A stretch of DNA of 64,000 nt from Gracilaria domingensis (Eukaryota > Rhodophyta > Florideophyceae > Gracilariales > Gracilariaceae). Positions 1 to 64,000 of the stretch are shown here, one piece after another. Every line of letters begins with the position of its first letter. Within the stretch, counting starts at the first letter, position 1. Location: NCBI GenBank assembly GCA_022539475.1, contig VCMS01000099.1:1-64000 (forward strand), given 5' to 3'. The position numbers and the translations under genes are program-made. The notes beneath the pieces are model-generated. The model was not told the DNA's origin. It did not search any database and saw only the letters and a program-made list of their open reading frames with translations.

Positions 1-2226
1 CCCGACGATTGCAATAGTATATACAAGCCCGAACAGCCGCTTATCTACGTGCCTTATTTTTGTTTGCCAAAAGAGAATCTCTCTGTTATTTTTGGCTCAA
101 TCTCCAAATAGTCTCTCAATCTTTAACTTGTCCGGCAAACAACACAAAAAGTTTTTGTAGCTCGGCAAAGAACACACAGGATCCCAGAATTTCACTAAGG
201 ACTTCGAGCAAGAGAGACCTGGTGCGGAGCAACGACGCGGGTCGTGCGCTGTGCCACTAGTAGTTTACCTGATGCGGATATGATTTCCCAGCCAGTAGAC
301 GTTGGCCAGTCAGATTGAACGGTCAGCGAACGCGTAAGTAAGTGCTGCAGGCTCGGGAAAACATCTTCTAAAATAAACAAATAGTCGATGTCGGCAATGT
401 GATGGCCCTATATCGACAAAGAAAAGCATGCAACATCGAACACGCTGTACCATAATCCCTTAGCTGTATCGCTCTCGTTGACCTTCCTCATTATGACACA
501 CCTCGTACCTTCGGTTTTACCTCTGTCTTTATCACTTCCCATCACCAGTTTGTTCTCTTCTTTGCCAAATAACGTTCTCCATCTACCCACTTGCTTGTCG
601 TATGACCTCTGAACCGCCTTCGCAATGGCTTTTATATGCGCCTTTCTGCGCCCCAAAATTGGCGTAGGAGCTTACCATTCTAGCGTATTCGTTGCACGTA
701 TTTAACACACCAGAGCAGAGCACCCACCCAAAATCGATAAGGTCCATGGCCATAAGCTGCCAAGCATACCTTTTGAGCTTCCGACCTTCTGATCGTTGTT
801 TCATGCTTTCTCTCGTCACCTGAATTTGTCCCCTTTTCTTATCGGAGTTCTTATCGGATGCTCTCCCTGTACAATTTCTCCATACTTTCATTCTAGTTAG
901 TTGCCTCACGTAGAGTTCATCTTCTACAATATCATTAATATCAGCTTTTTTAACCCCTTGCCTTTGAGCCTAGGATTTTACTCTCTGTCATCGAAACGAT
1001 GAGCATCACACAGCCTTAAGCTGCCTTCAGTGATTCAACAACATTCTCTTCTCAAAGTTGTTGCAAGACAGCTTTGTTTCTTCTCACTGGTGTTGGTTTC
1101 CGAGAGCGCCATGGCAATAGTTGTTAATTGTTGTTTCTGACATCACGTGCATCAGCTATATGGTCATCGTTAGATAACCTGGTTGGCGAATGTTGACTTG
1201 CTGGTCAAGCGTTGCAAAGGATGAGTGGGTAACCGGCGGAAGGGGAGGATTGTAAAGCAGAGAATGTTTGGCTGTGCCCTAAAAAGCAGCTGTGAACTGT
1301 TTCAGGCGATTTATTATATTGTGTCTGTTCTACCAGTTGAATGAAGACTTCCAATCAATTCGTGCCGTTATAAACAGGTTTATGATAGACAGTTGGGTTT
1401 GTTGTTGTTTTAGAAGACGTATAACCACGCAGGAGATTGGAAATGCAATTGAGCAGGGACGATGCAAATAGCTGCCATGATTGTTTTTGTTTTGTGTAGC
1501 AGAGACATGGTTTACATGTGATGAATTGCGGGATATAAGTAGTGCGACAGGGACGAGCTCCTGTGCGCTTGCTCTCGTGAAAGCACGGCAAGCACAATAG
1601 CTCGGATGCTGTATGGCAGTTAAAAGTGGAGTGTTATAGTTTTACTTCTCTGGCTTTGCAATTTTGAAAGAACAACACTCAACGACCGCTTATACAGAGG
1701 AAGCATTTCGAGCACCTGGTAGTCTTTTTCAAAAGCACAGAGAAGAACTCGCAAGAGCGTAGAGTCACCACTGCGCACGACCAACGTTGGTGCTCTTCAC
1801 TTGCCAAATGCGGGCAAGAGCGAAATGTACGTGCACGCACCGACGCGCACCTGTACACATCTTGTACTGAAAAGGGGCCGAAAGAGAGGCAGCACAGCTA
1901 CGCCACGTGCGCGCCACCCGCACAGCGCCGCTGTGCGCTCGGAAACAATCTATCAAACAGCGCCCATTCGCATCGGGCGGTCTCGCTCGCCGCGCGGCTC
2001 GCGAGCTGCTCATCGCTGCCAGCCGAACGCCATGGGCCGCCGCCTCCTCAATGCACGCCCCACGCCGCCGCGTAGGAGCCTAACATTTTGCAAGTGCAGA
2101 GAGTCACCGACCTGTACCGCGCCGCGCTGCGCACGTCGCGCGACTGAACCATTGACTACTGCATGTGAGTCAAGGAGTGCGGGCAGATTCAGCAGCGCTT
2201 TCCAGCCAACGCTTGCGGAGAATGGT
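1..2226. other. Intergenic, no supported gene
   Basis: I see no recognisable gene here. Two overlapping minus-strand open frames (408-656 and 583-909) are Lys/Arg-rich, end in different frames and match no family I know. From about 1780 the base composition becomes GC-rich and CpG-rich, like the promoter islands elsewhere in the window. Confidence 0.5.
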
Positions 2227-2462
2227 ATGGAGGAGCTTTTTAGTATGAGACATCCGGATCCTTACATTCCGATCTATAAGCCGGGCTCTTCTAGCTATCA
2301 ACAAAATGTGCCGCCGCCTCCGGAGGTATGTTTTGCCTTTGACTGCGCGCCGCTGCCGTCCTCATTGCGTGCTGCTGCTAACTCGCTTGCGTTCGATTCT
2401 GTGTCACTGTTTTGTTAGCTTACCCACAGTTCATGCCCCCACCGCATGAAGCAATTCAGTAG
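2227..2462 (+). CDS. Candidate two-exon small protein, unknown
   Basis: Tentative. An open frame starting at ATG 2227 runs to 2325, where CCGGAG is followed by a good donor (GTATGT). An acceptor after CCCACAG (2423-2429) restores the same phase and gives ten more codons before TAG at 2460-2462. The product would be 43 residues, rich in Pro and Tyr, with a PPPPE/FMPPP stretch across the junction. A GC-rich island lies just upstream and the decayed Notchless gene lies convergent downstream. I recognise no family. It could equally be a chance open frame. Only the splice phase and the proline-rich continuity support it. Confidence 0.2.
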
Positions 2463-2612
2463 TTCCGTACCAAAGATTCAACGGTAGATCAAGACCAAAG
2501 TGCTTCATCAACGTTTTTGTCATCTTGTACACATCATCTTTGACCACACCATCCCCCCGCCGCTTCCCCTCTGCGAATCCCCGCGAAGCTCTTGAAAAAA
2601 CAAAAACCACAA

Positions 2613-4100
2613 TCATTGGTGCTAGATCTTCAACAGCTTATCCTTGCGCGCAGGAACAGCTCTCTTCCCATCCGTACTCCAATTCACCGTGAACACCTCA
2701 TCACTATGTCCAGGCAGATCCATCTTCAATTTCTTCGTCCCCATATCCCAAACCTTGCAGGTACTATCCTTCGAACCACTCATCAACAACCGTCTATCCG
2801 CCGACCAAACCACTCCATTCACGGCCGCAACATGCCGCGGAACGTGAAGCAAACATCGCCATGTCTTGGCAATCCCAAAGTCCCTCACACTCTCATACAC
2901 CTGGCCGACGGAGCGCATATAATGTCCTACGACTTAACGCCAACGCAGTTGACCGGCTGCTGATGCCGGTCATGTGCGAACATGGGCTTGTCATTGCCTC
3001 AGAGTAAAAACATCAGAACCCACTTACCCAATCCTTTCTTGGCCGCGTACTTTGCGTCTTCATGCTTTTCCAACGCGCACCACGCTTCTTCTTCAGCGAC
3101 CAACTTGAACCGGCGTGTATCCGTTCTGCTCGTCCAGAGATGCAAACGCATCGCATATGAGCACGTAGTTGGTAGAAACCGTGATGGAATTCACCGAGTG
3201 AGCATGTGCATTTATAGTAGACACAGGATGGCCCGTATCATACCGGCCATCCTGTGTCTACTGGATGATCAGCACTCCAGATCTTTATACTACGATCTTG
3301 AGAAGCAGAATAAATAGAACCGTCCTCCACTCTACCCAGCAGTCGTGACGGCGGTATTATGTCCCGCGATCATCTTGACCGCGCTCATGCTAGCCCCGTT
3401 CCAAACTTCGACGTAGCATCTTTCGAAGCAGACACAACCAAACAACATCGTTCATCCAAATGATACGGCTTCCAACACAAATCTGCCACCCATTTGCGAT
3501 AGGAAGCCAAGCTCTTACCCGTTCCCTTCTCAACGTCCCAGATCCACACCCGACCTTCCCTTCGAAGCAGAAGCCCATCGACTCCCCTCTGGGGATAACC
3601 CCAACGCCAGCACCCAATCGCGATGATCGATAAAAGAAAGCTTCGGCAACTACGCCTTCGCACTTCACAATCTGACGCTAGTATCGCCAGACCCCGTCGC
3701 TATCAAACGACAATCCGGCGAGAAAACACGTCACCAAAACCGCCTCCTTGTGTCCCGGTAAGCTTGAACTACACCTCAAACAGACTACATGCGAAACAAC
3801 CAACAGCGGCACAAATTCCAGCTGCGCCACGCTCTCTCTCACATGCGAAGCAGCCTTCAAAGTGGCTTCCAAGCTTCGGTCACTGGCTTGCGCGAAGATC
3901 GCAGAAAGAATTCATACGGCAACGGCGTGTCATTGTTCAGAAGGTGGTTGAGGAATCCCGCGAGCTGCTTGGGCGCGGAACCAGGTCTTACGTCAAAGAC
4001 AGCGCGTAGGGGGTCGACCTCTTGCGAGAAAAGCTGCACGAGTGGGCTTGAATGCGCGCGCGGCGCGTCGTCGGCGCCATCCGACTGCACCGCGCGCCGC
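2613..4100 (-). pseudogene. NLE1: Decayed Notchless homolog (NLE1/RSA4), WD40 ribosome-assembly factor
   Basis: Notchless is a nucleolar WD40 protein that the AAA-ATPase Rea1/midasin acts on during 60S subunit maturation. Pieces of it occur here in the right order but in several frames. The NLE domain is at about 4070-3900 (LPYEFF core). The first WD repeat is at about 3870-3680 (SSSLPGHKEAVL). The next is at 3640-3385 (VWIWDVEKG, VVSASKDAT). A central part is at 3250-3030 (SVNSITVSTNYVL, then ALEKHEDAK). The last repeats are at 2918-2622 (LMSGSKDSTCKVWD, GHSDEVFTVNW). Frame changes between pieces, internal stops and a TAG at 2622-2624, where the family has Trp just before the natural terminal TGA (2613-2615), show it is broken. 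An inverted duplication at 3216-3262 interrupts it. A functional copy would be expected elsewhere because the gene is essential in yeast. Confidence 0.85.
3216..3262. repeat. Foldback inverted repeat inside the Notchless pseudogene
   Basis: 18-bp perfect inverted arms (3216-3233 and 3245-3262, AGTAGACACAGGATGGCC and its complement) with an 11-nt loop. It lies between two segments of the decayed WD40 gene and is probably a local inverted duplication. Confidence 0.9.
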
Positions 4101-7100
4101 CCAACCCGGCGAAGAGGACGGCGCAGAAGCAGACGCAGTATGGAAGACTCAACGACGACGACGCCGTGCACATGGCAAGTGACGCGTGTATTCGAGCAGG
4201 CATTCACAGCCGTAGCGGCCCCAGCCTGTGGCTCACTTGCCGCGGAGGCGTCTCGCGACACCTCCTCCAGCCGACTATTGGTGATGATCGCAACTGCCCA
4301 TTTACGTGCTGACCTTCGCAGTCCGCCATCATCTGCCGATGCCGCGCCGCTGTCACGCGACGCGTCGCACCCTCAAGGTGTGCGTGCGGCCGCTCGCAAT
4401 GAAGGCGACGTACTTCCTCCCGCCGCTTCCGTCGCTTCGGACCGGGCGTTCTCACGCCACCATGCACGCTCTCCGTCGCATCGCGCTCATTCCCCCCAGC
4501 CCCGCACGCCGTGCCTGCCTGTAGAGCGCCGCGACCGCTAATGCTGCCGGCGCTCACCGACGCGTTGCGCGACGCGCAGCTCACGTTGGCGATTTTCGGC
4601 ACCGTCAGGCTGTCGCTGGGCGTCTGGCAACGGGTAACAGCGCCTGAGCTGGTTTCCTCGCGCACGACGAAGGAAGATTATCCACATCAGTTGTGGGCCA
4701 GATTTCCTTGCATTTTTGACCACTGTATAGCGCGATCACCCACGCGCATCTGTGTGCTGCCTGCTTGCCGCTGCTGTTCTCCTCTGTGCTTGTAGGGTCT
4801 GGCTTGTCGTCGCACGAGCGACAGCACTACGACCGGTTGCCGTGAGCCTGTTGCGCATGTGCGATCGATTCGTCGCGCACGGCCTATGCTCTCCTCAGAC
4901 AGAGCCTCGAACCGTGATCCAGCGTGATTCGCAGGCGACACAACAAGGCTACGTCCTTCTTGGAGGCGCCCCGAGCCAGCCTGGCGTCGGCGTCGGCCCC
5001 CATCGGCGCCGTTGTGAACGGCAGCGCATTAAGTTCGTTTCTCGCCTTGTTTAGCGGGCTAGCAATGCCCGACAGCTGCACAAGCAGGTGTTGATCGCCA
5101 CGCCGCGAACGCGCCAGCGGCGACGGCGTGAGTGGCATGGTCTGCAAAGGCAAGCTGTCCGTGGTGAGAAACACGCTGCGCAGCAGCAGCGGCTTGTCCG
5201 ACGCGTCCGATGAAGACGCGCTGCATGGCGGCGACGAAGATGGCGACAGCGAGCGGCTGGACGGCGTGCGCACGGGCGACACGGAGTACGGCGAGTCAAG
5301 CTGTGCGCGCGAGCGCGCTCGAGCTTGCGCGGGAGGGCGAGACGGTGAGTGCGAGGCGCTTGCAGAGAAGGAGGAGGAGAAGGAGATTGAAAGAATGATG
5401 ACGGGAGAGGAAGAGAAGCTGAGGGAGGGAGAGGAGGGCGCGTTTATTGACGGCGACGGGGGCACGCAGTGCATGTTGCGGAGGATGTGGCCCGCGACGC
5501 AAGGCGAAACAGCGGCACGCGCGGGCAGCGTTTGGCGCGTTAGCATGGAGCGCCAAGTGGGCGGGTGCGTGTGGGGGCTGGGGGGGCGGCGTCGGAAAGC
5601 TGCGGACAGGCGAGAGTGGCGGCGCGCTACGCAGCGCAAGCTCAACACGTTAGTGCGCAGCATTTCAGTGGGAGAAATTCCACTTGCTTTCAGTCGCGCC
5701 TTGCTGCCCTCATTGGTATACAAAGGTATTGCACCAGTACCAACCAACTGTGTACAAAAACGCGTGTGCGGCTATTTACATCATGTCTACAGACGTTGCT
5801 CTCCCTTAAACAGTTTGTATTGTTGCTGTGTTATTCACAGACACTACGTTAGCGTTTGACTGCCCCCGCGCGCGGCCATGTACATGCTTTCAGATACATT
5901 ATGCACGAGCGAGGTTCTTGTAGCGGCGCAGCTGCCACTGACGTACAATGTTCCACCCAGCCCCCATGTTGTACTCCTCCCCCGCGCCAAACTCACTCCC
6001 CGCCTCAGTCTTCATCTCCACTTGTTCCTTCAGGTGCACCACTCGCTCGCCTTTCATTTGCTCCTGCCGCACGTCTCCAGCGTCATTCTCATCGCTGCTA
6101 TCAGCACCCTCAGTCTAGTACGCAGAGCACGCGATTGTTTAAGCCTGCAGCGGCGGCCCTGGAGACGAAAATTGTGATGGCGACGGACTTCACATTGAAC
6201 AGCGAGAGAGCGGCTGCAGGTTCCTGACACATGTAATCAAAGCGCAACAAGAGGGTATTTCTGAGGGTGGTGCCCTGCGTTCCGCCCATCGCGCCAAGCG
6301 CCCAAGATGCAACATCCACAGTCCGGTTGCCACACGTCAGCAACTGTGGAGAGCAGCGGTGTTCGCGACAGATTCAGCGGCGGCCGGCGCGACAGACGCA
6401 TCAGTTGCTTGCGATATAGCTCCGTGCCGTCTGACATGACGGCGCGACATACGCGCAATAGTTTGGACGCGGGCATCACCGCGGGGACCATAGCGAGTGC
6501 AGCGGCGGAGGCGAGATCGGGAACTGAGACCATGAAGACGGCAGCAGCTGGTTCGATGTGGCACAGCGGCGTCATAGCAGGCGGCACGCAGCCCGCCGGC
6601 CGTGGTCTTGGCAAGATTAGTCACCAGCACACCGCCTCTGTCGTCGCGTTGACACACCGCGCGCGGCCATGAGTGCGCGTGGTTCGAATGGCCGGCGAAC
6701 AGCGCGACAGCGATGATGTCTGCCCCGGCGCGCGCGCCCAGCCGCGTCGCGTGGCTCTTTGTGTCTGGTGGTCTTGAGCTCGCGAGCGGCGCGCGGTGCG
6801 CGACAAGCCAGTAGTGCGCAAGTTGGCAGCGCTGCGGCGCCGAGAAAAGGAGGGGTGGCAGCCCTCGAAATCCACAAAGCCGCGGATTGCACTTCTAGCA
6901 CAAGCCTGGATCTTACGGTGTCGATGCGCTGATCCATGCAGCCCGGCGACGGTAGCAGAGCCGAGAGATGGCAGAGAGGCTCGTCATGCAGCGCAGCGAC
7001 GAGAAAGAGCGCGGTGACGAAGGCGGCTGGCTACGGCGGTCAAGGAGGGACGATAAAGGCGAAGAATATGCCGACAGTGGCGGTGAAACCATGATCATAT

Positions 7101-7223
7101 GCAAATCGCACGGGTACGGCGGCGGTATGAGCGCAATCGTAAGCGAAGCATGCAGCGACGGCGGCCGTGGTGTATACGACTAAGAACAGAGAACACGGCA
7201 ATGGCGGCGGAGGTGGATCCACC
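4101..7223. other. Long GC-rich, CpG-rich stretch without a convincing gene
   Basis: Open frames are abundant on both strands because stops are rare at this composition. The longest is a minus-strand frame at 4884-5747 (287 codons) dominated by Ser, Pro, Ala and Arg. Another minus frame covers 6237-6614. Neither shows a domain I recognise. An E2F-like TTTGGCGCG site lies at 5531-5539, with an opposing GCGCCAAG about 15 bp downstream. The stretch could include a strongly decayed gene or a very compositionally biased protein. Confidence 0.4.
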
Positions 7224-7307
7224 AAGGTGCGGTAGCTGCGGCAGCGTGATCAAGATGCGGTACCTACGGCGGCGCGATCAAAGTGCGGTAGCTACGGCAG
7301 CGCTATT
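7224..7307 (+). repeat. 28-bp tandem repeat, three copies
   Basis: Three imperfect 28-bp units begin at 7224, 7252 and 7280. Each contains GCGGTA(G/C)CT(G/A)CGGC and the first two end in GATC. They sit just upstream of the palindrome array. Confidence 0.8.
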
Positions 7308-7528
7308 GGGGAGCGGTAGCAAAACTAAACTCATAAAGAACGCCGCAGAGACCAGCATCGCGAGAGGAGAGCGACGCGAGTTCTACGGCGCAACGACGCA
7401 CCGCCTGCAGGAATGGCGCCGCGCGCTCCATGGGCGGCGCGGAGGTTTGCTGGCGATGGGTTGTTGCAGGCGGGTGTCATCAGATATGTCGTAATGTCAT
7501 TCTGTCGTATTGGCAGCGCGCGAGATCA

Positions 7529-7953
7529 AGTTGTGTTAGGGTCGCTACCCTAACACAACTCGACCGCCCTGCCCGCGGGCACGTTACGTTTTGGCTGGAT
7601 ATGCGTGCGGTGTGTGTTTTGGGAGGTCTGTGGACGCTACCAGAATGAGGCGAAAACGAGCCCGCGGGCGGGGGGGGTCGGTCGTGTTAGGGTAGGTACC
7701 CTAACACGACCGGACCCCCCCGCCCGCGGGCATGAAATCGCACATTTTTGAAAAAATCGGCCAAAACGTGCCCGCGGGCGGGGGGGTCCGTTCGTGTTAG
7801 GGTAGCTACCCTAACACGAACGGACCCCCCCGCCCGCGGGCATAAAAAAGCACATTTTTTAAAAAACCGGCCAAAACGTGCCCGCGGACGGGGGGGTGCG
7901 GTTGTGTTAGGGTAGCCACCCTAACACAACCGATCCCCCCCACGCCGGCGGGC
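7529..7953. repeat. Array of long GC-rich palindromes, 110-bp period
   Basis: Four copies of a palindrome centred on GTGTTAGGGTA/TACCCTAACAC lie at about 7529-7560 (short or degenerate), 7660-7731, 7770-7841 and 7880-7953. The last three have centres exactly 110 bp apart (7695.5, 7805.5, 7915.5). Copy 3 is a perfect 72-nt palindrome with no loop (36-bp arms ending in GCCCGCGGGC). Copy 2 has three mismatched positions, and copy 4 has several plus a 2-nt length difference. The 38-bp linkers are A/T-rich and share CGGCCAAAACGT. The bases flanking the core differ between copies, but both arms change together, so pairing is kept. The array is bounded by an inverted AGACCTCCCAAAAC (about 7616-7628 and 7983-7996). 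Confidence 0.95.
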
Positions 7954-7996
7954 ACGTTCTGGTCACATTTTCGCACCATGCCGAGACCTCCCAAAA

Positions 7997-9584
7997 CCCC
8001 TTCCTCAACACTTTTTGCACTCATTACCATGCACCCGCCCGCGAACACGTTGGCACCGCTGTCTACGTAGATTGGCGGGATGGCAAAAAGCTGTACATTA
8101 ATTAGAGTATATCTTGAGTATTAGGAGCGCTTCAAAACGTATGAATGGAGAGCGCTGCCATTGTTCGCATAAATCTACGTCCACCAAAACCCTTTGCTAG
8201 AAGGAACATTTTGAGGCCATTCTGTAGCGTTTTGATACCTCCCAAAACCCAATCGGTTGCATTCCTTGCAACGATTTTGTTGCGAGCTCAGTACAGATCT
8301 TTTAGAGATAAATCAACTAGTTTTTTCATCCAATTGATGCTCAACCAGTAACACAATACGCGACCTTGTTACAATTTGTGTAGTTTCTGACACACTACAC
8401 TATTTAAACTGATCAAAGTGGCGAAGAGACGTACCACCGAAGCGCGCCAACACCCTCACGCACAAAAGTGGTAATGCGCCGGGATGAGATGCATAAAAAA
8501 ACAGAGTGACGACAGTATGTAGCTACTTAAATACTCGCCACCACTTTTTCCGGTGAAGATACAAATTCTACCGATGATGAAGATAAGGTATTATATAATA
8601 GCATGAGCGCTTCCGCTCTAGCGTTCAATTTATATATCTGAATCTAATTTGTTCGTTGTGACGGTCTGACAAACAGCGATGAAGGCCTCCAACGACCATA
8701 TAATACCGGAATTATAGGGGTAATAGAGCGAGCTCTCTGCGAAACACCATAAATAACTAAATGGAGTCCTGATAGGCTAACTACTACATTATTTTCAGAG
8801 GTTTAGAGAACGGGGTTTGTAGCAGCTCTTATATGCTAAATTCATTCAGTATAAAACTCTATGAAACAGAATGGCGACGAGAGTCGTCGCGGAAAGCAAA
8901 ACAGATGGTAGGCATGAAAACCGTTCAGCCCTGTGTGCTTGAGCTGGTAGCACATGATTATCGTTCCGATTTTGAAATCGTATCGCTTCACCTTCCGTTA
9001 ACAAGGCCTGTCACCAACAATACAAGAGAAGACATTAATCGACGTGTTGCGGAGATGCCGTAAAAGGCTGCCAATGGTGTTAGTTTTTCTTCTGTTGAGA
9101 GTCGAGATAGAACCTCAGACTCCCAGTTCTAGAGCTATGAATTCCTTTCCACGACTTTGTCGAGGAGCGTTAAAGGCTTCAATCTGCCACCGAAGGGACG
9201 AAATAGAGTTTTCATTACATCATGCGCCACGATTGCACCTATAACACGTCCAAGCGACGCCCGAGTACTGAGAGAAAACTGTTTTGATTGAAGCCCTGTC
9301 CTGCGATCCCTATCAGATTTCAAAGAATTCCTTTACGAAAGGAAAACCATGTCAAGGTTTTTGTATGCTTTGGCCTCCATCATTCAAAGGAGATCGGCCT
9401 TTGCGAAGGTTCCATTCAGTGACCTGCCTTTCTTCGACGTGAACAAATCTATATGTAAACCTTTGGCAAAAAAGTTGCATTGCATTGGGGATAGATTTGC
9501 GTTTGTAAAGTTGCTGATTTGAGTACGTATCGTTCGAAATAAACGTGACGTGGATGATTCTATTGCAGTGAGTAGCGTCTCTGA
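7997..9584. other. Intergenic, AT-richer, no supported gene
   Basis: Only short open frames are present. A further CCTCCCAAAACCC (8239-8251) resembles the motif bounding the palindrome array. Parts next to the transposase remnant may be older transposon sequence, but I cannot show it. Confidence 0.4.
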
Positions 9585-11318
9585 CTAGAGGTTTTCGATT
9601 TCTGGAGTATTAGTCAGCTTCAATTTGTCTGGATGCAAGTTGCGTAACTGTTCGAAGAGAGCTCTCCTTGTTCCCAACAGACTGCATGGAAACAACCTCT
9701 GGATCAATCCTACCGTCAAGGGGGTTTCGATGAACGACGGAATAAGAGATATGTAATCAGAACGCTTGAGAGTACCGCCTGAGATATACTCTCCCTCGCA
9801 AGACATATACTTCTTCCTGCCTCGTCTTTCTTTGCATATTCTAGAATAACTGAGTATGTATCTCTAACGCTTTTGGTTTGGTCTTGAGAGGGTCCAGTGA
9901 ATGAAGTAAGAATACTACTGCATAAAGATGAGGGAGGGGCCTCGAATCTATGACCGGAGCTCCCCGTTTTGGTCCCATGAAGAGTTAACAGAATGTCTTT
10001 AGCCTCAAAAGTATCCGCACGAAAACTTGCAGAGGATGGCACACTCGACTTAGTTGGTCTTCGCCGATGAACTGAAAACTTTCTGCGTGAGATTTAGAAT
10101 TGGCATCAGGACTTGACGAAGAGATTCTTGAAGGATTTGCATCCTGGACTCGCGTAGAGACTTGCTAGAAACGAATGGCATTGCGTCTGCTTCAGATGCG
10201 GAAACCTCGATCAGTGTGGTAGGGAAGTATGCCACTACTGTGAGGTCATCACGGATGCACTCACGGCGAAGCTCGTCCGAGAAGTTGAGAAATATGAGGT
10301 GAAGAGGATAGGCGGTAACCGATGTTTGCTTTAGAGTTGTTGAAGACTTATCGGTGTATACCTGCAGAAGACCTACGAAAGATTCACTGTAACTTATTTC
10401 TTGGGAGTACCACACTATTCTACTATCCAACGAGCCCATAACCATTTCCTTAAGTTTTGAGGTGGCGTCTCTTGCGATAGAGCCGGACATGGGGTGAGAT
10501 ATTTTCGTGGAGTGGGTCTGAGGTATAGGGTGGAAGAATGTTTTTTCGTTGTTAGCCAACTGGAGCTGTTTCACAAGTGTCTGAACGGGATCTCTCGTGT
10601 AGAGGGTGGCGCTGAACTTACATCCTTCTGGCGAGACAGTTCTTCGATTGAAACCGTCCTTTGAAGCGTATCGTTCGAAAATGGCCTTCTTCAGTTCTGT
10701 ACAGCACTTGGAACTTGTTATGGTCTCGTTGAATCGCTTTTGCGAGAATCGCGGGTCCCGAAGTAGCCCAATTAGCTCGTCTGCCTCACGATGACCAAGG
10801 TTGGAAGCTACTGAAGCCAGACAAACCGTGAGATAATCCATATGCAAATCACCGAGGGCCTCCTCAGAAGGCACTGGGCGGGAACTGCTTCCGTGTTCTC
10901 GCTCTAATGACGCGGGACCCGGGGAAGGAGAAACACAATGCAAAGTGTCCGGAATGGGAGGGGCGCACGGAGTGGGGTCGACGATGTCCTCGGACACCGA
11001 AGGCTCGGGAAGGCGACAAGGGGCAGTGACCGTTTCGGAAGATGCGGGCGCGGGCGCGGAAAGCTTGAGACGCTTGCTTCTCCGAATGGGCAGCCTATTG
11101 TCGTCTTCCAGCGCTGCTTTCAGACGAAACGGGCAATGGTTGACATGCTGTTGAAGAGATAAGACTCCTCGGCGAGTAACGAAGGGGCACCCACGCTTCT
11201 TATGTGTACAGTAGTAGACCATGGGAAGAAGAAATGAACGAGAAACGACGACAAAGACTGCAAGGGAAGGGCGTCCGAAGGGAGAAGGAGGTCGAGCGAC
11301 AGTCAAGATCGACGTCAT
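9585..11318 (-). pseudogene. Decayed Plavaka/CACTA-like transposase
   Basis: The main open frame is 10050-11318 (422 codons). A better start may be Met33, just before a Cys/His cluster (YYCTHKKRGCPF..., then QQHVNHCP) that looks like a degenerate N-terminal zinc finger. A disordered region follows. Then comes a segment resembling Plavaka-type transposases of the CACTA superfamily: LLQVYTDKSSTT, YPLHLIFLNFSDELRR and VVAYFPTTLIE, then an R-x10-ILQESLRQVLMPI helix. In that family this block precedes the catalytic core. The frame stops at 10050. Scattered frames at 9585-10042 carry what may be the continuation, so the copy is truncated and probably dead. The family call rests on motif recall. A related CACTA or KDZ-type family is possible. 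Confidence 0.5.
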
Positions 11319-11591
11319 GCTGAGAACGGAGAATATATTTTGAGTTTAAATCACGTGCTTTCGTTCAAAAAGGAACGTAGGTACACGACGACCTCAACAC
11401 AAGGGTGTACTTCTCGTAATATCTACCACTGGTTATAAACCTGTGGTTTTCCAACGTTGTAAGCTGTACACCTGTCCAATCTCGCACAGAAAAATAAATC
11501 TCTTCCTTCCGCCGCCGCCGCCGCGCCTCCGACGTCCGACCTTCCGTCACCGTCGTGATCCGTGCCATCCACATCCTCGCGTTATACTCCG

Positions 11592-11666
11592 CTCCGTCCT
11601 TCTTTTTTCCTCCCTCTACTTTATGGAGGCTCCTTAAAGTAGAGGGCGGAAAAAAGAAGGACGGAG
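11592..11666. repeat. Foldback inverted repeat, 32-bp arms
   Basis: Arms 11592-11623 and 11635-11666 are complementary at 31 of 32 positions around an 11-nt loop. They begin with CTCCGTCCTTC and end with GAAGGACGGAG. No coding role is seen. The surrounding 11320-11890 holds nothing else I recognise. Confidence 0.95.
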
Positions 11667-11892
11667 TCATCCGTATCTCACGGATGTATTCCGTGCAGTC
11701 TATTCGTACGTTCTTCCATATCTCTCCACGTATCTTTGCTCTAAACTAACCAATCCTCACCACGTTTCTTCGCGCTCTGCGACATGCAAACGGCAGGAAA
11801 TAAGCTAATCACCCTCAACTTCTTCTATTTGCTCAAGATATAGAACGAGTTGAAGGGTGAAAACGGGAACCTGGTAACCCAAAGCGACGACT

Positions 11893-12743
11893 GTAAGTAC
11901 GCGACCAATGGTTCATTTCGTTGCGCCATAGGCTCTAGTTTCGCCTCTTGCGCTACTTTTCAAAAGTAGCGCAAGACGCGAGAAGCTAGAGCCTATAGCG
12001 CAACAAACCAAGTTGGTTTCTTGGCGATCTTGGATCTCTGACTGTTCGGGATAGACGATTCTGGTACTTGGTTGGGACATAGGCTGCTTTCTCGTTTATC
12101 GCATCTTGCGGTATGTTTGCTACATGGGCATTCTTGGTGTCCTTGCTTGTGAGTTCTCGCTTCGACACCTTTCGCGCTTTACGATGATGGTGGGCTGGTA
12201 ATCTAACCGATCCCTTTCCTTCTTCTTCTTCCTTTTGCGAGTTACTAGGTCCTTCGACTTTTCTAGCGCAACGTTTCTGTTCTGTTTCATCAATGGTACG
12301 TTCTATCGCATTTCAAATGTACCCAACGGAGCATTGACTAACTTATGGATACTCTCTGCTTGCGTATACAGGTAAACGACCAATTTCATTTCGTCTCTCA
12401 AGATCGATGTCTGACTGTTCGGGATAGGCGATTCTGGTGCTTGATTGGGACATAGGCTGCTCTTTCGTTTATGGCATCTCGCGGTATGTTTGCTGCATGG
12501 GCATTCTTGGTGTCCTTGCTTGTGAGTTCTCGCTTCGACACCTTTCGCGCTTTACGATGATGGTGGGCTGGTAATCTAACCGATCCCTATCCTTCTTCTT
12601 CTTCCTTTTGCGAGTTACTAGGTCCCTCGACTTTTCTAGCGCAACGTTTCTGTTTTGTTTTATCAATGGTACGTTCCATCGCATTTCAAATGTATCCAAC
12701 GGATCTTTGACTAACTTATGAATACTTTCTGCTTGCGTATAGA
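11893..12743 (+). repeat. Tandem duplication of a ~373-bp unit, first copy split by a hairpin
   Basis: Unit 2 is about 12371-12743, and unit 1 is about 11893-12370. Matching landmarks such as CTGACTGTTCGGGATA are 373 bp apart (12038 and 12411), and long blocks are nearly identical (the part around TTTCGCGCTTTACGATGATG, for example). Relative to unit 2, unit 1 carries an extra hairpin of roughly 100 bp after TTCATTTCGT. No gene is recognised in the unit. A 76-codon minus frame at 12469-12699 is probably incidental. Confidence 0.85.
11903..12020. repeat. Foldback hairpin inserted in duplicated unit 1
   Basis: This is an imperfect palindrome centred near 11960. The inner arms GCGCTACTTTT / AAAAGTAGCGC are perfect, the next segment (GGCTCTAG / CTAGAGCC) pairs with small mismatches, and the outer TTGCGC / GCGCAA extends into ACCAA / TTGGT. 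It is absent from the matching position of the second tandem unit, so it looks like an insertion or a template-switch product. Confidence 0.85.
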
Positions 12744-12790
12744 GGTAAACGGATTTTGATGCGGACGTAGCTCACGAGTTGCAGGTGCAG

Positions 12791-12842
12791 GTTCCTCAAG
12801 TAGGGAACCATGCATCTAGGCATGGTTCCCTACATGAGGAAC
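12791..12842. repeat. Foldback inverted repeat, 23-bp arms
   Basis: Arms 12791-12813 and 12820-12842 match at 22 of 23 positions around a 6-nt loop (ATCTAG). It lies immediately before another hairpin. No gene is seen between here and the retroelement breakpoint. Confidence 0.95.
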
Positions 12843-12843
12843 G

Positions 12844-12876
12844 GAGAGGATGAGGCGCTTCGCGCCTCATCCTCTC
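12844..12876. repeat. Perfect 15-bp hairpin with 3-nt loop
   Basis: GAGAGGATGAGGCGC (12844-12858) pairs perfectly with 12862-12876 around TTC. It abuts the preceding foldback repeat by 1 bp. There is no U-tract, so a terminator role is not indicated. Confidence 0.9.
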
Positions 12877-13241
12877 GAGGTGCGTATTTGTTCTACCGAT
12901 ACCGCACTATGGTGGAGGTGCCCTCTGCGGCATCTTCCGCAGATTGCGCCTACACCCGCTTCATCATGGGGAAATGGTATATGTAATATAGCGAAGTAGT
13001 GGTTAGCAAAAACGGTCGATAGAAGAATAGATACGAATAAAACGGTATGATTTCATAATGGACATCATCTGTACTAGCAACAGTATTCCATGCGTTGCAG
13101 GGTATCATTCCGCAGAAGGTATCGTGTAATGTGCACCTTAATGGAAACTGAACCTAGACTTCGCGAAATACCGTTCAGGTAGCCCTCGACTAAAGAACTA
13201 GCACGAGTGGAAAACCCACCAGTATTTACTGCACAGCGAAT

Positions 13242-13341
13242 CTGGACGACCCAAGCAATTATCTTCAAATTTTGAAATAATTGATCTCGATATTTTTTCA
13301 AAAAATTTACTGGACGACCCTTGCCACTTTCTGGACGACCC
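13242..13341 (-). repeat. Three copies of an 11-bp CTGGACGACCC motif
   Basis: CTGGACGACCC occurs at 13242-13252, 13310-13320 and 13331-13341, in the DNA abutting the retroelement truncation point near 13385. The complementary GGGTCGTCCA recurs at 38692-38701, and GGTCGTCCAT occurs at about 54405 and 54715. This may be the end of another transposon that inserted into the retroelement. Confidence 0.7.
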
Positions 13342-13384
13342 TCGCCAAAAACTAGCATCTGCAAGAGACAGACGTTGCTGGCCA

Positions 13385-16363
13385 GTAAAAGTCCTTCCGT
13401 AAGGTGTAGTACAACTTCCTGCCACCAGGGTGGGCTGACAACTTCGCATGGTGCGACAAATGCAGTACTCGTGACTGAAGTGAGTGCGGAACCACAATCT
13501 GTGGCCTATTTCCGACAGTTCGGATTAGAAATCCTTGGTCGTTCTCGACGAAAGGCAACTGTGCTCCACCGTTTAGACGGCTACGAATCTCCGTACAAAA
13601 ACGGTCGGTGTGCTGCTCCCGGATGAGTTCTTCTGGCTTGATTGGTACGAAAGAGCCCAGTTCGGGTTGCGTGTATGACACGGCTAAAACAGCATCGTAG
13701 ATGTCCCATTCTTCCGATTCTTCATCGGCGTCGCTCGAGCCGTCTTCCGCGAGGAAGCACGGTATCTCCAGATCATCGACTGGCGCAGCTTCAGCCGCTG
13801 TTTCCAAGCGGGACAGTGCATCAGCCTGAGTATTCAGGAGTCCTTTCTTGTAACGGATTTCGAAGTCGAATTCCGACAAGCGAAGTCTCCACCGCATCAA
13901 GCGGCCAGATGGCTCTGCAATAGAGAGTAGCCAGCGCAAGGCCGAATGATCGGTATGAACAATGAAGTGAGTTCCCGTAAGATAGGGCCGCAGTGTCTGC
14001 AGTGCCCAGACAACTGCCAAGCACTCCTTCTCGGACACCGAGTAATTCCTCTCGTGAACGTCGAGGCTTCGTGACCAATACCCAATGGCAATCGTTCGCC
14101 ATCTTCGGTGGTCTGGAACAGTGCGCAGCCAACTTGATAGTCGCTCGCGTCCGTATCGATGGCATACGGCAAACCAGCCCTGGGTAGGGATAGGACGGGT
14201 GGCGATGTCACCCCGTCAACAAGCGACGAAAAAGCCGCAGACGTGCGGTCGTCGAACGTTTCCAGGTTGACTGGCTGTCCCTTGCGAAGAAGCTCGTTAA
14301 GAGGTGCCGCGATATCCGCAGAGTTCGGAATGAAGCGGCGATAAACGTTGCACAAGCCGAGAAAAGATCGGAGTTTAGTCTGCGTCCTCGGATGCTTAGC
14401 CTCTTTGAGGGATTTCACGCGTACTTCGTCAATCGAAAGCCGTCCAGGACGGATAACATGGCCGAGATACCTGACGGTTTCGGTAAAGAACTCACACTTC
14501 TTGAGCTTAAGCGTAATGCCTGCATCGCGTAGGATTCGCATCATATCCCGTACGTGGGTCAGATGCTCGTCCAGGTTGCTGGAGTAGACAATAATGTCAT
14601 CCAGGTAAACCAGGCAAGTCTTCTACTTGAAGCGGGCAAGCAAAATGTCCACAGCACGTTGAAATGTGGCTGGCGCGTTCGTTAACCCAAAGGGCATCCG
14701 ATTGAATCGGTACAATCCTTCATGACAGACGAAGGCTGTCTTGTCACGATCCTCAGCCCTTACGGGAACTTGCCAATAGCCCCAATTCGCGTCTAGGGTT
14801 GTGAACAATTTCGCGTCGCCCAATGAATCGATGCATTCATCCATTTGTGGGATAGGATACACATCCTTGACCGTAGCCGCGTTCAACTTGCGGTAGTCGA
14901 TGCAAAATCGCCAAGACCCATCAGCTTTGGGCGCGAGCACCACCGGCGATGCCCATGGTGACTGAGCCGGCTCAATAACTCCAGCGCGGAGCATTTTCTC
15001 AACTTGAGCTTTCTCCTCTTCCCGAGCTGACGGTCCTGCCTTGTAAGGGTGCTGGGAAATGGGCCGTGTATTCGGTAGCAAATCAATCCGATGTTCGGTA
15101 ATACCAATCTTCCCGAGGGAACCATCCCACATGGGCGTGAACTCTTTGAGCATATGCCGCAATTTATCGCGGTGAGTCTCTGGGACATGACTGAAGTCCA
15201 GAGACTCAAGCTCCTGTACTGCCTTATCCTTCGTGTCAGCAGCACTCAGGTCCTTATCATTTCTGTCCGACGAGGTCGGCATCGCTTCCTTTGACAGGCT
15301 GCGGTTATTCGCATCCGACGAAGTCGGCGTAGCATCTCCCGACGAACTGTTCGGTCCAGTATTCGGTTCAGAATTGTTCCGTTCCGCCTCCCCCTCCTCA
15401 GGTTCGAGGATACCGAGGACTTCGGCCATAGAAACCTGAGTAGGCACTATAGCCGCAGGGTGCGGGAGCAGTGATCCAATAACTTGGCTCCTAATCAACC
15501 GTTGAGAAAAACGGCTGAAGTTCGCAAGCAGCACCTGAAAAGGCTTCTCGGGTTCGACGAAAACGATCCCATTCGCCAGGGCGAGCTGATGCTTCTCCTG
15601 CAACGCAGGCAACGGTTGCACCGTTTGTAAGCCACACTGTGGAGATGTTACAGTAACCCAGACCTGCGATTCGGGCGGGATGCAAATAGACCGAGCTACT
15701 CGGAGCTTTGTAGACTTCCGTTCATCGGCGGTGGGCTCCTGCGCAGCAGGCAATGGTACTTGCTTCTTCAAAGCCCTTCTAAGGGGACGCCGAACGATCG
15801 GTACGCTCGTGCCGTCTTCCATTTCGACGGTTCTTGCCCGCGGTCGAATTGATTCGACGAAGCGGTCACAGAAGTCACATCCCAAGATAACGGGCGCTGC
15901 TTGCAAACCAAGAAATCGAGCTTCACCACGTAGCGGCCGAGCCTGACGAGCAGGTCGATAACTCCCACTGTCGAAAGTGGCCGATTGTTCGCATCGGCAA
16001 TGTCAACAAGCGGCGCAGCGCGAATACGAGACCGCAGATGCGGCGGAATGAGCGATTGAACCAAAACGTTTGGACCAGCGCCTGTATCCAGGACAGACTA
16101 CTGCCGAACCATATACTGGTCGGAAACACCTAGGTCGGCGTAAACTTTGTAGTTCCGTTTCGCCATGACCAGGACTCTATCCGGGGACCGGCTATTCTTA
16201 GACCGTATCCACGGGCGACGCAAGACACCAAGGTGCTCAGAGTCGACGTCTGTAGTGGCCATTTTCCTCGAAAGGATTGTGACCGGGGAGCGAGGCTTCT
16301 CAGCCTCAGGCGCACGAAACCCCGTCGCTGGGGGCGCCTCTCCATTGCTGGAGGCTCCCTTGC
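13385..16363 (-). pseudogene. pol: Broken pol polyprotein (protease-RT-RNase H-partial integrase)
   Basis: The protease DTGA active site is near 16080, directly after an in-frame TAG (16098-16100). The frame changes once around 15900, within the protease, before LGCDF. The RT domain follows in the 14623-15906 frame: an FCIDYRKLN motif, TTLDANWGYWQVP, and FNRMPFGLTNAPATFQR. It is cut by a TAG at 14620-14622, just ahead of the YLDD catalytic motif (LVYLDDIIVYS). A one-base frame change near 14082 separates RT from the RNase H part (YSVSEKECLAVVWAL, HTDHSALRWLL, then NTQADALSR). The integrase zinc-finger region (HHAKLSAHPG, YYTLRKDFYWPA) is the last recognisable piece. At least two nonsense codons, two frameshifts and the 3' truncation make this copy non-autonomous. 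Confidence 0.85.
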
Positions 16364-18373
16364 TCAGTTTTTCTGAGCGTCGCCGCCAATCTGCGGAGGT
16401 TGCGATTCCGCAGGGGCGGCTACAGTTCCACCATTTGATGGCACCGTTTCCTGGCTTCCAGGCTGAGTCTCCGCCTTCGCACGAAGGTACGATTTGTCGG
16501 GAACACGTTCCCGCTCGGCGGGCGTTAACGACTCATACTGAGGCACTATCTTCGCCATATCCCGTATGGGCATTAAGCAATTCGGAGCGATGTGCCCTGG
16601 CCTGTAACAGGTATGACAAATAAGGTGACGAAGAAGATCCGCGTTGGGCGGTCGGCGCTCCTGTCGAGGAGCATACGGGTCCCTCCATCCAGGGCGTTGG
16701 CTTCGATATCCGCCAGAGTGCGGCACGGGCAATGCCGGGAGTTGACGTCCGGCGTACAGAGCGGGATCTACGCCGACTGTAGACTGCTCCGTCGTCGACG
16801 GCAATTCCGAACTCGGCATTGAACCATCGTCCTGTAACAGGTGTAGGTTATCATAGCCCCCTTGAACAGAACCTCGCGAGTGAGGCAGTGAGGAGTCTCG
16901 GCCTTCTACATGAAGGAGTCGGCGCGTGCGCGTCTTGATACCAGCGCGTGCTCGAGCTGCATCTCCCTCAGCTTGGGCAAATTGAACGAGTTCCAGATAG
17001 GTAATCCGGCGTTTGTTCTCCCGATAATGGGCTACCAACGTCCGAATTGATCGGCCCAGTCCATCAACAAACATCGTACACCGCTCAGCTGCGGAGAACA
17101 CGTTGCCACATCTGTGGAAAGCCTTATTGTGGCCGGTCGAATAAACGGTTTCCGACTCTTCGGCTCCTTGCTTCGTGTCTCGCAGCGCGAGTATAGCACC
17201 TTGTATCGCATTGCCTGTCGCGTAAGAGCGCAGGAGATATTGTACCGCTTCCGGCCAGCACGTAACTCCTCCTTCGGAGGGGCGAGACGACTCAGGAACC
17301 GAACTGAATTGATCTTCGGCTACACCCGTCAAAAAGTACGGCAACGCGATGTAGGCCTGTGCCTCACTCATCCGAAGTACATCGGCTTCCGCTACGAAGC
17401 GGCTAAGAAAATCCAAGACAAGAATTGGATCTTCCCCAGAGAACTTGTGGGGCTTTAGCGTGAGCTCCATTTGTCGGAGATGATTTCGCACTTTGCCAGT
17501 CCCACGTGGGGTCCTCTGTGGCGTCGTGTCATCAAGCCCATAATATCGGTACGATAGCAGCTTCCGATACAGTAAGTTTGTCGGCTTCAATTCCTTCAAT
17601 CCGAGGTGTCTCCGTCCTTTCGTACGGCCTCGTACAACACCAGAGGTGGCTTCAGTAGCCCGCGAACGGGATGCACGAGAGCGACAGCGCTCTTCCGCGC
17701 TGTCCGAAGAGTGGGTAGACGATCCCTTTTTAGGGGCCTCCTCGTCAGAAGAGGATGAAGAAGACGAGTCACACTCGACCTTGACCTTCTTCTTTGCCGG
17801 GCGATCCCGGGAACGGCGCCAGTGCTGAGAACCCTCAGAAACCGGGGCTCCCGGCGCAGCAGCATCAGATATGATGATTTGCTCGACCGTCTCCAGACGG
17901 GTAGCCAGGCGGTCCAGGCGTACAGAAGCCTGCTCGTGCAGGGCAGCCGACACCTGTCGGTGTTCCATAATCTGGTTGACATCAGACCGTAAAACACGGA
18001 CGTCGCTCGAAACATCCCGGACACCGGCTTCATCGAGCCGTTGCCGGAGTTTCGTAATATCCCGGATGAGGCCCACTTGGGAGTTCTGCAGGATGCGAAC
18101 CTGAGCGTCTAATTCACGGAGGGTATACTCGTCGGACCGCGACGACATAACGTCAACCGCTGCGGCGGCATCAGCCGCAGGTGCGGTCTCGGTTGGCCCA
18201 CGAGTGGGTGGGGTCCCGTTATCAGAACGGCGGCCACGGGAAGCCGGTTTCGGGTCGCCATTGCCTGGGACCTCCAGTGCGTCCTTCGGCAACGGAGGCA
18301 AACTTGCCGGCAAGCCGGACGAACCGGGCACAGAAGCGGCACGTGGCGCGCTACTCCTGCGACGGGACGACAT
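16364..18373 (-). CDS. gag: Gag protein of the Ty3/gypsy element
   Basis: 669 codons, fully open. The N-terminus is Ser/Pro/Arg-rich and disordered. A likely coiled coil follows at about 85-165 (heptad-like DAQVRILQNSQVG, SVRLDRLATRLETVEQII). Next is a Ser/Glu/Arg-rich linker, then a capsid-like core around 290-440 (LKPHKFSGEDPILVLDFLSRF, ending near FVDGLGRSIRTLVAHYRENK). A CCHC zinc knuckle, CHTCYRPGHIAPNC, lies near the C-terminus and should bind genomic RNA. The TGA stop overlaps a pol reading frame in -1, where a Pro/Glu-rich linker runs on toward the protease. Gag stays intact while pol is broken. Confidence 0.8.
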   Translation of the reverse strand: MSSRRRSSAPRAASVPGSSGLPASLPPLPKDALEVPGNGDPKPASRGRRSDNGTPPTRGPTETAPAADAAAAVDVMSSRSDEYTLRELDAQVRILQNSQVGLIRDITKLRQRLDEAGVRDVSSDVRVLRSDVNQIMEHRQVSAALHEQASVRLDRLATRLETVEQIIISDAAAPGAPVSEGSQHWRRSRDRPAKKKVKVECDSSSSSSSDEEAPKKGSSTHSSDSAEERCRSRASRSRATEATSGVVRGRTKGRRHLGLKELKPTNLLYRKLLSYRYYGLDDTTPQRTPRGTGKVRNHLRQMELTLKPHKFSGEDPILVLDFLSRFVAEADVLRMSEAQAYIALPYFLTGVAEDQFSSVPESSRPSEGGVTCWPEAVQYLLRSYATGNAIQGAILALRDTKQGAEESETVYSTGHNKAFHRCGNVFSAAERCTMFVDGLGRSIRTLVAHYRENKRRITYLELVQFAQAEGDAARARAGIKTRTRRLLHVEGRDSSLPHSRGSVQGGYDNLHLLQDDGSMPSSELPSTTEQSTVGVDPALYAGRQLPALPVPHSGGYRSQRPGWRDPYAPRQERRPPNADLLRHLICHTCYRPGHIAPNCLMPIRDMAKIVPQYESLTPAERERVPDKSYLRAKAETQPGSQETVPSNGGTVAAPAESQPPQIGGDAQKN

Positions 18374-19338
18374 CGTTCACCGACACAGTCGGCCAATTGG
18401 CAACCAAAACAACTTCCGAAAACGGACAATGAGAGAACCGTAAGAACGGATATTCCCAACTATCTGGGCTCCAAACAAACGAACCAGTTTCAACAATTGT
18501 TGGCCAATAAAGCCGAATCTAGGTCGGGAGACCAGTTTGTGATGCAAACCCTCGACGGGGAAAAACAACAAGCCGCGTCGCGGACGAGCACCTCAGGGTG
18601 TCCAGGCCCTGCTCCCTGTGAAGGGCAGTCGAGTGGCAGAACCCTCCGATAGGGCCAACGCGAGCCGGGTGTAAATCCGGGTGGCCCCGATCTGGGCGTG
18701 CAGTCGGCGGTAGAAGGGGTAGAATCAGCGTAGATATCCGGATGGTTCCGGCGAGCCACAGCGAGTGGGGGTATCCAGCCCAACGGTATGGGACGACAAA
18801 AGATCAACAAACGAGCCGCACTGCGAAGCACTGACTCGCAATAAGCGGGAAAACTTCCGAGACAAATGGGACAAACCTACAATGTAGGGCAGAGTAGCGA
18901 AAGCCGTAAGACGGAAATGAAAACAATAAAATAGATAAGAAAAGTGCCGTGACGACGGGTTAGTACTCCTCAGGGACGGAGGTTGGTTGATCAGCGCGGA
19001 ATTGCGCCGGTATTCCCCAGGATGGGGCTTGTGACCGTGCGCAAGCGGCAAGAAGATCAGAGCCAAAGGCCTCGTTGAGGTTTACTTCCCGTACAGTGGC
19101 GGCAAGTGCCGCCACTTATATACGGCACTTGAAAATATCCATTAAAATATCTAACCATCCGGCGATGCCGGCCAATACACTACAGGTGTGCACCCGTGGC
19201 AGGTTTGCCACGGCGCACCCGCTATCGGGCCAACTTGGCACACGTGTGCAGAAATACTACCCTTCCTAGGCATACCCCAAAATAGGGCCACTATCACAGT
19301 AGCCTCTGATAACCTGAGGTGTCGAAGCCGGTAACGGA
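18374..19338. other. Retroelement leader / LTR candidate, hairpin-rich
   Basis: No ORF is supported. On the minus strand there is a TATA-like element near 19112 and several short hairpins at 19085-19230 (GTGGCAGGTTTGCCAC, CCGGCGATGCCGG). It probably contains the 5' LTR and leader of the gypsy element. LTR ends cannot be placed from a single copy. Confidence 0.4.
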
Positions 19339-19686
19339 TCAACAAACTATGAAAAGCACCTCGGTGCATCCCCACAAAAGGGCGTTTTGCTCTACAGCCT
19401 CGACGGTACCTGTCGCCAACCGGGGAAGCAACATAGTCACACGTATCATCATGTCAATCGAAAGCTTCACTTCGACGTCATATAAGCCACTTTTAGAGGT
19501 CGTTCTAGAAGCATGGTCATCCTCATCTCGATTCGGGGTATCGGCTTCGTTGGCAGTTTCGACTGCCTCCAAATCCAAAACACTTTCCGCTGGCGGTGGT
19601 GATGGTTCCAGGCTGGAGGCACCAGGACTAGAGTCGTCCGTCATCGCTGCGATTTGTTCGGTTACGGTCAGCTTCTTGTCACTCAT
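19339..19686 (-). CDS. Unrecognised acidic ORF, 115 aa
   Basis: The frame is open from 19731, but the start at 19686 (MSDKKLTV) is preferred because a TATATAAG element lies about 60 bp upstream (minus strand, around 19739-19746). The first half is acidic and disordered (SSLEPSPPPAES, ADTPNRDEDD). The second half is more structured-looking (YDVEVKLSIDMMIRVTMLL). It lies downstream of a second unknown ORF on the same strand and upstream of the gypsy leader. It matches no family I know. It could be an accessory ORF of a mobile element or an orphan gene. Confidence 0.35.
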   Translation of the reverse strand: MSDKKLTVTEQIAAMTDDSSPGASSLEPSPPPAESVLDLEAVETANEADTPNRDEDDHASRTTSKSGLYDVEVKLSIDMMIRVTMLLPRLATGTVEAVEQNALLWGCTEVLFIVC

Positions 19687-19811
19687 GGTGAGTTGGAACG
19701 ACCGATGCGATGTCCAAACTGGTCCGAGCAATAGGTCACTTATATAACAAAGCCAGAGAGAAGCCCTGATGGAGGCATCATCCGCGACGGACCCAAGACC
19801 CCGTTAGCATG

Positions 19812-20327
19812 CTATCTCAGGAGAAGCTCTTCACAAATGAAGGCCACCTTAACGCATCTATACCAGAAGCCTCCGTCTACCGCCCCACACTGCCGAAGGA
19901 TGAACGAGTACGCGAAGTGACTATTCAATCTAATCGATGATGCGAGACTCAAGAGCCTCACCAAGCGCATGATGTCACTTTCGGGGACCTGGATTCCGAC
20001 TGAGACACTGAACGACACGCGCAACCCCAGCAACACTCCACGTAGATAGACCGTTGGCAGACGGCTGACCAGGATGCCCAGCACATTATCAACGAAATCG
20101 AAAGAGACGACCCCTCCGGCGACGTCACGCAGTATTGCTTCAAATTCACCCATTAGCATTGGCGACCAAGTGATGTCTGGAACCGCCCCGTATGAAGACG
20201 AGAAGCGATCCATGACCTCTGAAACTTCATCACTAATCGGTGAGCTGCCAGCCAGGGAGAGGTATTCGGGGTCGACAGTGACGGCTTTAGCAACGGATGC
20301 TTCAACGTTCGGCGTGACCAATGACAT
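19812..20327 (-). CDS. Unrecognised ORF, 171 aa
   Basis: Starts at ATG 20327 (MSLVTPNVEA) and ends at 19812. It has balanced composition with hydrophobic, helix-like segments (FVDNVLGILVSRLPTVYLRGVLLGL, read in parts; SDIMRLVRLLSLASS) and no obvious membrane-spanning stretch. The base composition and regular amino-acid use look coding. It is followed after about 80 bp by the acidic ORF at 19339-19686. No family is recognised. Its closeness to the gypsy leader suggests a mobile-element accessory protein, but this is inference only. Confidence 0.4.
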   Translation of the reverse strand: MSLVTPNVEASVAKAVTVDPEYLSLAGSSPISDEVSEVMDRFSSSYGAVPDITWSPMLMGEFEAILRDVAGGVVSFDFVDNVLGILVSRLPTVYLRGVLLGLRVSFSVSVGIQVPESDIMRLVRLLSLASSIRLNSHFAYSFILRQCGAVDGGFWYRCVKVAFICEELLLR

Positions 20328-22331
20328 GGCTTCGATCGTAATCCTTCAATCCTGATGAACAACGCGAGTCACCACAAAGCAAACAGGACCTTCATAGTTG
20401 ACAATAACCGCCAAGGATATACACTGCTGCAGAAAAAGAGCAGAAGAAAAGAGCGTCGACCGCGACCTCAAGATGGCATCTGGTAGCACGAACGAACACA
20501 TTAACACCCCAATGTGACTATGCCCAAGAGACCCCCTCATATGACTGAAGCACCAGGTCACCAACGACCAAACATCGACCTACATAATAAAGGATTGTAA
20601 GTCGAAATCACTACATGCTATGGATGCTGAGCAGCACTAGGTTATTTATAACTAGAGCGTGAGCAAGTTACAACTTAAAGTATACGAACCACCAAAATTG
20701 TAGATATAAACCTCCGAGTTCGAGGCTTCACAGTCAACGCAACTAAGGCAGGCCACTTCTCCCCTCACGACGAACCCCCAATCTTCTCTCATCCCTTTCT
20801 CTCTCTGTCGTCGACCCTCTCTTTTGGCATCCTCACTTTCCTTTAGCACGGTCGGTGCCTCCCTGTCATTGATTTAATCCTCCTTCTTTTTCTTCTCTCT
20901 ACGGGCGGCTCGGTCGCCCGTGTTTCTCTTTAAAGTTGTAGTGTGTAGTTCTATGTTTGGTTGGTGTGCACACTGCGATAGTTGTCATCTTACCGACGTC
21001 CTTGTTCCCCCTAAGAATGTGGAACGTGCGGGGCATTTATTAACTGCTTGGCTTGCGTCTCTGTCGTCGGTTGCTGGTTTCGCTTGGACATTGGGACTGG
21101 CCGCCTTGCTTTAGTTCTGTTGTTCGGCAGTTGCCTTTATCGCTGAGCTACCGTATTATTTTTCGCCGTGTAGGCTGGTACTCTCTGGCATTTGTTGTGT
21201 TGCTCTCCTTGGGTTTGTCACCACCCGCGGCGTTCCGTCGGATTACGAATAATGGCGTCCACAGAACAGTTAGGTGTACGTGTACCGTGCAGGATGTTGA
21301 AACCCTACGTACGCTTGGTATGATTGGTCAGTGGTCTGACGTGACGTCAGTGACGTCGGCGACGTGGTGTCGATTCGGCACTTGCCGGTCGTAGGCCATC
21401 GCTGCAAAGCTGCTGCTGCTGGCAACGCCGCCGTCGATGGCATCGTCCTCCGCTCCCGGCCGCGGGTGCGCGAACGTCGTGACGGCAATGGCGTAGCACG
21501 CCGTGAACTATACCATTTTCGTGATCACCAGCTCCAGCTCCAGCTAGTCTTTGCTTCATTTCAAACGTTTGTCAGCTGCCCCAGCCCGCCATATCTCATT
21601 GTAGAACATCTTTAGCCAACTTTGCCAACCTTCACATCACCCGTGTAGCCGCCGTGATTAATATCAGTTTGCGCGTTTCTGATTGCGAGATCATCTCGCG
21701 AGTCGCGGCCAGTCGCGATCATCGCACAACGAAGCACAACAGCGGGACCTAAAATGCGCCAGTGCGTGCGACTGGGATGTATCTTCTTCAAGTGATCACC
21801 GGAAATGTTTGTGTCAGCACGTCATTGCGGACAAGTGACTATGATGCCTTCGTGGCGCCAAGTGGGTGCTTGCGCGTTGCTTTGAAGCCACTTTTTCGAG
21901 TTCCCGGCGACGCGGCGTTCGCCAGCTCCTAGGACCTCGGGTGATGAGTCATCAGAAGTGTGTGCCGGATGCGCCGCAGCGCTGAGCCTCAGGTCCTGAC
22001 TGTCTCGCCGTTTGCCCCAAAACACAGACGAGTCTAAATGGAGCGCTGGCACCGAAGCCGCTTTCGCCCGTTTTCACTTTGTGAATATTTGAACACGTGA
22101 ACGGACTGGTCAGTCACAAGGTGCCGACAGTACTGGATAAGCTGTTACGTAGTTTGGTCATGAGAACTGAAAACTGTCGCTCCGCTGGAACGCAACCGGT
22201 GCATCGCCATGCTAGAGTTACACTACTTTAAGAGAGTGCTGCAGCAGCGTAGCACGCAGACCTTCTGGGCTAAGAAAGAGGACACCAAAGACAAGTGAAC
22301 AGCGAGTTTACGACACTATTCTTTTGTTGAC
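20328..22331. other. Intergenic upstream of ankyrin gene, with ACGT-core cluster
   Basis: No gene is recognised. A hairpin ACGGGCGGCTCGGTCGCCCGT lies near 20900. A cluster of four ACGT cores in 30 bp (21337-21366, TGACGTGACGTCAGTGACGTC and the following CGACGTGG) looks like bZIP binding sites, about 1 kb upstream of the ankyrin start. Confidence 0.4.
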
Positions 22332-23864
22332 ATGGCGAAGCATGATCTACTGCCAGCGGTATCGTACGAGCTCAGGAACGCCGCCCAGAAAGGCGACTTG
22401 ACCAGAGTTCGGCAGGTGCTTGAAAGCGGAGCCGACCTGCATAGAGCAGACGACTATGGGTGGAATGCGTTGCATCACGCTGCCAGCTGTGGACACATGG
22501 ACGTGGTGAAGGAACTGTTGCAGCGCGGCGCCGAACCGCATACGGAGGACCAGTATCGTCAGAATGCATTGCATATTGCCGCCTTGAAGGGAAACATGGA
22601 CGTCGTGGACGAGCTACTGCGGCACGACACCGAAGTGCATGAATCAACCAAAGATAAAGACAAGGCGTTGCGTATTGCCGCTCGGTGTGGGCAGAAAGAC
22701 AATGTGAACAAGCTGTTGCATCGCGGCGCCGACGCGCACTCTGCAACCGAAGATGGCTGGAGTGCATTGCATTTTGCCGCCATGAACGGGCACATGTGCG
22801 TTGTGAACGAGCTGCTGCAGCACGGCGTTGACGTACAGAGTGCAACGATAGCTGATGGGAATGCGTTGCATTTTGCTACCTCGAATGGACACCTGAACGT
22901 TGTGAGAGAGCTATTGCAGCGCGGGTCCAAACCATATGCTGCGACCAAAGCTGGTCAGAATGCGTTGCATATTGCCGCCCGAAACGGGCACATTGAAGTG
23001 CTGAAGGAGCTGCTGCAGCGCGGCGCGGACGTGCACAGCGCAGATCAGGACGGTAAGAACGCGTTGCATCATGCTGCCAGCGATGGACACATGGAGATTA
23101 TGAAGGAGTTGCTGCAGTGCGGCGTCGACTTGCACAGCGCAGACAGTTTCGGTCGGAATGTGTTGCATCATGCTGCCGCATACGGACAGATTGAGATGGT
23201 GAAGGATCTGTTGCAGCGCGGCTTGGACTTGCATGGCGTAGAGGACTATCGTCGCAATGCATTGCATTTGAGCGCGATGAAGGGGCACGTTGAGGTGGTG
23301 AAGGAGCTGCTGTTGCGTGGCGCCGACTTGTACAGCAAAGACAAGTACGATCGGAATGCGTTACATCTCAGCGCGATGTATGGACACTTGGAGGTGGTGA
23401 GGGAGCTTCTGCAGCGCAGCGTCGACGTGCACAGCGCAGACAACTTCGGTCGGAATGCGTTGCATCATGCCGCCCGACACGGACACATGGAGGTGGTGAG
23501 GGAGCTTCTGCAGCGCAGCGCCGACGTGCACAGCGCAGACAACTTCGGTCTGAATGTGTTGCATCATGCCACCCGAAACGGGCACTTGGAGGTAATGAAG
23601 GAGCTGCTGTTGCTCGGCGCCGACTTGCACAGTGCAGACAACTATGGTCGGAATGCGTTGCATCAGAGCGCGATGAAGGGACACCTTGAGGTGGTGAAGG
23701 AGCTGCTGCGGTGCGGCGCCAACTTGCACTGTGCAGACAAACACGGGCGCAAGGCGTTGGATCATGCTTACCGACTGGGACATATGGAGGTAGTCAACGA
23801 GCTGCGGCAGCGCAGAGCCACCGGCGGAAAAGGCACCGGTCGCTCGCGTGGTATGCGGCTGTGA
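22332..23864 (+). CDS. Ankyrin-repeat protein (about 15 repeats)
   Basis: 510 aa, and nearly the whole protein is ankyrin repeats. Fifteen 33-residue units run from about residue 12 to 495 with the consensus NALHHAA-x-GHMEVVKELLQRGADVHSAD. The first and last units are capping-like, and a short basic Gly/Arg tail (GGKGTGRSRG) follows. Ankyrin stacks mediate protein-protein contacts. No enzymatic domain, signal peptide or membrane segment is visible, so a partner or pathway cannot be named. Repeats 10-14 are very similar to each other at DNA level (HSADNFGRNALHHAARHGHM is typical), suggesting recent unit expansion. The start ATG sits right after an AT-rich leader (TTTTGTTGACATGG). The repeat structure makes long shadow frames on the other strand. 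Single exon as far as seen. Confidence 0.9.
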   Translation: MAKHDLLPAVSYELRNAAQKGDLTRVRQVLESGADLHRADDYGWNALHHAASCGHMDVVKELLQRGAEPHTEDQYRQNALHIAALKGNMDVVDELLRHDTEVHESTKDKDKALRIAARCGQKDNVNKLLHRGADAHSATEDGWSALHFAAMNGHMCVVNELLQHGVDVQSATIADGNALHFATSNGHLNVVRELLQRGSKPYAATKAGQNALHIAARNGHIEVLKELLQRGADVHSADQDGKNALHHAASDGHMEIMKELLQCGVDLHSADSFGRNVLHHAAAYGQIEMVKDLLQRGLDLHGVEDYRRNALHLSAMKGHVEVVKELLLRGADLYSKDKYDRNALHLSAMYGHLEVVRELLQRSVDVHSADNFGRNALHHAARHGHMEVVRELLQRSADVHSADNFGLNVLHHATRNGHLEVMKELLLLGADLHSADNYGRNALHQSAMKGHLEVVKELLRCGANLHCADKHGRKALDHAYRLGHMEVVNELRQRRATGGKGTGRSRGMRL

Positions 23865-24926
23865 AAGACACTTTCGACGCGTCTTACCAACGCATGCGTT
23901 CGAAACTTTGGCCGGAGGGTTGCATTGCGGGTCTTCCACTTGGTACGTGTTGTGCTCGGTGATGGTGGTGGTGTCGACAGGTGGCCCTACAGCCTAAGAC
24001 GCCTAAGACGCCTCCGCCGCGCTGCTTGGCTCACGAAGTTGAGTAAGCCCACCGGGCGCTCTGGTGCCATAGCGAGTGGGTTACGACCAGCCCACAGCTC
24101 GCGCTACTAAACGAATCGAGCTGATGCCTTTTATTATAGACGTGGGAGGGGAGCGGGAGGAGAACAGGACGAATGCGGTGCTGAGTCGGTACTTTGGGCG
24201 AGTTGGTCAAGACGGCGATAGGCGGCAACGTGTTGTAGAGCGCGCGGCGAGGCCGTTGGCGACGGACGAGGGCGTGGACGATGGGGAGATGTGAATAGTC
24301 ACCAGAATGGTACCACCACCACTGTCCGGCAGTGGCTGACCATTTGACTCCAGGGCCTCGGGAGACGCGACAAGAACGACGGTTCGTTTTTGGGAGGCCG
24401 TTTGCAGTCACTCCAGCCGTAGTAACGCGCGGCGACCACGAACGCGTCTCATTTATACGCGCGCGTTGTGAGAGCCGCGGCGTCGTTCTTGGGGCGGGTG
24501 CGCACGGCAGGGAAGCAGGAGAGCGATCGCACAACGGGCGGTGCTTTGACAGACTAGACGACGACGCTTTCGGTTTGGTGCGCGAGCACACGACGACTTT
24601 AGTGAGGATGCAACAGCAATGCACGATCTCCCGTGGTCCACATCGATGACGTGGCAGTGTCGAGACTCGTGGATCGAAGGTACAAAGGTAACTCACCGAA
24701 GGTAGAATCGGTCGAGTGCGTGACCCAAACTTGACTTAGTCACCTATCCACAGCCGATCCGACCGTTTGAATGAAACGACTTCCGCATGCGATCAGGGAA
24801 AGAGTGTAGTGCAACCTTTTCCCTGATTACATGCAGCCTTTGCACTATATGGATAACCGAGGGGTAAACACCATCAGTATGGTATACCAAAGGTAGGTTC
24901 CACGTTTCGGAACAGGTCTCAGTAAA
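23865..24926. other. Intergenic with a foldback hairpin
   Basis: No gene is supported. A 221-codon minus frame at 24031-24696 looks like composition noise. A foldback repeat lies at 24785-24834 (17-bp arms with two mismatches, ATCAGGGAAA / TTTCCCTGAT cores), about 95 bp before the methyltransferase start. Confidence 0.5.
24785..24834. repeat. Foldback inverted repeat upstream of methyltransferase
   Basis: Arms 24785-24801 and 24818-24834 pair at 15 of 17 positions around a 16-nt loop. It is located in the presumed promoter of the gene starting at 24927. Confidence 0.85.
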
Positions 24927-25982
24927 ATGGATTACGCAAGATATCTCCTAGCAAAGCGCACCGTCGATGATCGCGCATTGAACTTGAACGTGTTGAACGA
25001 ATTTGAAAGTCACATTCAGAATGCAGTGGATCGCAATTCTACCCAAATGCTTCGCGTCATCGAAGTGGGAGCTGGCGTCGGAGATATGTTTCACCGTCTT
25101 TGGCGACGAAAAGCGTTGTTCTCTGCCGCCAAGTCGATTCACTACATTCTTCTTGATATCAAGCCGGAATTGCTCAAGTCTGCACGTCAGAGTATTGAAT
25201 CGAACCAATTCACAGACGGAAGTGATATGTGCGCCAATCGTACGTCTTTGTACTTGTCGTCATCTTCCATCACAGATGGCTCTGGGGTACATCACGAAGG
25301 TTGCGTCGATGGAGGGGAGGTTGAGGATTTGGAAGATCTTCAAATGTCCGAGTATATAACAGTTAGCTTTGTGGTTGGCGACGCTCTGAAATACTTGGAG
25401 AGCCGCCGTGGTTGTTTTGACGTTTTAATCGGCGCCGCAGTCCTTGATCTATGGGAGCTTCAGTCTGCCACGCAAATTCTTCTCAACGCCCTTGACATCA
25501 GTGCAGGTGTGGGTGCGTTTTACTTCCCTATCAACTTTGACGGCACTACCAGCTTCTATCCTGAATCATGTGAAGGATATATATACGATCGACACGTACA
25601 GGACAGGTATCATTTCGCTATGGGACTAAGAAAGGTCAACGGGAAAGAAGTACCAGCCTGCCATACAGGTCGATTGCTAGTCCCTACCCTGCAGGGAGAG
25701 AATGCGACTGTTACCGCCGGTGGTTCCTCATGGATTGTGCATCCCGACAGTGACGGCAACTACGAATGTGATGAACGGTTCTTCCTCAGATGCATACTCG
25801 ATTTCGTAGAATCAGCATTGAGCAATGGCACAGACGACAGATCCAAGGAGTCGGACGCGGACGCGGACGCCCTTTGTAGATATGCTCAATGCCGGAGAGA
25901 GCAGTTGACAGAGGGCAAGCTTTGTTATCTGGCGCACAACGTGGACGTATGCGGGCATCTGAGACGGTTAACAAATGAATGA
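24927..25982 (+). CDS. Class I SAM-dependent methyltransferase, substrate unknown
   Basis: 351 aa. The N-terminus (ARYLLAKRTVDDRALNLNVL) resembles a small family of uncharacterised methyltransferases found in some prokaryotes and algae. Motif I, which binds the SAM methionine part, is RVIEVGAGVGDM (residues 43-54). Motif II is around HYILLDIKPELL, and the post-motif region is FDVLIGAAVLDLWEL. An acidic insertion (about 110-135) sits between motifs II and III. The C-terminal part ends with CYLAHNVDVCGHL. The natural substrate cannot be deduced. There is no targeting signal and the gene appears intronless. It is convergent with the coiled-coil gene, with only 29 bp between stops. The family call is firm, function open. 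Confidence 0.8.
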   Translation: MDYARYLLAKRTVDDRALNLNVLNEFESHIQNAVDRNSTQMLRVIEVGAGVGDMFHRLWRRKALFSAAKSIHYILLDIKPELLKSARQSIESNQFTDGSDMCANRTSLYLSSSSITDGSGVHHEGCVDGGEVEDLEDLQMSEYITVSFVVGDALKYLESRRGCFDVLIGAAVLDLWELQSATQILLNALDISAGVGAFYFPINFDGTTSFYPESCEGYIYDRHVQDRYHFAMGLRKVNGKEVPACHTGRLLVPTLQGENATVTAGGSSWIVHPDSDGNYECDERFFLRCILDFVESALSNGTDDRSKESDADADALCRYAQCRREQLTEGKLCYLAHNVDVCGHLRRLTNE

Positions 25983-26011
25983 TAGCAAGGTTGAAATGTT
26001 CGACAGTGGCT

Positions 26012-27075
26012 TCACGTTGAAATGGGGGATTCTTTCTCTAGGACTTTTTCGACCTGGATTAGAGTGCGACGAAAGTCTCGGCGCTTCTGATGGGCTCTCT
26101 TAACAGTTTTAGTTGCGCTTTCAATCTTCGCGGCATATTCTCCCTCGTTCGCTTGGATCAGTGCTTGAAGGTCCTTGAGGTGATTTTGAAGCGTACTGGA
26201 GGAAGTAGACATGGATTCCTTCATATCAGACAGCGACTTCGTCTCTTCGGTAATCGTTGTCTTCATAGCACGAAAACGAAACACGGAGTCAGAGAATGAA
26301 AGCTCAAGCGGAGCAGGGAGGGGCACTGGGTTTGTAGGCTATTCACTGACCTTGAGGTTTCCGAACTTTTTATCTAGACCTTTGGGTACCAAACTCCTTA
26401 CGCTCTGAGCTGTCACGGCGATTTCACGGGCTGCGGATCCGATTAGTTCTCGCATTGTTTCTTCCGTTGTCCCCTGGATGATCTTCATCTTCCTTGCAAT
26501 CTGCGCATTACGTGCATCATGGCGTCGCTTCTCATTCTGTTTTCCGGTCAGTGTTTGGAATGCAACGAAGCCTGTGTTTCGTGAATGGTTTAGCGCTTTA
26601 ACGTGTACCTAGTATAACGTACTTGTCGCCTTCGCTCGGCCATGCGCTTAAGGTCTTGTAAGAACTGAAGGTCGTCCGCTTCTTCGGAAGGGTGTCCACC
26701 ACGTTCACCGCTATCACTTTCGCGCGTGCTCTTGCGATTTTGTGTGGATGGAATGACGTCTTTGTTCTGTTTGTTCGTCCTTTTCCGGATGGCAGGTTTT
26801 GGAGGGGAGGATTTGACTCGAGCACGACCCTTGCGAAGCGGTTTCGTCGCGGTCTTCTGCGGATGCGACCCGTTCACTTGGTGGGCGCCGTGTTCCGCCC
26901 TCTGCTGTTGTTTCGATACCTTCTTCACTGGTTGCTTCGAAGTCTTTGTGCATGTCGGTGGTTTCGGAATAGCGCCCGCATCATCGTCGAGGAGCGCATC
27001 CAGCATGGATTCGATGTTGTCTAGTGCATCGGCGGCATGACGTTGTGGACCCATCTTGCTTCTTCTTTTCCCCAT
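26012..27075 (-). CDS. Three-exon coiled-coil protein, unknown function
   Basis: I assemble three exons on the minus strand: 26623-27075, 26351-26536 and 26012-26260. Introns are 86 bp (26537-26622, GTACGT..AAACAG) and 90 bp (26261-26350, GTCAGT..ATGAAG). Both are phase 0 and both skip in-frame stops. The product is about 295 aa. Residues 1-150 are basic and low-complexity, with many Lys/Arg clusters (PLRKGRARVK, KRTNKQNK) that could be nuclear localisation signals. The remainder is predicted helical (RHDARNAQIARKMKIIQG, then LQNHLKDLQALIQANEGEY) and likely forms a coiled coil. I do not recognise the family. A chromatin or kinetochore role is possible only by general resemblance. Exon boundaries are inferred from splice signals and phase. 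Confidence 0.6.
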
Positions 27076-27777
27076 AAGGTTCTGGAGAACAGACGTGCGA
27101 TGGTCACTATCAAAAGGAGCAAGCGGGTTAAGTTTGTAGTCGAGAGATGAAATTCGACTGCGGTGAGACTGCGGGTGACTGCTCTCAAGCGCGCGCTACT
27201 GGCGTGGAAGTCTAAAACGAAAGGCAAGGTGAAACGATCTAGAGCGCAAGTTTCGGTTCACAAGCGACAACTCATAACATGAAATAAACGGAAGATGAAC
27301 AGAGCTTTGTCGCAAGCTTTTCATATGTGTTTGGATTGAGTTTCGAGTTGTACGGCTTTGTCGAGTACATGTCGTCCCCTACGTGCTTTACAGCATCCCC
27401 TTAAGCCAAACGATGTCCCAGAGATCCGAAATCCATGACGAAGGATTTGAGACACTGGCGGAGAAGTACATCGTCGACTCGATGTTACATATCTAAGACA
27501 CAGAGTATTCCCAAGAAAGGATAGTCACTTTGTATTTCGGGTGCAATCCCGATATCATCACGCGCTGGTCCGTGCGTGAAGAATGAGCTACACGAGTCTA
27601 CTGTGGTGAGCACTCGAACAAACAGGTTCGTAGTGAATGCGAAACTTTGGTGACGACTCAAAAGGCTATACAGAAGATATACTAAACAAGCACCGAGTAA
27701 GGTGCACTCACATATCGATTACTGACAGGTCAAAAGAGCGGCGAACAAGGGCACTGCTGCAACAGGCGGTTGCGCAA
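27076..27777. other. Intergenic, nothing recognised
   Basis: Spacer between the start of the coiled-coil gene and the stop of the CCT gene, both on the minus strand. No ORF, repeat or RNA gene is seen. Confidence 0.5.
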
Positions 27778-28338
27778 CTATTGAGCTGACTTGGAGTGGT
27801 TTTGCGACGCGTTGGGTTTCTTCGACGGTTGTGGCTTGGCGGGTGGCCCCGGTGTACCGTCATCATAGTTCTCGCCGGGTGGGGGTTTTGAGAAGCGGCC
27901 CTTGTATCTCGGCCTGGTCTCAGCTAGGCGCTTCCGTACCATGTATCTGACCCTCTTCTGGAACTGACGACGCCTCTTCTTCTCGCGGAAGCGCTTGAGC
28001 GCCTCTTGTCTCTCCTCGTGCGTGTACTTGAAGAAGGTGGCGTCGCCACGGCCGAAAGTCGGTGGCACGCCCCTTGGAGAGGAGGCTGGATGGGAAGAAG
28101 TCTTCTGGCGCAAGGTTGGGGACTGGGAGGGCGTGACGACGCAGTCGGTAGACTCGGAGTCGTCACTGGAGTCGCCTGGTAGGTCTGACGAAGTGGCGCT
28201 GCTCGAGTTGGGGCGCGGGTCCTTGGCGGAGGGTCTGCAGTGGCGGGCGTCACTGACGGCCAGCAGCAGCTGCACGGCGAAGTTTGTCTCGCTGCTTATC
28301 CGCGACATGGAGGGCGCGGCGGCTGTGCTCGATGCCAT
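27778..28338 (-). CDS. CCT-domain protein (CONSTANS/TOC1 type), putative transcription regulator
   Basis: 186 aa from the preferred start at 28338 (MASSTAAAP); the frame opens 9 codons earlier at 28365. The C-terminal third carries a CCT motif: EALKRFREKKRRRQFQK, then VRYMVRKRLAETRPRYKGRF (residues about 110-150 from the preferred start). In plants this basic motif binds DNA together with NF-Y subunits and acts as a nuclear localisation signal. The rest is Ser/Pro/Asp-rich, with no B-box or response-regulator domain, so the protein is a CCT-only (CMF-like) type. A Pro/Lys-rich tail follows the motif. Upstream lies a GC-rich island with repeated TTGGCGC motifs. A second CCT gene lies at 44942-45496. 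Confidence 0.85.
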   Translation of the reverse strand: MASSTAAAPSMSRISSETNFAVQLLLAVSDARHCRPSAKDPRPNSSSATSSDLPGDSSDDSESTDCVVTPSQSPTLRQKTSSHPASSPRGVPPTFGRGDATFFKYTHEERQEALKRFREKKRRRQFQKRVRYMVRKRLAETRPRYKGRFSKPPPGENYDDGTPGPPAKPQPSKKPNASQNHSKSAQ

Positions 28339-28365
28339 GGCGCGCTGTGATGGCGCCGGGAGCAC

Positions 28366-29110
28366 ACGGGCGACAGAGCGGGGTGGCGCGGGGCGGCGCG
28401 GGGCGGAGGCGGGATGGGCGGGGGGGAGGTGGGGTGAGGAGGGGGGTGGTGCTGTGTAGGGCGGGGGTTTTGAGAGACAGAAGGGGGGTGTGCGCGGGGC
28501 GAGAAGGCTGGGCGCGGGTTGCAGAAGCGGGGCAGAGGGCTGAGACGAAAGGTTAAGACGGGGGGGGGTGCGGGTACGTGGCGGCGAGAAGCTAACGCGG
28601 AGATAGAAGGCGGGCGGCGGCGGGCAATGGCGCGGACAAATGCGAACGGGTGCGGAACGTGTGTGGCTATATGCAAAAATGCAGCGGCCGGCGAAGGGAA
28701 CGCGCCGCGCGTCGTAGGCGGAGGCGCCGCGAGCACGTCACGGCCGCCGTCGCGCGGTCCGCCGCGTCAGCGCCGCCGTCGCGGGCGCGCGTATCCAAAT
28801 ATCTGCGAAGATATTTGCCGCCCGGCGGGACGCGTGTCGCGCGCCGGTTGGCGCGCGCGCCGCGCTGCAATCTACAGATTTGGGCGCCAGTAAGGAGCGC
28901 GCGCGCGACGCACGGCGCGGGCGCGGCGCGGCCGCATTGGCGCGCGCCAGATTCTTGCTGAGCGCGAACGCACATGTGGTCCAATTGCGGCTTCGTGTGG
29001 CTGCGGTTGGGCGTGCGCGTGGTGGCGTTTTGCGTTCGTGCGGCTGAGATTGGCGCCAGATTAGCGCGCGCCAACGGCGCTCACCGCCGTTGATTGCCTC
29101 CGCCGGCATG
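28366..29110. promoter_or_regulatory. CpG-rich promoter island with repeated GGCGCC/TTGGCGC motifs
   Basis: This very GC-rich stretch upstream of the minus-strand CCT gene contains several copies of an E2F-like motif: TGGGCGCCAG (28881), ATTGGCGCGCGCCAG (28936), ATTGGCGCCA (29049) and GCGCGCGCCAA (29064). Similar motifs occur in the islands before the second CCT gene and between PMM and the ROK kinase. Long frames here are composition artefacts. Confidence 0.4.
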
Positions 29111-31029
29111 CCGTGCCGTATCTTCCGCGCCGACCGTGGTCCATGTCAGCCACTCACCGCCGATCGCGCCCGGCCTGTGTGAGGCTGTGCGGCCGGCAAC
29201 TCCGCCGTCGACGCTAGGGCTTGCTGCTTCCTATCCCAGATAACCTTTGGATACTTGGTGGCGCTTTTGGCCACGTTCGATCAATCGCTCTGCTGAATTG
29301 ATTCTGGCTCACACAACATCATGTTCTGTTCGACAAACTTGCAGCAACAATTATGCCAGTTCCACTGCCTGATCGTCATGTTCCCTTCATGACGGCGGTC
29401 ATCAGCGTCATCTTCATGCTTGAACTTCAAGCTGGCTCAGATTGCTGGTCGACAGCCTTCTTTGATGTTTTTTTATTCTTGCTTCATATATGTCCAATTA
29501 CGTCTCTGCAACAGCTGCAAAACTAACCTGGTGTCCAAACACGCGAGCGAATGCCCATATTTTCCTTCTCCTCACAAGCATCCCTTGACAAATCTTCTCT
29601 CAATTAAACGAAAAGACTCAAAAACAATATCTCCAACCGTAGTATCTCTCTCCTAGTGCTCAAACTCTGGCTCTCATCAGCGTTTTCCAAATAGCAAGTG
29701 CCACAGTACTGTTTCGACGTATGTGAACAACGGTGAAAAAGTTAAGTTTTAGTTGTCTAGCATTTGTCAGAAGTCGTTCGCCATTCATAAACTATTCAGC
29801 AAATGACACCGTGATGAACTGTCGTATGAAATGAAAAGCAGTATCTGTGTATCGCACTAGTTCATCAATGCTGCACGTCTTGCTTAATTTGCGTACTGCA
29901 CATATGTCACATCGAGTGACTGACTTCTCAACGTGTAGCACAAAAGTACAACACAAACTAACCTTATCTGTGCAAATAAACAAGTCCGTCATAAGATGAT
30001 GTAAAACAACAAAAACATTCATGACTCGCATTGAACAAACCTAATCACTTCCGCAAAAAGCAAATAATTTACGGCTTAATGCTGAAGCTCACGATAGACA
30101 ACCCTGTTCAACACAGAGTAGAAGAATCTTTGGGCTTACCGTTAGTGCCCTCGGTTGACAATCTCAATTAGTGAAGTATCGCTCTTATTTTGAAAGAGCT
30201 ATCCTTGGTAGAAGTAGATTGGAAGCGTGTAGTGAACTGAATAGCAGCTTTTGACCACAAGTTCAGTGTGGCGAAAAGATTTTTGTACCTTCACAAGCGA
30301 TTGTAACAATATCTAACGCGTTCCTGTTTGACTAGTGGATAAGGTTATCCTTATACTTCCAGTCGCAGCACTGCTTGTGTGCCACTGCAAGCCAGTGGAT
30401 CTTAGAGAAATGATGTAGACAAGATCACTCTTATCTGCTGCCTTAACACAGCTTTCTTGTCGCGTTGGTGGCAAGAAGAAACACAAGACTTCTTTCTACA
30501 GTCCAACTAGCATAGCTGCGATGAAGGGGAATTCCAGGGCTGCAGTGCGCTTTGAACCGGGCTGGTATCAAGGGCAGGACAGTTCATAAGGTTGTACGCC
30601 ACTGGACGAGACAATGTGTCAGGCATTACATGTTTCTCTTCTTGATATTAAATCGTTCGTGCGCCAGGATGGCGGCAATGAATTAACGCCTCGCTGCGCT
30701 AAGGCTGGGTTTAGATATCACTGGTACAAGGATAGACCACTCCATATATCAATATGAACATGTGATCAACAATGCGTTCTGCAAATTCAAACTGTACAAC
30801 TCCGAAAACACTTTTCTTCGAGCAAATATGCAAAGACCGCAACCCAGCTTCGCGTTAGTGTTGAGTGCAGAGCTTTTGCGGAGTAGCAAGGACACGAGGC
30901 TTTGTTCACGTCATGATGTACAGAAGTATTTTGCGTACCGTTGGTACGACGGTACCGGCTGTACAAATTCGGCTCTGGGTTCAACTTCTCATGGGCCATA
31001 ATGAAGGAACACAACCGTCGCTCAACAGT
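29111..31029. other. Intergenic, AT-rich, nothing recognised
   Basis: No gene, RNA or strong repeat is seen in this 1.9 kb. Short open frames only. It may contain older transposon debris leading into the LINE-like fragment that follows. Confidence 0.4.
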
Positions 31030-31335
31030 GCTTGGAAGGCATAGGCGACTTTCGCGAAGCAAGAAAGGCAGTTGTGCTTGCGAAGCTCTCTACGGGACAT
31101 GTCTCACAGCTACATCCTGTATCTTCATACGTGAACAAGAAGACTTCGGTGCGAATGTGGTGTTCATGTGCAGAAAGACGTACAATACGTGCTGTTTCTG
31201 TGCCACCGCACAAACAAATCGCGTAGAGAAGAACTTCCCGCAGTAGGTGAAAGAAAAGACAAGACAATGATAGACATGATTAGGCAGTGGCCGTCAAAAG
31301 TTCTTGGCCTTTTTCTAGGAGAGAGCTACATCTAA
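31030..31335 (+). pseudogene. LINE-like retroelement C-terminal fragment (copy 1)
   Basis: Similar to the fragments at 38908-39195, 39702-40046 and 40040-40174. The first part (AKLSTGHVSQLHPVSSYVN, then WCSC) aligns with AQLYTGHVASLHPVASYLN...CTC of the 39.7-kb copy. A second part in another frame (MIDMIRQWPSKVLGLF, ending at TAA 31335) aligns with LPDMIRQHPHILLAFL. The pattern of a TGH...YL block, a Cys/His cluster and a short hydrophobic end is typical of the region after RT in many algal non-LTR elements. Frameshifted, no RT domain. Confidence 0.55.
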
Positions 31336-31837
31336 AACGGTGAGAAGAAGAACGAGCACAACAAACAGCGCAGCTGGACACGAACGACTCGATCTTTCAA
31401 ATTTAGATATCTTCATCTGAACAGCTTACAGATTTAAAGCTTACAGAATATTAGGAAAGCTAATAAGCAAGCTAACAGTGGCTGTAAAGGCTGAGCCGTG
31501 GCCAATCAGGATGCACCAGTCGTGGCGGCAACACTCGTCCGGGGAAGCTGTCCCGCGGCAGGCACCCCCGCATGATGCGGTCTCCATGAATTTCGGATCG
31601 ACAGAGCGCTGGTTGCGGTTGGTGAAGGGCCCTCGTTCAGCTTGATGCGTTCCCGAATTATCATCAGGTGAGCATCTCCCACCAAACTGCGTTGACTTGT
31701 TTTCCAGTACCATCTTTGGAAAGTGCTGTATCTTAGGTTGCTCGTACCCACCTGGATGGGCTTGGGCAGCGTCAGCTCTTCACAACTGCTCATTACATCG
31801 TCGAACGAAATAATCGTTCCTCAGTTTATGGAAAAGC
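31336..31837. other. Intergenic upstream of DUF4211-like gene
   Basis: No gene is recognised. It ends in the hexamer repeat (AGGGGA)n that becomes coding at 31838. Confidence 0.4.
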
Positions 31838-31907
31838 ATGAGGGGAAGGGGAAGGGGAAGGGGAAGGGGAAGGGGCAGGGGAAGGGGCAGGGGCAGGGGA
31901 AAGCGGA
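31838..31907 (+). repeat. (AGGGGA)n microsatellite encoding Arg-Gly repeats
   Basis: About a dozen tandem hexamers AGGGGA with occasional CAGGGG variants form the first codons of the DUF4211-like gene. The repeat number is probably length-polymorphic. Confidence 0.85.
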
Positions 31908-33892
31908 AGGCTGCCGCACAACCCGCGAGCTCCACGCCTGTGCCAAAGCGTCCTAAATCCACACCGAAGAGCAACTCTTTTGCACAAGTTCTCCACACCT
32001 CAAAAGCGTCAAAGATCGCTAGCCCTGCATTGTCTGACTCGTTAAAACGTCCTGAGAATGCAAACTCATCCGAAAATCACATCAGAATTGCCCTGACAAA
32101 GGCGGTGGATGAGTCAAAGCATCTGAACGAGTGCACGGGAGAAGCTAGAAAGGATTTGTATTCAGGCATTGTAGACTTGCTTACTGAAGCATTGGTGAAG
32201 GACGTCGATAACGTCAACTTGCAAGGGGCAAATGGTGAAATCTCCCTCTGTGCCAGGGATGAACCAATTCCCGCGGATGAGCAGCTTCCTACAGAATCAA
32301 ACACATATGGACTGCGCTGCAGAGAACGCCTCGACAAAGATGTTGTGCAAAGTGGGCGAAGCCATCGACACAGTGACAATGTTGCACAACAATTATCAGT
32401 CGCGGAGAAGAAGAGCTCTTCTTCCAAACGAGATCGGTCCGAAACAAGAAAGGAACAAGGCAAAAAACACACGAAACCGCCAAAATCACCCAAAAATGCC
32501 TCGCGTACGAAAGCTACAATTGCGCCAAAACCACACAACCTAGGTTCTCCTGACGCAATGAAATCAAAAAGGGGTTCAGTGGTGAAGAATGCTGCTGCCA
32601 AATCGCATCCCATAAATTCCCCCAAAGCCGAGAAAGACAAAGCACCGAAGGATGCGACAGAGTTCATCGAAGAGTCTATTGTCGACGAAGGAGCTGCCGC
32701 TATGCCTGAACCTAAATCACGAGGGTCATCTAGAAAGAAGAGGAAGAGGACGCAGCGCCCAAGCAATGGTTATCATACTGAAGTAGTTTTGGATTCTTCT
32801 GACCATGACATCAACCCTGATCAAAGGTCCCATGATCTAATACTCAACGCAAGGTCACGTCTTCCGTGGTGGCGCGCAACAGAGTCATTAGTGGGCCTCC
32901 CATCAAAGCCAGGGAACCAAGAAGATCTTCTGAAGCTCTACGTAATGGCTGTTATCAGGTCGTGCGTTCGCGATTCGTGGAGTACAGAAAAGCTAAAGCG
33001 TTGCTTCGATAAGGATCCGTCTTCTTCGAGAGGAAGAGCATTTCTAGCTATCAGCTCGAGTTTGCTGCTCATGGAGCGGGCTAGGCATATGGGGCAATGT
33101 CATGTGAAATGGAGACCGGAGCTTGTTCAGGAACTTATGCAACGGCGCGTAATAGAATGGTCGAAAGTACCAAAACACGTTTCATTCGACCATTTCGCCG
33201 GATGTGATGCTTGTCTCGGTCAGCGTGAAGCCAGCATCCGACTGTGGCTCCGAGGAGATCGTTACGATTCCAGCGATTTCTGGCCTGGAAGTAGTCGCAT
33301 TGATGTACTTTCTTCGGAAGAAAGGCTCGATCAAGATATCATGTCGGTTGCCGTGGAATTGGCTGGGGGAACAAAGAATGAGCGGTTCGTTCGAATCGGA
33401 GAAGCAAAAGACAACGTGGACGCAGAGTTTTGGGTAGACCCCCAATGTCTTCGAAAATGTCTCTTGTTTCATGAACTTGTACATGCCACAGCCATTATTG
33501 CCCAAGACTTGAGGATCCTCATTGAAGATGAACTTCGCGACGGAGTTGTTCACCTAGACATGCGCAATCGCTTGCCCGGCGACGAGAAACTTGGAGTTTC
33601 TGAAAGACTTGAGAGATATTTGGTGCAGGCTGTGACAGGGAACCGAGACTTTTTGAGGAGAAGAACGAAGCATTTAATGGAAATCATACGTCTGGGAGAC
33701 ATTTACTTTTCTTCTGTAGAAGAAGAAGTAATTGATTGTGGAAACTCGGAGGGCGGAAGAGCTCCAAAGACGCCTCAGATGTATGACCCTCCTATAGCTC
33801 TCAACGATGAAGAGTACAAAGACCGAATCGAAAGAATTGTATCACTAACGCAACAGCGAGAGATAAATGCGTCATTCGCCACGTTTGGCTAG
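31838..33892 (+). CDS. DUF4211-like nuclear protein with N-terminal Arg-Gly tract
   Basis: 684 aa. It begins with about ten Arg-Gly dipeptides encoded by an AGGGGA hexamer repeat (31838-31900). A long Lys/Ser/Pro-rich disordered part with several basic clusters follows (SSRKKRKRTQRPS), suggesting nuclear location and RNA or nucleic-acid contact by the RG tract. The C-terminal half is ordered. Around residue 448 it shows FDHFAGCDACLG, then IRLWLRGDRYDSSDFWP. This resembles the DUF4211 domain, which has a Cys-x2-Cys followed by a strand with LxGxxYD. Function of that domain is not established to my knowledge. Flanked downstream by RRP12 in convergent orientation, with 135 bp between stops. Start: the first Met of the RG frame. 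The overlapping ATG ten bases upstream is out of frame. Confidence 0.65.
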   Translation: MRGRGRGRGRGRGRGRGRGRGKRKAAAQPASSTPVPKRPKSTPKSNSFAQVLHTSKASKIASPALSDSLKRPENANSSENHIRIALTKAVDESKHLNECTGEARKDLYSGIVDLLTEALVKDVDNVNLQGANGEISLCARDEPIPADEQLPTESNTYGLRCRERLDKDVVQSGRSHRHSDNVAQQLSVAEKKSSSSKRDRSETRKEQGKKHTKPPKSPKNASRTKATIAPKPHNLGSPDAMKSKRGSVVKNAAAKSHPINSPKAEKDKAPKDATEFIEESIVDEGAAAMPEPKSRGSSRKKRKRTQRPSNGYHTEVVLDSSDHDINPDQRSHDLILNARSRLPWWRATESLVGLPSKPGNQEDLLKLYVMAVIRSCVRDSWSTEKLKRCFDKDPSSSRGRAFLAISSSLLLMERARHMGQCHVKWRPELVQELMQRRVIEWSKVPKHVSFDHFAGCDACLGQREASIRLWLRGDRYDSSDFWPGSSRIDVLSSEERLDQDIMSVAVELAGGTKNERFVRIGEAKDNVDAEFWVDPQCLRKCLLFHELVHATAIIAQDLRILIEDELRDGVVHLDMRNRLPGDEKLGVSERLERYLVQAVTGNRDFLRRRTKHLMEIIRLGDIYFSSVEEEVIDCGNSEGGRAPKTPQMYDPPIALNDEEYKDRIERIVSLTQQREINASFATFG

Positions 33893-34027
33893 TTCCTCTG
33901 TTGACGGGGGGTAACATTTTTTCTATGTATCATACACATCTATTCCTTCCCGTACAAGTTTAGGGTGTGACTGGTGACCACCCAATGTCAACAAATCTGA
34001 AGCTGCTTTTCAGTTAGTTCTATCTTT

Positions 34028-37000
34028 CTATCGTTTTCCTGGAACGCCCATCGGTCTACCTCTCAAGTTCGCGCCGCGATTACCGCGAACTAGCTTGGAA
34101 AGACTTGAAGCTCTGCGATTTCGCTTTGCCCCAATCAATCCTGGACGAGCCCCTGGCCCAATCATCTCTATCCCAAGCGGTACATAAGCATAAGGATCAG
34201 GTCGACCTGCACGTTTGACATCACCAGACCCCCTGCGACTTTTGTATTCTTCTCCAAATGAACCTTTCAATCGTTTCGTATGTCGGCCTTCATCATCCAT
34301 TTGTGTTCTTCCTCGTTTCCCAACAGTTCCAGCGCTAAATGTTCTCTTACGAGGGTGCTTCTCATCTTCATCATCTGAAGTCTCACTTGCACTTCCAATC
34401 TCTGCAAGACCACTGTCGTCGTCACTTTCAACAACAATCAAACGGCCATCTTTGGAGTACTTAACGATTTCACTTGCTTTGTTCCTCTTGAGACTGAATG
34501 CTTTGCTATTTTCACTTTTTGTAGGCTCATTCAAACCCTGGGCGTTGCCATCCAACAAGTCCATGATATCCGAAGATTTCTTGTTCTTTGAATGTCTTAT
34601 CTGACGCATTCCTGCCTCGATGAGTTCATCTCCATCAATGATCTCTCGTTCAATGTCTGAATCCGAATCATCAACAGGAACATCGATTCCATCGTCGTTG
34701 CCCTCCTCCCTTGGTACAAGCTGTGCTTTTAAAGCTTTCTTCTGCCGTTTGTCCTTCGCTGCGTGTTTCTTAAGCATGTCACGGCTGTACTTCTTTCTCA
34801 CAGCGGACAATAGCTTCATGTGTTCGGAGGGAAATACAGCTTGAAGAGCTTCATATCCACATTTCCGCAGGATGCGCTCAAACACAACCCGGACTCTAAG
34901 TCGCACTTCCTGTTTCTTTGATCTAGCCGCAACGTATACAAGACCAGGAACAACACCTGGAAGTACAGCGTTCAAACGAGACGAGGGCTCAGCAAGCACT
35001 CTCGTAGCAACCTTGACTACTCCAAGTGCAGCTTTTTGCACTTCCACGTCATTGTGGCGTAGTAAGATCGCAATGGGTCCTGGTTCAACAACTTCTGAAA
35101 CTGGATTCTGGGTTTCTGTCTCTTCATCGGTCATAGTCGTGTTGACTCTCTCTGACCCAGCGGCGAACATGGAGTCGACGACCTCTCTAAACTCCTCGTT
35201 CATTAGGGCTTCTCCTCTGAAGTCGTAGATAAGTCGTCCGAGAGCCGTCACAGTAGAAGCGATCATAGACACTGTCCTTGCCCCAAGTCCAGCCGTCACA
35301 GCGAAAAAGAAACTCTTTAAGCCGCTGTAATCGGCTCCTGAGCTCGAAGCATTCCAAGCCCGCGCCATAGTAACTAGGGTCTCGAATGATGCAGCCCTTG
35401 TTTTTTCCGATACATCCCGTGTTCCCATTATTACTTCAGAGAGAAACATATCATTGAGTTTCTCCAGGTAGGCTACACGGGCCGATCCAGGGTCAATGCG
35501 CAAACTTCCATATACAAGGGTAGCGATTAAGGATTGACGGGCGGCTTTCGCACCGGGGGCCACAGTCTTTCCAGACATTGATATAGTATCCAAAAAAGGG
35601 GCAAACTCCGGCAAAGACGGGTCGCTGTTTCTCATTGAAAGGAGCAAAGTCAATGCTCTGTACGCTTTCTTCTGCAGAGCAGTCTCTTTTTGATTTGAAA
35701 AGAATGGGGTCAAAGCCTTCTCAAGAAAACTAACTTCAGAAGCATCAAATGGAATGATTCGGCTTTCTGCGATTGAAATCGAAATATCAGCTGCAGCATG
35801 TTGCTTTCGAATTGCTTGCAAGTTGTCCTCGGGTGATCCTGAACCATCCTTATTGGAGCTTGACATGTTCACTCGTAGTTCAAGCAGTCTACGCACCGAC
35901 TTTCTCAGCAGAGCAAGAACTATAGCCGGATTATTCGTCGCTCTGCAAGCGATAGTAAAAGCTTCCATCAGCATCCCTCGACGCTCATCACTTACCTTTT
36001 CATTAACATCCGATAGAGCTGGATAGAGCTTCTTAAGGCGAGATGCAAATGATACGCGTATGCTCTCAGTTTTCGTGTCTTCTGGAGAAAGGGACTCTAT
36101 AGAAATGCTCAGATGTCTCAATCCACTGACGGCAATGGAATACATGGTTAGGTTGTTCTCATCTGTTAGGCAATGATATATTGCTTGAAAAAGAGCGTTT
36201 AGGGAGCCTTCATGCCAAAGATCGGATGGTTGAGTACAAAAGGCAGGCAAGAGCCCCCAGACCTGAGAAGCATAGTTCGAAATGTTTTTCGCCTCAATAA
36301 CACGCTTCTCCTTTCTCATTGTGCCCAATGCTATATTAAGCTTTGATGCTAGTGGCACACATGCGGTACTGAACAGGTTCACAGGTGCGCCTCGTATGTG
36401 ATCTCGAAGTAAGGGTAGTAGCCAGGCATTGGTTACATGTTCTTTTTCATCGAACTGAAGCTTGCACTGCGCGAATATATGTGAGGCCCCGCCTCCACGC
36501 GCAACCGAACAAATGAGAGACTCGAACACGTCTACTCCCTTCCGGTCCCCCTGGTCGTATGCTTGGTGACGCTTCGTCACAAGAATCTGTAACAACTTTC
36601 GAATTGCTTCAGACATTGAAGGGCTCCCGGAAGTCATATCTTTTTCTAGATATGCTTTTAGAACAGGTAAGACCTCCCGCCATATGGGCTTGAACGATTC
36701 GCCCACAAACTTTTGCAGAATGCTCAAGATTTCAGGGCGAGTAGTGAACCACCGTTGAGTGACTAGGTCTTGCAGAGCCGCACATATCGAACGGATGGCC
36801 CTAGGTTGAACGGTTGGCCTGACCATATCAAACCCACGTTGAACGCACTGCAAAATAAGTTCAGTCGAAGTTGGGGTATGCTCGAAATATGAAGCATATA
36901 CGGAACCTCCGATTTGGACGCATCGCGAATATGCTTCTCTGAGATCGTCCGAAGGCTCGTCAGGGAGCTCGTTCTGGAGAATAGCAAGCAATAACTTCTT

Positions 37001-38200
37001 TAAATCATTTTGAGGAATTCTTGAACCCCCTGGGCGATCTTCCTGAGAATGTTCAACAGTTTGGTTGCGGTTGATCAGGGTCGCCAACGCTTTGAATGCG
37101 AACACCATAACGCCAGATTGAGTTTTCGTTGTAATGACCACAAGGTGTTTTGAAAGCTTCGCTGCGTCGATAGGCTTCAAAGATCCTGCGACAAGTTCCA
37201 CGCACGCTAGTAGAGAAATCAAAGAGGACACTTGCGACATTTCGAGTTCAGAGTCGCGTAATTCGGAACCAAAGAACTCATCGTAAGCTTTGACTTCATT
37301 GACAAAAAATGAAGTTGTAGAAGAAGAGGTCCTTGCCCTTATGATAGGAGCTCGTGAGCAGTTCAGCAAAGAACCCAATGAATCGCGAGCCTTTCGCCGA
37401 GACTTTAGATCAGAATCAGTTGTTTGTCGTAACAGATACAGATAAGCCTTCTGCATTGTCGGGTTAGACCACGAGGAAGATCCAAGAATAGCCAATACAG
37501 TAGAATAGATTTGAGGTGTGTGCCGGGCTACAAGTTGATGACCTGCAACATGGTCATACACACGCATGGTGATGTCCAGCACATGGTACGCTTTCGCGTT
37601 TAGCACTGCCGTACTGCAACCAGAAGCGGCTAAGCTGGTTAGATAAACAAGACTGGACGCAAGGTCAATGTCTTCGCTCGAATCTGCGACCTCCTGGACA
37701 TCGTCACCACCATCTTTCATGACATCTTCGCTATCTTTTCCACTTGTAGAAGCCATGAGCTGTGGCACACTCATGTCGCGGACTGAATCCTCAGCTTCTT
37801 TCCTCTTGTTCTTCAGTCTCTTCTTCTTCTGTTTCGTCATTTTTTCTGAACGTCTTTCTTGTCGTAAGCCCGATTGGACAGGATTCGTGGTATCTATGAG
37901 TCTTTCAAGAGAAGTTACAAGAGCACCCAGATAGACAGCAGCCGCAGCCTCCCCGGTAAACGCACGCGCATCTTCCGGGATGGTTGATGCAACTGCCTCC
38001 AGCGAAGCACGCTCGCGACGATGTGCTGCCAATGTTGACTTTCGGCGTCTCCAGACTTCGGCAAAACAGACGGGAAGAGAGGGAGGCATGGGCTTTGAAG
38101 AAAGCTTCTTCCTATTCCGACGATAACTTGCAGTGGCAGTTGGCAACGCCGACGCCAAGTCTGCGACACCTAAACTTTTGTCGGCTTTTTCATGCACCAT
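34028..38200 (-). CDS. RRP12: RRP12-like ribosomal RNA processing protein
   Basis: 1390 aa, single exon, close to the family length (yeast Rrp12 1228, human about 1297). RRP12 is a HEAT-repeat protein needed for 18S rRNA maturation and export of pre-ribosomal subunits. The central part is alpha-helical repeat-like. The NUC173-type region includes AGHQLVARHTPQIYSTVLA and LLRQTTDSDLKSRRKARDSL. The C-terminal end is diagnostic: acidic and basic stretches, SKDGRLIVVESDDDSG, then EEYKSRRGSGDVKR and KAGRPDPYAYVPL-type residues (RAGRPDPYAYVPLGIEMI). Start is the ATG at 38200. An N-terminal Lys/Arg-rich segment (SYRRNRKKLSSK) may be a nuclear signal. With eL29 and the decayed Notchless it is one of three ribosome-related loci here. 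Confidence 0.92.
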   Translation of the reverse strand: MVHEKADKSLGVADLASALPTATASYRRNRKKLSSKPMPPSLPVCFAEVWRRRKSTLAAHRRERASLEAVASTIPEDARAFTGEAAAAVYLGALVTSLERLIDTTNPVQSGLRQERRSEKMTKQKKKRLKNKRKEAEDSVRDMSVPQLMASTSGKDSEDVMKDGGDDVQEVADSSEDIDLASSLVYLTSLAASGCSTAVLNAKAYHVLDITMRVYDHVAGHQLVARHTPQIYSTVLAILGSSSWSNPTMQKAYLYLLRQTTDSDLKSRRKARDSLGSLLNCSRAPIIRARTSSSTTSFFVNEVKAYDEFFGSELRDSELEMSQVSSLISLLACVELVAGSLKPIDAAKLSKHLVVITTKTQSGVMVFAFKALATLINRNQTVEHSQEDRPGGSRIPQNDLKKLLLAILQNELPDEPSDDLREAYSRCVQIGGSVYASYFEHTPTSTELILQCVQRGFDMVRPTVQPRAIRSICAALQDLVTQRWFTTRPEILSILQKFVGESFKPIWREVLPVLKAYLEKDMTSGSPSMSEAIRKLLQILVTKRHQAYDQGDRKGVDVFESLICSVARGGGASHIFAQCKLQFDEKEHVTNAWLLPLLRDHIRGAPVNLFSTACVPLASKLNIALGTMRKEKRVIEAKNISNYASQVWGLLPAFCTQPSDLWHEGSLNALFQAIYHCLTDENNLTMYSIAVSGLRHLSISIESLSPEDTKTESIRVSFASRLKKLYPALSDVNEKVSDERRGMLMEAFTIACRATNNPAIVLALLRKSVRRLLELRVNMSSSNKDGSGSPEDNLQAIRKQHAAADISISIAESRIIPFDASEVSFLEKALTPFFSNQKETALQKKAYRALTLLLSMRNSDPSLPEFAPFLDTISMSGKTVAPGAKAARQSLIATLVYGSLRIDPGSARVAYLEKLNDMFLSEVIMGTRDVSEKTRAASFETLVTMARAWNASSSGADYSGLKSFFFAVTAGLGARTVSMIASTVTALGRLIYDFRGEALMNEEFREVVDSMFAAGSERVNTTMTDEETETQNPVSEVVEPGPIAILLRHNDVEVQKAALGVVKVATRVLAEPSSRLNAVLPGVVPGLVYVAARSKKQEVRLRVRVVFERILRKCGYEALQAVFPSEHMKLLSAVRKKYSRDMLKKHAAKDKRQKKALKAQLVPREEGNDDGIDVPVDDSDSDIEREIIDGDELIEAGMRQIRHSKNKKSSDIMDLLDGNAQGLNEPTKSENSKAFSLKRNKASEIVKYSKDGRLIVVESDDDSGLAEIGSASETSDDEDEKHPRKRTFSAGTVGKRGRTQMDDEGRHTKRLKGSFGEEYKSRRGSGDVKRAGRPDPYAYVPLGIEMIGPGARPGLIGAKRNRRASSLSKLVRGNRGANLRGRPMGVPGKR

Positions 38201-38907
38201 CGCGTTTCGGTTCCGTCAAACAACTGGTGAAAACTTGAGCGTGTTGTCGGAGAGATGATAAGACCAGACTTTCAACAATTGGCGACTAAGCGCACGGCCG
38301 TGTATAAACTCACAATTCCAACGCTCAAAACGTACTGGCCGCGATTGAGACCAAGCTATGTAAAGGTTATGAAAGTTCTCCTTTCCTTCATGCAGCGCTT
38401 GCGCAATACATCAACTACTACAAGAGGACTTGATGTTGCAAACTGCTATGATACCGACGAGGAGCATATAGACAAGAGTGAGAGCTACCGTGCGAGAACT
38501 AAAATAAATCCGTCGCCGACGGTGGTCCCCATTATCGCTTTACAAAAATTTATTTTTCTCTTTTTCTTAAATAATAAGCTAGAAATTGTACTCTTGGTGA
38601 ACGTTAAATGTATAAAAGATGTACTATATCATCGAGTTCTTCGGAAGCACTTTGTCGCCTTCAAAAAAACTTTTGGGTCATTCTAAACATGGGGTCGTCC
38701 AAATCAGAGCTGGACTAATTTTTTCATCATCTTGGTTGTTTTCGGTCTTCAATACCTTCTAAACTATAGCATAAGGCTAAATATATCTGTTTCGAGACAC
38801 TTGCTCTACGTAGGAAACCAAGAAACTTCTACGACCATTGTAAAACAATATCCCTGACAGACTTTCCTCTCCTTTCACATCAGTTCGGAAATTGTTCCCG
38901 GCCGTAC
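38201..38907. other. Intergenic upstream of RRP12, nothing but a GGGTCGTCCA motif
   Basis: No gene is recognised; a 143-codon plus frame (38255-38686) has no features. GGGTCGTCCA at 38692-38701 matches the motif seen three times near 13.3 kb. Confidence 0.4.
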
Positions 38908-39195
38908 TTGATGTCTCAACTTGCAGATGAATTGTACAACAACGTCTTCCCGATATACATATGGGGAAGACGTTCTTTTTGTAAGCAAAAATGCACGGCC
39001 TCTACTGCAAGCGTTCCAGAAGAGCTTGGAAAAGTTAAGTCACTACGGGAAGCAGAGAGGACACGGGCACAGCTTTACGTTGGATATTCACTATATTTGC
39101 ATCCTCTGGGAACTCATTTGCAAGGCAAGAGGCCGATTTGCGGATGCAAACCGGGAGTATTGAATACAGTTAAGAATTTCCTTCGACTTCTTTAA
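38908..39195 (+). pseudogene. LINE-like C-terminal fragment (copy 2)
   Basis: The short frame carries SLREAERTRAQLYVGYSLYLHPLGTHL (read in parts) and then ICGC. This corresponds to the REARKAVVLAKLSTGH...YV...CSC block of the other copies. It ends at 39195. An 11-bp inverted repeat (38941-38951 and 38964-38974) lies in its first part. Too short and truncated to be functional. Confidence 0.5.
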
Positions 39196-39235
39196 TGCGG
39201 ACAACATCCTCTAATTCCTAGGATGCAGGGGTCCG

Positions 39236-39665
39236 ACCCAATTAATTGCATTGCAATGTTATTGCAATATGCAATAGCAATATGGAATTGCATAACCACT
39301 ATTAATTGCAATCACTATTGCAAAGAGTTCGGTAATTGCAATTCTAATTGCTATATACACTACAACGCTCCTTTGAGTTGCTCCCGGTTTGATCTCCATG
39401 GAGATCTGCGTTTCCTAATGCGCAAATCTCTTTGGCAACTGCAACTACCCCTCGCAGCACATCAAACCAAGCTGGGGTGTATATCCTATTGTGCGAGCGC
39501 TACGCGAACCTGTTTGTCATCTTTGTTAAAAGCCTGATTCTCCTGTTGCAATACCAATATCAAATTGCTTTGCTGTAGAGCATTGCAATGCTTATTGCAC
39601 GAAGAAGACGTATTGCAATGATATTTTCTATTGCTGGTTGGATTGCAATGCAGCCGCAATTATAT
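39236..39665. repeat. ATTGCAAT-rich patches flanking a palindrome
   Basis: Two clusters (39236-39360 and 39545-39665) are full of the octamer palindrome ATTGCAAT and variants (TTGCAATA, AATTGCA). They flank about 180 bp without it, which contains a perfect 16-bp palindrome GATCTCCATGGAGATC (39391-39406). No coding function is seen. The period is irregular, so this is not a simple microsatellite. Confidence 0.75.
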
Positions 39666-39701
39666 TGTCCCTAGCCCTGCTAGGATGTAATAAAACTATC
39701 G

Positions 39702-40046
39702 TTACAGAAGGTTTTCTCTGGTCAGAAAGGCCAACAATATATGTGGGTGTTGTCTAATCATGTCGGGAAGAGTAAGGTTTTGACGCTCAGCTACTGGTGG
39801 GAGTGTTTCTCGACGTGTAGCACTTGTCAAGGGGCAGCGTAAGACTAAGTGGTCTGCATCCCGTTTGACGTTTGTCCCGCATGTACACCGTTCAGTTCTA
39901 CCATTAAGATATGATGCGACTGGATGAAGACTTGCAACATGTCCGGTGTACAGCTGCGCGAGTGTCACTTCTGCCTTTCGCATGCATTGTTCATTCGCAA
40001 ACAAATCTGGAATGTTTGCAAAAGAATTTCCTTCTGAGATGCCCAA
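39702..40046 (-). pseudogene. LINE-like C-terminal fragment (copy 3, best preserved)
   Basis: A 114-codon open frame. Motifs in order: KAEVTLAQLYTGHVASLHP, YLNGRTE, a Cys/His cluster CTCGTNVKRDADHLVLRC (C-x-C-x9-H-x4-C), TRRETLPP, and the end DMIRQHPHILLAFLTREN. This layout is typical of the segment downstream of RT/RNase H in non-LTR retroelements. No RT is attached. It lies head to head with copy 4 and serves as the reference for the other three fragments. Confidence 0.6.
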
Positions 40047-40174
40047 CGAGAACCTTGTCTCGACGTTTGTGTTTGCCTGTTATAAGTGATCGACAGGGTC
40101 TTGCTGTTAGTAAGCTGAATAGAAAATGGCCTGAAAAGGTTTCGGCTTTCCTAGTGAGAGAACACTTCTTTTAA
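40040..40174 (+). pseudogene. LINE-like C-terminal fragment (copy 4)
   Basis: The plus-strand segment RTLSRRLCLPVISDRQGL, then LNRKWPEKVSAFLVREHFF and a TAA stop, aligns with the last 40 residues of copy 3 (TRRETLPPVAERQNL ... HILLAFLTRENLL). Only this terminal piece is preserved. Confidence 0.5.
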
Positions 40175-40257
40175 CAGAAACGTTATGGAGCATACCAGAA
40201 TTAGGCTGTAACATCCATAAACAGAGAGATATATTGGTCTATAATCAAACGCTTTTT

Positions 40258-43200
40258 TTAATCCGCAGAGGAGCATCCGCTTGTGTCCAATACATTGAGA
40301 ACTTTGCCAGCTTCCAAACATTTTTCAACCCAGAGTTCGGTGATAATTGTATCTGGTGCGTCTCCCCTCTTTCGGTGCTCCTCTCGCAATGAAGAATGCA
40401 CAAGTACAAGCGTCCCATCTGCTACGATTTCACTTACAATGTGAGCCCCAAATGCTTCAAGAAGAAGTTTGCTGCCAGCGACATCGACTTCAGTGTGTGG
40501 GACGAACACGTTGATGCTTGAGAAAATGTTCTTGCATTCTTGCGCCAACTTTGAAACACTTTTTTCGATTTGTGGGATCCGTGAATCATCCTCATATCCT
40601 GGGTTCTCTCTGGTCCATATTTCAGTTTCATCCAACGCTCTTGCAATAGAATTCTCGTCTGCGTCTTTATCCCAGTGATCGCCAAAGCGGTCCACAACTT
40701 TGTATACATCTGCCGCGACTTCCTCGGATGCACGCACTACATGAGAGCGGTCAATTACCATTCTACGAAGGCGACCATGACTTTCGTCCACCCAACGTCT
40801 GCGCAGTATAGAGTACGTTCTTTTCGTCCCATCCTTGGTTGACAAAGAGTCTTTAAGCATTTGAATTCTTGGAAGCGTGGCTCTCGAGCAAATGACGAAG
40901 TCAACATCTGAAGACACGGTTTGGGAGAATGTGCCGCCTAACTCGTGAATCTTCATCTCCAACTCTTCTTTCTCGTCTTGGTTTTCGGCGACCACGTGAC
41001 AACAAACTCCTTCAAACGCGGTACTCTTGCGTTCCAAGTTTCTTACATCAGCCCCAGCCGCCGCAGAGATCAAAATGCGAGCGTTCCTTCCACCGGTGAC
41101 GATGTGTCCCTCCTCCTTGACTCGTTTTACGGCATCTTCTTCGTCGCTTTCGAGTACGTTTTTCCGTTTTCTCTTGCCCCTAGTCTCCGGAACTTCGTCA
41201 ACATCGTTCTCATCTGAGGCAATCATTGGCGGTTTCTTGTTATCGTCAAGATCCTTAAGATGGTCGAACGTCGGAACATCGTAATATGGCTTCTCCCAAT
41301 TGATCCGTCGCACTCTGGGAAATCTCAAAGCCCAGACACGACGGTTTAACTCGTACGCCGTGATAGTCACAACAACTGAATTCCACGGTTGAATCCATTT
41401 TGCCACCCCCGATAAAAGGGTCTGTGTGTACTCTCGACGCTCAAAATGCTCTGGGAGATCATGAAGATTGAAGTCTTTCCAGTCTTGTTTAAGCTTGTCT
41501 TGAAGTTCAGCGAGTTGGCTGTCTGCGTAGCCCGTACCAATGCTTCCTACAGGAATCCATTTCGTCTTCTTCATTCGCTCCACCCATTCTTCATCTCGCT
41601 TCGAATTGGATGAAGTCTTTAGATCCGCAGCCCGAACACCTATGAGAAATGAGCTTAGGCGGCCCGCTCTTTGCACTCTGTGGCCATGGCTATCACTAAA
41701 GCGGGCACCGAGTATAAGACAATCTAAATCCTGGATGCCGCCATCGAAGTAGTCCGGTTTGAGCTTAATTGCAATGTTGATGTTTCGCTCCGCCAAAGCG
41801 TAAGGTCGATCAGGATGCTTGGCAATCACACCTTCGTATCCTAATCTTTCATACCTTTGAAGGGCTTGGATCAGTTCCGTTTCATTCTGACCTTTCTCCA
41901 TTTCGACCAATTCAACCTTGGCGATAACTCCTCGGCAGAATGGCTCTTCCTTGGGTTGAATTATCCTGTTCAGTAACTGTCGTCTTTGATAGAGGGGAAG
42001 TTTCATAACCATATTGGCCGCCTTTTGGGCTCCATCTCTGTCCTCCTGCACAATATACAACACGTCGAAGACCATGTACTTGAGAATGTAGGACAAGCCC
42101 TCTGGAACGCTCTTCTTAGCAATAAATGTCGTAACTTCTCTCATATCCTCAAAGCGAAGCCATGTTTCCGTCCTCTTGTTCCAAATCATGATTTCTCCAT
42201 CCAGGATGATGTCCTTTGCTTTCACGGCCGATAACACAACCTTACGTAATGCTTCCGCGTACATTGCGCTAGAATCATTCCCCCTCCTGGAAAACGTACG
42301 AATCTGATGTTGGATCACTTCCCCTTGCTCAGATTTCATTCTCCATTTATGTAGTTGCATTCGCTCCCCATCCAGCTTCGGTTCCATAATGAAATAAGAA
42401 TCGTCAATAGCATCAGTGGAGGAAGCCGTAATGCCTTTATTTCCGCGCAGATTGTTGCAAACGACGTCCAATTGCCGTTTGGATGGGCGCATGGTTAACA
42501 TAACGCTTGCATAATTACCCACTCGAACAGACGGATCCCCAATTTCAAACTTTGGGTCATGGCAATCTTCCAACAGCTTTTGAATGTCATGCATCTGCGT
42601 ATAGTGCTGCTTTGCAGCCGGATGGAACCAGTTTAGGAAAGTGTCCTCGCTGACTCTTATGTCCAATTCTTTCAAGATGATTCGGGACACCTCGGCTACT
42701 TCAATCGCTGTTCCATGAGTAAGAAGTGTCCGAATTGATTCATATCTGAGCTCGTCTGGTTCAGACAAGCGATCAGTTTGTCGTTGGGATGTGGCTTTAT
42801 CTGGCTGATTAGCATTATAAAACACTCTGCCTATACGATGAGATTTCCTTCGAGCTGTTTGACTGAGTATGTCCAAAGAGTTCCAAACCATACCAATAGT
42901 AAGAGAACTATTCGACGGACAACGACTTGAGAGAAGAGCTTTTAAAACTGAGGGTAGATTACCATCGACGATATCAGGATCATGTTTCCAACGTTCAGGT
43001 CTATAAGCCTTTTCCTTGTAATGTTTTAACCATTGTGCATCGTCCCCATCCTTGACAAGATCAAGGGATTTGATGATGGTGTCCGCCAATTTGGTTTCCT
43101 TCATTCCCATGTAGGCATGGTGCGAATCGAGGGTTGGGACGATGAGGGATATGAGCTTGATGCTCTCGGTGGGCGGGAAGAGCTGCGCTGGGACGAATGT

Positions 43201-43455
43201 GTTCGGATGTTTGGACTGATGGTTTTGTGAAGCGTTGCACAGATTTGCAATGCGAGTCCATGCTTGAGTAAGGATTGCGGTTCTCTTGGATTGCGCTTGT
43301 TTTGCGGAATGAAAATGAGTGGTTGACCTTGCTGTCTTGGCTTCTCTCAAGTCCTTATATACACCTGCTAAGATAGAGAAGGGAATGTGGTCGAGGGTGA
43401 CAGGAGCAGACTGTTGTGCATTTAGGTTGGTGGAGGAAGTGAGATCATGGCTCAT
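40258..43455 (-). CDS. LIG4: DNA ligase IV
   Basis: 1065 aa, ATP-dependent ligase that seals double-strand breaks in non-homologous end joining with XRCC4. The N-terminal DNA-binding domain is at about 20-330. The nucleotidyltransferase motif I KLDGER has the adenylated Lys at 360. Motif III is DGEIMIWN. Motif IV/V is EGVIAKHPDRPYAL followed by IKLKPDY. An OB-fold part runs to about 740 (VSVTITAYELNRRVWALRFPRV). A basic, acidic linker (ETRGKRKRKN) that may be a nuclear signal comes next. Two C-terminal BRCT domains follow: BRCT1 around FEGVCCHVVAENQDEKEELE to RRRWVDES, and BRCT2 around NVFVPHTEVDVAGSKLLLEA to ITELWVEKCLEAG. The two-BRCT layout is specific to ligase IV. Somewhat longer than the human protein (911 aa). 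Single exon. Confidence 0.95.
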   Translation of the reverse strand: MSHDLTSSTNLNAQQSAPVTLDHIPFSILAGVYKDLREAKTARSTTHFHSAKQAQSKRTAILTQAWTRIANLCNASQNHQSKHPNTFVPAQLFPPTESIKLISLIVPTLDSHHAYMGMKETKLADTIIKSLDLVKDGDDAQWLKHYKEKAYRPERWKHDPDIVDGNLPSVLKALLSSRCPSNSSLTIGMVWNSLDILSQTARRKSHRIGRVFYNANQPDKATSQRQTDRLSEPDELRYESIRTLLTHGTAIEVAEVSRIILKELDIRVSEDTFLNWFHPAAKQHYTQMHDIQKLLEDCHDPKFEIGDPSVRVGNYASVMLTMRPSKRQLDVVCNNLRGNKGITASSTDAIDDSYFIMEPKLDGERMQLHKWRMKSEQGEVIQHQIRTFSRRGNDSSAMYAEALRKVVLSAVKAKDIILDGEIMIWNKRTETWLRFEDMREVTTFIAKKSVPEGLSYILKYMVFDVLYIVQEDRDGAQKAANMVMKLPLYQRRQLLNRIIQPKEEPFCRGVIAKVELVEMEKGQNETELIQALQRYERLGYEGVIAKHPDRPYALAERNINIAIKLKPDYFDGGIQDLDCLILGARFSDSHGHRVQRAGRLSSFLIGVRAADLKTSSNSKRDEEWVERMKKTKWIPVGSIGTGYADSQLAELQDKLKQDWKDFNLHDLPEHFERREYTQTLLSGVAKWIQPWNSVVVTITAYELNRRVWALRFPRVRRINWEKPYYDVPTFDHLKDLDDNKKPPMIASDENDVDEVPETRGKRKRKNVLESDEEDAVKRVKEEGHIVTGGRNARILISAAAGADVRNLERKSTAFEGVCCHVVAENQDEKEELEMKIHELGGTFSQTVSSDVDFVICSRATLPRIQMLKDSLSTKDGTKRTYSILRRRWVDESHGRLRRMVIDRSHVVRASEEVAADVYKVVDRFGDHWDKDADENSIARALDETEIWTRENPGYEDDSRIPQIEKSVSKLAQECKNIFSSINVFVPHTEVDVAGSKLLLEAFGAHIVSEIVADGTLVLVHSSLREEHRKRGDAPDTIITELWVEKCLEAGKVLNVLDTSGCSSAD

Positions 43456-43885
43456 ATCGGCAAGGGGAGATGAAGATCAGAGGAGTAGGGGGAAGATACA
43501 TGTGAGAAGTTACGGTCGAAGGGGGGCAGGGGAGGTTTGAGAAAAGCGCATGCAAGGTCGCGAAGGATGTTCGCCGAGGGGGATGAGGACAAGGCGGGAG
43601 AAAGGGTTGGAGACGAAAATGAACAGTTGAAGGAAAGTTGGTTAAATTTTGGGTTGCGACAGAGCTGTGTTTACAGAAGACGTTGCAAGAGGAAAAAGAG
43701 CTGGTGCTTGATGCTGAAGATGACGTTGCGCAACGGGCACGCTGTGTGAGCGAGATGCGAGGCGAACGCATGGCTCTTTGAAAAAGAACGAAGAGCAGCA
43801 TCGACGACATTAAAACCAGCATCAATAAACGCGGAGCAACACGCAACGGCTTTACGCAGCCCGGGCGCAGCCGCAAGCGACAGAT
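43456..43885. other. Spacer between LIG4 and eL29
   Basis: Both genes are on the minus strand, so this is the LIG4 promoter region and the eL29 3' region. No further gene is recognised. Confidence 0.5.
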
Positions 43886-44281
43886 TTATGCCGCAGCCTT
43901 CGCCTGGGCAGCCTTCTTGCGCGCCAGAATAGTACCGCGAAGCGCATACTTTTGGTTCTTCAGAAACTTGAGATCCATCTACATAGCACAGAAAGGCAAA
44001 GCGCGCAACAATGACGGAAAAGCACAGGTGAGCGACGCGTTTCGGAAGTGGACGAAGAAGAAGGAAATATCAACATACACCCTTCCGCGATGGAATTGGC
44101 TGCTTCTTGGGCTTCTTGATGCCATTTCGATGGTCTTTTTCATCGCAGGACGGCGCGGCGCGGGAGCGATGTCAGTGAGGCTGTGCGCGATGGAATGTGC
44201 GCGATGGAATGGATCGCGGAAAGCTGGGGACGTACTCTTGTAGCTCTGGTTGTGGGCTGTGTGATTCTTGGACTTGGCCAT
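43886..44281 (-). CDS. RPL29: Ribosomal protein eL29 (three exons)
   Basis: Small basic protein of the 60S subunit. Exons on the minus strand: 44236-44281, 44079-44134 and 43886-43978, with introns of 101 bp (44135-44235, GTACGT..AAAAAG) and 100 bp (43979-44078, GTATGT..ATGTAG). Joined, they give 64 residues. The first exon carries the family signature MAKSKNHTAHNQSYK. The second adds HRNGIKKPKKQ. The third adds DLKFLKNQKYALRG and an Ala/Lys-rich tail. This fits eL29 (about 60-75 residues in unicellular eukaryotes). Each exon alone is too short to stand out as an open frame. Splice phases 1 and 0 agree with the conserved protein. Confidence 0.9.
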
Positions 44282-44505
44282 GGTGAGCAGCAGGCAGGCA
44301 GACGATGGCGGGACCGGACGGCGGAAGCACTCGCAGCGGGTGCGGATGACGGATCGAAGGGGCCGCGCGCGCTCTACAGCGAAGAAGACGCCGCGCGGAC
44401 GCCGAGAGAGCGCAGCAGCACCCCCCCGACGGCGCCCGCCACGCGTCCACGTTGCGCACACTGCGGTGCACGTTTAAAAGCACCTGCATACGGAGTGTCG
44501 AGCAC

Positions 44506-44578
44506 AGCATCGTGGCGCAGTGGTTAGCGTGCTGGGCCCATAACCCAGCGGTCCTGGGATCGAAACCCAGCGATGCTA
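44506..44578 (+). tRNA. tRNA-iMet: Initiator tRNA-Met (CAT)
   Basis: 73-nt cloverleaf: acceptor stem AGCATCG / CGATGCT with discriminator A, anticodon stem GCTGGG / CCCAGC, and anticodon CAT. An A1:U72 pair, three G:C pairs closing the anticodon stem, and a T-loop with ATCGAAA instead of TTCGAAN are initiator hallmarks. No intron. A T-run (TTTTT, 44585-44589) just downstream fits Pol III termination. Confidence 0.93.
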
Positions 44579-44699
44579 GAGCCAATTTTTCGCTAAATCG
44601 TTTTTTCAGCAATGCGACTCGTTTTTTCAGCAATGCTAAAAATCGTCTTTTCCACTCGCGCGCCGCTGCGCGCCGCACACCTTCCGTCCGCGCGGTCAC

Positions 44700-44941
44700 C
44701 AGCGCGCGTTCCGCGGTGACGTCCAATCGGCCGGCGCCAAACGCGCCACGGCGCGCCATCTCAAGCAATCCGCGCGTGGCGGCACGTGCCGCGCCGCCGC
44801 GTCGGCGCGTCGCGCATAAAAGCCGCGCGCGCTCGCGCCCGCACCGCCGCCGTCGCCCAGCGCCAAAACAAACGCTCCGACGCCCGCGCCGCGCGCTGCC
44901 AACGCTCGCGCCGCCCTCCTCGATTGCCGCTGCCGCCTGCC
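44700..44941. promoter_or_regulatory. GC-rich promoter island of CCT gene 2
   Basis: CpG-rich, with GGCGCCAAAC (44732-44741, an E2F-like TTTGGCGCC in reverse) and GGCGCGCCA. The same kind of motif occurs in the island before the first CCT gene. Function inferred only from position and repetition. Confidence 0.35.
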
Positions 44942-45077
44942 ATGGCGCTCTACGCCCATCCGCGCTCCGCGCTGCCCACCGCGCAGGACATGGAGCTCGC
45001 GTCCGCGCTGGTGAGCATGAAGACGGGCTACGTCTTCTACGCCCCGCTCACGCATCCAGATTCCACCGCATCGCACC

Positions 45078-45129
<52 letters not shown>

Positions 45130-45380
45130 CTCCGTCGTCGTCCGGGCCGTTGCGGCAGTTCCTGGGGCGCGCAGCGGGCGCGCCGCCTTGCTGCCGCCCG
45201 TCAAGTACGACGCGGAGAGAAGACGCGACGCGATTGAACGGTATCGACGGAAGCGCCAGCGACGATGTGCCTCGCGGGCCACCTCCATCCGCTACCAGAT
45301 TCGGAAGAAGCTGGCCGACACGCGGCCGCGGTTTCGCGGCCGCTTCTTCAAGATGGCTGACGACGCGCGCGAAGGGGCAC

Positions 45381-45413
<33 letters not shown>

Positions 45414-45496
45414 CCGTCGCCGCCTCTGCCACGCCCGCCTCCTCTTCCGCCGCCTCCGCCACCACCGCCTCTGCGTCATCGTCATCATCGGCGTGA
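44942..45496 (+). CDS. CCT-domain protein 2
   Basis: 184 aa from ATG 44942 (CATGGCGCTC); the frame is open further upstream but that part is GC-rich promoter-like. Order: a short N-terminus with MELASALVSMKTG, a run of about 18 prolines from a CCG repeat (45075-45130), then the CCT motif RRDAIERYRRKRQRR, YQIRKKLADTRPRFRGRFF (about residues 93-138). The C-terminus is Ala/Thr/Ser-rich, from GCC/TCC repeats. Like the other CCT gene it has no B-box or receiver domain. The arrangement RKKLADTRPRFRGRF matches the family core (RK.LAE.RPR..GRF). Homopolymer tracts are likely variable in length. Probably a nuclear regulator. Partner or target unknown. Confidence 0.85.
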
Positions 45497-45722
45497 GAGC
45501 CGCAAATCGGCCCCGTTAGTGGCTGCGATTTTGTAGACAAGCGTGTGATTTTACTGTACATATAAAATAGCAAACAACAGCCAACAGAAGCGACGCGCCG
45601 TTTCGTCAACCGTTTCCCGCCAAACGCGCCGCGTCGTCGAAAAGCGCAGATATTTTGTGGTGACGCGTTTGCGAAATCCGCGCGTTCCCCCGCCGCCGCC
45701 GCATGGCGCCCGGCGCGCAGAC

Positions 45723-48515
45723 TCACGGCTGCAAATCGTCGTCCAGATACGCGCCGTTGCGGCGCCACAGCCACGCCTGCCCCGCGGGCGGCGCCGCGTC
45801 CGCCCCGAACCGCTGTCCAAACAGCCTCCGCTTCGCCCGCGATCGGTACTCATCCCTCACCCTTCGTTTCAACAATATCTCAATTCCTTCTTTCACCGCC
45901 TCTCTTGCGCGCTCGTACACCAGTCGTTCCACGTGCTTGTCCGTCAGGCATTCTTCCGGCACGTCAATCGCTCGTCCGAACCGATAGTACGTGCGATCCG
46001 CTCCCGTTGGAATGGGCAAGGGCGGCACCATTGGCCTGGATTCGCCGCTGTCACCGCGCCACGACCGCACAGAATCCGCCGCGAAGCTCCAGTCCATTGG
46101 TCTTCCCGCCAACCTGCTGCCCGTGTCAATCACCGTCTTCAGCTGAGACGCGCTTAGAAACGGCATGTACGAGTCCTCTACGCCCACGGAAGACAGCGGG
46201 ATGATTTGCGCCCCAAACAACGCGCAGCTGCGAACAAATTCCGGCTCTGGTGGCCAGAAAAGTTCATACTTTCTCCCGCGTGGATCTTTCAGAGCTTCGG
46301 TCGCCCCGCCCGGGAACATCATCGACCACTTGCCCAGGGACAAGTTCTGCACTAGCGAGTTGGGGCTGATTGCCGTCACCCCAAACTTCTTGAGGCTCTC
46401 AATGTCCGCGCTTGGCACCATCGGGAAGTTCATGGTCCCGGACTTGAATAGGTAAGGGTGCGCTAACGCCCTGATTAGAACCCCTCTCGACGTCAAGATG
46501 CGTTTCACAGGATGAGCTGCATCCAGCCACCCCATCAGTGAGTGGTTGCCGACGAACAGCACCGGCCGTTCTGGGTCATATTCAGGCAGATTCTCCTCTC
46601 CAATGAACACCGGTGAGAACTCGCGCGTGCTCGCTTCTACGTAGTCAAGTATCGCTCGCATCTCCTGTCGAGAAAAGCTGTCCCGTGCTTGCGGAGCACG
46701 GGAGCTGAATCGTTTGCGACATGCTGCGCGACGCCTGAGCACGCCTTCACTGGCTTTTGGAGGCGAGCCATTTGTCAAACTTTCCTTCACGTTATGCAAC
46801 GGACGAAGAAAAGCCGCGAGATTAAATCTTGGATCCATTGCTGCCGCATGGCCCCCGTAGGGCAACACCATGGTATATAACCCAGGAATGAGCCGCTCCA
46901 ATCTGTTCACTTCTGAGAAACTTGGAAGAAGATTGTCATTCACTGACGCTATCACTGCCAGTTTTGTCCCGCTTTCGGGGCTCGACAGTGCTTGGTACTG
47001 CTCGTGCGATAGATAGAAGCTGTTCAGCATATCGAGACGCCACCGAACTGTGTGGGGAGGTAGAATGTCCGCCACCGAATCAAGACTTGACAGTAATTTT
47101 TGAAGACGTTGTGCCAGTTCTGGCTCAAAGTTCGAGCTGACGGAATCAACATCTATCAGGAACGGAAATAGAGCAAACGGCAAGAGGTTCCTGTAAAGCT
47201 CGTCAGATAGGCCGAAGGAAAGCAGCGTATCCCACAGACTACGGGTTGAAGAGCGCGAGTAGCTGGTAGCAGGGTTTAGCATCACCACCAGCTCCAAGTT
47301 CAGCGATGGCAGCTGCTTCGCACGTGTTTCATGATTTTGACTTGCGCACACAAGCGACAACATGCCTCCCATGCTTTCTCCGAAAAGGCACACAGCATCA
47401 GAACCTGCGTCGTCGCGGATGACTTTCAGAATACTTGATACCAACTCAGGCACTGTCTGACGATTATCTGCAGGAATGACAATTCCTGATACATCATAAA
47501 TACCTTCTTTCTCAAAAGCGTTCAACTGGCTTACTATACCTTTTCCATTGCCATCGATACCAGGGACATAGTAGAGCTTCTTCTGATAAAAAGTGCGAGG
47601 TTTCTCAGACAAACGAACCAAATGCGCAGCAACCTTCTCCTCGGTTTGCTGAAGTCGATCTATGGCAGGTTCGACATGCTCGGGAATCTGGCTATAGGGT
47701 GAATAAATCTCATCTTCGGGCCGACCAAACCGCTCATTCGGGTTGGGTCGATCCAGAAGATGAGGTCGTTGCACAGCAGACAGACCAAACGCTCCTAATG
47801 GCCCAACATCTATCTTAATCTTCCGCAGCACATTATCTACGTACGTCTCATCCACGCCATGAAATTCTGCGCCGAAAATGGCAGTCTGGACGTACCGTCG
47901 AGACGGACGCGAAATAGACGTGGCGAGCCGTGTAAACGGCGGCGGCTGAAACACGATAGTCCGCGCCTTCACTTGCGTGCCGTCCGCTAGTATACAAGTG
48001 ACATGTTGCACGCGGGCAAGCGTTGGAAAAGGAGGCGGCAAAAAGCCCTCTGAACGCGCGACGGACCTGAATTCTTCCGCCGATATCCAGTGTAAAACAC
48101 CGTGTACGCCCGACTCATTTCGATGATCAGGCCGGACGTTTGCGAACACAGGCTCACTGGGAAAGCCTGGTACGTCGAACGAAAGGGTGTATCGCGGGAG
48201 GCGCGCGGGCTTCGAAGAAAGTGATCGGAGGCGACGGGCGCGTGTTGCGGAGCGGGGTCCGAGGACGTTCGGATTCATGTTGGAGAAGTAGGCAAAGTAC
48301 GGTAGGGGGGATTTGGGCGGCAGATTAACTTGACGTGGGATTTCATTTCTCAGGGGACCTTGTGATGGGGGTGGCTGTTGACGGGCTGTGCGGATGGGTT
48401 GGGTGGTTGCTGAGGGCGGAAGAAAGGATGCGGTACGGCGGCTTGTTCGGTGGGCGCCGGAGCGTCGGGGAAGGGGAGTTGGTGCTGTGAAGGCAGGCGA
48501 TGGTGGGCTATCCAT
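45723..48515 (-). CDS. Phytyl ester synthase-type esterase/acyltransferase fused to a GGCT-like domain
   Basis: 930 aa. Residues 1-70 are Ser/Pro/Arg/Thr-rich, plausibly a plastid transit peptide. Residues 71 to about 230 look like a gamma-glutamylcyclotransferase-like (GGCT/AIG2) fold: YFAYFSNMNP (usually YGSNM), ARLPRYTLSFDVPGFPSEPVFANV, VHGVLHWISAEEF and a conserved SEG with Glu156. From about 310 it matches plant phytyl ester synthases. The alpha/beta-hydrolase part is YVPGIDGNGKG, nucleophile elbow LFGESMGG (Ser381), Asp527 and GGH (His556). The acyltransferase part is FVGNHSLMGWLD (about 655-665), PMVPSADIESLKKFG and MFPGGATEALKDP. PES enzymes esterify phytol or diacylglycerol with fatty acids in plastids, for example during chlorophyll breakdown. 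The GGCT Gly to Phe change may matter for activity. Single exon. Confidence 0.8.
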   Translation of the reverse strand: MDSPPSPAFTAPTPLPRRSGAHRTSRRTASFLPPSATTQPIRTARQQPPPSQGPLRNEIPRQVNLPPKSPLPYFAYFSNMNPNVLGPRSATRARRLRSLSSKPARLPRYTLSFDVPGFPSEPVFANVRPDHRNESGVHGVLHWISAEEFRSVARSEGFLPPPFPTLARVQHVTCILADGTQVKARTIVFQPPPFTRLATSISRPSRRYVQTAIFGAEFHGVDETYVDNVLRKIKIDVGPLGAFGLSAVQRPHLLDRPNPNERFGRPEDEIYSPYSQIPEHVEPAIDRLQQTEEKVAAHLVRLSEKPRTFYQKKLYYVPGIDGNGKGIVSQLNAFEKEGIYDVSGIVIPADNRQTVPELVSSILKVIRDDAGSDAVCLFGESMGGMLSLVCASQNHETRAKQLPSLNLELVVMLNPATSYSRSSTRSLWDTLLSFGLSDELYRNLLPFALFPFLIDVDSVSSNFEPELAQRLQKLLSSLDSVADILPPHTVRWRLDMLNSFYLSHEQYQALSSPESGTKLAVIASVNDNLLPSFSEVNRLERLIPGLYTMVLPYGGHAAAMDPRFNLAAFLRPLHNVKESLTNGSPPKASEGVLRRRAACRKRFSSRAPQARDSFSRQEMRAILDYVEASTREFSPVFIGEENLPEYDPERPVLFVGNHSLMGWLDAAHPVKRILTSRGVLIRALAHPYLFKSGTMNFPMVPSADIESLKKFGVTAISPNSLVQNLSLGKWSMMFPGGATEALKDPRGRKYELFWPPEPEFVRSCALFGAQIIPLSSVGVEDSYMPFLSASQLKTVIDTGSRLAGRPMDWSFAADSVRSWRGDSGESRPMVPPLPIPTGADRTYYRFGRAIDVPEECLTDKHVERLVYERAREAVKEGIEILLKRRVRDEYRSRAKRRLFGQRFGADAAPPAGQAWLWRRNGAYLDDDLQP

Positions 48516-49670
48516 TGCATGTATCTACTGAAGCAATTGTCGACGATGGCCCGCACTGGAAATCTCGAGGAGACTGTTGTGAACGCGAGTTGCTGTTGTT
48601 GCTGAAGCTCAGCGCGAGCAGTGCTCTGTCCGGTTCACCAATGTATTCCCCGCAGTGAGGTGGTGGCGGCATCCACCCGCCTGCGGTGCATATGCTGCTC
48701 GTCAGATACTACCGAAGGTAACTGCGCCAATGGGCGGCCTCCTTCGTCGGTTGACGCCCATTCCGAGACTCGCCAAGTGTGAAACTACAGTGATGTTAGT
48801 AACATCATGTTACTAGTGAGTCGGGTCAGAATGACCAATCGTTTTGCATGAGATTTTGTGTTCTCTTTTCCACGTGGGACTGGTGCTCATCTGCATCTTT
48901 TGCTCCGAAGCCGTGCTTCCCGACGGCGATGCTTTTGCATTTTGGGTTTCATGTCATGGAAGACGGATGTGAGTGACAATCTTCTGCCGATCGTACGCGA
49001 TGTCAACGTAATACATCCGCCTACCGCTTGCGGTCTTCAAACTGTCTGACTGCCCTAGTGAATATGAAGCAATATTTGTCTGACTTCGATCGTCATAGGA
49101 AAACTCGGCCACAAGTGTCATGTTTTAAACACTGGCAGTCCCAGGGGATGGTTGAGTCAAAAGGAAATATTGTGCATCTCTTTCAAGAAGGAACACACTC
49201 GTAACGAGTGTGTGCTTCTTGACGCTTGAGACGTGTTTCAAATTGCACCAAAGAACATGCCCGAATCTTGACGCTTTCCGCAGCTTAGCACAGCGCAGCA
49301 AAACTCAACAAGAAAAGAATGCTTCCAAGCATGCGCTCAATCCCCGCAGTCTTCGCAGAGCAATCTCTATTCTGACTCGATCACTATGTTAGCTGCCTAG
49401 CTAATGAAGTCAGCCCTGGCTGAAATGCCATACTCTACTCACATGTTGATAATTTAACCCTCTCCATGGGTCTATCCACAGAGTTATGATGACTGCTCCA
49501 ATCCATGTTGAATCATTATCAATCTCCAAGACACCGATTGGGTTCTTCGGCGATGCGGAACATGAGAGTACGCCCTTTTGGGACTTCTCGTCACGTCTAC
49601 ACTTCTCCATCGCCAACAGCTACATCCCATGAAACAAAACACGCTCTCGTAAGCAAAGTTTAAATATTCA
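48516..49670. other. Intergenic, with foldback repeat
   Basis: Divergent spacer between the PES fusion (minus) and bZIP (plus). No gene is recognised. It holds the hairpin at 49183-49222. Confidence 0.45.
49183..49222. repeat. Foldback inverted repeat, ~19-bp arms
   Basis: TCAAGAAG followed by ACACACTCGT (arm 49183-49202) pairs with 49204-49222 (ACGAGTGTG..CTTCTTGA), with one indel and almost no loop. Confidence 0.85.
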
Positions 49671-49730
49671 TTGGTTACTCTCCTCTACAACCCCTTAAAA
49701 TGTATTGCAACTCTCCACCGACTTCGCAAG

Positions 49731-49738
49731 TATATAAG
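49731..49738 (+). promoter_or_regulatory. TATA-like element of bZIP gene
   Basis: TATATAAG, about 130 bp before the bZIP start. With a normal spacing, transcription would begin near 49760. Confidence 0.5.
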
Positions 49739-49757
49739 CGAGATGGACATCGCCCGT

Positions 49758-49865
49758 ATGTCGACTTCGATGCTCCTCAGTTCACATCCACCGCTCCGAA
49801 CTAACGCAACTAAGCAACCTGTTGATAAAGCCGAGAAGCTCGCGAGGATTAGAAACAAACAATGA
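49758..49865 (+). CDS. Upstream ORF overlapping the bZIP start (ATGA)
   Basis: The open frame runs to TGA at 49863-49865, while the bZIP ATG is at 49862-49864, so the sequence ATGA is shared. Candidate starts are ATG 49743, 49758 and 49770. Given the TATA position, 49758 or 49770 is more likely to be transcribed (35 or 31 codons). Ends in KAEKLARIRNKQ. Peptide function unknown. Upstream ORFs ahead of bZIP genes often control translation (yeast GCN4, plant S1 bZIPs), which is the suggested role. Confidence 0.4.
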   Translation: MSTSMLLSSHPPLRTNATKQPVDKAEKLARIRNKQ

Positions 49866-51190
49866 GCAATCCGAATAACTTCTTCAACTTTGAATCTTCT
49901 TCAGACTCTCCATCTGAGCTGCCGAACCAGATACTATTAGAATTCTTAAACAACTCCTCGGCGCAAGATGGGCAGCTCGTCGATGCTCCTAACTCCGGGT
50001 CTGGGAATGGTCCACTATTGACGATACCTGTGGAACAGCTGGGCTTCCTTCCTGCTCATCGTCCAACCCCCCCGCCACCTGGACTGGACGCTTCTGATGA
50101 CTTTCTTGAGATGTTGAAGGCGAACGCCTGCCAAATAGGCGAGGCTCACGTCCATGGCGCTGAAGGTGTTGAAGGCAATGATGTCGCCTCCACCACGCCG
50201 TTGCTCATCCGTACTATATCTGATGTGACAATGGACAGGCTACATCGCACTCCTTTTACGAATGTAGCAAACAATGAAGCCAACGAACCCATGTCGGTTC
50301 CGAACGCGTTTGCCGCCAATGGGCAGCAAGATCCTGCCCCATCCAACATCAGCGCCATCCAGATGGTGCACAAAGGAAAGTTGATGCCTCCTCCTCCGCT
50401 TCAGCAAGCACTCAATACCCCGCAATGTGGAACAGAAAACATATCGGCCGCACCGCCGAATGGTCTCGTGGTTCCAGGAGCCAGAATTTTCTCACTTCCC
50501 CACAAACCTGGTCATGTTCAAAGCGGCCATGAAACAAAACCTGTGGAAGTGCAGGTGTTACAGCCAGCGGAGCAACGAACGCCGCAACCAGTTGCCAAGC
50601 CGCATGTGGCCGTTCAGAGATCAGTTGCCGCTCCCCTCCCTCCGTCCGGACGTCCAAGTGGAACATTGCAGACAGCAAGGAAAAGCGACGAAGATATGCA
50701 TGTTCATGGAATGCCTGGGAAGGGAGCACGGGGAGGGGCTGTGGTTCGTCGGGTATTGAAGCGAATGGCAAAGAGGAATTCTGATGTTCCAGCTGTGCTC
50801 TCTCGAATTCGTGAGGAGCAAGCAAAGCAAGATTCCGTCAATGAGAGACCAGAGCTTGAGTCTGAAGAGAAAAGGGGGAAAAAGAGGAAGATTGAGGATG
50901 CGGAAAGCGAAGAAGAGCTCAAAAAGCTAAGAAGGGTTCGCAACAGGGAGAGCGTGGAGAAGTGCCGGGCAAAGCAGAGGATGCGGCTGGAGAAATTGGA
51001 GGAGGAGGATAAGGCGCTGAGATCCGAATGTCAGCTCATGCTTCAGATGGCTGAAGCCTTCCAGGAGAAGTGGAAGCAGGTTGCAGAAGAGTACCAGAAA
51101 ATCTGCGGCAAAGAGGCAGGTGAATGTCCAATCGCCATCCCACCGGACATGAAACTCCCCGAGGTTGCAACATTGTCTGCGGGAGATTGA
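49862..51190 (+). CDS. bZIP transcription factor
   Basis: 442 aa. Residues 1-330 are low-complexity with Pro/Gln/Asn-rich stretches, typical of activation regions. An acidic Lys/Glu segment (SEEKRGKKRKIEDAESEEE) precedes the DNA-binding part. The basic region is RRVRNRESVEKCRAKQRMR (about 355-375), with the invariant Asn and Arg (N-x7-R: NRESVEKCR). The zipper follows: LEKLEEEDKALRSECQLML. Expected to bind ACGT-core sites as a dimer in the nucleus. The start is set by ATG after an upstream ORF whose stop overlaps it (ATGA). It is convergent with the photolyase gene. Target genes unknown. An ACGT-rich cluster exists upstream of the ankyrin gene. Single exon. Confidence 0.9.
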   Translation: MSNPNNFFNFESSSDSPSELPNQILLEFLNNSSAQDGQLVDAPNSGSGNGPLLTIPVEQLGFLPAHRPTPPPPGLDASDDFLEMLKANACQIGEAHVHGAEGVEGNDVASTTPLLIRTISDVTMDRLHRTPFTNVANNEANEPMSVPNAFAANGQQDPAPSNISAIQMVHKGKLMPPPPLQQALNTPQCGTENISAAPPNGLVVPGARIFSLPHKPGHVQSGHETKPVEVQVLQPAEQRTPQPVAKPHVAVQRSVAAPLPPSGRPSGTLQTARKSDEDMHVHGMPGKGARGGAVVRRVLKRMAKRNSDVPAVLSRIREEQAKQDSVNERPELESEEKRGKKRKIEDAESEEELKKLRRVRNRESVEKCRAKQRMRLEKLEEEDKALRSECQLMLQMAEAFQEKWKQVAEEYQKICGKEAGECPIAIPPDMKLPEVATLSAGD

Positions 51191-52436
51191 ACTAGAAAAC
51201 AATACTTTTGCTCTTACAGCATAAGCTGAACGTAATGAAACGTCTGCTAAACGTGGCTTCTTGAGTTACGTAGAGCAACAACAGTTATCGTTAGGATACT
51301 TTCGACTAGAAGCAGGAACACAGTACAGTAGGTGAACTCGAGTCGCGTTGATTAAGTAAGGATAACGGACGAAAAAAGCTAACTTGAACAAGTTCTTGTT
51401 GCAAACAGTCTTTAAACCCATCTGGCAGTAAACATTATTGGTATTTCAAGGAACGAAGAAAAGTATTTATTTGGATAAGGAGTGCGCATTTTCATCGGTC
51501 TGTAGCTCGACGTCGGTGTGGGCGGCCTCGGCAAGGAATCTATCGATCGTCCGCGTCTTGCCAAGATGGTACGCTCTTTACACCAGCGCACTCCGCTTTG
51601 CTGTTCGCTTTTCGAACCCAACCCTCCCACTCCTCGTGGCTAGCGCTTTGCAATTGCATTAGGGACAGGTTGCACAAGCAGGGCACCTGTGACAAAGAGA
51701 AAAGCTCTCTATTCGCGCAACAGGCATGTGCGCCCACCCACGCGATTGTAAAGAAAGCCTTTCTTCTCCAAAGCACATCAAGACAAAAAAGTTTATTACT
51801 GAAGCTCAGGAGCTGAATTTCCAGGCAGTAGAGGGCCACTTCTACGGTGTCATACTGACCATGTATCGATACGAGCGAACCCCGGAAAAAAGTCCCTGTT
51901 CTACTCGACATTTCACCTCTTTCGCCAGGGTTCGTTCGGAATCTGGGGTAAACAGGTGAAAGGTCGAGGAGAACAGGAGCCTTTCAATCCTTTTCAAGCA
52001 ACTTCTTTGCTTCTCTAGGTAACATACCGACAACCATGAAGAGCGTCTCCCAGCGGTCCAACGGCAGTAAGAACATCCGGGAGTTTGCTTCAGTTCAAAA
52101 TCCGGACATTCAGCATTATAGGCGGCTGAAGCTTCCGTTATAGACGAATAAAGGACATGAACCGGAACTAGACTGTTACACGCATAAACAGAGAGAGGGA
52201 AAGGCATGAAGGTGATGAAACAAGCATAGGGCACATGTGATCCACCTGCTCACGGTGTGCCTGACTTTCCTCCGGGAAAGCGAAACGGATTGCGTTCGGG
52301 TCTCCAAAGGAGGCCGACACCTTTTGAGTCGAGGAAGATGAACAAAACTAAAGAAGAAGAAGACGATGATGATGATGAACAAAACAAACATATATTCACC
52401 AGCAGCTGCACCGGGCTTTAAATGACTTTCAAACGG
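51191..52436. other. Intergenic, possible small minus-strand exon
   Basis: A minus-strand segment about 51565-51706 follows a good acceptor-like TTTGTCACAG and reads SASHEEWEGWVRKANSK, then WQDADD to a stop. It looks coding, but I recognise no family and see no partner exon with confidence. Otherwise nothing. Confidence 0.25.
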
Positions 52437-54089
52437 TTAATCTTCTTGGCGCCGCCTTCTTTTTCTTTGAGGAGAATCACCATTTGATCGATATATACCT
52501 TCACTTCCTTCCAAGCTCTTTAGTTCCACTCGGTCTTCCTCCAACGTGCCGAACTCACCCTTCGCGTAGTTCTCCTTCATCTTTTCTATATTTTCCCTGC
52601 TTACTTTGGTGTGGTCCACCATTGGTTTCGGATAATCTTTTCCAATAATGCAACCGGCTTCCTTTTGAACGAGTATTGGTGCTTTCCATGGCTCATATAT
52701 ATACTTCGAGGGCATATTCTTCAGTGCAGGGAGGTAGTGTCGAATAAAGTCGCCATTCTTGTCCCACTTCTTTCCAAAAGCAATTGGTGAATAGACACGA
52801 TAGTACATAACAAAAAAAGCGCTACAGCTGAGCCACATCCAGTTTGCAGAGTTCAGAGCGTAGTCGTAATCTACTAGGTATTTTTCGAACACCTTAAACC
52901 CCTCTTCCCAGCTAATCCATAGGTCACCCCTTGTCAAGAAACAAGCCAAACTATGCCTCCCAAGGTGATGAACGAAGCCCTCTTTATGTAGTTGAGTCAT
53001 CAACGCGTCAATCCATGGAAACCCAGTTTGAGCCTGAGCCCAGCGTTCAAGTGACTCGGTTGTCTGTTTGTCCCTTCTCCAGTTAATCTGTCTGCAGATC
53101 ACGTTGCCTCGCATCTGATGGAAATTCTTCACTGTGTACGCCAGCAACCAAAAGTGCTCGCGCCACATGAGCTGCCCCCATAACGTGGTTTGACGCATCT
53201 CTTGCAATTTGTAGCGTTGCTCAATCTCACGGAGTCCGGCATGGAACGAACGGCTGCTAACACATCCTAACGCAAGATAAGGAGATAGCACTGTGGTTTC
53301 TCGGACAGAAAACGCGGCGGGATTGGTTTTCGGCTTTGAAAACCCAGCCGCCACGAAACCGTTCTTCCGCCTCAAGAAGCGATCCATTCGCTGCAAACCG
53401 GCATCTTCTCCGCCTTGGAAAACTTCCCATTGGCTCTTTGCGTCTTCGTATCCAAGTTCTTCGTAAGACGGAAACCGTAACATGTTTTGTTTTCTATCTT
53501 CTCTGACAAAAGGGTCTTCCGCAAGATTGACAGTCTCCCCGTCGGCAAAATTCTTTGGGTTCTCTGGGTCTCCAATTCTGTCAACAAGATTGAACATACT
53601 GTTCATACTTTTCGGAGCGTGCCCACCACAGTGTCGAAGAATCTTATCAGGATCGTAGACTAGAAATCCTGGAAACGTATTCACATGAATTCCCAGGGAC
53701 TTCAGATTGGATGTCACTCGCATATCGCGGTCACGAGATTGGGGGCAATACTCTTTCTCCCAAAAGGTAGTCTTCACACTCCATCGCCGAGCAAGCCTTG
53801 GGACAACTTCGTGTGCAAAACCACTTGTCACTCTTAGATGAAGACCATGTTTCAACAAGTTTGACTGTAAGTTACAGACCGATTCACGCAAGAATCGTAA
53901 TCGAACCAGGCTGCAGTTGTCTGGGGCAAGGGCTGGATCTAAGACGTAGAGAGGTATCAGGGGTGCGTTGGTCTTCTTTGCGAGACTGATGGCAGCATTT
54001 AAAGCAATGTTATCAGACAGGCGAAGATCCCTTCGAAACCAGTGCAAGACACTTCCCCCTGCCATGATGAATGACGTATGGCTGTCCAT
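52437..54089 (-). CDS. Photolyase / animal-type cryptochrome ((6-4) photolyase clade)
   Basis: 550 aa. The start is either Met1 or Met9 (MAGGSVLHWFRRDLRLSDN). An N-terminal photolyase Rossmann-like domain (about 10-175) is followed by the FAD-binding helical domain. Diagnostic stretches: GCVSSRSFHAGL, LWGQLMWREHFW, TGFPWIDALMTQLHKEG, VHHLGRHSLACFLTRGDLW, and DYDYALNSANWMWLSCSAFF. The two active-site histidines of (6-4) photolyases (HHLGRH) and the Asn four residues before Trp (N-S-A-N-W), near FAD N5, are present. The Trp residues for electron transfer (W in WISWEEG region and NWMW) are present too. A short basic tail (RKRRRR) ends the protein. Thus it may repair (6-4) photoproducts, sense blue light, or both. 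The two cannot be separated from sequence. Single exon. Confidence 0.88.
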   Translation of the reverse strand: MDSHTSFIMAGGSVLHWFRRDLRLSDNIALNAAISLAKKTNAPLIPLYVLDPALAPDNCSLVRLRFLRESVCNLQSNLLKHGLHLRVTSGFAHEVVPRLARRWSVKTTFWEKEYCPQSRDRDMRVTSNLKSLGIHVNTFPGFLVYDPDKILRHCGGHAPKSMNSMFNLVDRIGDPENPKNFADGETVNLAEDPFVREDRKQNMLRFPSYEELGYEDAKSQWEVFQGGEDAGLQRMDRFLRRKNGFVAAGFSKPKTNPAAFSVRETTVLSPYLALGCVSSRSFHAGLREIEQRYKLQEMRQTTLWGQLMWREHFWLLAYTVKNFHQMRGNVICRQINWRRDKQTTESLERWAQAQTGFPWIDALMTQLHKEGFVHHLGRHSLACFLTRGDLWISWEEGFKVFEKYLVDYDYALNSANWMWLSCSAFFVMYYRVYSPIAFGKKWDKNGDFIRHYLPALKNMPSKYIYEPWKAPILVQKEAGCIIGKDYPKPMVDHTKVSRENIEKMKENYAKGEFGTLEEDRVELKSLEGSEGIYRSNGDSPQRKRRRRQED

Positions 54090-55370
54090 GGATTTCTGAT
54101 GATACTATGAGCGTACGCAGGAGATATGACGTCTGTTGATGAGGGACCATGAATGGATGTCAACATATACAAGCCGGGCCCGCCCAAAGTTCCACTGGCA
54201 AAAGATTCTGGCTTTCGTAGGCACCTGATCAACTAAGTTCAATACGGCTGCATTCTCGTTCTCCGGATTACCTTGTACAATGGTACAAAAGGTACCATAG
54301 AACATAATGATCACATAATGTGCGCAAACCGCGGAATATTGAAACGATGTTGTGAATTGACTCGTTCTGCGCCGGAATGAAGAAATTCTGGGTCTCTCTT
54401 TGGTCGTCCATTAAGTGAAACCTGTACCCACCTTATAACCCTAATATGAAACAAAATCCCTACCCCTGCAAAAGCCCCTAAAATCAGGGTTCTTTTTCAA
54501 ATCTGTACCCACCCGAAACCCCCTAAAATCGCACCCCGCTAAAAAAACCTCTAAAATCTGGGTACCTTGATGCCTTCCAGAGGCAACATTTGCTGACACG
54601 TGTATTTGGATTTTTAGGCAAAAATCTATGCGAAGGGTACAGATCACCGATTAATATACCATTGCCTTCACTTCATTCGTTCTGTGCTGGAATGAATTAA
54701 TTCTGGTTCTATATTCGGTCGTCCATTCCCCTCACTTCAATAATCCGACTTGCCATCCACCTTCTGTACATCTGGTTTTTAACTTTAAGGCAGTGTATAG
54801 ACGACTTGTCTACCTCTAAGACCAACATAGTGCTCTTCTTGTATCATCCTCACTCGTAGGTTCGCGGATATTGCTTTCGCTTGCCATGGACAGATTGGAA
54901 CGTTGGCATTGCAAGCAAATTTTACTTCAAACCCCGCTTTGAAAACAAAAGAGTAACGTCACGTGCGGTATCAAAGAATCCAAAATGTGCATTATCTCAG
55001 CAATAACGAAGCGATAAACCGGTGTGATTTCACGTTATGTGCGAGGAACATAACCTTGCGCTCCTTGCTCATTTTATTGCGGACCGTATATTGGAAAAAG
55101 TAAGGTTGATGTGTCTGGAATCTCATCACGTTTCTCAATGAGTAATGCTACGATGGGAGATATCTATCATGCTTTGCTGTCTCAGCCTGGAACTACTCAA
55201 ACACTTTATGTCTCACGCCTTCCAAATTGGACAGTCCGGCATCTGTTCTTTGAAACAACAAGTGGTAACATACTGGCAAAACACTAGTCTTCTACAACAT
55301 CTCTCGCCTATATCTCAACTCGTGCGAGATACCAATATTTATGGAGAAAAATGAGGATTAATAACGGGCA
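54090..55370. other. Intergenic with direct repeats
   Basis: No gene is recognised. It contains the paired 57-bp repeats and CCCTAAAATC motifs described separately. A 67-codon plus frame at 55145-55351 has no features. Confidence 0.45.
54357..54733 (+). repeat. 57-bp direct repeats flanking a C/A-rich core
   Basis: TCGTTCTGCGCCGGAATGAA at about 54361 and TCGTTCTGTGCTGGAATGAA at about 54678, each followed by AATTCTGG and GGTCGTCCATT, are about 75% identical over roughly 57 bp. Between them lie two units sharing CTGTACCCACC and CCCTAAAATC, about 83 bp apart. This may be the ends of a small transposon. Confidence 0.7.
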
Positions 55371-56741
55371 ATGCAGATGTCCCGAGTTCTTTTATTCATC
55401 TTCAGAGTTGTACACAAACCTGAATGGAAGCTAGGAGATTACCACGACTGTATCCTCTCAATGGAAACAGAGTTGGATCTTGTCCGCCTTGGAATCTTTC
55501 TTTCAAGCTCATATGCCAGTGGTGAGCTCGCTTCTCATGTGGGCACCTCTCCTATTGCGATGTATATTGTTGTCGGCGCTTTGTTGGGTCCACCACTTGC
55601 GAACTTTGTTCCAGTTTCTGCAGGAGTCAAACTCGCAGGCCTACTGGGCATTCTTTTGAGCGTAGTGGACGCCGGCATTGGCACAAGAATGGAGGACTTG
55701 AAGAAGAGTCTCGCTCGAGCTCTCTTAGTTGCGGTTTTGGGAGTTGCTTTTCCGATAGCCGGGGCAGTTTTTATTGTATGTATCTCCGAGGTGATGGAGG
55801 ACAAATTTACCGTCTCCAATTCCTTGAAAACCGCCTTTGCTGTTGGCTCTGCGATTGCTCCCACTTCGCTTGGGGTGACTGCAAGACTTCTCCATGAAAT
55901 TGGAGAGTTAGAGACAAAACTAGGCCAGCTGATCTCTGTTGCAGCTGTATTCGACGATGTAATAAGTTTGATTCTCTTATCACAAATAACTGCAGTTGCA
56001 GCTCCAGACCCAAATGTGTGGACCCTCTGTCAACCCGTAGTATTCTCTTTGATGTTCATAGTTGGGGCGAGTGCTTTTGCCATCTTGTTACCACAGCTTC
56101 TGCCAGGCATATGGGTAAAAGCCAAAGTTCCCGAGCAGTACCATCCACTAATCGGTATATGGCTCCTTCTACTCTTGGTTATAGCAATAACTTATATTGC
56201 TTACTTGGCAAAAACGAGCTTCTTATTGGGCGGATATTTGATAGGCATCGCGTTCTCCCAAGTACCATCTTCTATCGCAAGAGACCAGTGGAATTGCTCT
56301 GTAGCCGTATACATCGAGTGGTTATCTCTTCTCTTCTTTGCTGGAACAATCGGTTTCGTTATTCCGTTAACAGAACTTTTTAGCTGGAGCGCTATCAGAC
56401 TTGGGGCTCTCTTGTCATTGTCGAGCGTGGTTGGGAAGATGATGTGCGGTTTAGGTATGTTTCCAAATCAGGTTGATGGAATTGCGGTCGCGATAGCTAT
56501 GCTTGGAAGGGGCGAGTTTGGGTTTCTGATTGCTTCTCAGGCACAGGCTTCTGGACTTTTGTCTCAACGAATATACGCCGCAACCACTTGGGGAGTCCTC
56601 GTTCCAACTATTATCGCACCAATTGCCTTCAGGCCAGTTTTTCGATGGAGAAAGAACCGGATTGACAATCGCGAGGCAGATACTGTTAGTCATACTTCTG
56701 ATCCCTTAAGCCAAACTTCGAGTTATGAACAGCATGATTGA
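55371..56741 (+). CDS. CPA2-family cation:proton antiporter
   Basis: 456 aa, many transmembrane segments. The frame starts at 55371, but Met31 (55461, METELDLVRLGIF) is an alternative if the first 30 residues are not translated. Hallmarks: VGALLGPPLANFVP after TM1/2, AAVFDDVISLILL with the Asp-Asp motif of CPA2 electrogenic exchangers (the ion-binding pair), AFAVGSAIAPTSLGVTARLL in the preceding helix, and AMLGRGEFGFLIASQA in a late helix. The two aspartates suggest Na+(K+)/H+ exchange. The last 40 residues are hydrophilic. No regulatory (RCK/TrkA) domain is present. Membrane unknown (plastid, vacuole or plasma membrane). Similar proteins occur in cyanobacteria and algae. Confidence 0.85.
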   Translation: MQMSRVLLFIFRVVHKPEWKLGDYHDCILSMETELDLVRLGIFLSSSYASGELASHVGTSPIAMYIVVGALLGPPLANFVPVSAGVKLAGLLGILLSVVDAGIGTRMEDLKKSLARALLVAVLGVAFPIAGAVFIVCISEVMEDKFTVSNSLKTAFAVGSAIAPTSLGVTARLLHEIGELETKLGQLISVAAVFDDVISLILLSQITAVAAPDPNVWTLCQPVVFSLMFIVGASAFAILLPQLLPGIWVKAKVPEQYHPLIGIWLLLLLVIAITYIAYLAKTSFLLGGYLIGIAFSQVPSSIARDQWNCSVAVYIEWLSLLFFAGTIGFVIPLTELFSWSAIRLGALLSLSSVVGKMMCGLGMFPNQVDGIAVAIAMLGRGEFGFLIASQAQASGLLSQRIYAATTWGVLVPTIIAPIAFRPVFRWRKNRIDNREADTVSHTSDPLSQTSSYEQHD

Positions 56742-57653
56742 AGTTATGGGTATTTTTAAAGAGCTCAAAAGAATGCCGGTCTGACTTGAGAGCGTTTCAT
56801 CATAAGGGCTCGGCATTAATAGTTTCTTCTTGGTCCACCTGCGAAAGAGAGAAAGATGGTTGAGGGGAAAACACACACAAGTAGGCTCGTCTTCCAACTC
56901 ACATTCTCAATCATGTTGTCCACCAACATCGAAAACCATGTGTAACGAAACCGACGAAGAGAGGAGGGCGATGAACTATGCAAGTTTCATCATGCAGAAC
57001 ACAGCATCTTGCTGAGTCTATTTGAACAGCGAGAGGCAACAGGGAAGCTTGTCCACAAAGGTTTTGTAACACCAACGCACGTTTACTACTAATGTGAAAC
57101 TGTCGATTGAGAGCAGGAATCTACTGCGGGGAAGACTCGTAGCAAATATTTTGACATGGGAATTTCCCACCTCACCGTGAATAGACTACCAGGGGTATTC
57201 ACAATAGTCACATTGCATATTAGATCATCTAGATGCTATACAGTTGTAACCTCGGAAACAGCGATTCGGGGAGGCTGAGCGCTGTTTCGGATCCTTTGCA
57301 TGCACTTTTTTCCCAGGTCTTTTAAGGAGTCTGTCTCTAGCAAACTAGCAAATGTCGCGAGCGCAACGAGAGCACAGAGGAGAACTGGGTTTAGGATGCG
57401 TTAAGCGTAAGAAGCAGTAAAACACCTTTTCATAATTATTCTTCCGCGGAAGGACCTGTTGCAGTGCCCATGGCGCATTGTTAATCGGCGTGATCGTGTT
57501 AACTTTAGGCCCTACTTCCTCGGATTGCTTAGGTTCTCGGCATACTAGGTAGTTCGCTCGCAATCCTCTACACGTACCTTTCCATCACATCCATTTGATC
57601 GGAATTTCATCTTTCGATCATCATAGCTGAACCGGGTTACCTACAGTACCATT
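56742..57653. other. Intergenic, nothing recognised
   Basis: Spacer between the antiporter and frataxin genes, both on the plus strand. Only short, featureless frames. Confidence 0.45.
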
Positions 57654-58313
57654 ATGAACACAAGAACCTTTTACCGTGCGCTTCCGCTACTTCGCGTATC
57701 TGAAGCGGAAGCATTTCGATCTCACAGAACACAAGCACGAAGTCCTTTCCGAAATGCTGTTGCTGCGGTTCTCTTCTCAAGAACACATGCTTGGCTTTCA
57801 TGGTCACATACGGCTTTGAATGGGAAGAATTGCGCTGGGAATCGTCAAAGTGCGAAGTTGGCTGAATCAGAACTGAGAACCAAACATGATGGAATAAATT
57901 CTCGTGGCCTTACGTCAGATTCCTTTTCGAAAGGTATAATGGACGAAGGATGGCCTGAACATGAGTTTTCTGCCATTGCGGAAGCATCACTTGAAACGAT
58001 TAGCGAAGTTATATCCGATTTAGGCTTTAATTCAGACAGATCTTTGGAAGACTTTGACATCGAACTCAGTCAGGGAGTGCTCACTGTATCTTTGGGGGAT
58101 AACGGAACATATGTCCTAAACACGCAGACACCAAACAGGCAAATATGGTTGAGTTCTCCATCCTCAGGGCCATGGAGATATGGCTGGAATCCAAGTTTGA
58201 GTCAGTGGATAAGCACTCGAGATGGTCACTCCCTCTCCGATCGACTTAGCAAGGAATTCGGGGCTCTTTTTAACGGAAGTGTGTCTTTCTCGTTTTCAGT
58301 GATGGATTCGTAA
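57654..58313 (+). CDS. FXN: Frataxin (mitochondrial iron-sulfur cluster assembly)
   Basis: 219 aa. The first about 55 residues form an Arg-rich amphipathic mitochondrial presequence (TRTFYRALPLLRVS, HRTQARSPFRNAVAAV). The frataxin domain spans about residue 100-219: EFSAIAEASLETISEVIS, FDIELSQGVLTVSLG, NGTYVLNTQTPNRQIWLSSP, GPWRYGW and WISTRDGHSL. It binds iron and stimulates cysteine desulfurase in Fe-S cluster synthesis. The conserved NKQTPNKQIWLSSP signature is present with small changes. The middle region (60-100) is Ser-rich with no domain. Single exon, convergent with the TBC gene. About 115 bp separate the two stops. Confidence 0.93.
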   Translation: MNTRTFYRALPLLRVSEAEAFRSHRTQARSPFRNAVAAVLFSRTHAWLSWSHTALNGKNCAGNRQSAKLAESELRTKHDGINSRGLTSDSFSKGIMDEGWPEHEFSAIAEASLETISEVISDLGFNSDRSLEDFDIELSQGVLTVSLGDNGTYVLNTQTPNRQIWLSSPSSGPWRYGWNPSLSQWISTRDGHSLSDRLSKEFGALFNGSVSFSFSVMDS

Positions 58314-58427
58314 GCCTCAGCTGCTGAATCATTTGCTTTTCGTCGACGCCATTTCTTCGGAAACTCTTCCATTCCGTCAGTATTTAACAACATTTTCAGT
58401 TAAGGCAGTTATCTATAGTTTCGTTTA

Positions 58428-60326
58428 TCATGATATGACGTGACTGTGTTCACCGTATTTGAGAAAACAGATCTCTCCTTCTCGTATCGCAAAACTTTCA
58501 TCGACTCGCATGCTCATGTCGTTCACATATCGAAGCAATTGATCAAAAGCACCTTCTTCCAGTTTCAAAAGATCTCGTCGTTGGGCAATGAGAAGCGCGG
58601 CGGCCACAAAAATGTGAAGATCGTCGCCGCCAACCGAACGACACCACAGCGCTTCCCAAACACGGCATATGGCATCAAAAGCAAATTCTCTCTTGAATCT
58701 GACCAGAATCCATCTGAAACAGGTGTAGTACTCCGGGTCTGTCTGTTTGAAGAATTCGGACAATTCTGGGTCTGCGACATCCATCAAACGTCTAAGCATT
58801 GCAAGCTGTCTGCGCATGCCGCTTTGGTCATGTCTAAAGTTGGCCTCAATACGCCGCATCAATGACTCAAAACACCAAAAAACTATGGCCTCTTCTTGGG
58901 TGCCAACGACATAGAGAATCGGGGCAAGAAAGTCTGACATGCCCTGGCAATACGTGATTTTCTTGTCATATGTCGCATACAACTTTAAGATCGTTCCCAT
59001 AACTAAAGTAGCTTCACTGTCATCCTGCAAAAACAAGTCCACACTTCGATCAGTACGAATTATGTCTTTCTCAATTTGCTCTTCTATTTCGAGATAATCG
59101 GCATGTTGAGTGCTCACCCTTTGTCGTCGATCAATGGCAATTGCGTTGGGATCGTCATGCAGAGATTTGCCGTCTTCAGCTCTGGCAGAAGCACTTAGCC
59201 CCTCCCATTTGCTCTTCATTTCAGCATACTCTGCGCGCTTCTTTTCAAGAAGCTCGGCACGTTCTTCAGAGCTTGACTCCCAATCATAGAAGCCAAGGAT
59301 GAAAGGCCATAATACAGGTCGAACATCCCCCTCAATGCCCCCAGCAAAGATAGCGCGTTTCATCACCTCAATATCCTTTAACTTACCTTTTGCATCCAGC
59401 GATTCCTTCCAGGTACATGTATTCACAGGCACGCCACTTGGCTCATCAAGCTCCAAGCGACGCGGTAGTTCTCTTTCTTCGCTGGAGCTCGCAGCAATAT
59501 CGGCATAAATGTCAAGCGCACGGCGACGAGCAGCGCTTTCTCGTTCTTTACGTTGTTGTTCTTTCATTCGTTTTTCTTCATCCAATAGTGTTGAAATGCC
59601 GTCACCAATATCACGTGCCACCTTTGTAACGAGCGCAAACTGTGAGAGAAGCACCATTCCAAGGTCTTCTCGCGAAGTTTGAGCTCGATCACTTCTAGGA
59701 GCGCCACGTCTTCTACGCGATGTGCTTCCAATGCTCAAGTCGCTTAAAAGGTCGGCAAAATCTTCGTCATTAGCCACGTTATCAGCATCTCTCAAGGAAG
59801 GCGCAACACGACGCATGCGATTCTTCTTTTCGACGGCATACAAGTCACCAGTTTTAAATGAATCATTCATCTCAAGCGGTTCAACGTAATCACGCAAGGA
59901 ATGGAAAAACGTCATAGCGGCATCCGGACCATTCGGGAAGTAAAAGTCACCAACGAGTCGCCCTCCATTTAGATGGATAGTAAGTGTGGGAGTGGGAAGA
60001 GTAAACTGGGTACGAATGGTCAAAAAGTCATCAACAGAAAGCTTGATCGGCTGCACGTCATTAGAAGGTTGCTCGTTGTCAGATTCGGCGCCTCTCGGAC
60101 GCCATATAAAGTTAATTTGTATGCTCCAGAGATCGTCCTCTGCGCCAGTGTCATGTTCGACGATCTGCAGCGTACCGCGGCTGGGCTCGGCAGCATGCGG
60201 TGGGCGAAAGTTGACGCTGAGCGAGCTGTAGCGTGTGATCGGTTCTCTTCCAAGCTGGGATTCAGTCTGGACGGGGCTCTGTTGAGCGGGTGAAGTATTC
60301 AGTTCATGCTGATCGTCTTGAGGCAT
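58428..60326 (-). CDS. TBC-domain Rab GTPase-activating protein (TBC1D15/GYP7-like)
   Basis: About 632 aa from Met at 60326 (MPQDDQHEL), preferred; the frame opens 36 codons earlier at 60434. The N-terminal half resembles the DUF3548 Rab-binding region of TBC1D15/17 (WSIQINFIW, LSVDDFLTIR). The TBC domain then begins with IFAGGIEGDVRPVLWPFILGFYDW. The arginine finger lies in IEKDIIRTDR (Arg460 in the longer numbering), and the glutamine finger in ITYCQGMSDFLAP (Gln497). Together they accelerate GTP hydrolysis on a Rab protein. The end of the domain shows VWEALWCR and AAALLIAQRRDLL. Controls vesicle traffic, target Rab unknown. A basic middle linker is present (MKEQQRKERE). Single exon. Confidence 0.9.
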   Translation of the reverse strand: MPQDDQHELNTSPAQQSPVQTESQLGREPITRYSSLSVNFRPPHAAEPSRGTLQIVEHDTGAEDDLWSIQINFIWRPRGAESDNEQPSNDVQPIKLSVDDFLTIRTQFTLPTPTLTIHLNGGRLVGDFYFPNGPDAAMTFFHSLRDYVEPLEMNDSFKTGDLYAVEKKNRMRRVAPSLRDADNVANDEDFADLLSDLSIGSTSRRRRGAPRSDRAQTSREDLGMVLLSQFALVTKVARDIGDGISTLLDEEKRMKEQQRKERESAARRRALDIYADIAASSSEERELPRRLELDEPSGVPVNTCTWKESLDAKGKLKDIEVMKRAIFAGGIEGDVRPVLWPFILGFYDWESSSEERAELLEKKRAEYAEMKSKWEGLSASARAEDGKSLHDDPNAIAIDRRQRVSTQHADYLEIEEQIEKDIIRTDRSVDLFLQDDSEATLVMGTILKLYATYDKKITYCQGMSDFLAPILYVVGTQEEAIVFWCFESLMRRIEANFRHDQSGMRRQLAMLRRLMDVADPELSEFFKQTDPEYYTCFRWILVRFKREFAFDAICRVWEALWCRSVGGDDLHIFVAAALLIAQRRDLLKLEEGAFDQLLRYVNDMSMRVDESFAIREGEICFLKYGEHSHVIS

Positions 60327-60530
60327 TTTGCATGGATATGCTGAAGAAGCGCAGGGAATGAGGATGATGAAGAGTTGGATTTGTTTCCGCCCAGAGCAAG
60401 CAGCTGATACCTTTGTGAGTAGCAGATGTTGCACGCACGGATTCGAAAAGGCACAAGAGGCGAAAGATGCGATTTTGGGGCGAAATTACAATTTTGTGTT
60501 TAATTGGCGCACACGTGACGTTCGTTAACG

Positions 60531-61368
60531 TTACGACATGAACAGTTGGCGACAAAGCTGCATGGTCTCATCGGGGTTCTTCACGCTATGGCCCACAGTC
60601 CTTTCCGACTCATAGATCTCGTAGTCATTCCCGCCAGGATACGTCTTATCGCCAAAGAAGTGAATCTCCTTAATGTGGTCTACAAACTGCAGCGCATAAG
60701 TCTTATCCCAGCCGTTAGGGAATACATCGAACGATATTTGTCCGCCAATCGAAAAAGTGAGGTTGTAGTCCGCGAACTCGTTCTTCAGCACCTCAACAAA
60801 CTTTTCTCTGATGTTTGCCTGCTTGTCATATACCTCAAATTCACAGCGTTCCTTCTGACTGCAATTCCTTCCAATCGGCGACACGTTGAGCATTCCCTTT
60901 CGGAACTCGACAAAAGTGCCACGCTTGATGGGGATTTCTAGGTCCGAAATGTAGCGCAGGCAGAAGTTGATAAGCTTTTGAAGACGTTGTTCGCCAAGAT
61001 GAGCGGTGATACTGGCCTCAGCAATGAGTTCAGAACCCTTGTAGGCAACCAAACCATTCTCAGAGAAGGTGTAATCAAACATGTCCAGCACATCGTCTCC
61101 AAGTTGCTCCTTCTGCTTCTTGAGGTCGGAACCTCCCACCATGCCAATAATGGTAGTCTTACGCAGCTCGGCCAGAAAGTCAATCATCTCCTTGGTGGCA
61201 GTCTTGGCAATGGAATCACGTCAGCACCGGTCAGTAAAGCAAACAAGCAAGCAAACAAAACAAGCAAGGAATGTGCAGCAAATTACTTACGAGACGCGGC
61301 AACGTGAGCGTTCCATCGACATCGAAAAGGGCAATTACGTCCTGAGGGCGATTATCCGAACGATCCAT
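60531..61368 (-). CDS. PMM: Phosphomannomutase (two exons)
   Basis: Converts mannose-6-phosphate to mannose-1-phosphate for GDP-mannose synthesis (HAD superfamily). Exon 1 is 61291-61368 and exon 2 is 60531-61202. The 88-bp intron (61203-61290) starts GTAAGT and ends CCAAG. The joined product is 249 aa, matching human PMM2 (246). Exon 1 holds the catalytic motif [10 protein letters not shown], with the nucleophile Asp and acid/base Asp (FDVDGT). Exon 2 continues [32 protein letters not shown] and [15 protein letters not shown], then [19 protein letters not shown], the Asp/Lys site typical of HAD type C2b phosphatases. Cytosolic. It is divergent from the ROK kinase gene. Enzymes of mannose and fructose metabolism are thus neighbours, though no link is shown. 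Confidence 0.93.
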
Positions 61369-61824
61369 CTCTCAGTAGCAAACGACGCAACAAGAAGGCA
61401 ACTCCAACTCGCCAGAACTCAGCAAGCAGACTTCTCTACTTGCCGTGCCTGATATGAAGCACTATCAGGCGCCGAAGGAGGGCGCGCCAAGCGCCGCGCA
61501 CACGCGCGCAGCGCCATTGGCGCAGAGCACCGGCGTGACCATCACGCCGCGCCACTTGGCGCCCGCCCACTGGCGCCGCTACCGCGAAGCAGATCCACGC
61601 CGCCGTTGCACCTCGGCGCAGTGTCAGCGGCGGCGAAAATCCGTCACGCGCGCGCGCGCCAATCAAAATCGGGTGCACTTCATGACGGAGCGTTCCGCAT
61701 CTTGCGCATCTTTGGATCAGATCGCGATCCCCCTCGGCGCTCCTCAACGGCTAACACGCTCACCGTAGACGCACGCCATCTGCGTCATCATCGGCTCCTT
61801 CCGCGACCGCCTTCACCGCTCCAA
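61369..61824. promoter_or_regulatory. Divergent GC-rich promoter between PMM and ROK kinase
   Basis: CpG-rich, with repeated GCGCCA/TGGCGC motifs, for example GCGCCATTGGCGC (61511-61523), CTTGGCGCC (61555-61563), CTGGCGCC (61569-61576) and GCGCGCGCCAATC (61654-61666). Similar motifs occur in the CCT promoters. Upstream frames here are composition artefacts. Confidence 0.35.
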
Positions 61825-62865
61825 ATGCCCACAATCTCCGCTCCTGCGTGGCGTGGCGCCGCCCTTGCGGCTGCCTTTGCTTCCGGCGCCGCGCTTACCC
61901 ATCTCTACCATCGGCGAAAGTCGCGCCTCCTCCCCACCGACTCTGAAGCTACCCGCCAGCTACCACCCAGTTCCCTTCTCGCCGCCATCGAGCTCGGCGG
62001 CACCTCATGTCGCGCCGCGATAGCGTTTTCCGATGATCCCACCAAGTTGGTCGACTCTGCTGAGGTACGTACCACCGATCCTCACACAACGCTTTCCTTC
62101 CTCGTGCGCTTCCTGCGCACCCACGCGCCGTTTGTCGCGCTCGGTGTCGCGTCCTTTGGTCCTTTAGACCTTGACAGCTCGTCTCCGACCTACGGATATA
62201 TCTCGTCCACCAACAAACCGGGCTGGCGATACACCGACGTTCTGTCCTTTTTCCAACAGTTCAATGTCCCTATCGCTTTTGATACAGATGTCAATGCGCC
62301 TGCTTTGGCCGAGCTGCGTTACGGAAATCACGTCGGCGATAGCTGTGCATATATCACAGTTGGTACAGGGATTGGCGTTGGAATGGTTGTCGACGGCAAA
62401 CCAATACACGGCCTTGTGCACCCAGAAGGAGGCCATATCATGCCGCTCAGAAAGCAACTGGATCACTACGTTGGTTGCCTCGCTGATCAACCCTTTTCCG
62501 TTGAATCCATGGCCTGTGCGAAAGCGTGTGCTGATCGAGCGGGCGTTGAACCTGGCAATCTGCCTTCAGTGTCCGACGACCATCCGGCGTGGGATGATGT
62601 GGCGTACTATCTTGCACAGCTTTGTTATTCCATTTGCATGATTGCGTCGCCGCATGTGATTGTTTTATCTGGCGGAGTGATGAAGAGAAGCTCGTTGTTT
62701 GATAAGATCCGCGCGCATTTCGTCAAAATCAACAATGATTATCTGCCCATTGATAGGCTCACCAAAGATATCGACAAGTACATTGTGCAAAGTGAATACG
62801 GTAACAACATGGGCATCATCGGTGCCGTGGAACTTGCTCGGCGAGCAGCGCTTGGAATAAAGTGA
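61825..62865 (+). CDS. ROK-family sugar kinase (fructokinase-like) with N-terminal membrane anchor
   Basis: 346 aa from ATG 61825 (MPTISAPAWR). A hydrophobic segment RGAALAAAFASGAALTHLY near the N-terminus is followed by Arg/Lys, so it may be a membrane anchor or targeting signal. The kinase part begins AAIELGGTSCRAAIA, the ATP-phosphate loop. It continues with SFGPLDL, the sugar-binding and catalytic FDTDVNAPALAELRYG (Asp base in DTDVNA), AYITVGTGIGVGMV and HPEGGHIMP, and VIVLSGGVM near the end. This resembles bacterial ROK fructokinases. The usual zinc Cys cluster after GGH is only partly present (one Cys in HYVGCLA). Sugar specificity is not fixed by sequence. A bacterial origin is possible. 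It is convergent with the RAD51 paralog, 8 bp apart. Confidence 0.85.
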   Translation: MPTISAPAWRGAALAAAFASGAALTHLYHRRKSRLLPTDSEATRQLPPSSLLAAIELGGTSCRAAIAFSDDPTKLVDSAEVRTTDPHTTLSFLVRFLRTHAPFVALGVASFGPLDLDSSSPTYGYISSTNKPGWRYTDVLSFFQQFNVPIAFDTDVNAPALAELRYGNHVGDSCAYITVGTGIGVGMVVDGKPIHGLVHPEGGHIMPLRKQLDHYVGCLADQPFSVESMACAKACADRAGVEPGNLPSVSDDHPAWDDVAYYLAQLCYSICMIASPHVIVLSGGVMKRSSLFDKIRAHFVKINNDYLPIDRLTKDIDKYIVQSEYGNNMGIIGAVELARRAALGIK

Positions 62866-62873
62866 TATGTTCG

Positions 62874-63824
62874 CTAAGATGGTGCCGCTTGCTGAGTGTA
62901 TTGAGTGTGCTCAACGTCGTTGTCAGTGATGCCGTTGTCGGTGATGAGCACCGAGAAGCTGCAAGTTGCAGCCCTTTTGGAACTCTTGGTGATGCAAATC
63001 TCCAGACGTTCTTCATGCGTTTCCACACGCTTCAAGAGCAATTGCTCGTCAACAAACGCACTCCAGATGTTTCCCAGAGCAGGACGAGTAGCATTGTCCA
63101 CCACTCTGTTGGTGAGCAAAACGGTGGCAGAGGACAGCGTGACGAATTGATTAATACTCGCAGTAAGATGTTGCATTGCGGCGTGGCCGCTCCACCCGGC
63201 GGATCCCTTGAGACCAAGTATGGGTGCAAGCAACGCCGCCGGAGAGTCGAATACCAACAACCGAGGCTTCGGTACGGTGGACAGTGGGTGATACTGCGAC
63301 GAAAGACGGGCAATTTCGCGAAGCGCTTGCGACACACTGCACACGGATATGACGGTGAGACGGGCGGGGCACGCTAATCGAGCAACGGCGGTCTGCACCT
63401 GCCATCGACCGGCACAAGTGTCAATCCACACGACGTGGTGCGCGTGACGAAGAGCGGCGGCCACAAGACTGACGCATATGAGCGTCTTCCCAGCCAGCGA
63501 GCGACCGCACAGCTGAATGACCGAACGAGACGACAGAGCGACGTGGGCGTCGAAAACAGCGCTTCCGGTGAACACGGGCGATAGGGCGACGGGCAACGGC
63601 GATGCTCTGGTGGCGAGGGTGTGGATGGCGTGCAGCGCCTCTTGAACCACGGCGGGGGCAAGAGAGGGGTGCGGGCGGTCCGAAGGACGACTGAGCAACG
63701 ACTCCACCGATTCGTCTGCCTCGCGCAGCGCGGCGAGAGTGCCCGGCGAGAGCGATAACTGCTCCAGACGCATTGCGCCACCGCCCTCGTCGCGCACGGC
63801 CCCGCTGAGAAACTGCGGCTGCAC
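62874..63824 (-). CDS. RAD51 paralog (RAD51D-like)
   Basis: 316 aa, RecA-fold protein for homologous recombination. The N-terminal helical segment (MRLEQLSLSPGTLAALREAD, residues about 18-37) fits the short N-domain of RAD51 paralogs. Walker A is GRSLAGKT (in SVIQLCGRSLAGKTLICVSL), a divergent form of GPxGxGKT. Walker B is RLLVFDSP. VLLTNRVVDNATRPALGNIWS, then FVDEQLLLKRV, match the loop region and core strand of RAD51D/XRCC2 types. The sequence is more divergent than a true RAD51, and the assignment to RAD51D rather than XRCC2 or RAD51B/C is moderate. Expected to act in a paralog complex that helps RAD51 filaments. Start: first Met, or Met18 (MRLEQ). Confidence 0.7.
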   Translation of the reverse strand: MQPQFLSGAVRDEGGGAMRLEQLSLSPGTLAALREADESVESLLSRPSDRPHPSLAPAVVQEALHAIHTLATRASPLPVALSPVFTGSAVFDAHVALSSRSVIQLCGRSLAGKTLICVSLVAAALRHAHHVVWIDTCAGRWQVQTAVARLACPARLTVISVCSVSQALREIARLSSQYHPLSTVPKPRLLVFDSPAALLAPILGLKGSAGWSGHAAMQHLTASINQFVTLSSATVLLTNRVVDNATRPALGNIWSAFVDEQLLLKRVETHEERLEICITKSSKRAATCSFSVLITDNGITDNDVEHTQYTQQAAPS

Positions 63825-64000
63825 ACTCCCGAAAAGAACGTATTGGAGTCACGTGAATGCGTGACCGTGACGCCGCTTATCATCACAGTGATGGGGCGAT
63901 GGCGCGAGGGGGCGATGCTTGTGGCACCGCAGCTGACAGCTTCTTCTTGCTCGCCGCCGCTCGAAGGTGAGGGCGCGGACGCTGGCAGCGTTGATTTGAC
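63825..64000. other. Window edge, upstream of RAD51 paralog
   Basis: Short divergent promoter with CACGTGA at 63850-63856. Nothing else can be said. Confidence 0.4.

Follow-up and report, generated by a model that had tools for sequence, protein, structure and literature searches.

The palindromes found in the window (the whole 64,000-nucleotide stretch analysed, located at the very start of contig C99 in a 77.9 Mb assembly of 680 contigs) form an array that is an internal part of a large, high-copy DNA transposon, and not a stand-alone element. The best explanation, which is probably correct, is that the array forms a palindromic minisatellite inside a Plavaka-kind transposon, related to the CMC/CACTA group, in a red alga. 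The ends, target duplications and copy number show that the abundance of the array results from transposition of the whole element, and a striking palindrome pattern thus finds its explanation in a mobile element, not in a new regulatory or RNA structure. The finding extends Plavaka-type elements to a red alga, the Plavaka literature being, as far as its titles indicate, mostly fungal, and no published account of this element was found in the mainly open-access literature searched. The genome also offers one long palindrome in many natural copies of varied age and context, a collection which would allow hairpin-driven loss, inversion and arm correction to be measured.

The array and its copies in the genome

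Four related palindromic segments lie within positions 7526-7954 of the window (Table 1). The units have a 110-bp period within 7649-7954 (TRF score 452), confirming the regular spacing of copies 2 to 4 described in the initial annotation, whereas copies 1 and 2 are 151 bp apart. Copy 3 is indeed an exact palindrome without a loop, of 74 instead of 72 nt, and the compensatory arm changes that had been named are present in the sequence as described: the bases beside the core are C:G in copies 2 and 3 and T:A in copies 1 and 4, and the third arm position is T:A in copy 3 only. The description as near-perfect 72-nt palindromes needs correction for the other copies, copy 1 being symmetric only in its inner part and copies 2 and 4 carrying arm mismatches.

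Table 1. Features of the palindrome array and of its host transposon in the window
Feature	Position	Strand	Description
Left, putatively exchangeable half (type A)	1-7391	.	homology with C241 copy (L041 96%; L048 89% over last 310 bp)
Copy 1	7526-7563	+	inner palindrome only, 17-nt arms, 94%; symmetric over inner 38 nt
Copies 2-4, bracketed by an outer inverted repeat (TTTTGGGAGGT...ACCTCCCAAAA)	7616-7997	+	79% self-complementary
Copy 2	7660-7731	+	35-nt arms, 94% complementary, 2-nt centre
Copy 3	7769-7842	+	exact loopless 74-nt palindrome
Copy 4	7890-7941	+	24-nt arms, 92% complementary, 4-nt centre
Right half	9105-13374	.	common to C8 copy at 90-96%
Plavaka-type transposase, N-terminal part	10050-11318	-	422-aa frame, PF18759 E=4.4e-6
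Further hairpins of the element	11592-11666, 11916-12007, 12791-12842	.	counterparts in C8 copy
Right terminal inverted repeat TGCAAGAGACAGACG, right end of element	13360-13374	+	shared boundary of copies

A search of the assembly for further palindromes, suggested by the initial annotation, found the core dyad GTGTTAGGGTANNTACCCTAACAC at 1,115 places in the 77.9 Mb genome, in arrays within transposon copies, and the reversed control pattern at none, so that chance is excluded. With a 521-bp query covering the array, at least 28 full-length matches of 96-100%, the window included, were obtained among the 40 of 611 candidates that were scored, and 13 other loci match the window at 99.4-99.8% over 3.0-3.5 kb. 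Between two and seven units were detected per array. By hand count, 12 of the 19 exact right ends of the transposon on C1-C9 have an exact-core array 4.5-6 kb inside; the remaining seven lack an array at the usual place, and three of these have one 9-12 kb inside. A separate MITE with ends of its own was considered and rejected, an exact search for the outer repeat with a unit giving three places, and array flanks being common to the larger element.

It is hardly credible that the palindromes are an assembly artefact or telomeric or centromeric sequence. The array does contain TTAGGG, and some near-identical copies share flanks (L044/L045, L046/L047) or lie near contig ends, but arrays of differing unit number are found in distinct flanks, between terminal inverted repeats (TIRs) with matching target duplications. 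Arrays are also dispersed over many contigs, which does not fit the centromere role once proposed, and the suggested link to telomeres is not supported, (TTAGGG)4 being absent from the assembly, which may itself lack chromosome ends.

The transposon that carries the array

The right boundary of the element is shared, 31 of the 40 listed copies ending at 13374-13377 and seven more by 13393; the two that continue past it are the window itself and a C286 copy with the same flank. The left end CGTCTGTGTTCTGCA is found in the C241, C162, C250 and C6 copies, and the TIRs are 15 bp long and imperfect, with 12 of 15 positions agreeing as inverted repeats when aligned by eye. Exact left ends occur at 491 places and exact right ends at 459, and the reversed controls at none. 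An identical 2-bp target duplication flanks nine of ten end pairs that were hand-picked by the end patterns, the exception being C9a (AA vs GA); with the AA duplication of the C6 copy, it is present in 10 of the 11 copies tested, which measure 6.4-14.1 kb by coordinates. In the C241 copy the left TIR lies at L048:6704 and window base 1 matches near L048:7711, placing the left TIR of the window copy an estimated 1 kb or so beyond the contig start and giving a full length of about 14.4 kb by extrapolation, most of it within the window. Of the roles suggested initially, a foldback transposon core came nearest the truth: the array does lie inside a DNA transposon, but not a classical foldback element, its termini being short imperfect TIRs.

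Several minor features were noted in or beside copies of the element. Hairpins lie at 11592-12842, near its right end, and the same script (arms of at least 14 nt, loop of at most 8 nt, few mismatches) finds none in 40 kb of other window sequence, 20001-60000. A 373-bp tandem duplication at 12033-12751 of the window is single in the C8 copy and apparently also in the C27 copy. Retrotransposon-like open reading frames on the reverse strand at 13352-18373, one with a reverse transcriptase match, adjoin the right end, and the transposon may have inserted into this retroelement. At L053, two transposon left ends (4272-4738 and 5297-6001) stand in opposite orientation about 560 bp apart.

The transposase frame of the window scores just above the cut-off for PF18759 (26.6 vs 26.3 bits), and at 96.7% identity it corresponds to residues 1-424 of the L099 transposase (1,100 aa), which itself matches the domain at E=7e-19; broken matches to the L099 protein extend to its residue 723 and, in the window, to about 9169. 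The Plavaka domain is present at at least 123 places, all 123 scored of 672 candidates having matched, and many of the frames are near 1,100 aa. In the available part of the published description, the second D and the last E of the Plavaka transposase enclose a C(2)C and an H(3-4)H motif (PMC12730594); CHRC and LHNxHLG, candidate counterparts assigned by eye and with an H-pair spacing that matches inexactly, are invariant between L099 and L100. The latter carries, at 675-4007 on the forward strand, the 1,110-aa open frame of a second Plavaka family, 44% identical to L099, and no palindrome of the array kind in its 5.8 kb examined.

As in Plavaka of the CMCT group, so far as the accessible text describes it, the algal element combines a PF18759 transposase domain with 2-bp target duplications (PMC12730594). 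The same partial text gives 2-bp duplications for the fungal PlavakaA and PlavakaB, 2-3 bp as the diagnostic range, and fungal termini of 5'-TGT..ACA-3' or 5'-CATCA..TGATG-3' (PMC12730594). The algal element differs from that account in its host, in its internal palindrome array and in its termini, CGTCTGT..ACAGACG, as derived from four left ends and the shared right boundary. It is therefore called Plavaka-type, and not PlavakaA or B, because the termini differ and those cited belong to fungal families.

For 3,030 bp the C8 and C27 copies follow L099 at about 98% identity, after which they diverge, and their transposase frame, which has in-frame stops further up, enters the first palindrome and ends at its TGT-TAG. 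Thus, in the array-bearing copies examined, the 3' end of the transposase gene is altered, and these copies look non-autonomous. No palindrome was found within about 1 kb past the long open transposase frames of L098, L099 and L101, and the array may thus be dispensable.

Arm symmetry and the conserved half-sites

Arm matching was assessed in 203 units (122 distinct) from 54 loci at 53 places; three units without the 24-nt core are left out of the counts of two-sided and one-sided changes and of arm pairs, and a reduced set for the arm-match statistics leaves out L010-L024. At position 1 beside the core, and likewise at position 3, the arms match in 120 of the 122 distinct units (73.8 and 97.2 expected, respectively), while positions 6 and 7 match in only 36 and 42 of 122 (expected 52.0 and 57.2). 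The low values arise because of a one-base arm difference, GGA vs GAC, which spans positions 5-7 and is found in 57 of the 122 distinct units; in 25 units the arms agree at these positions, and the other 40 are of neither type. When the 16 innermost positions are compared in 119 distinct units, two-sided changes occur 56 times but comprise four kinds, confined almost entirely to units one, three and four of type A and their relatives, or about three related unit lineages; one-sided changes occur 109 times and comprise 40 kinds. One of the latter, a GTGG core change, is common to L008, L077, L083 and L087 (three places and C8:433k). Exact loopless palindromes of at least 60 nt number 17 among 201 units, and every one stands third in an array of the type-A/B group. 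When the two central bases are disregarded, 24 of 200 units have at least 30 exact arm pairs; 23 are again that third unit, and the other, at L078, is a unit of different lineage with 36 exact arm pairs around a GG centre.

The matched arm changes are real but few. Four two-sided against 40 one-sided kinds, together with a single lineage of long exact palindromes, show that pairing is not strictly maintained, and ongoing selection to keep a hairpin paired is only weakly indicated. The proposal that pairing is conserved while sequence varies is favoured by the matching at positions 1 and 3 and by the L078 unit, and the one-sided changes and the GGA/GAC difference speak against it. The few matched changes are probably old events passed on to many copies, and either a pair of mutations or a single template switch within a hairpin could have produced them.

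An improbable alternative is that the array is transcribed and that selection for an RNA hairpin or for small RNAs has led to compensated arm changes. Matching at positions 1 and 3 far exceeds independence, the L078 unit is extensively paired, and the C8/C27 transposase frame runs into the first palindrome, so that a transcript could carry hairpins. The ratio of two-sided to one-sided kinds argues otherwise, as does arm identity, which at 0.864 within units is barely above that between units of one locus (0.861) or between loci (0.847). Among 400 mismatched pairs, G.T accounts for 72, A.C for 104 and other combinations for 224, a count from 112 units that is pseudo-replicated and not proof, but that also speaks against the RNA reading. 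A known RNA family was sought, and none of the 42 Rfam matches listed reaches its gathering score.

It is quite possible, if somewhat less than probable, that the array has no function and is a passenger of the transposon, its symmetry kept solely by template switching in hairpins, or quasipalindrome correction. Template switching homogenises inverted-repeat arms, according to the portion of the literature available (PMC8604942), and the known quasipalindrome hotspots share with the array, as far as their description extends, the property that arms become alike. In addition, the inner arm positions are the most symmetric, and the losses and inverted spacers described below are typical of hairpins. 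Such hotspots are, however, a mutation process and not an element, and in the array an arm difference persists in roughly half of all distinct units. This persistence, together with the inherited one-sided core changes, suggests that correction is rare, and a core that varies less than the spacer across loci is not easily explained by it.

The variation of the core was measured in 51 distinct dyad-to-dyad segments from 26 loci, a set that leaves out type-A and type-B loci except L009, L025 and L037, and also L008, which is the same place as L075. The core halves have 17 changed letters among 1,120, the GC blocks 32 among 1,013, the arms 113 among 1,408 and the spacer 172 among 1,929. By column, 9 of 22 vary in the core and 33 of 38 vary in the spacer (Fisher P 3e-4, with related sequences treated as independent), and among 23 representatives less than 95% alike the core is still lowest, at 11/504 vs 124/866. 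The 11-bp half-sites GTGTTAGGGTA, with about six-fold less variation than the spacer, are thus the most conserved part of the array. From this low variation, the inverted GTGTTAGGGTA pairs can tentatively be regarded as a putative dimer-type site to which a protein of either the element or its host would bind.

Motifs with stem-loop potential, repeated in both direct and inverted orientation, also occur in the soybean Tgmt* CACTA/EnSpm elements, of a related transposase group, where the motif clusters are taken as protein-binding sites in the part of that report available (PMC2613891). The algal element differs from CACTA/EnSpm, as there described, in having a 2-bp and not a 3-bp duplication and no CACTA termini, and in that its cluster lies about 5 kb from the right end with none found near the TIRs. 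Two elements were scanned for GTGTTAGGGTA half-sites with up to two mismatches: each has a single hit outside the array (about three are expected by shuffling), and none lies near the TIRs, so that repeats close to both TIRs in the CACTA manner are not seen in these two. The array position is unlike that of known transposase-binding subterminal repeats.

Hin/Gin-type sites have paired half-sites around a 2-bp centre, a geometry shared by the array. Its two 11-bp half-sites, a central dinucleotide that is GC, GG or CC in 116 of 119 units, and the inverted spacers would all suit a crossover site for a serine-type recombinase, as in invertase sites, but this is very improbable. The genome has no PF00239 match, where the control was positive in 10 of 14 genomes, and three other frames of the element have no Pfam match at E 0.01, which largely refutes the recombinase site of the initial annotation in its serine form.

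Instability of the array and its two flanks

Two spacers are joined by a single GCCCGCGGGC at three of nine places scanned, namely C2:404k and C8:37k, with one junction each, and C2:574k, with three. Such junctions are as expected if a palindrome were lost by slippage between its 10-bp direct repeats; insertion in the opposite direction, with the GCCCGCGGGC junction as the ancestral state, could also produce them. Of 16 places with C8-type flanks, judged by hand, 10 have their spacers in normal orientation, four have them reversed (L006, L085, L093, L094) and two are mixed (L091, L106), although at least three of the reversed or mixed places have a common flank rearrangement and the independent events are thus fewer. 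Together with subfamily breakpoints at the array, the lost palindromes and inverted spacers fit hairpin-driven instability. Within elements, array units are gained, lost and inverted, and to judge from the junction signatures the most likely cause is hairpin folding of the palindromes in replication or repair. The earlier suggestion of a hairpin or cruciform is thereby supported indirectly, through losses and inversions. The foldback-like Galileo, in the part of its description available, likewise has long inverted repeats and, in one copy, tandem repeats, and it shows structural turnover and a link to inversions, but it belongs to the P superfamily and its inverted repeats are its termini, whereas the palindromes here are internal (PMC4168063).

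It is conceivable, though unlikely, that the transposon uses the array as a joint for exchanging or flipping its left half. In six lineage comparisons, homology to the window copy breaks on the left at 7392, 7441 (two lineages), 7582, 7585 and 7614, at the array, and region 1-7391 is replaced by different DNA in other subfamilies; the C6 copy breaks at 7154, with an apparent internal deletion. Window positions 7530-8175 match C8 5690-5094 in reverse at 72%, much of this being the self-symmetric array, and in relatives of type A the DNA that flanks the array towards the transposase is 62-72% similar, in reverse, to the DNA beyond the array in C8. The breakpoints and reversed flank match, from few lineages, would suit such a joint: the transposase-bearing right half would be constant, and the left half, able to carry captured gene pieces, would possibly be exchanged via the palindromes. 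If so, a single transposase end would mobilise changing cargo.

The left half of the window copy contains a WD40 propeller fragment on the reverse strand, at 2622-2918 (PF00400, E=2e-13) and 3385-3663 (no Pfam match), which is apparently a captured piece of a host gene, possibly one resembling Notchless. The left half of the C8/C27 copies holds three frames of 372, 341 and 367 aa (L095 3762-4880, reverse; L097 459-1484, reverse; L097 2539-3642, forward), which match no Pfam family at the E 0.01 threshold and are possibly accessory proteins or cargo. Elsewhere, the window contains long uninterrupted frames, among its other contents being a 510-aa frame of tandem repeats on the forward strand at 22332-23864, ankyrin-like by eye. 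A red alga as host is made likely by these long frames and by the genome as a whole, which gives 14 phycobilisome-linker matches, four on the probably plastid contig C680 and ten on eight other contigs.
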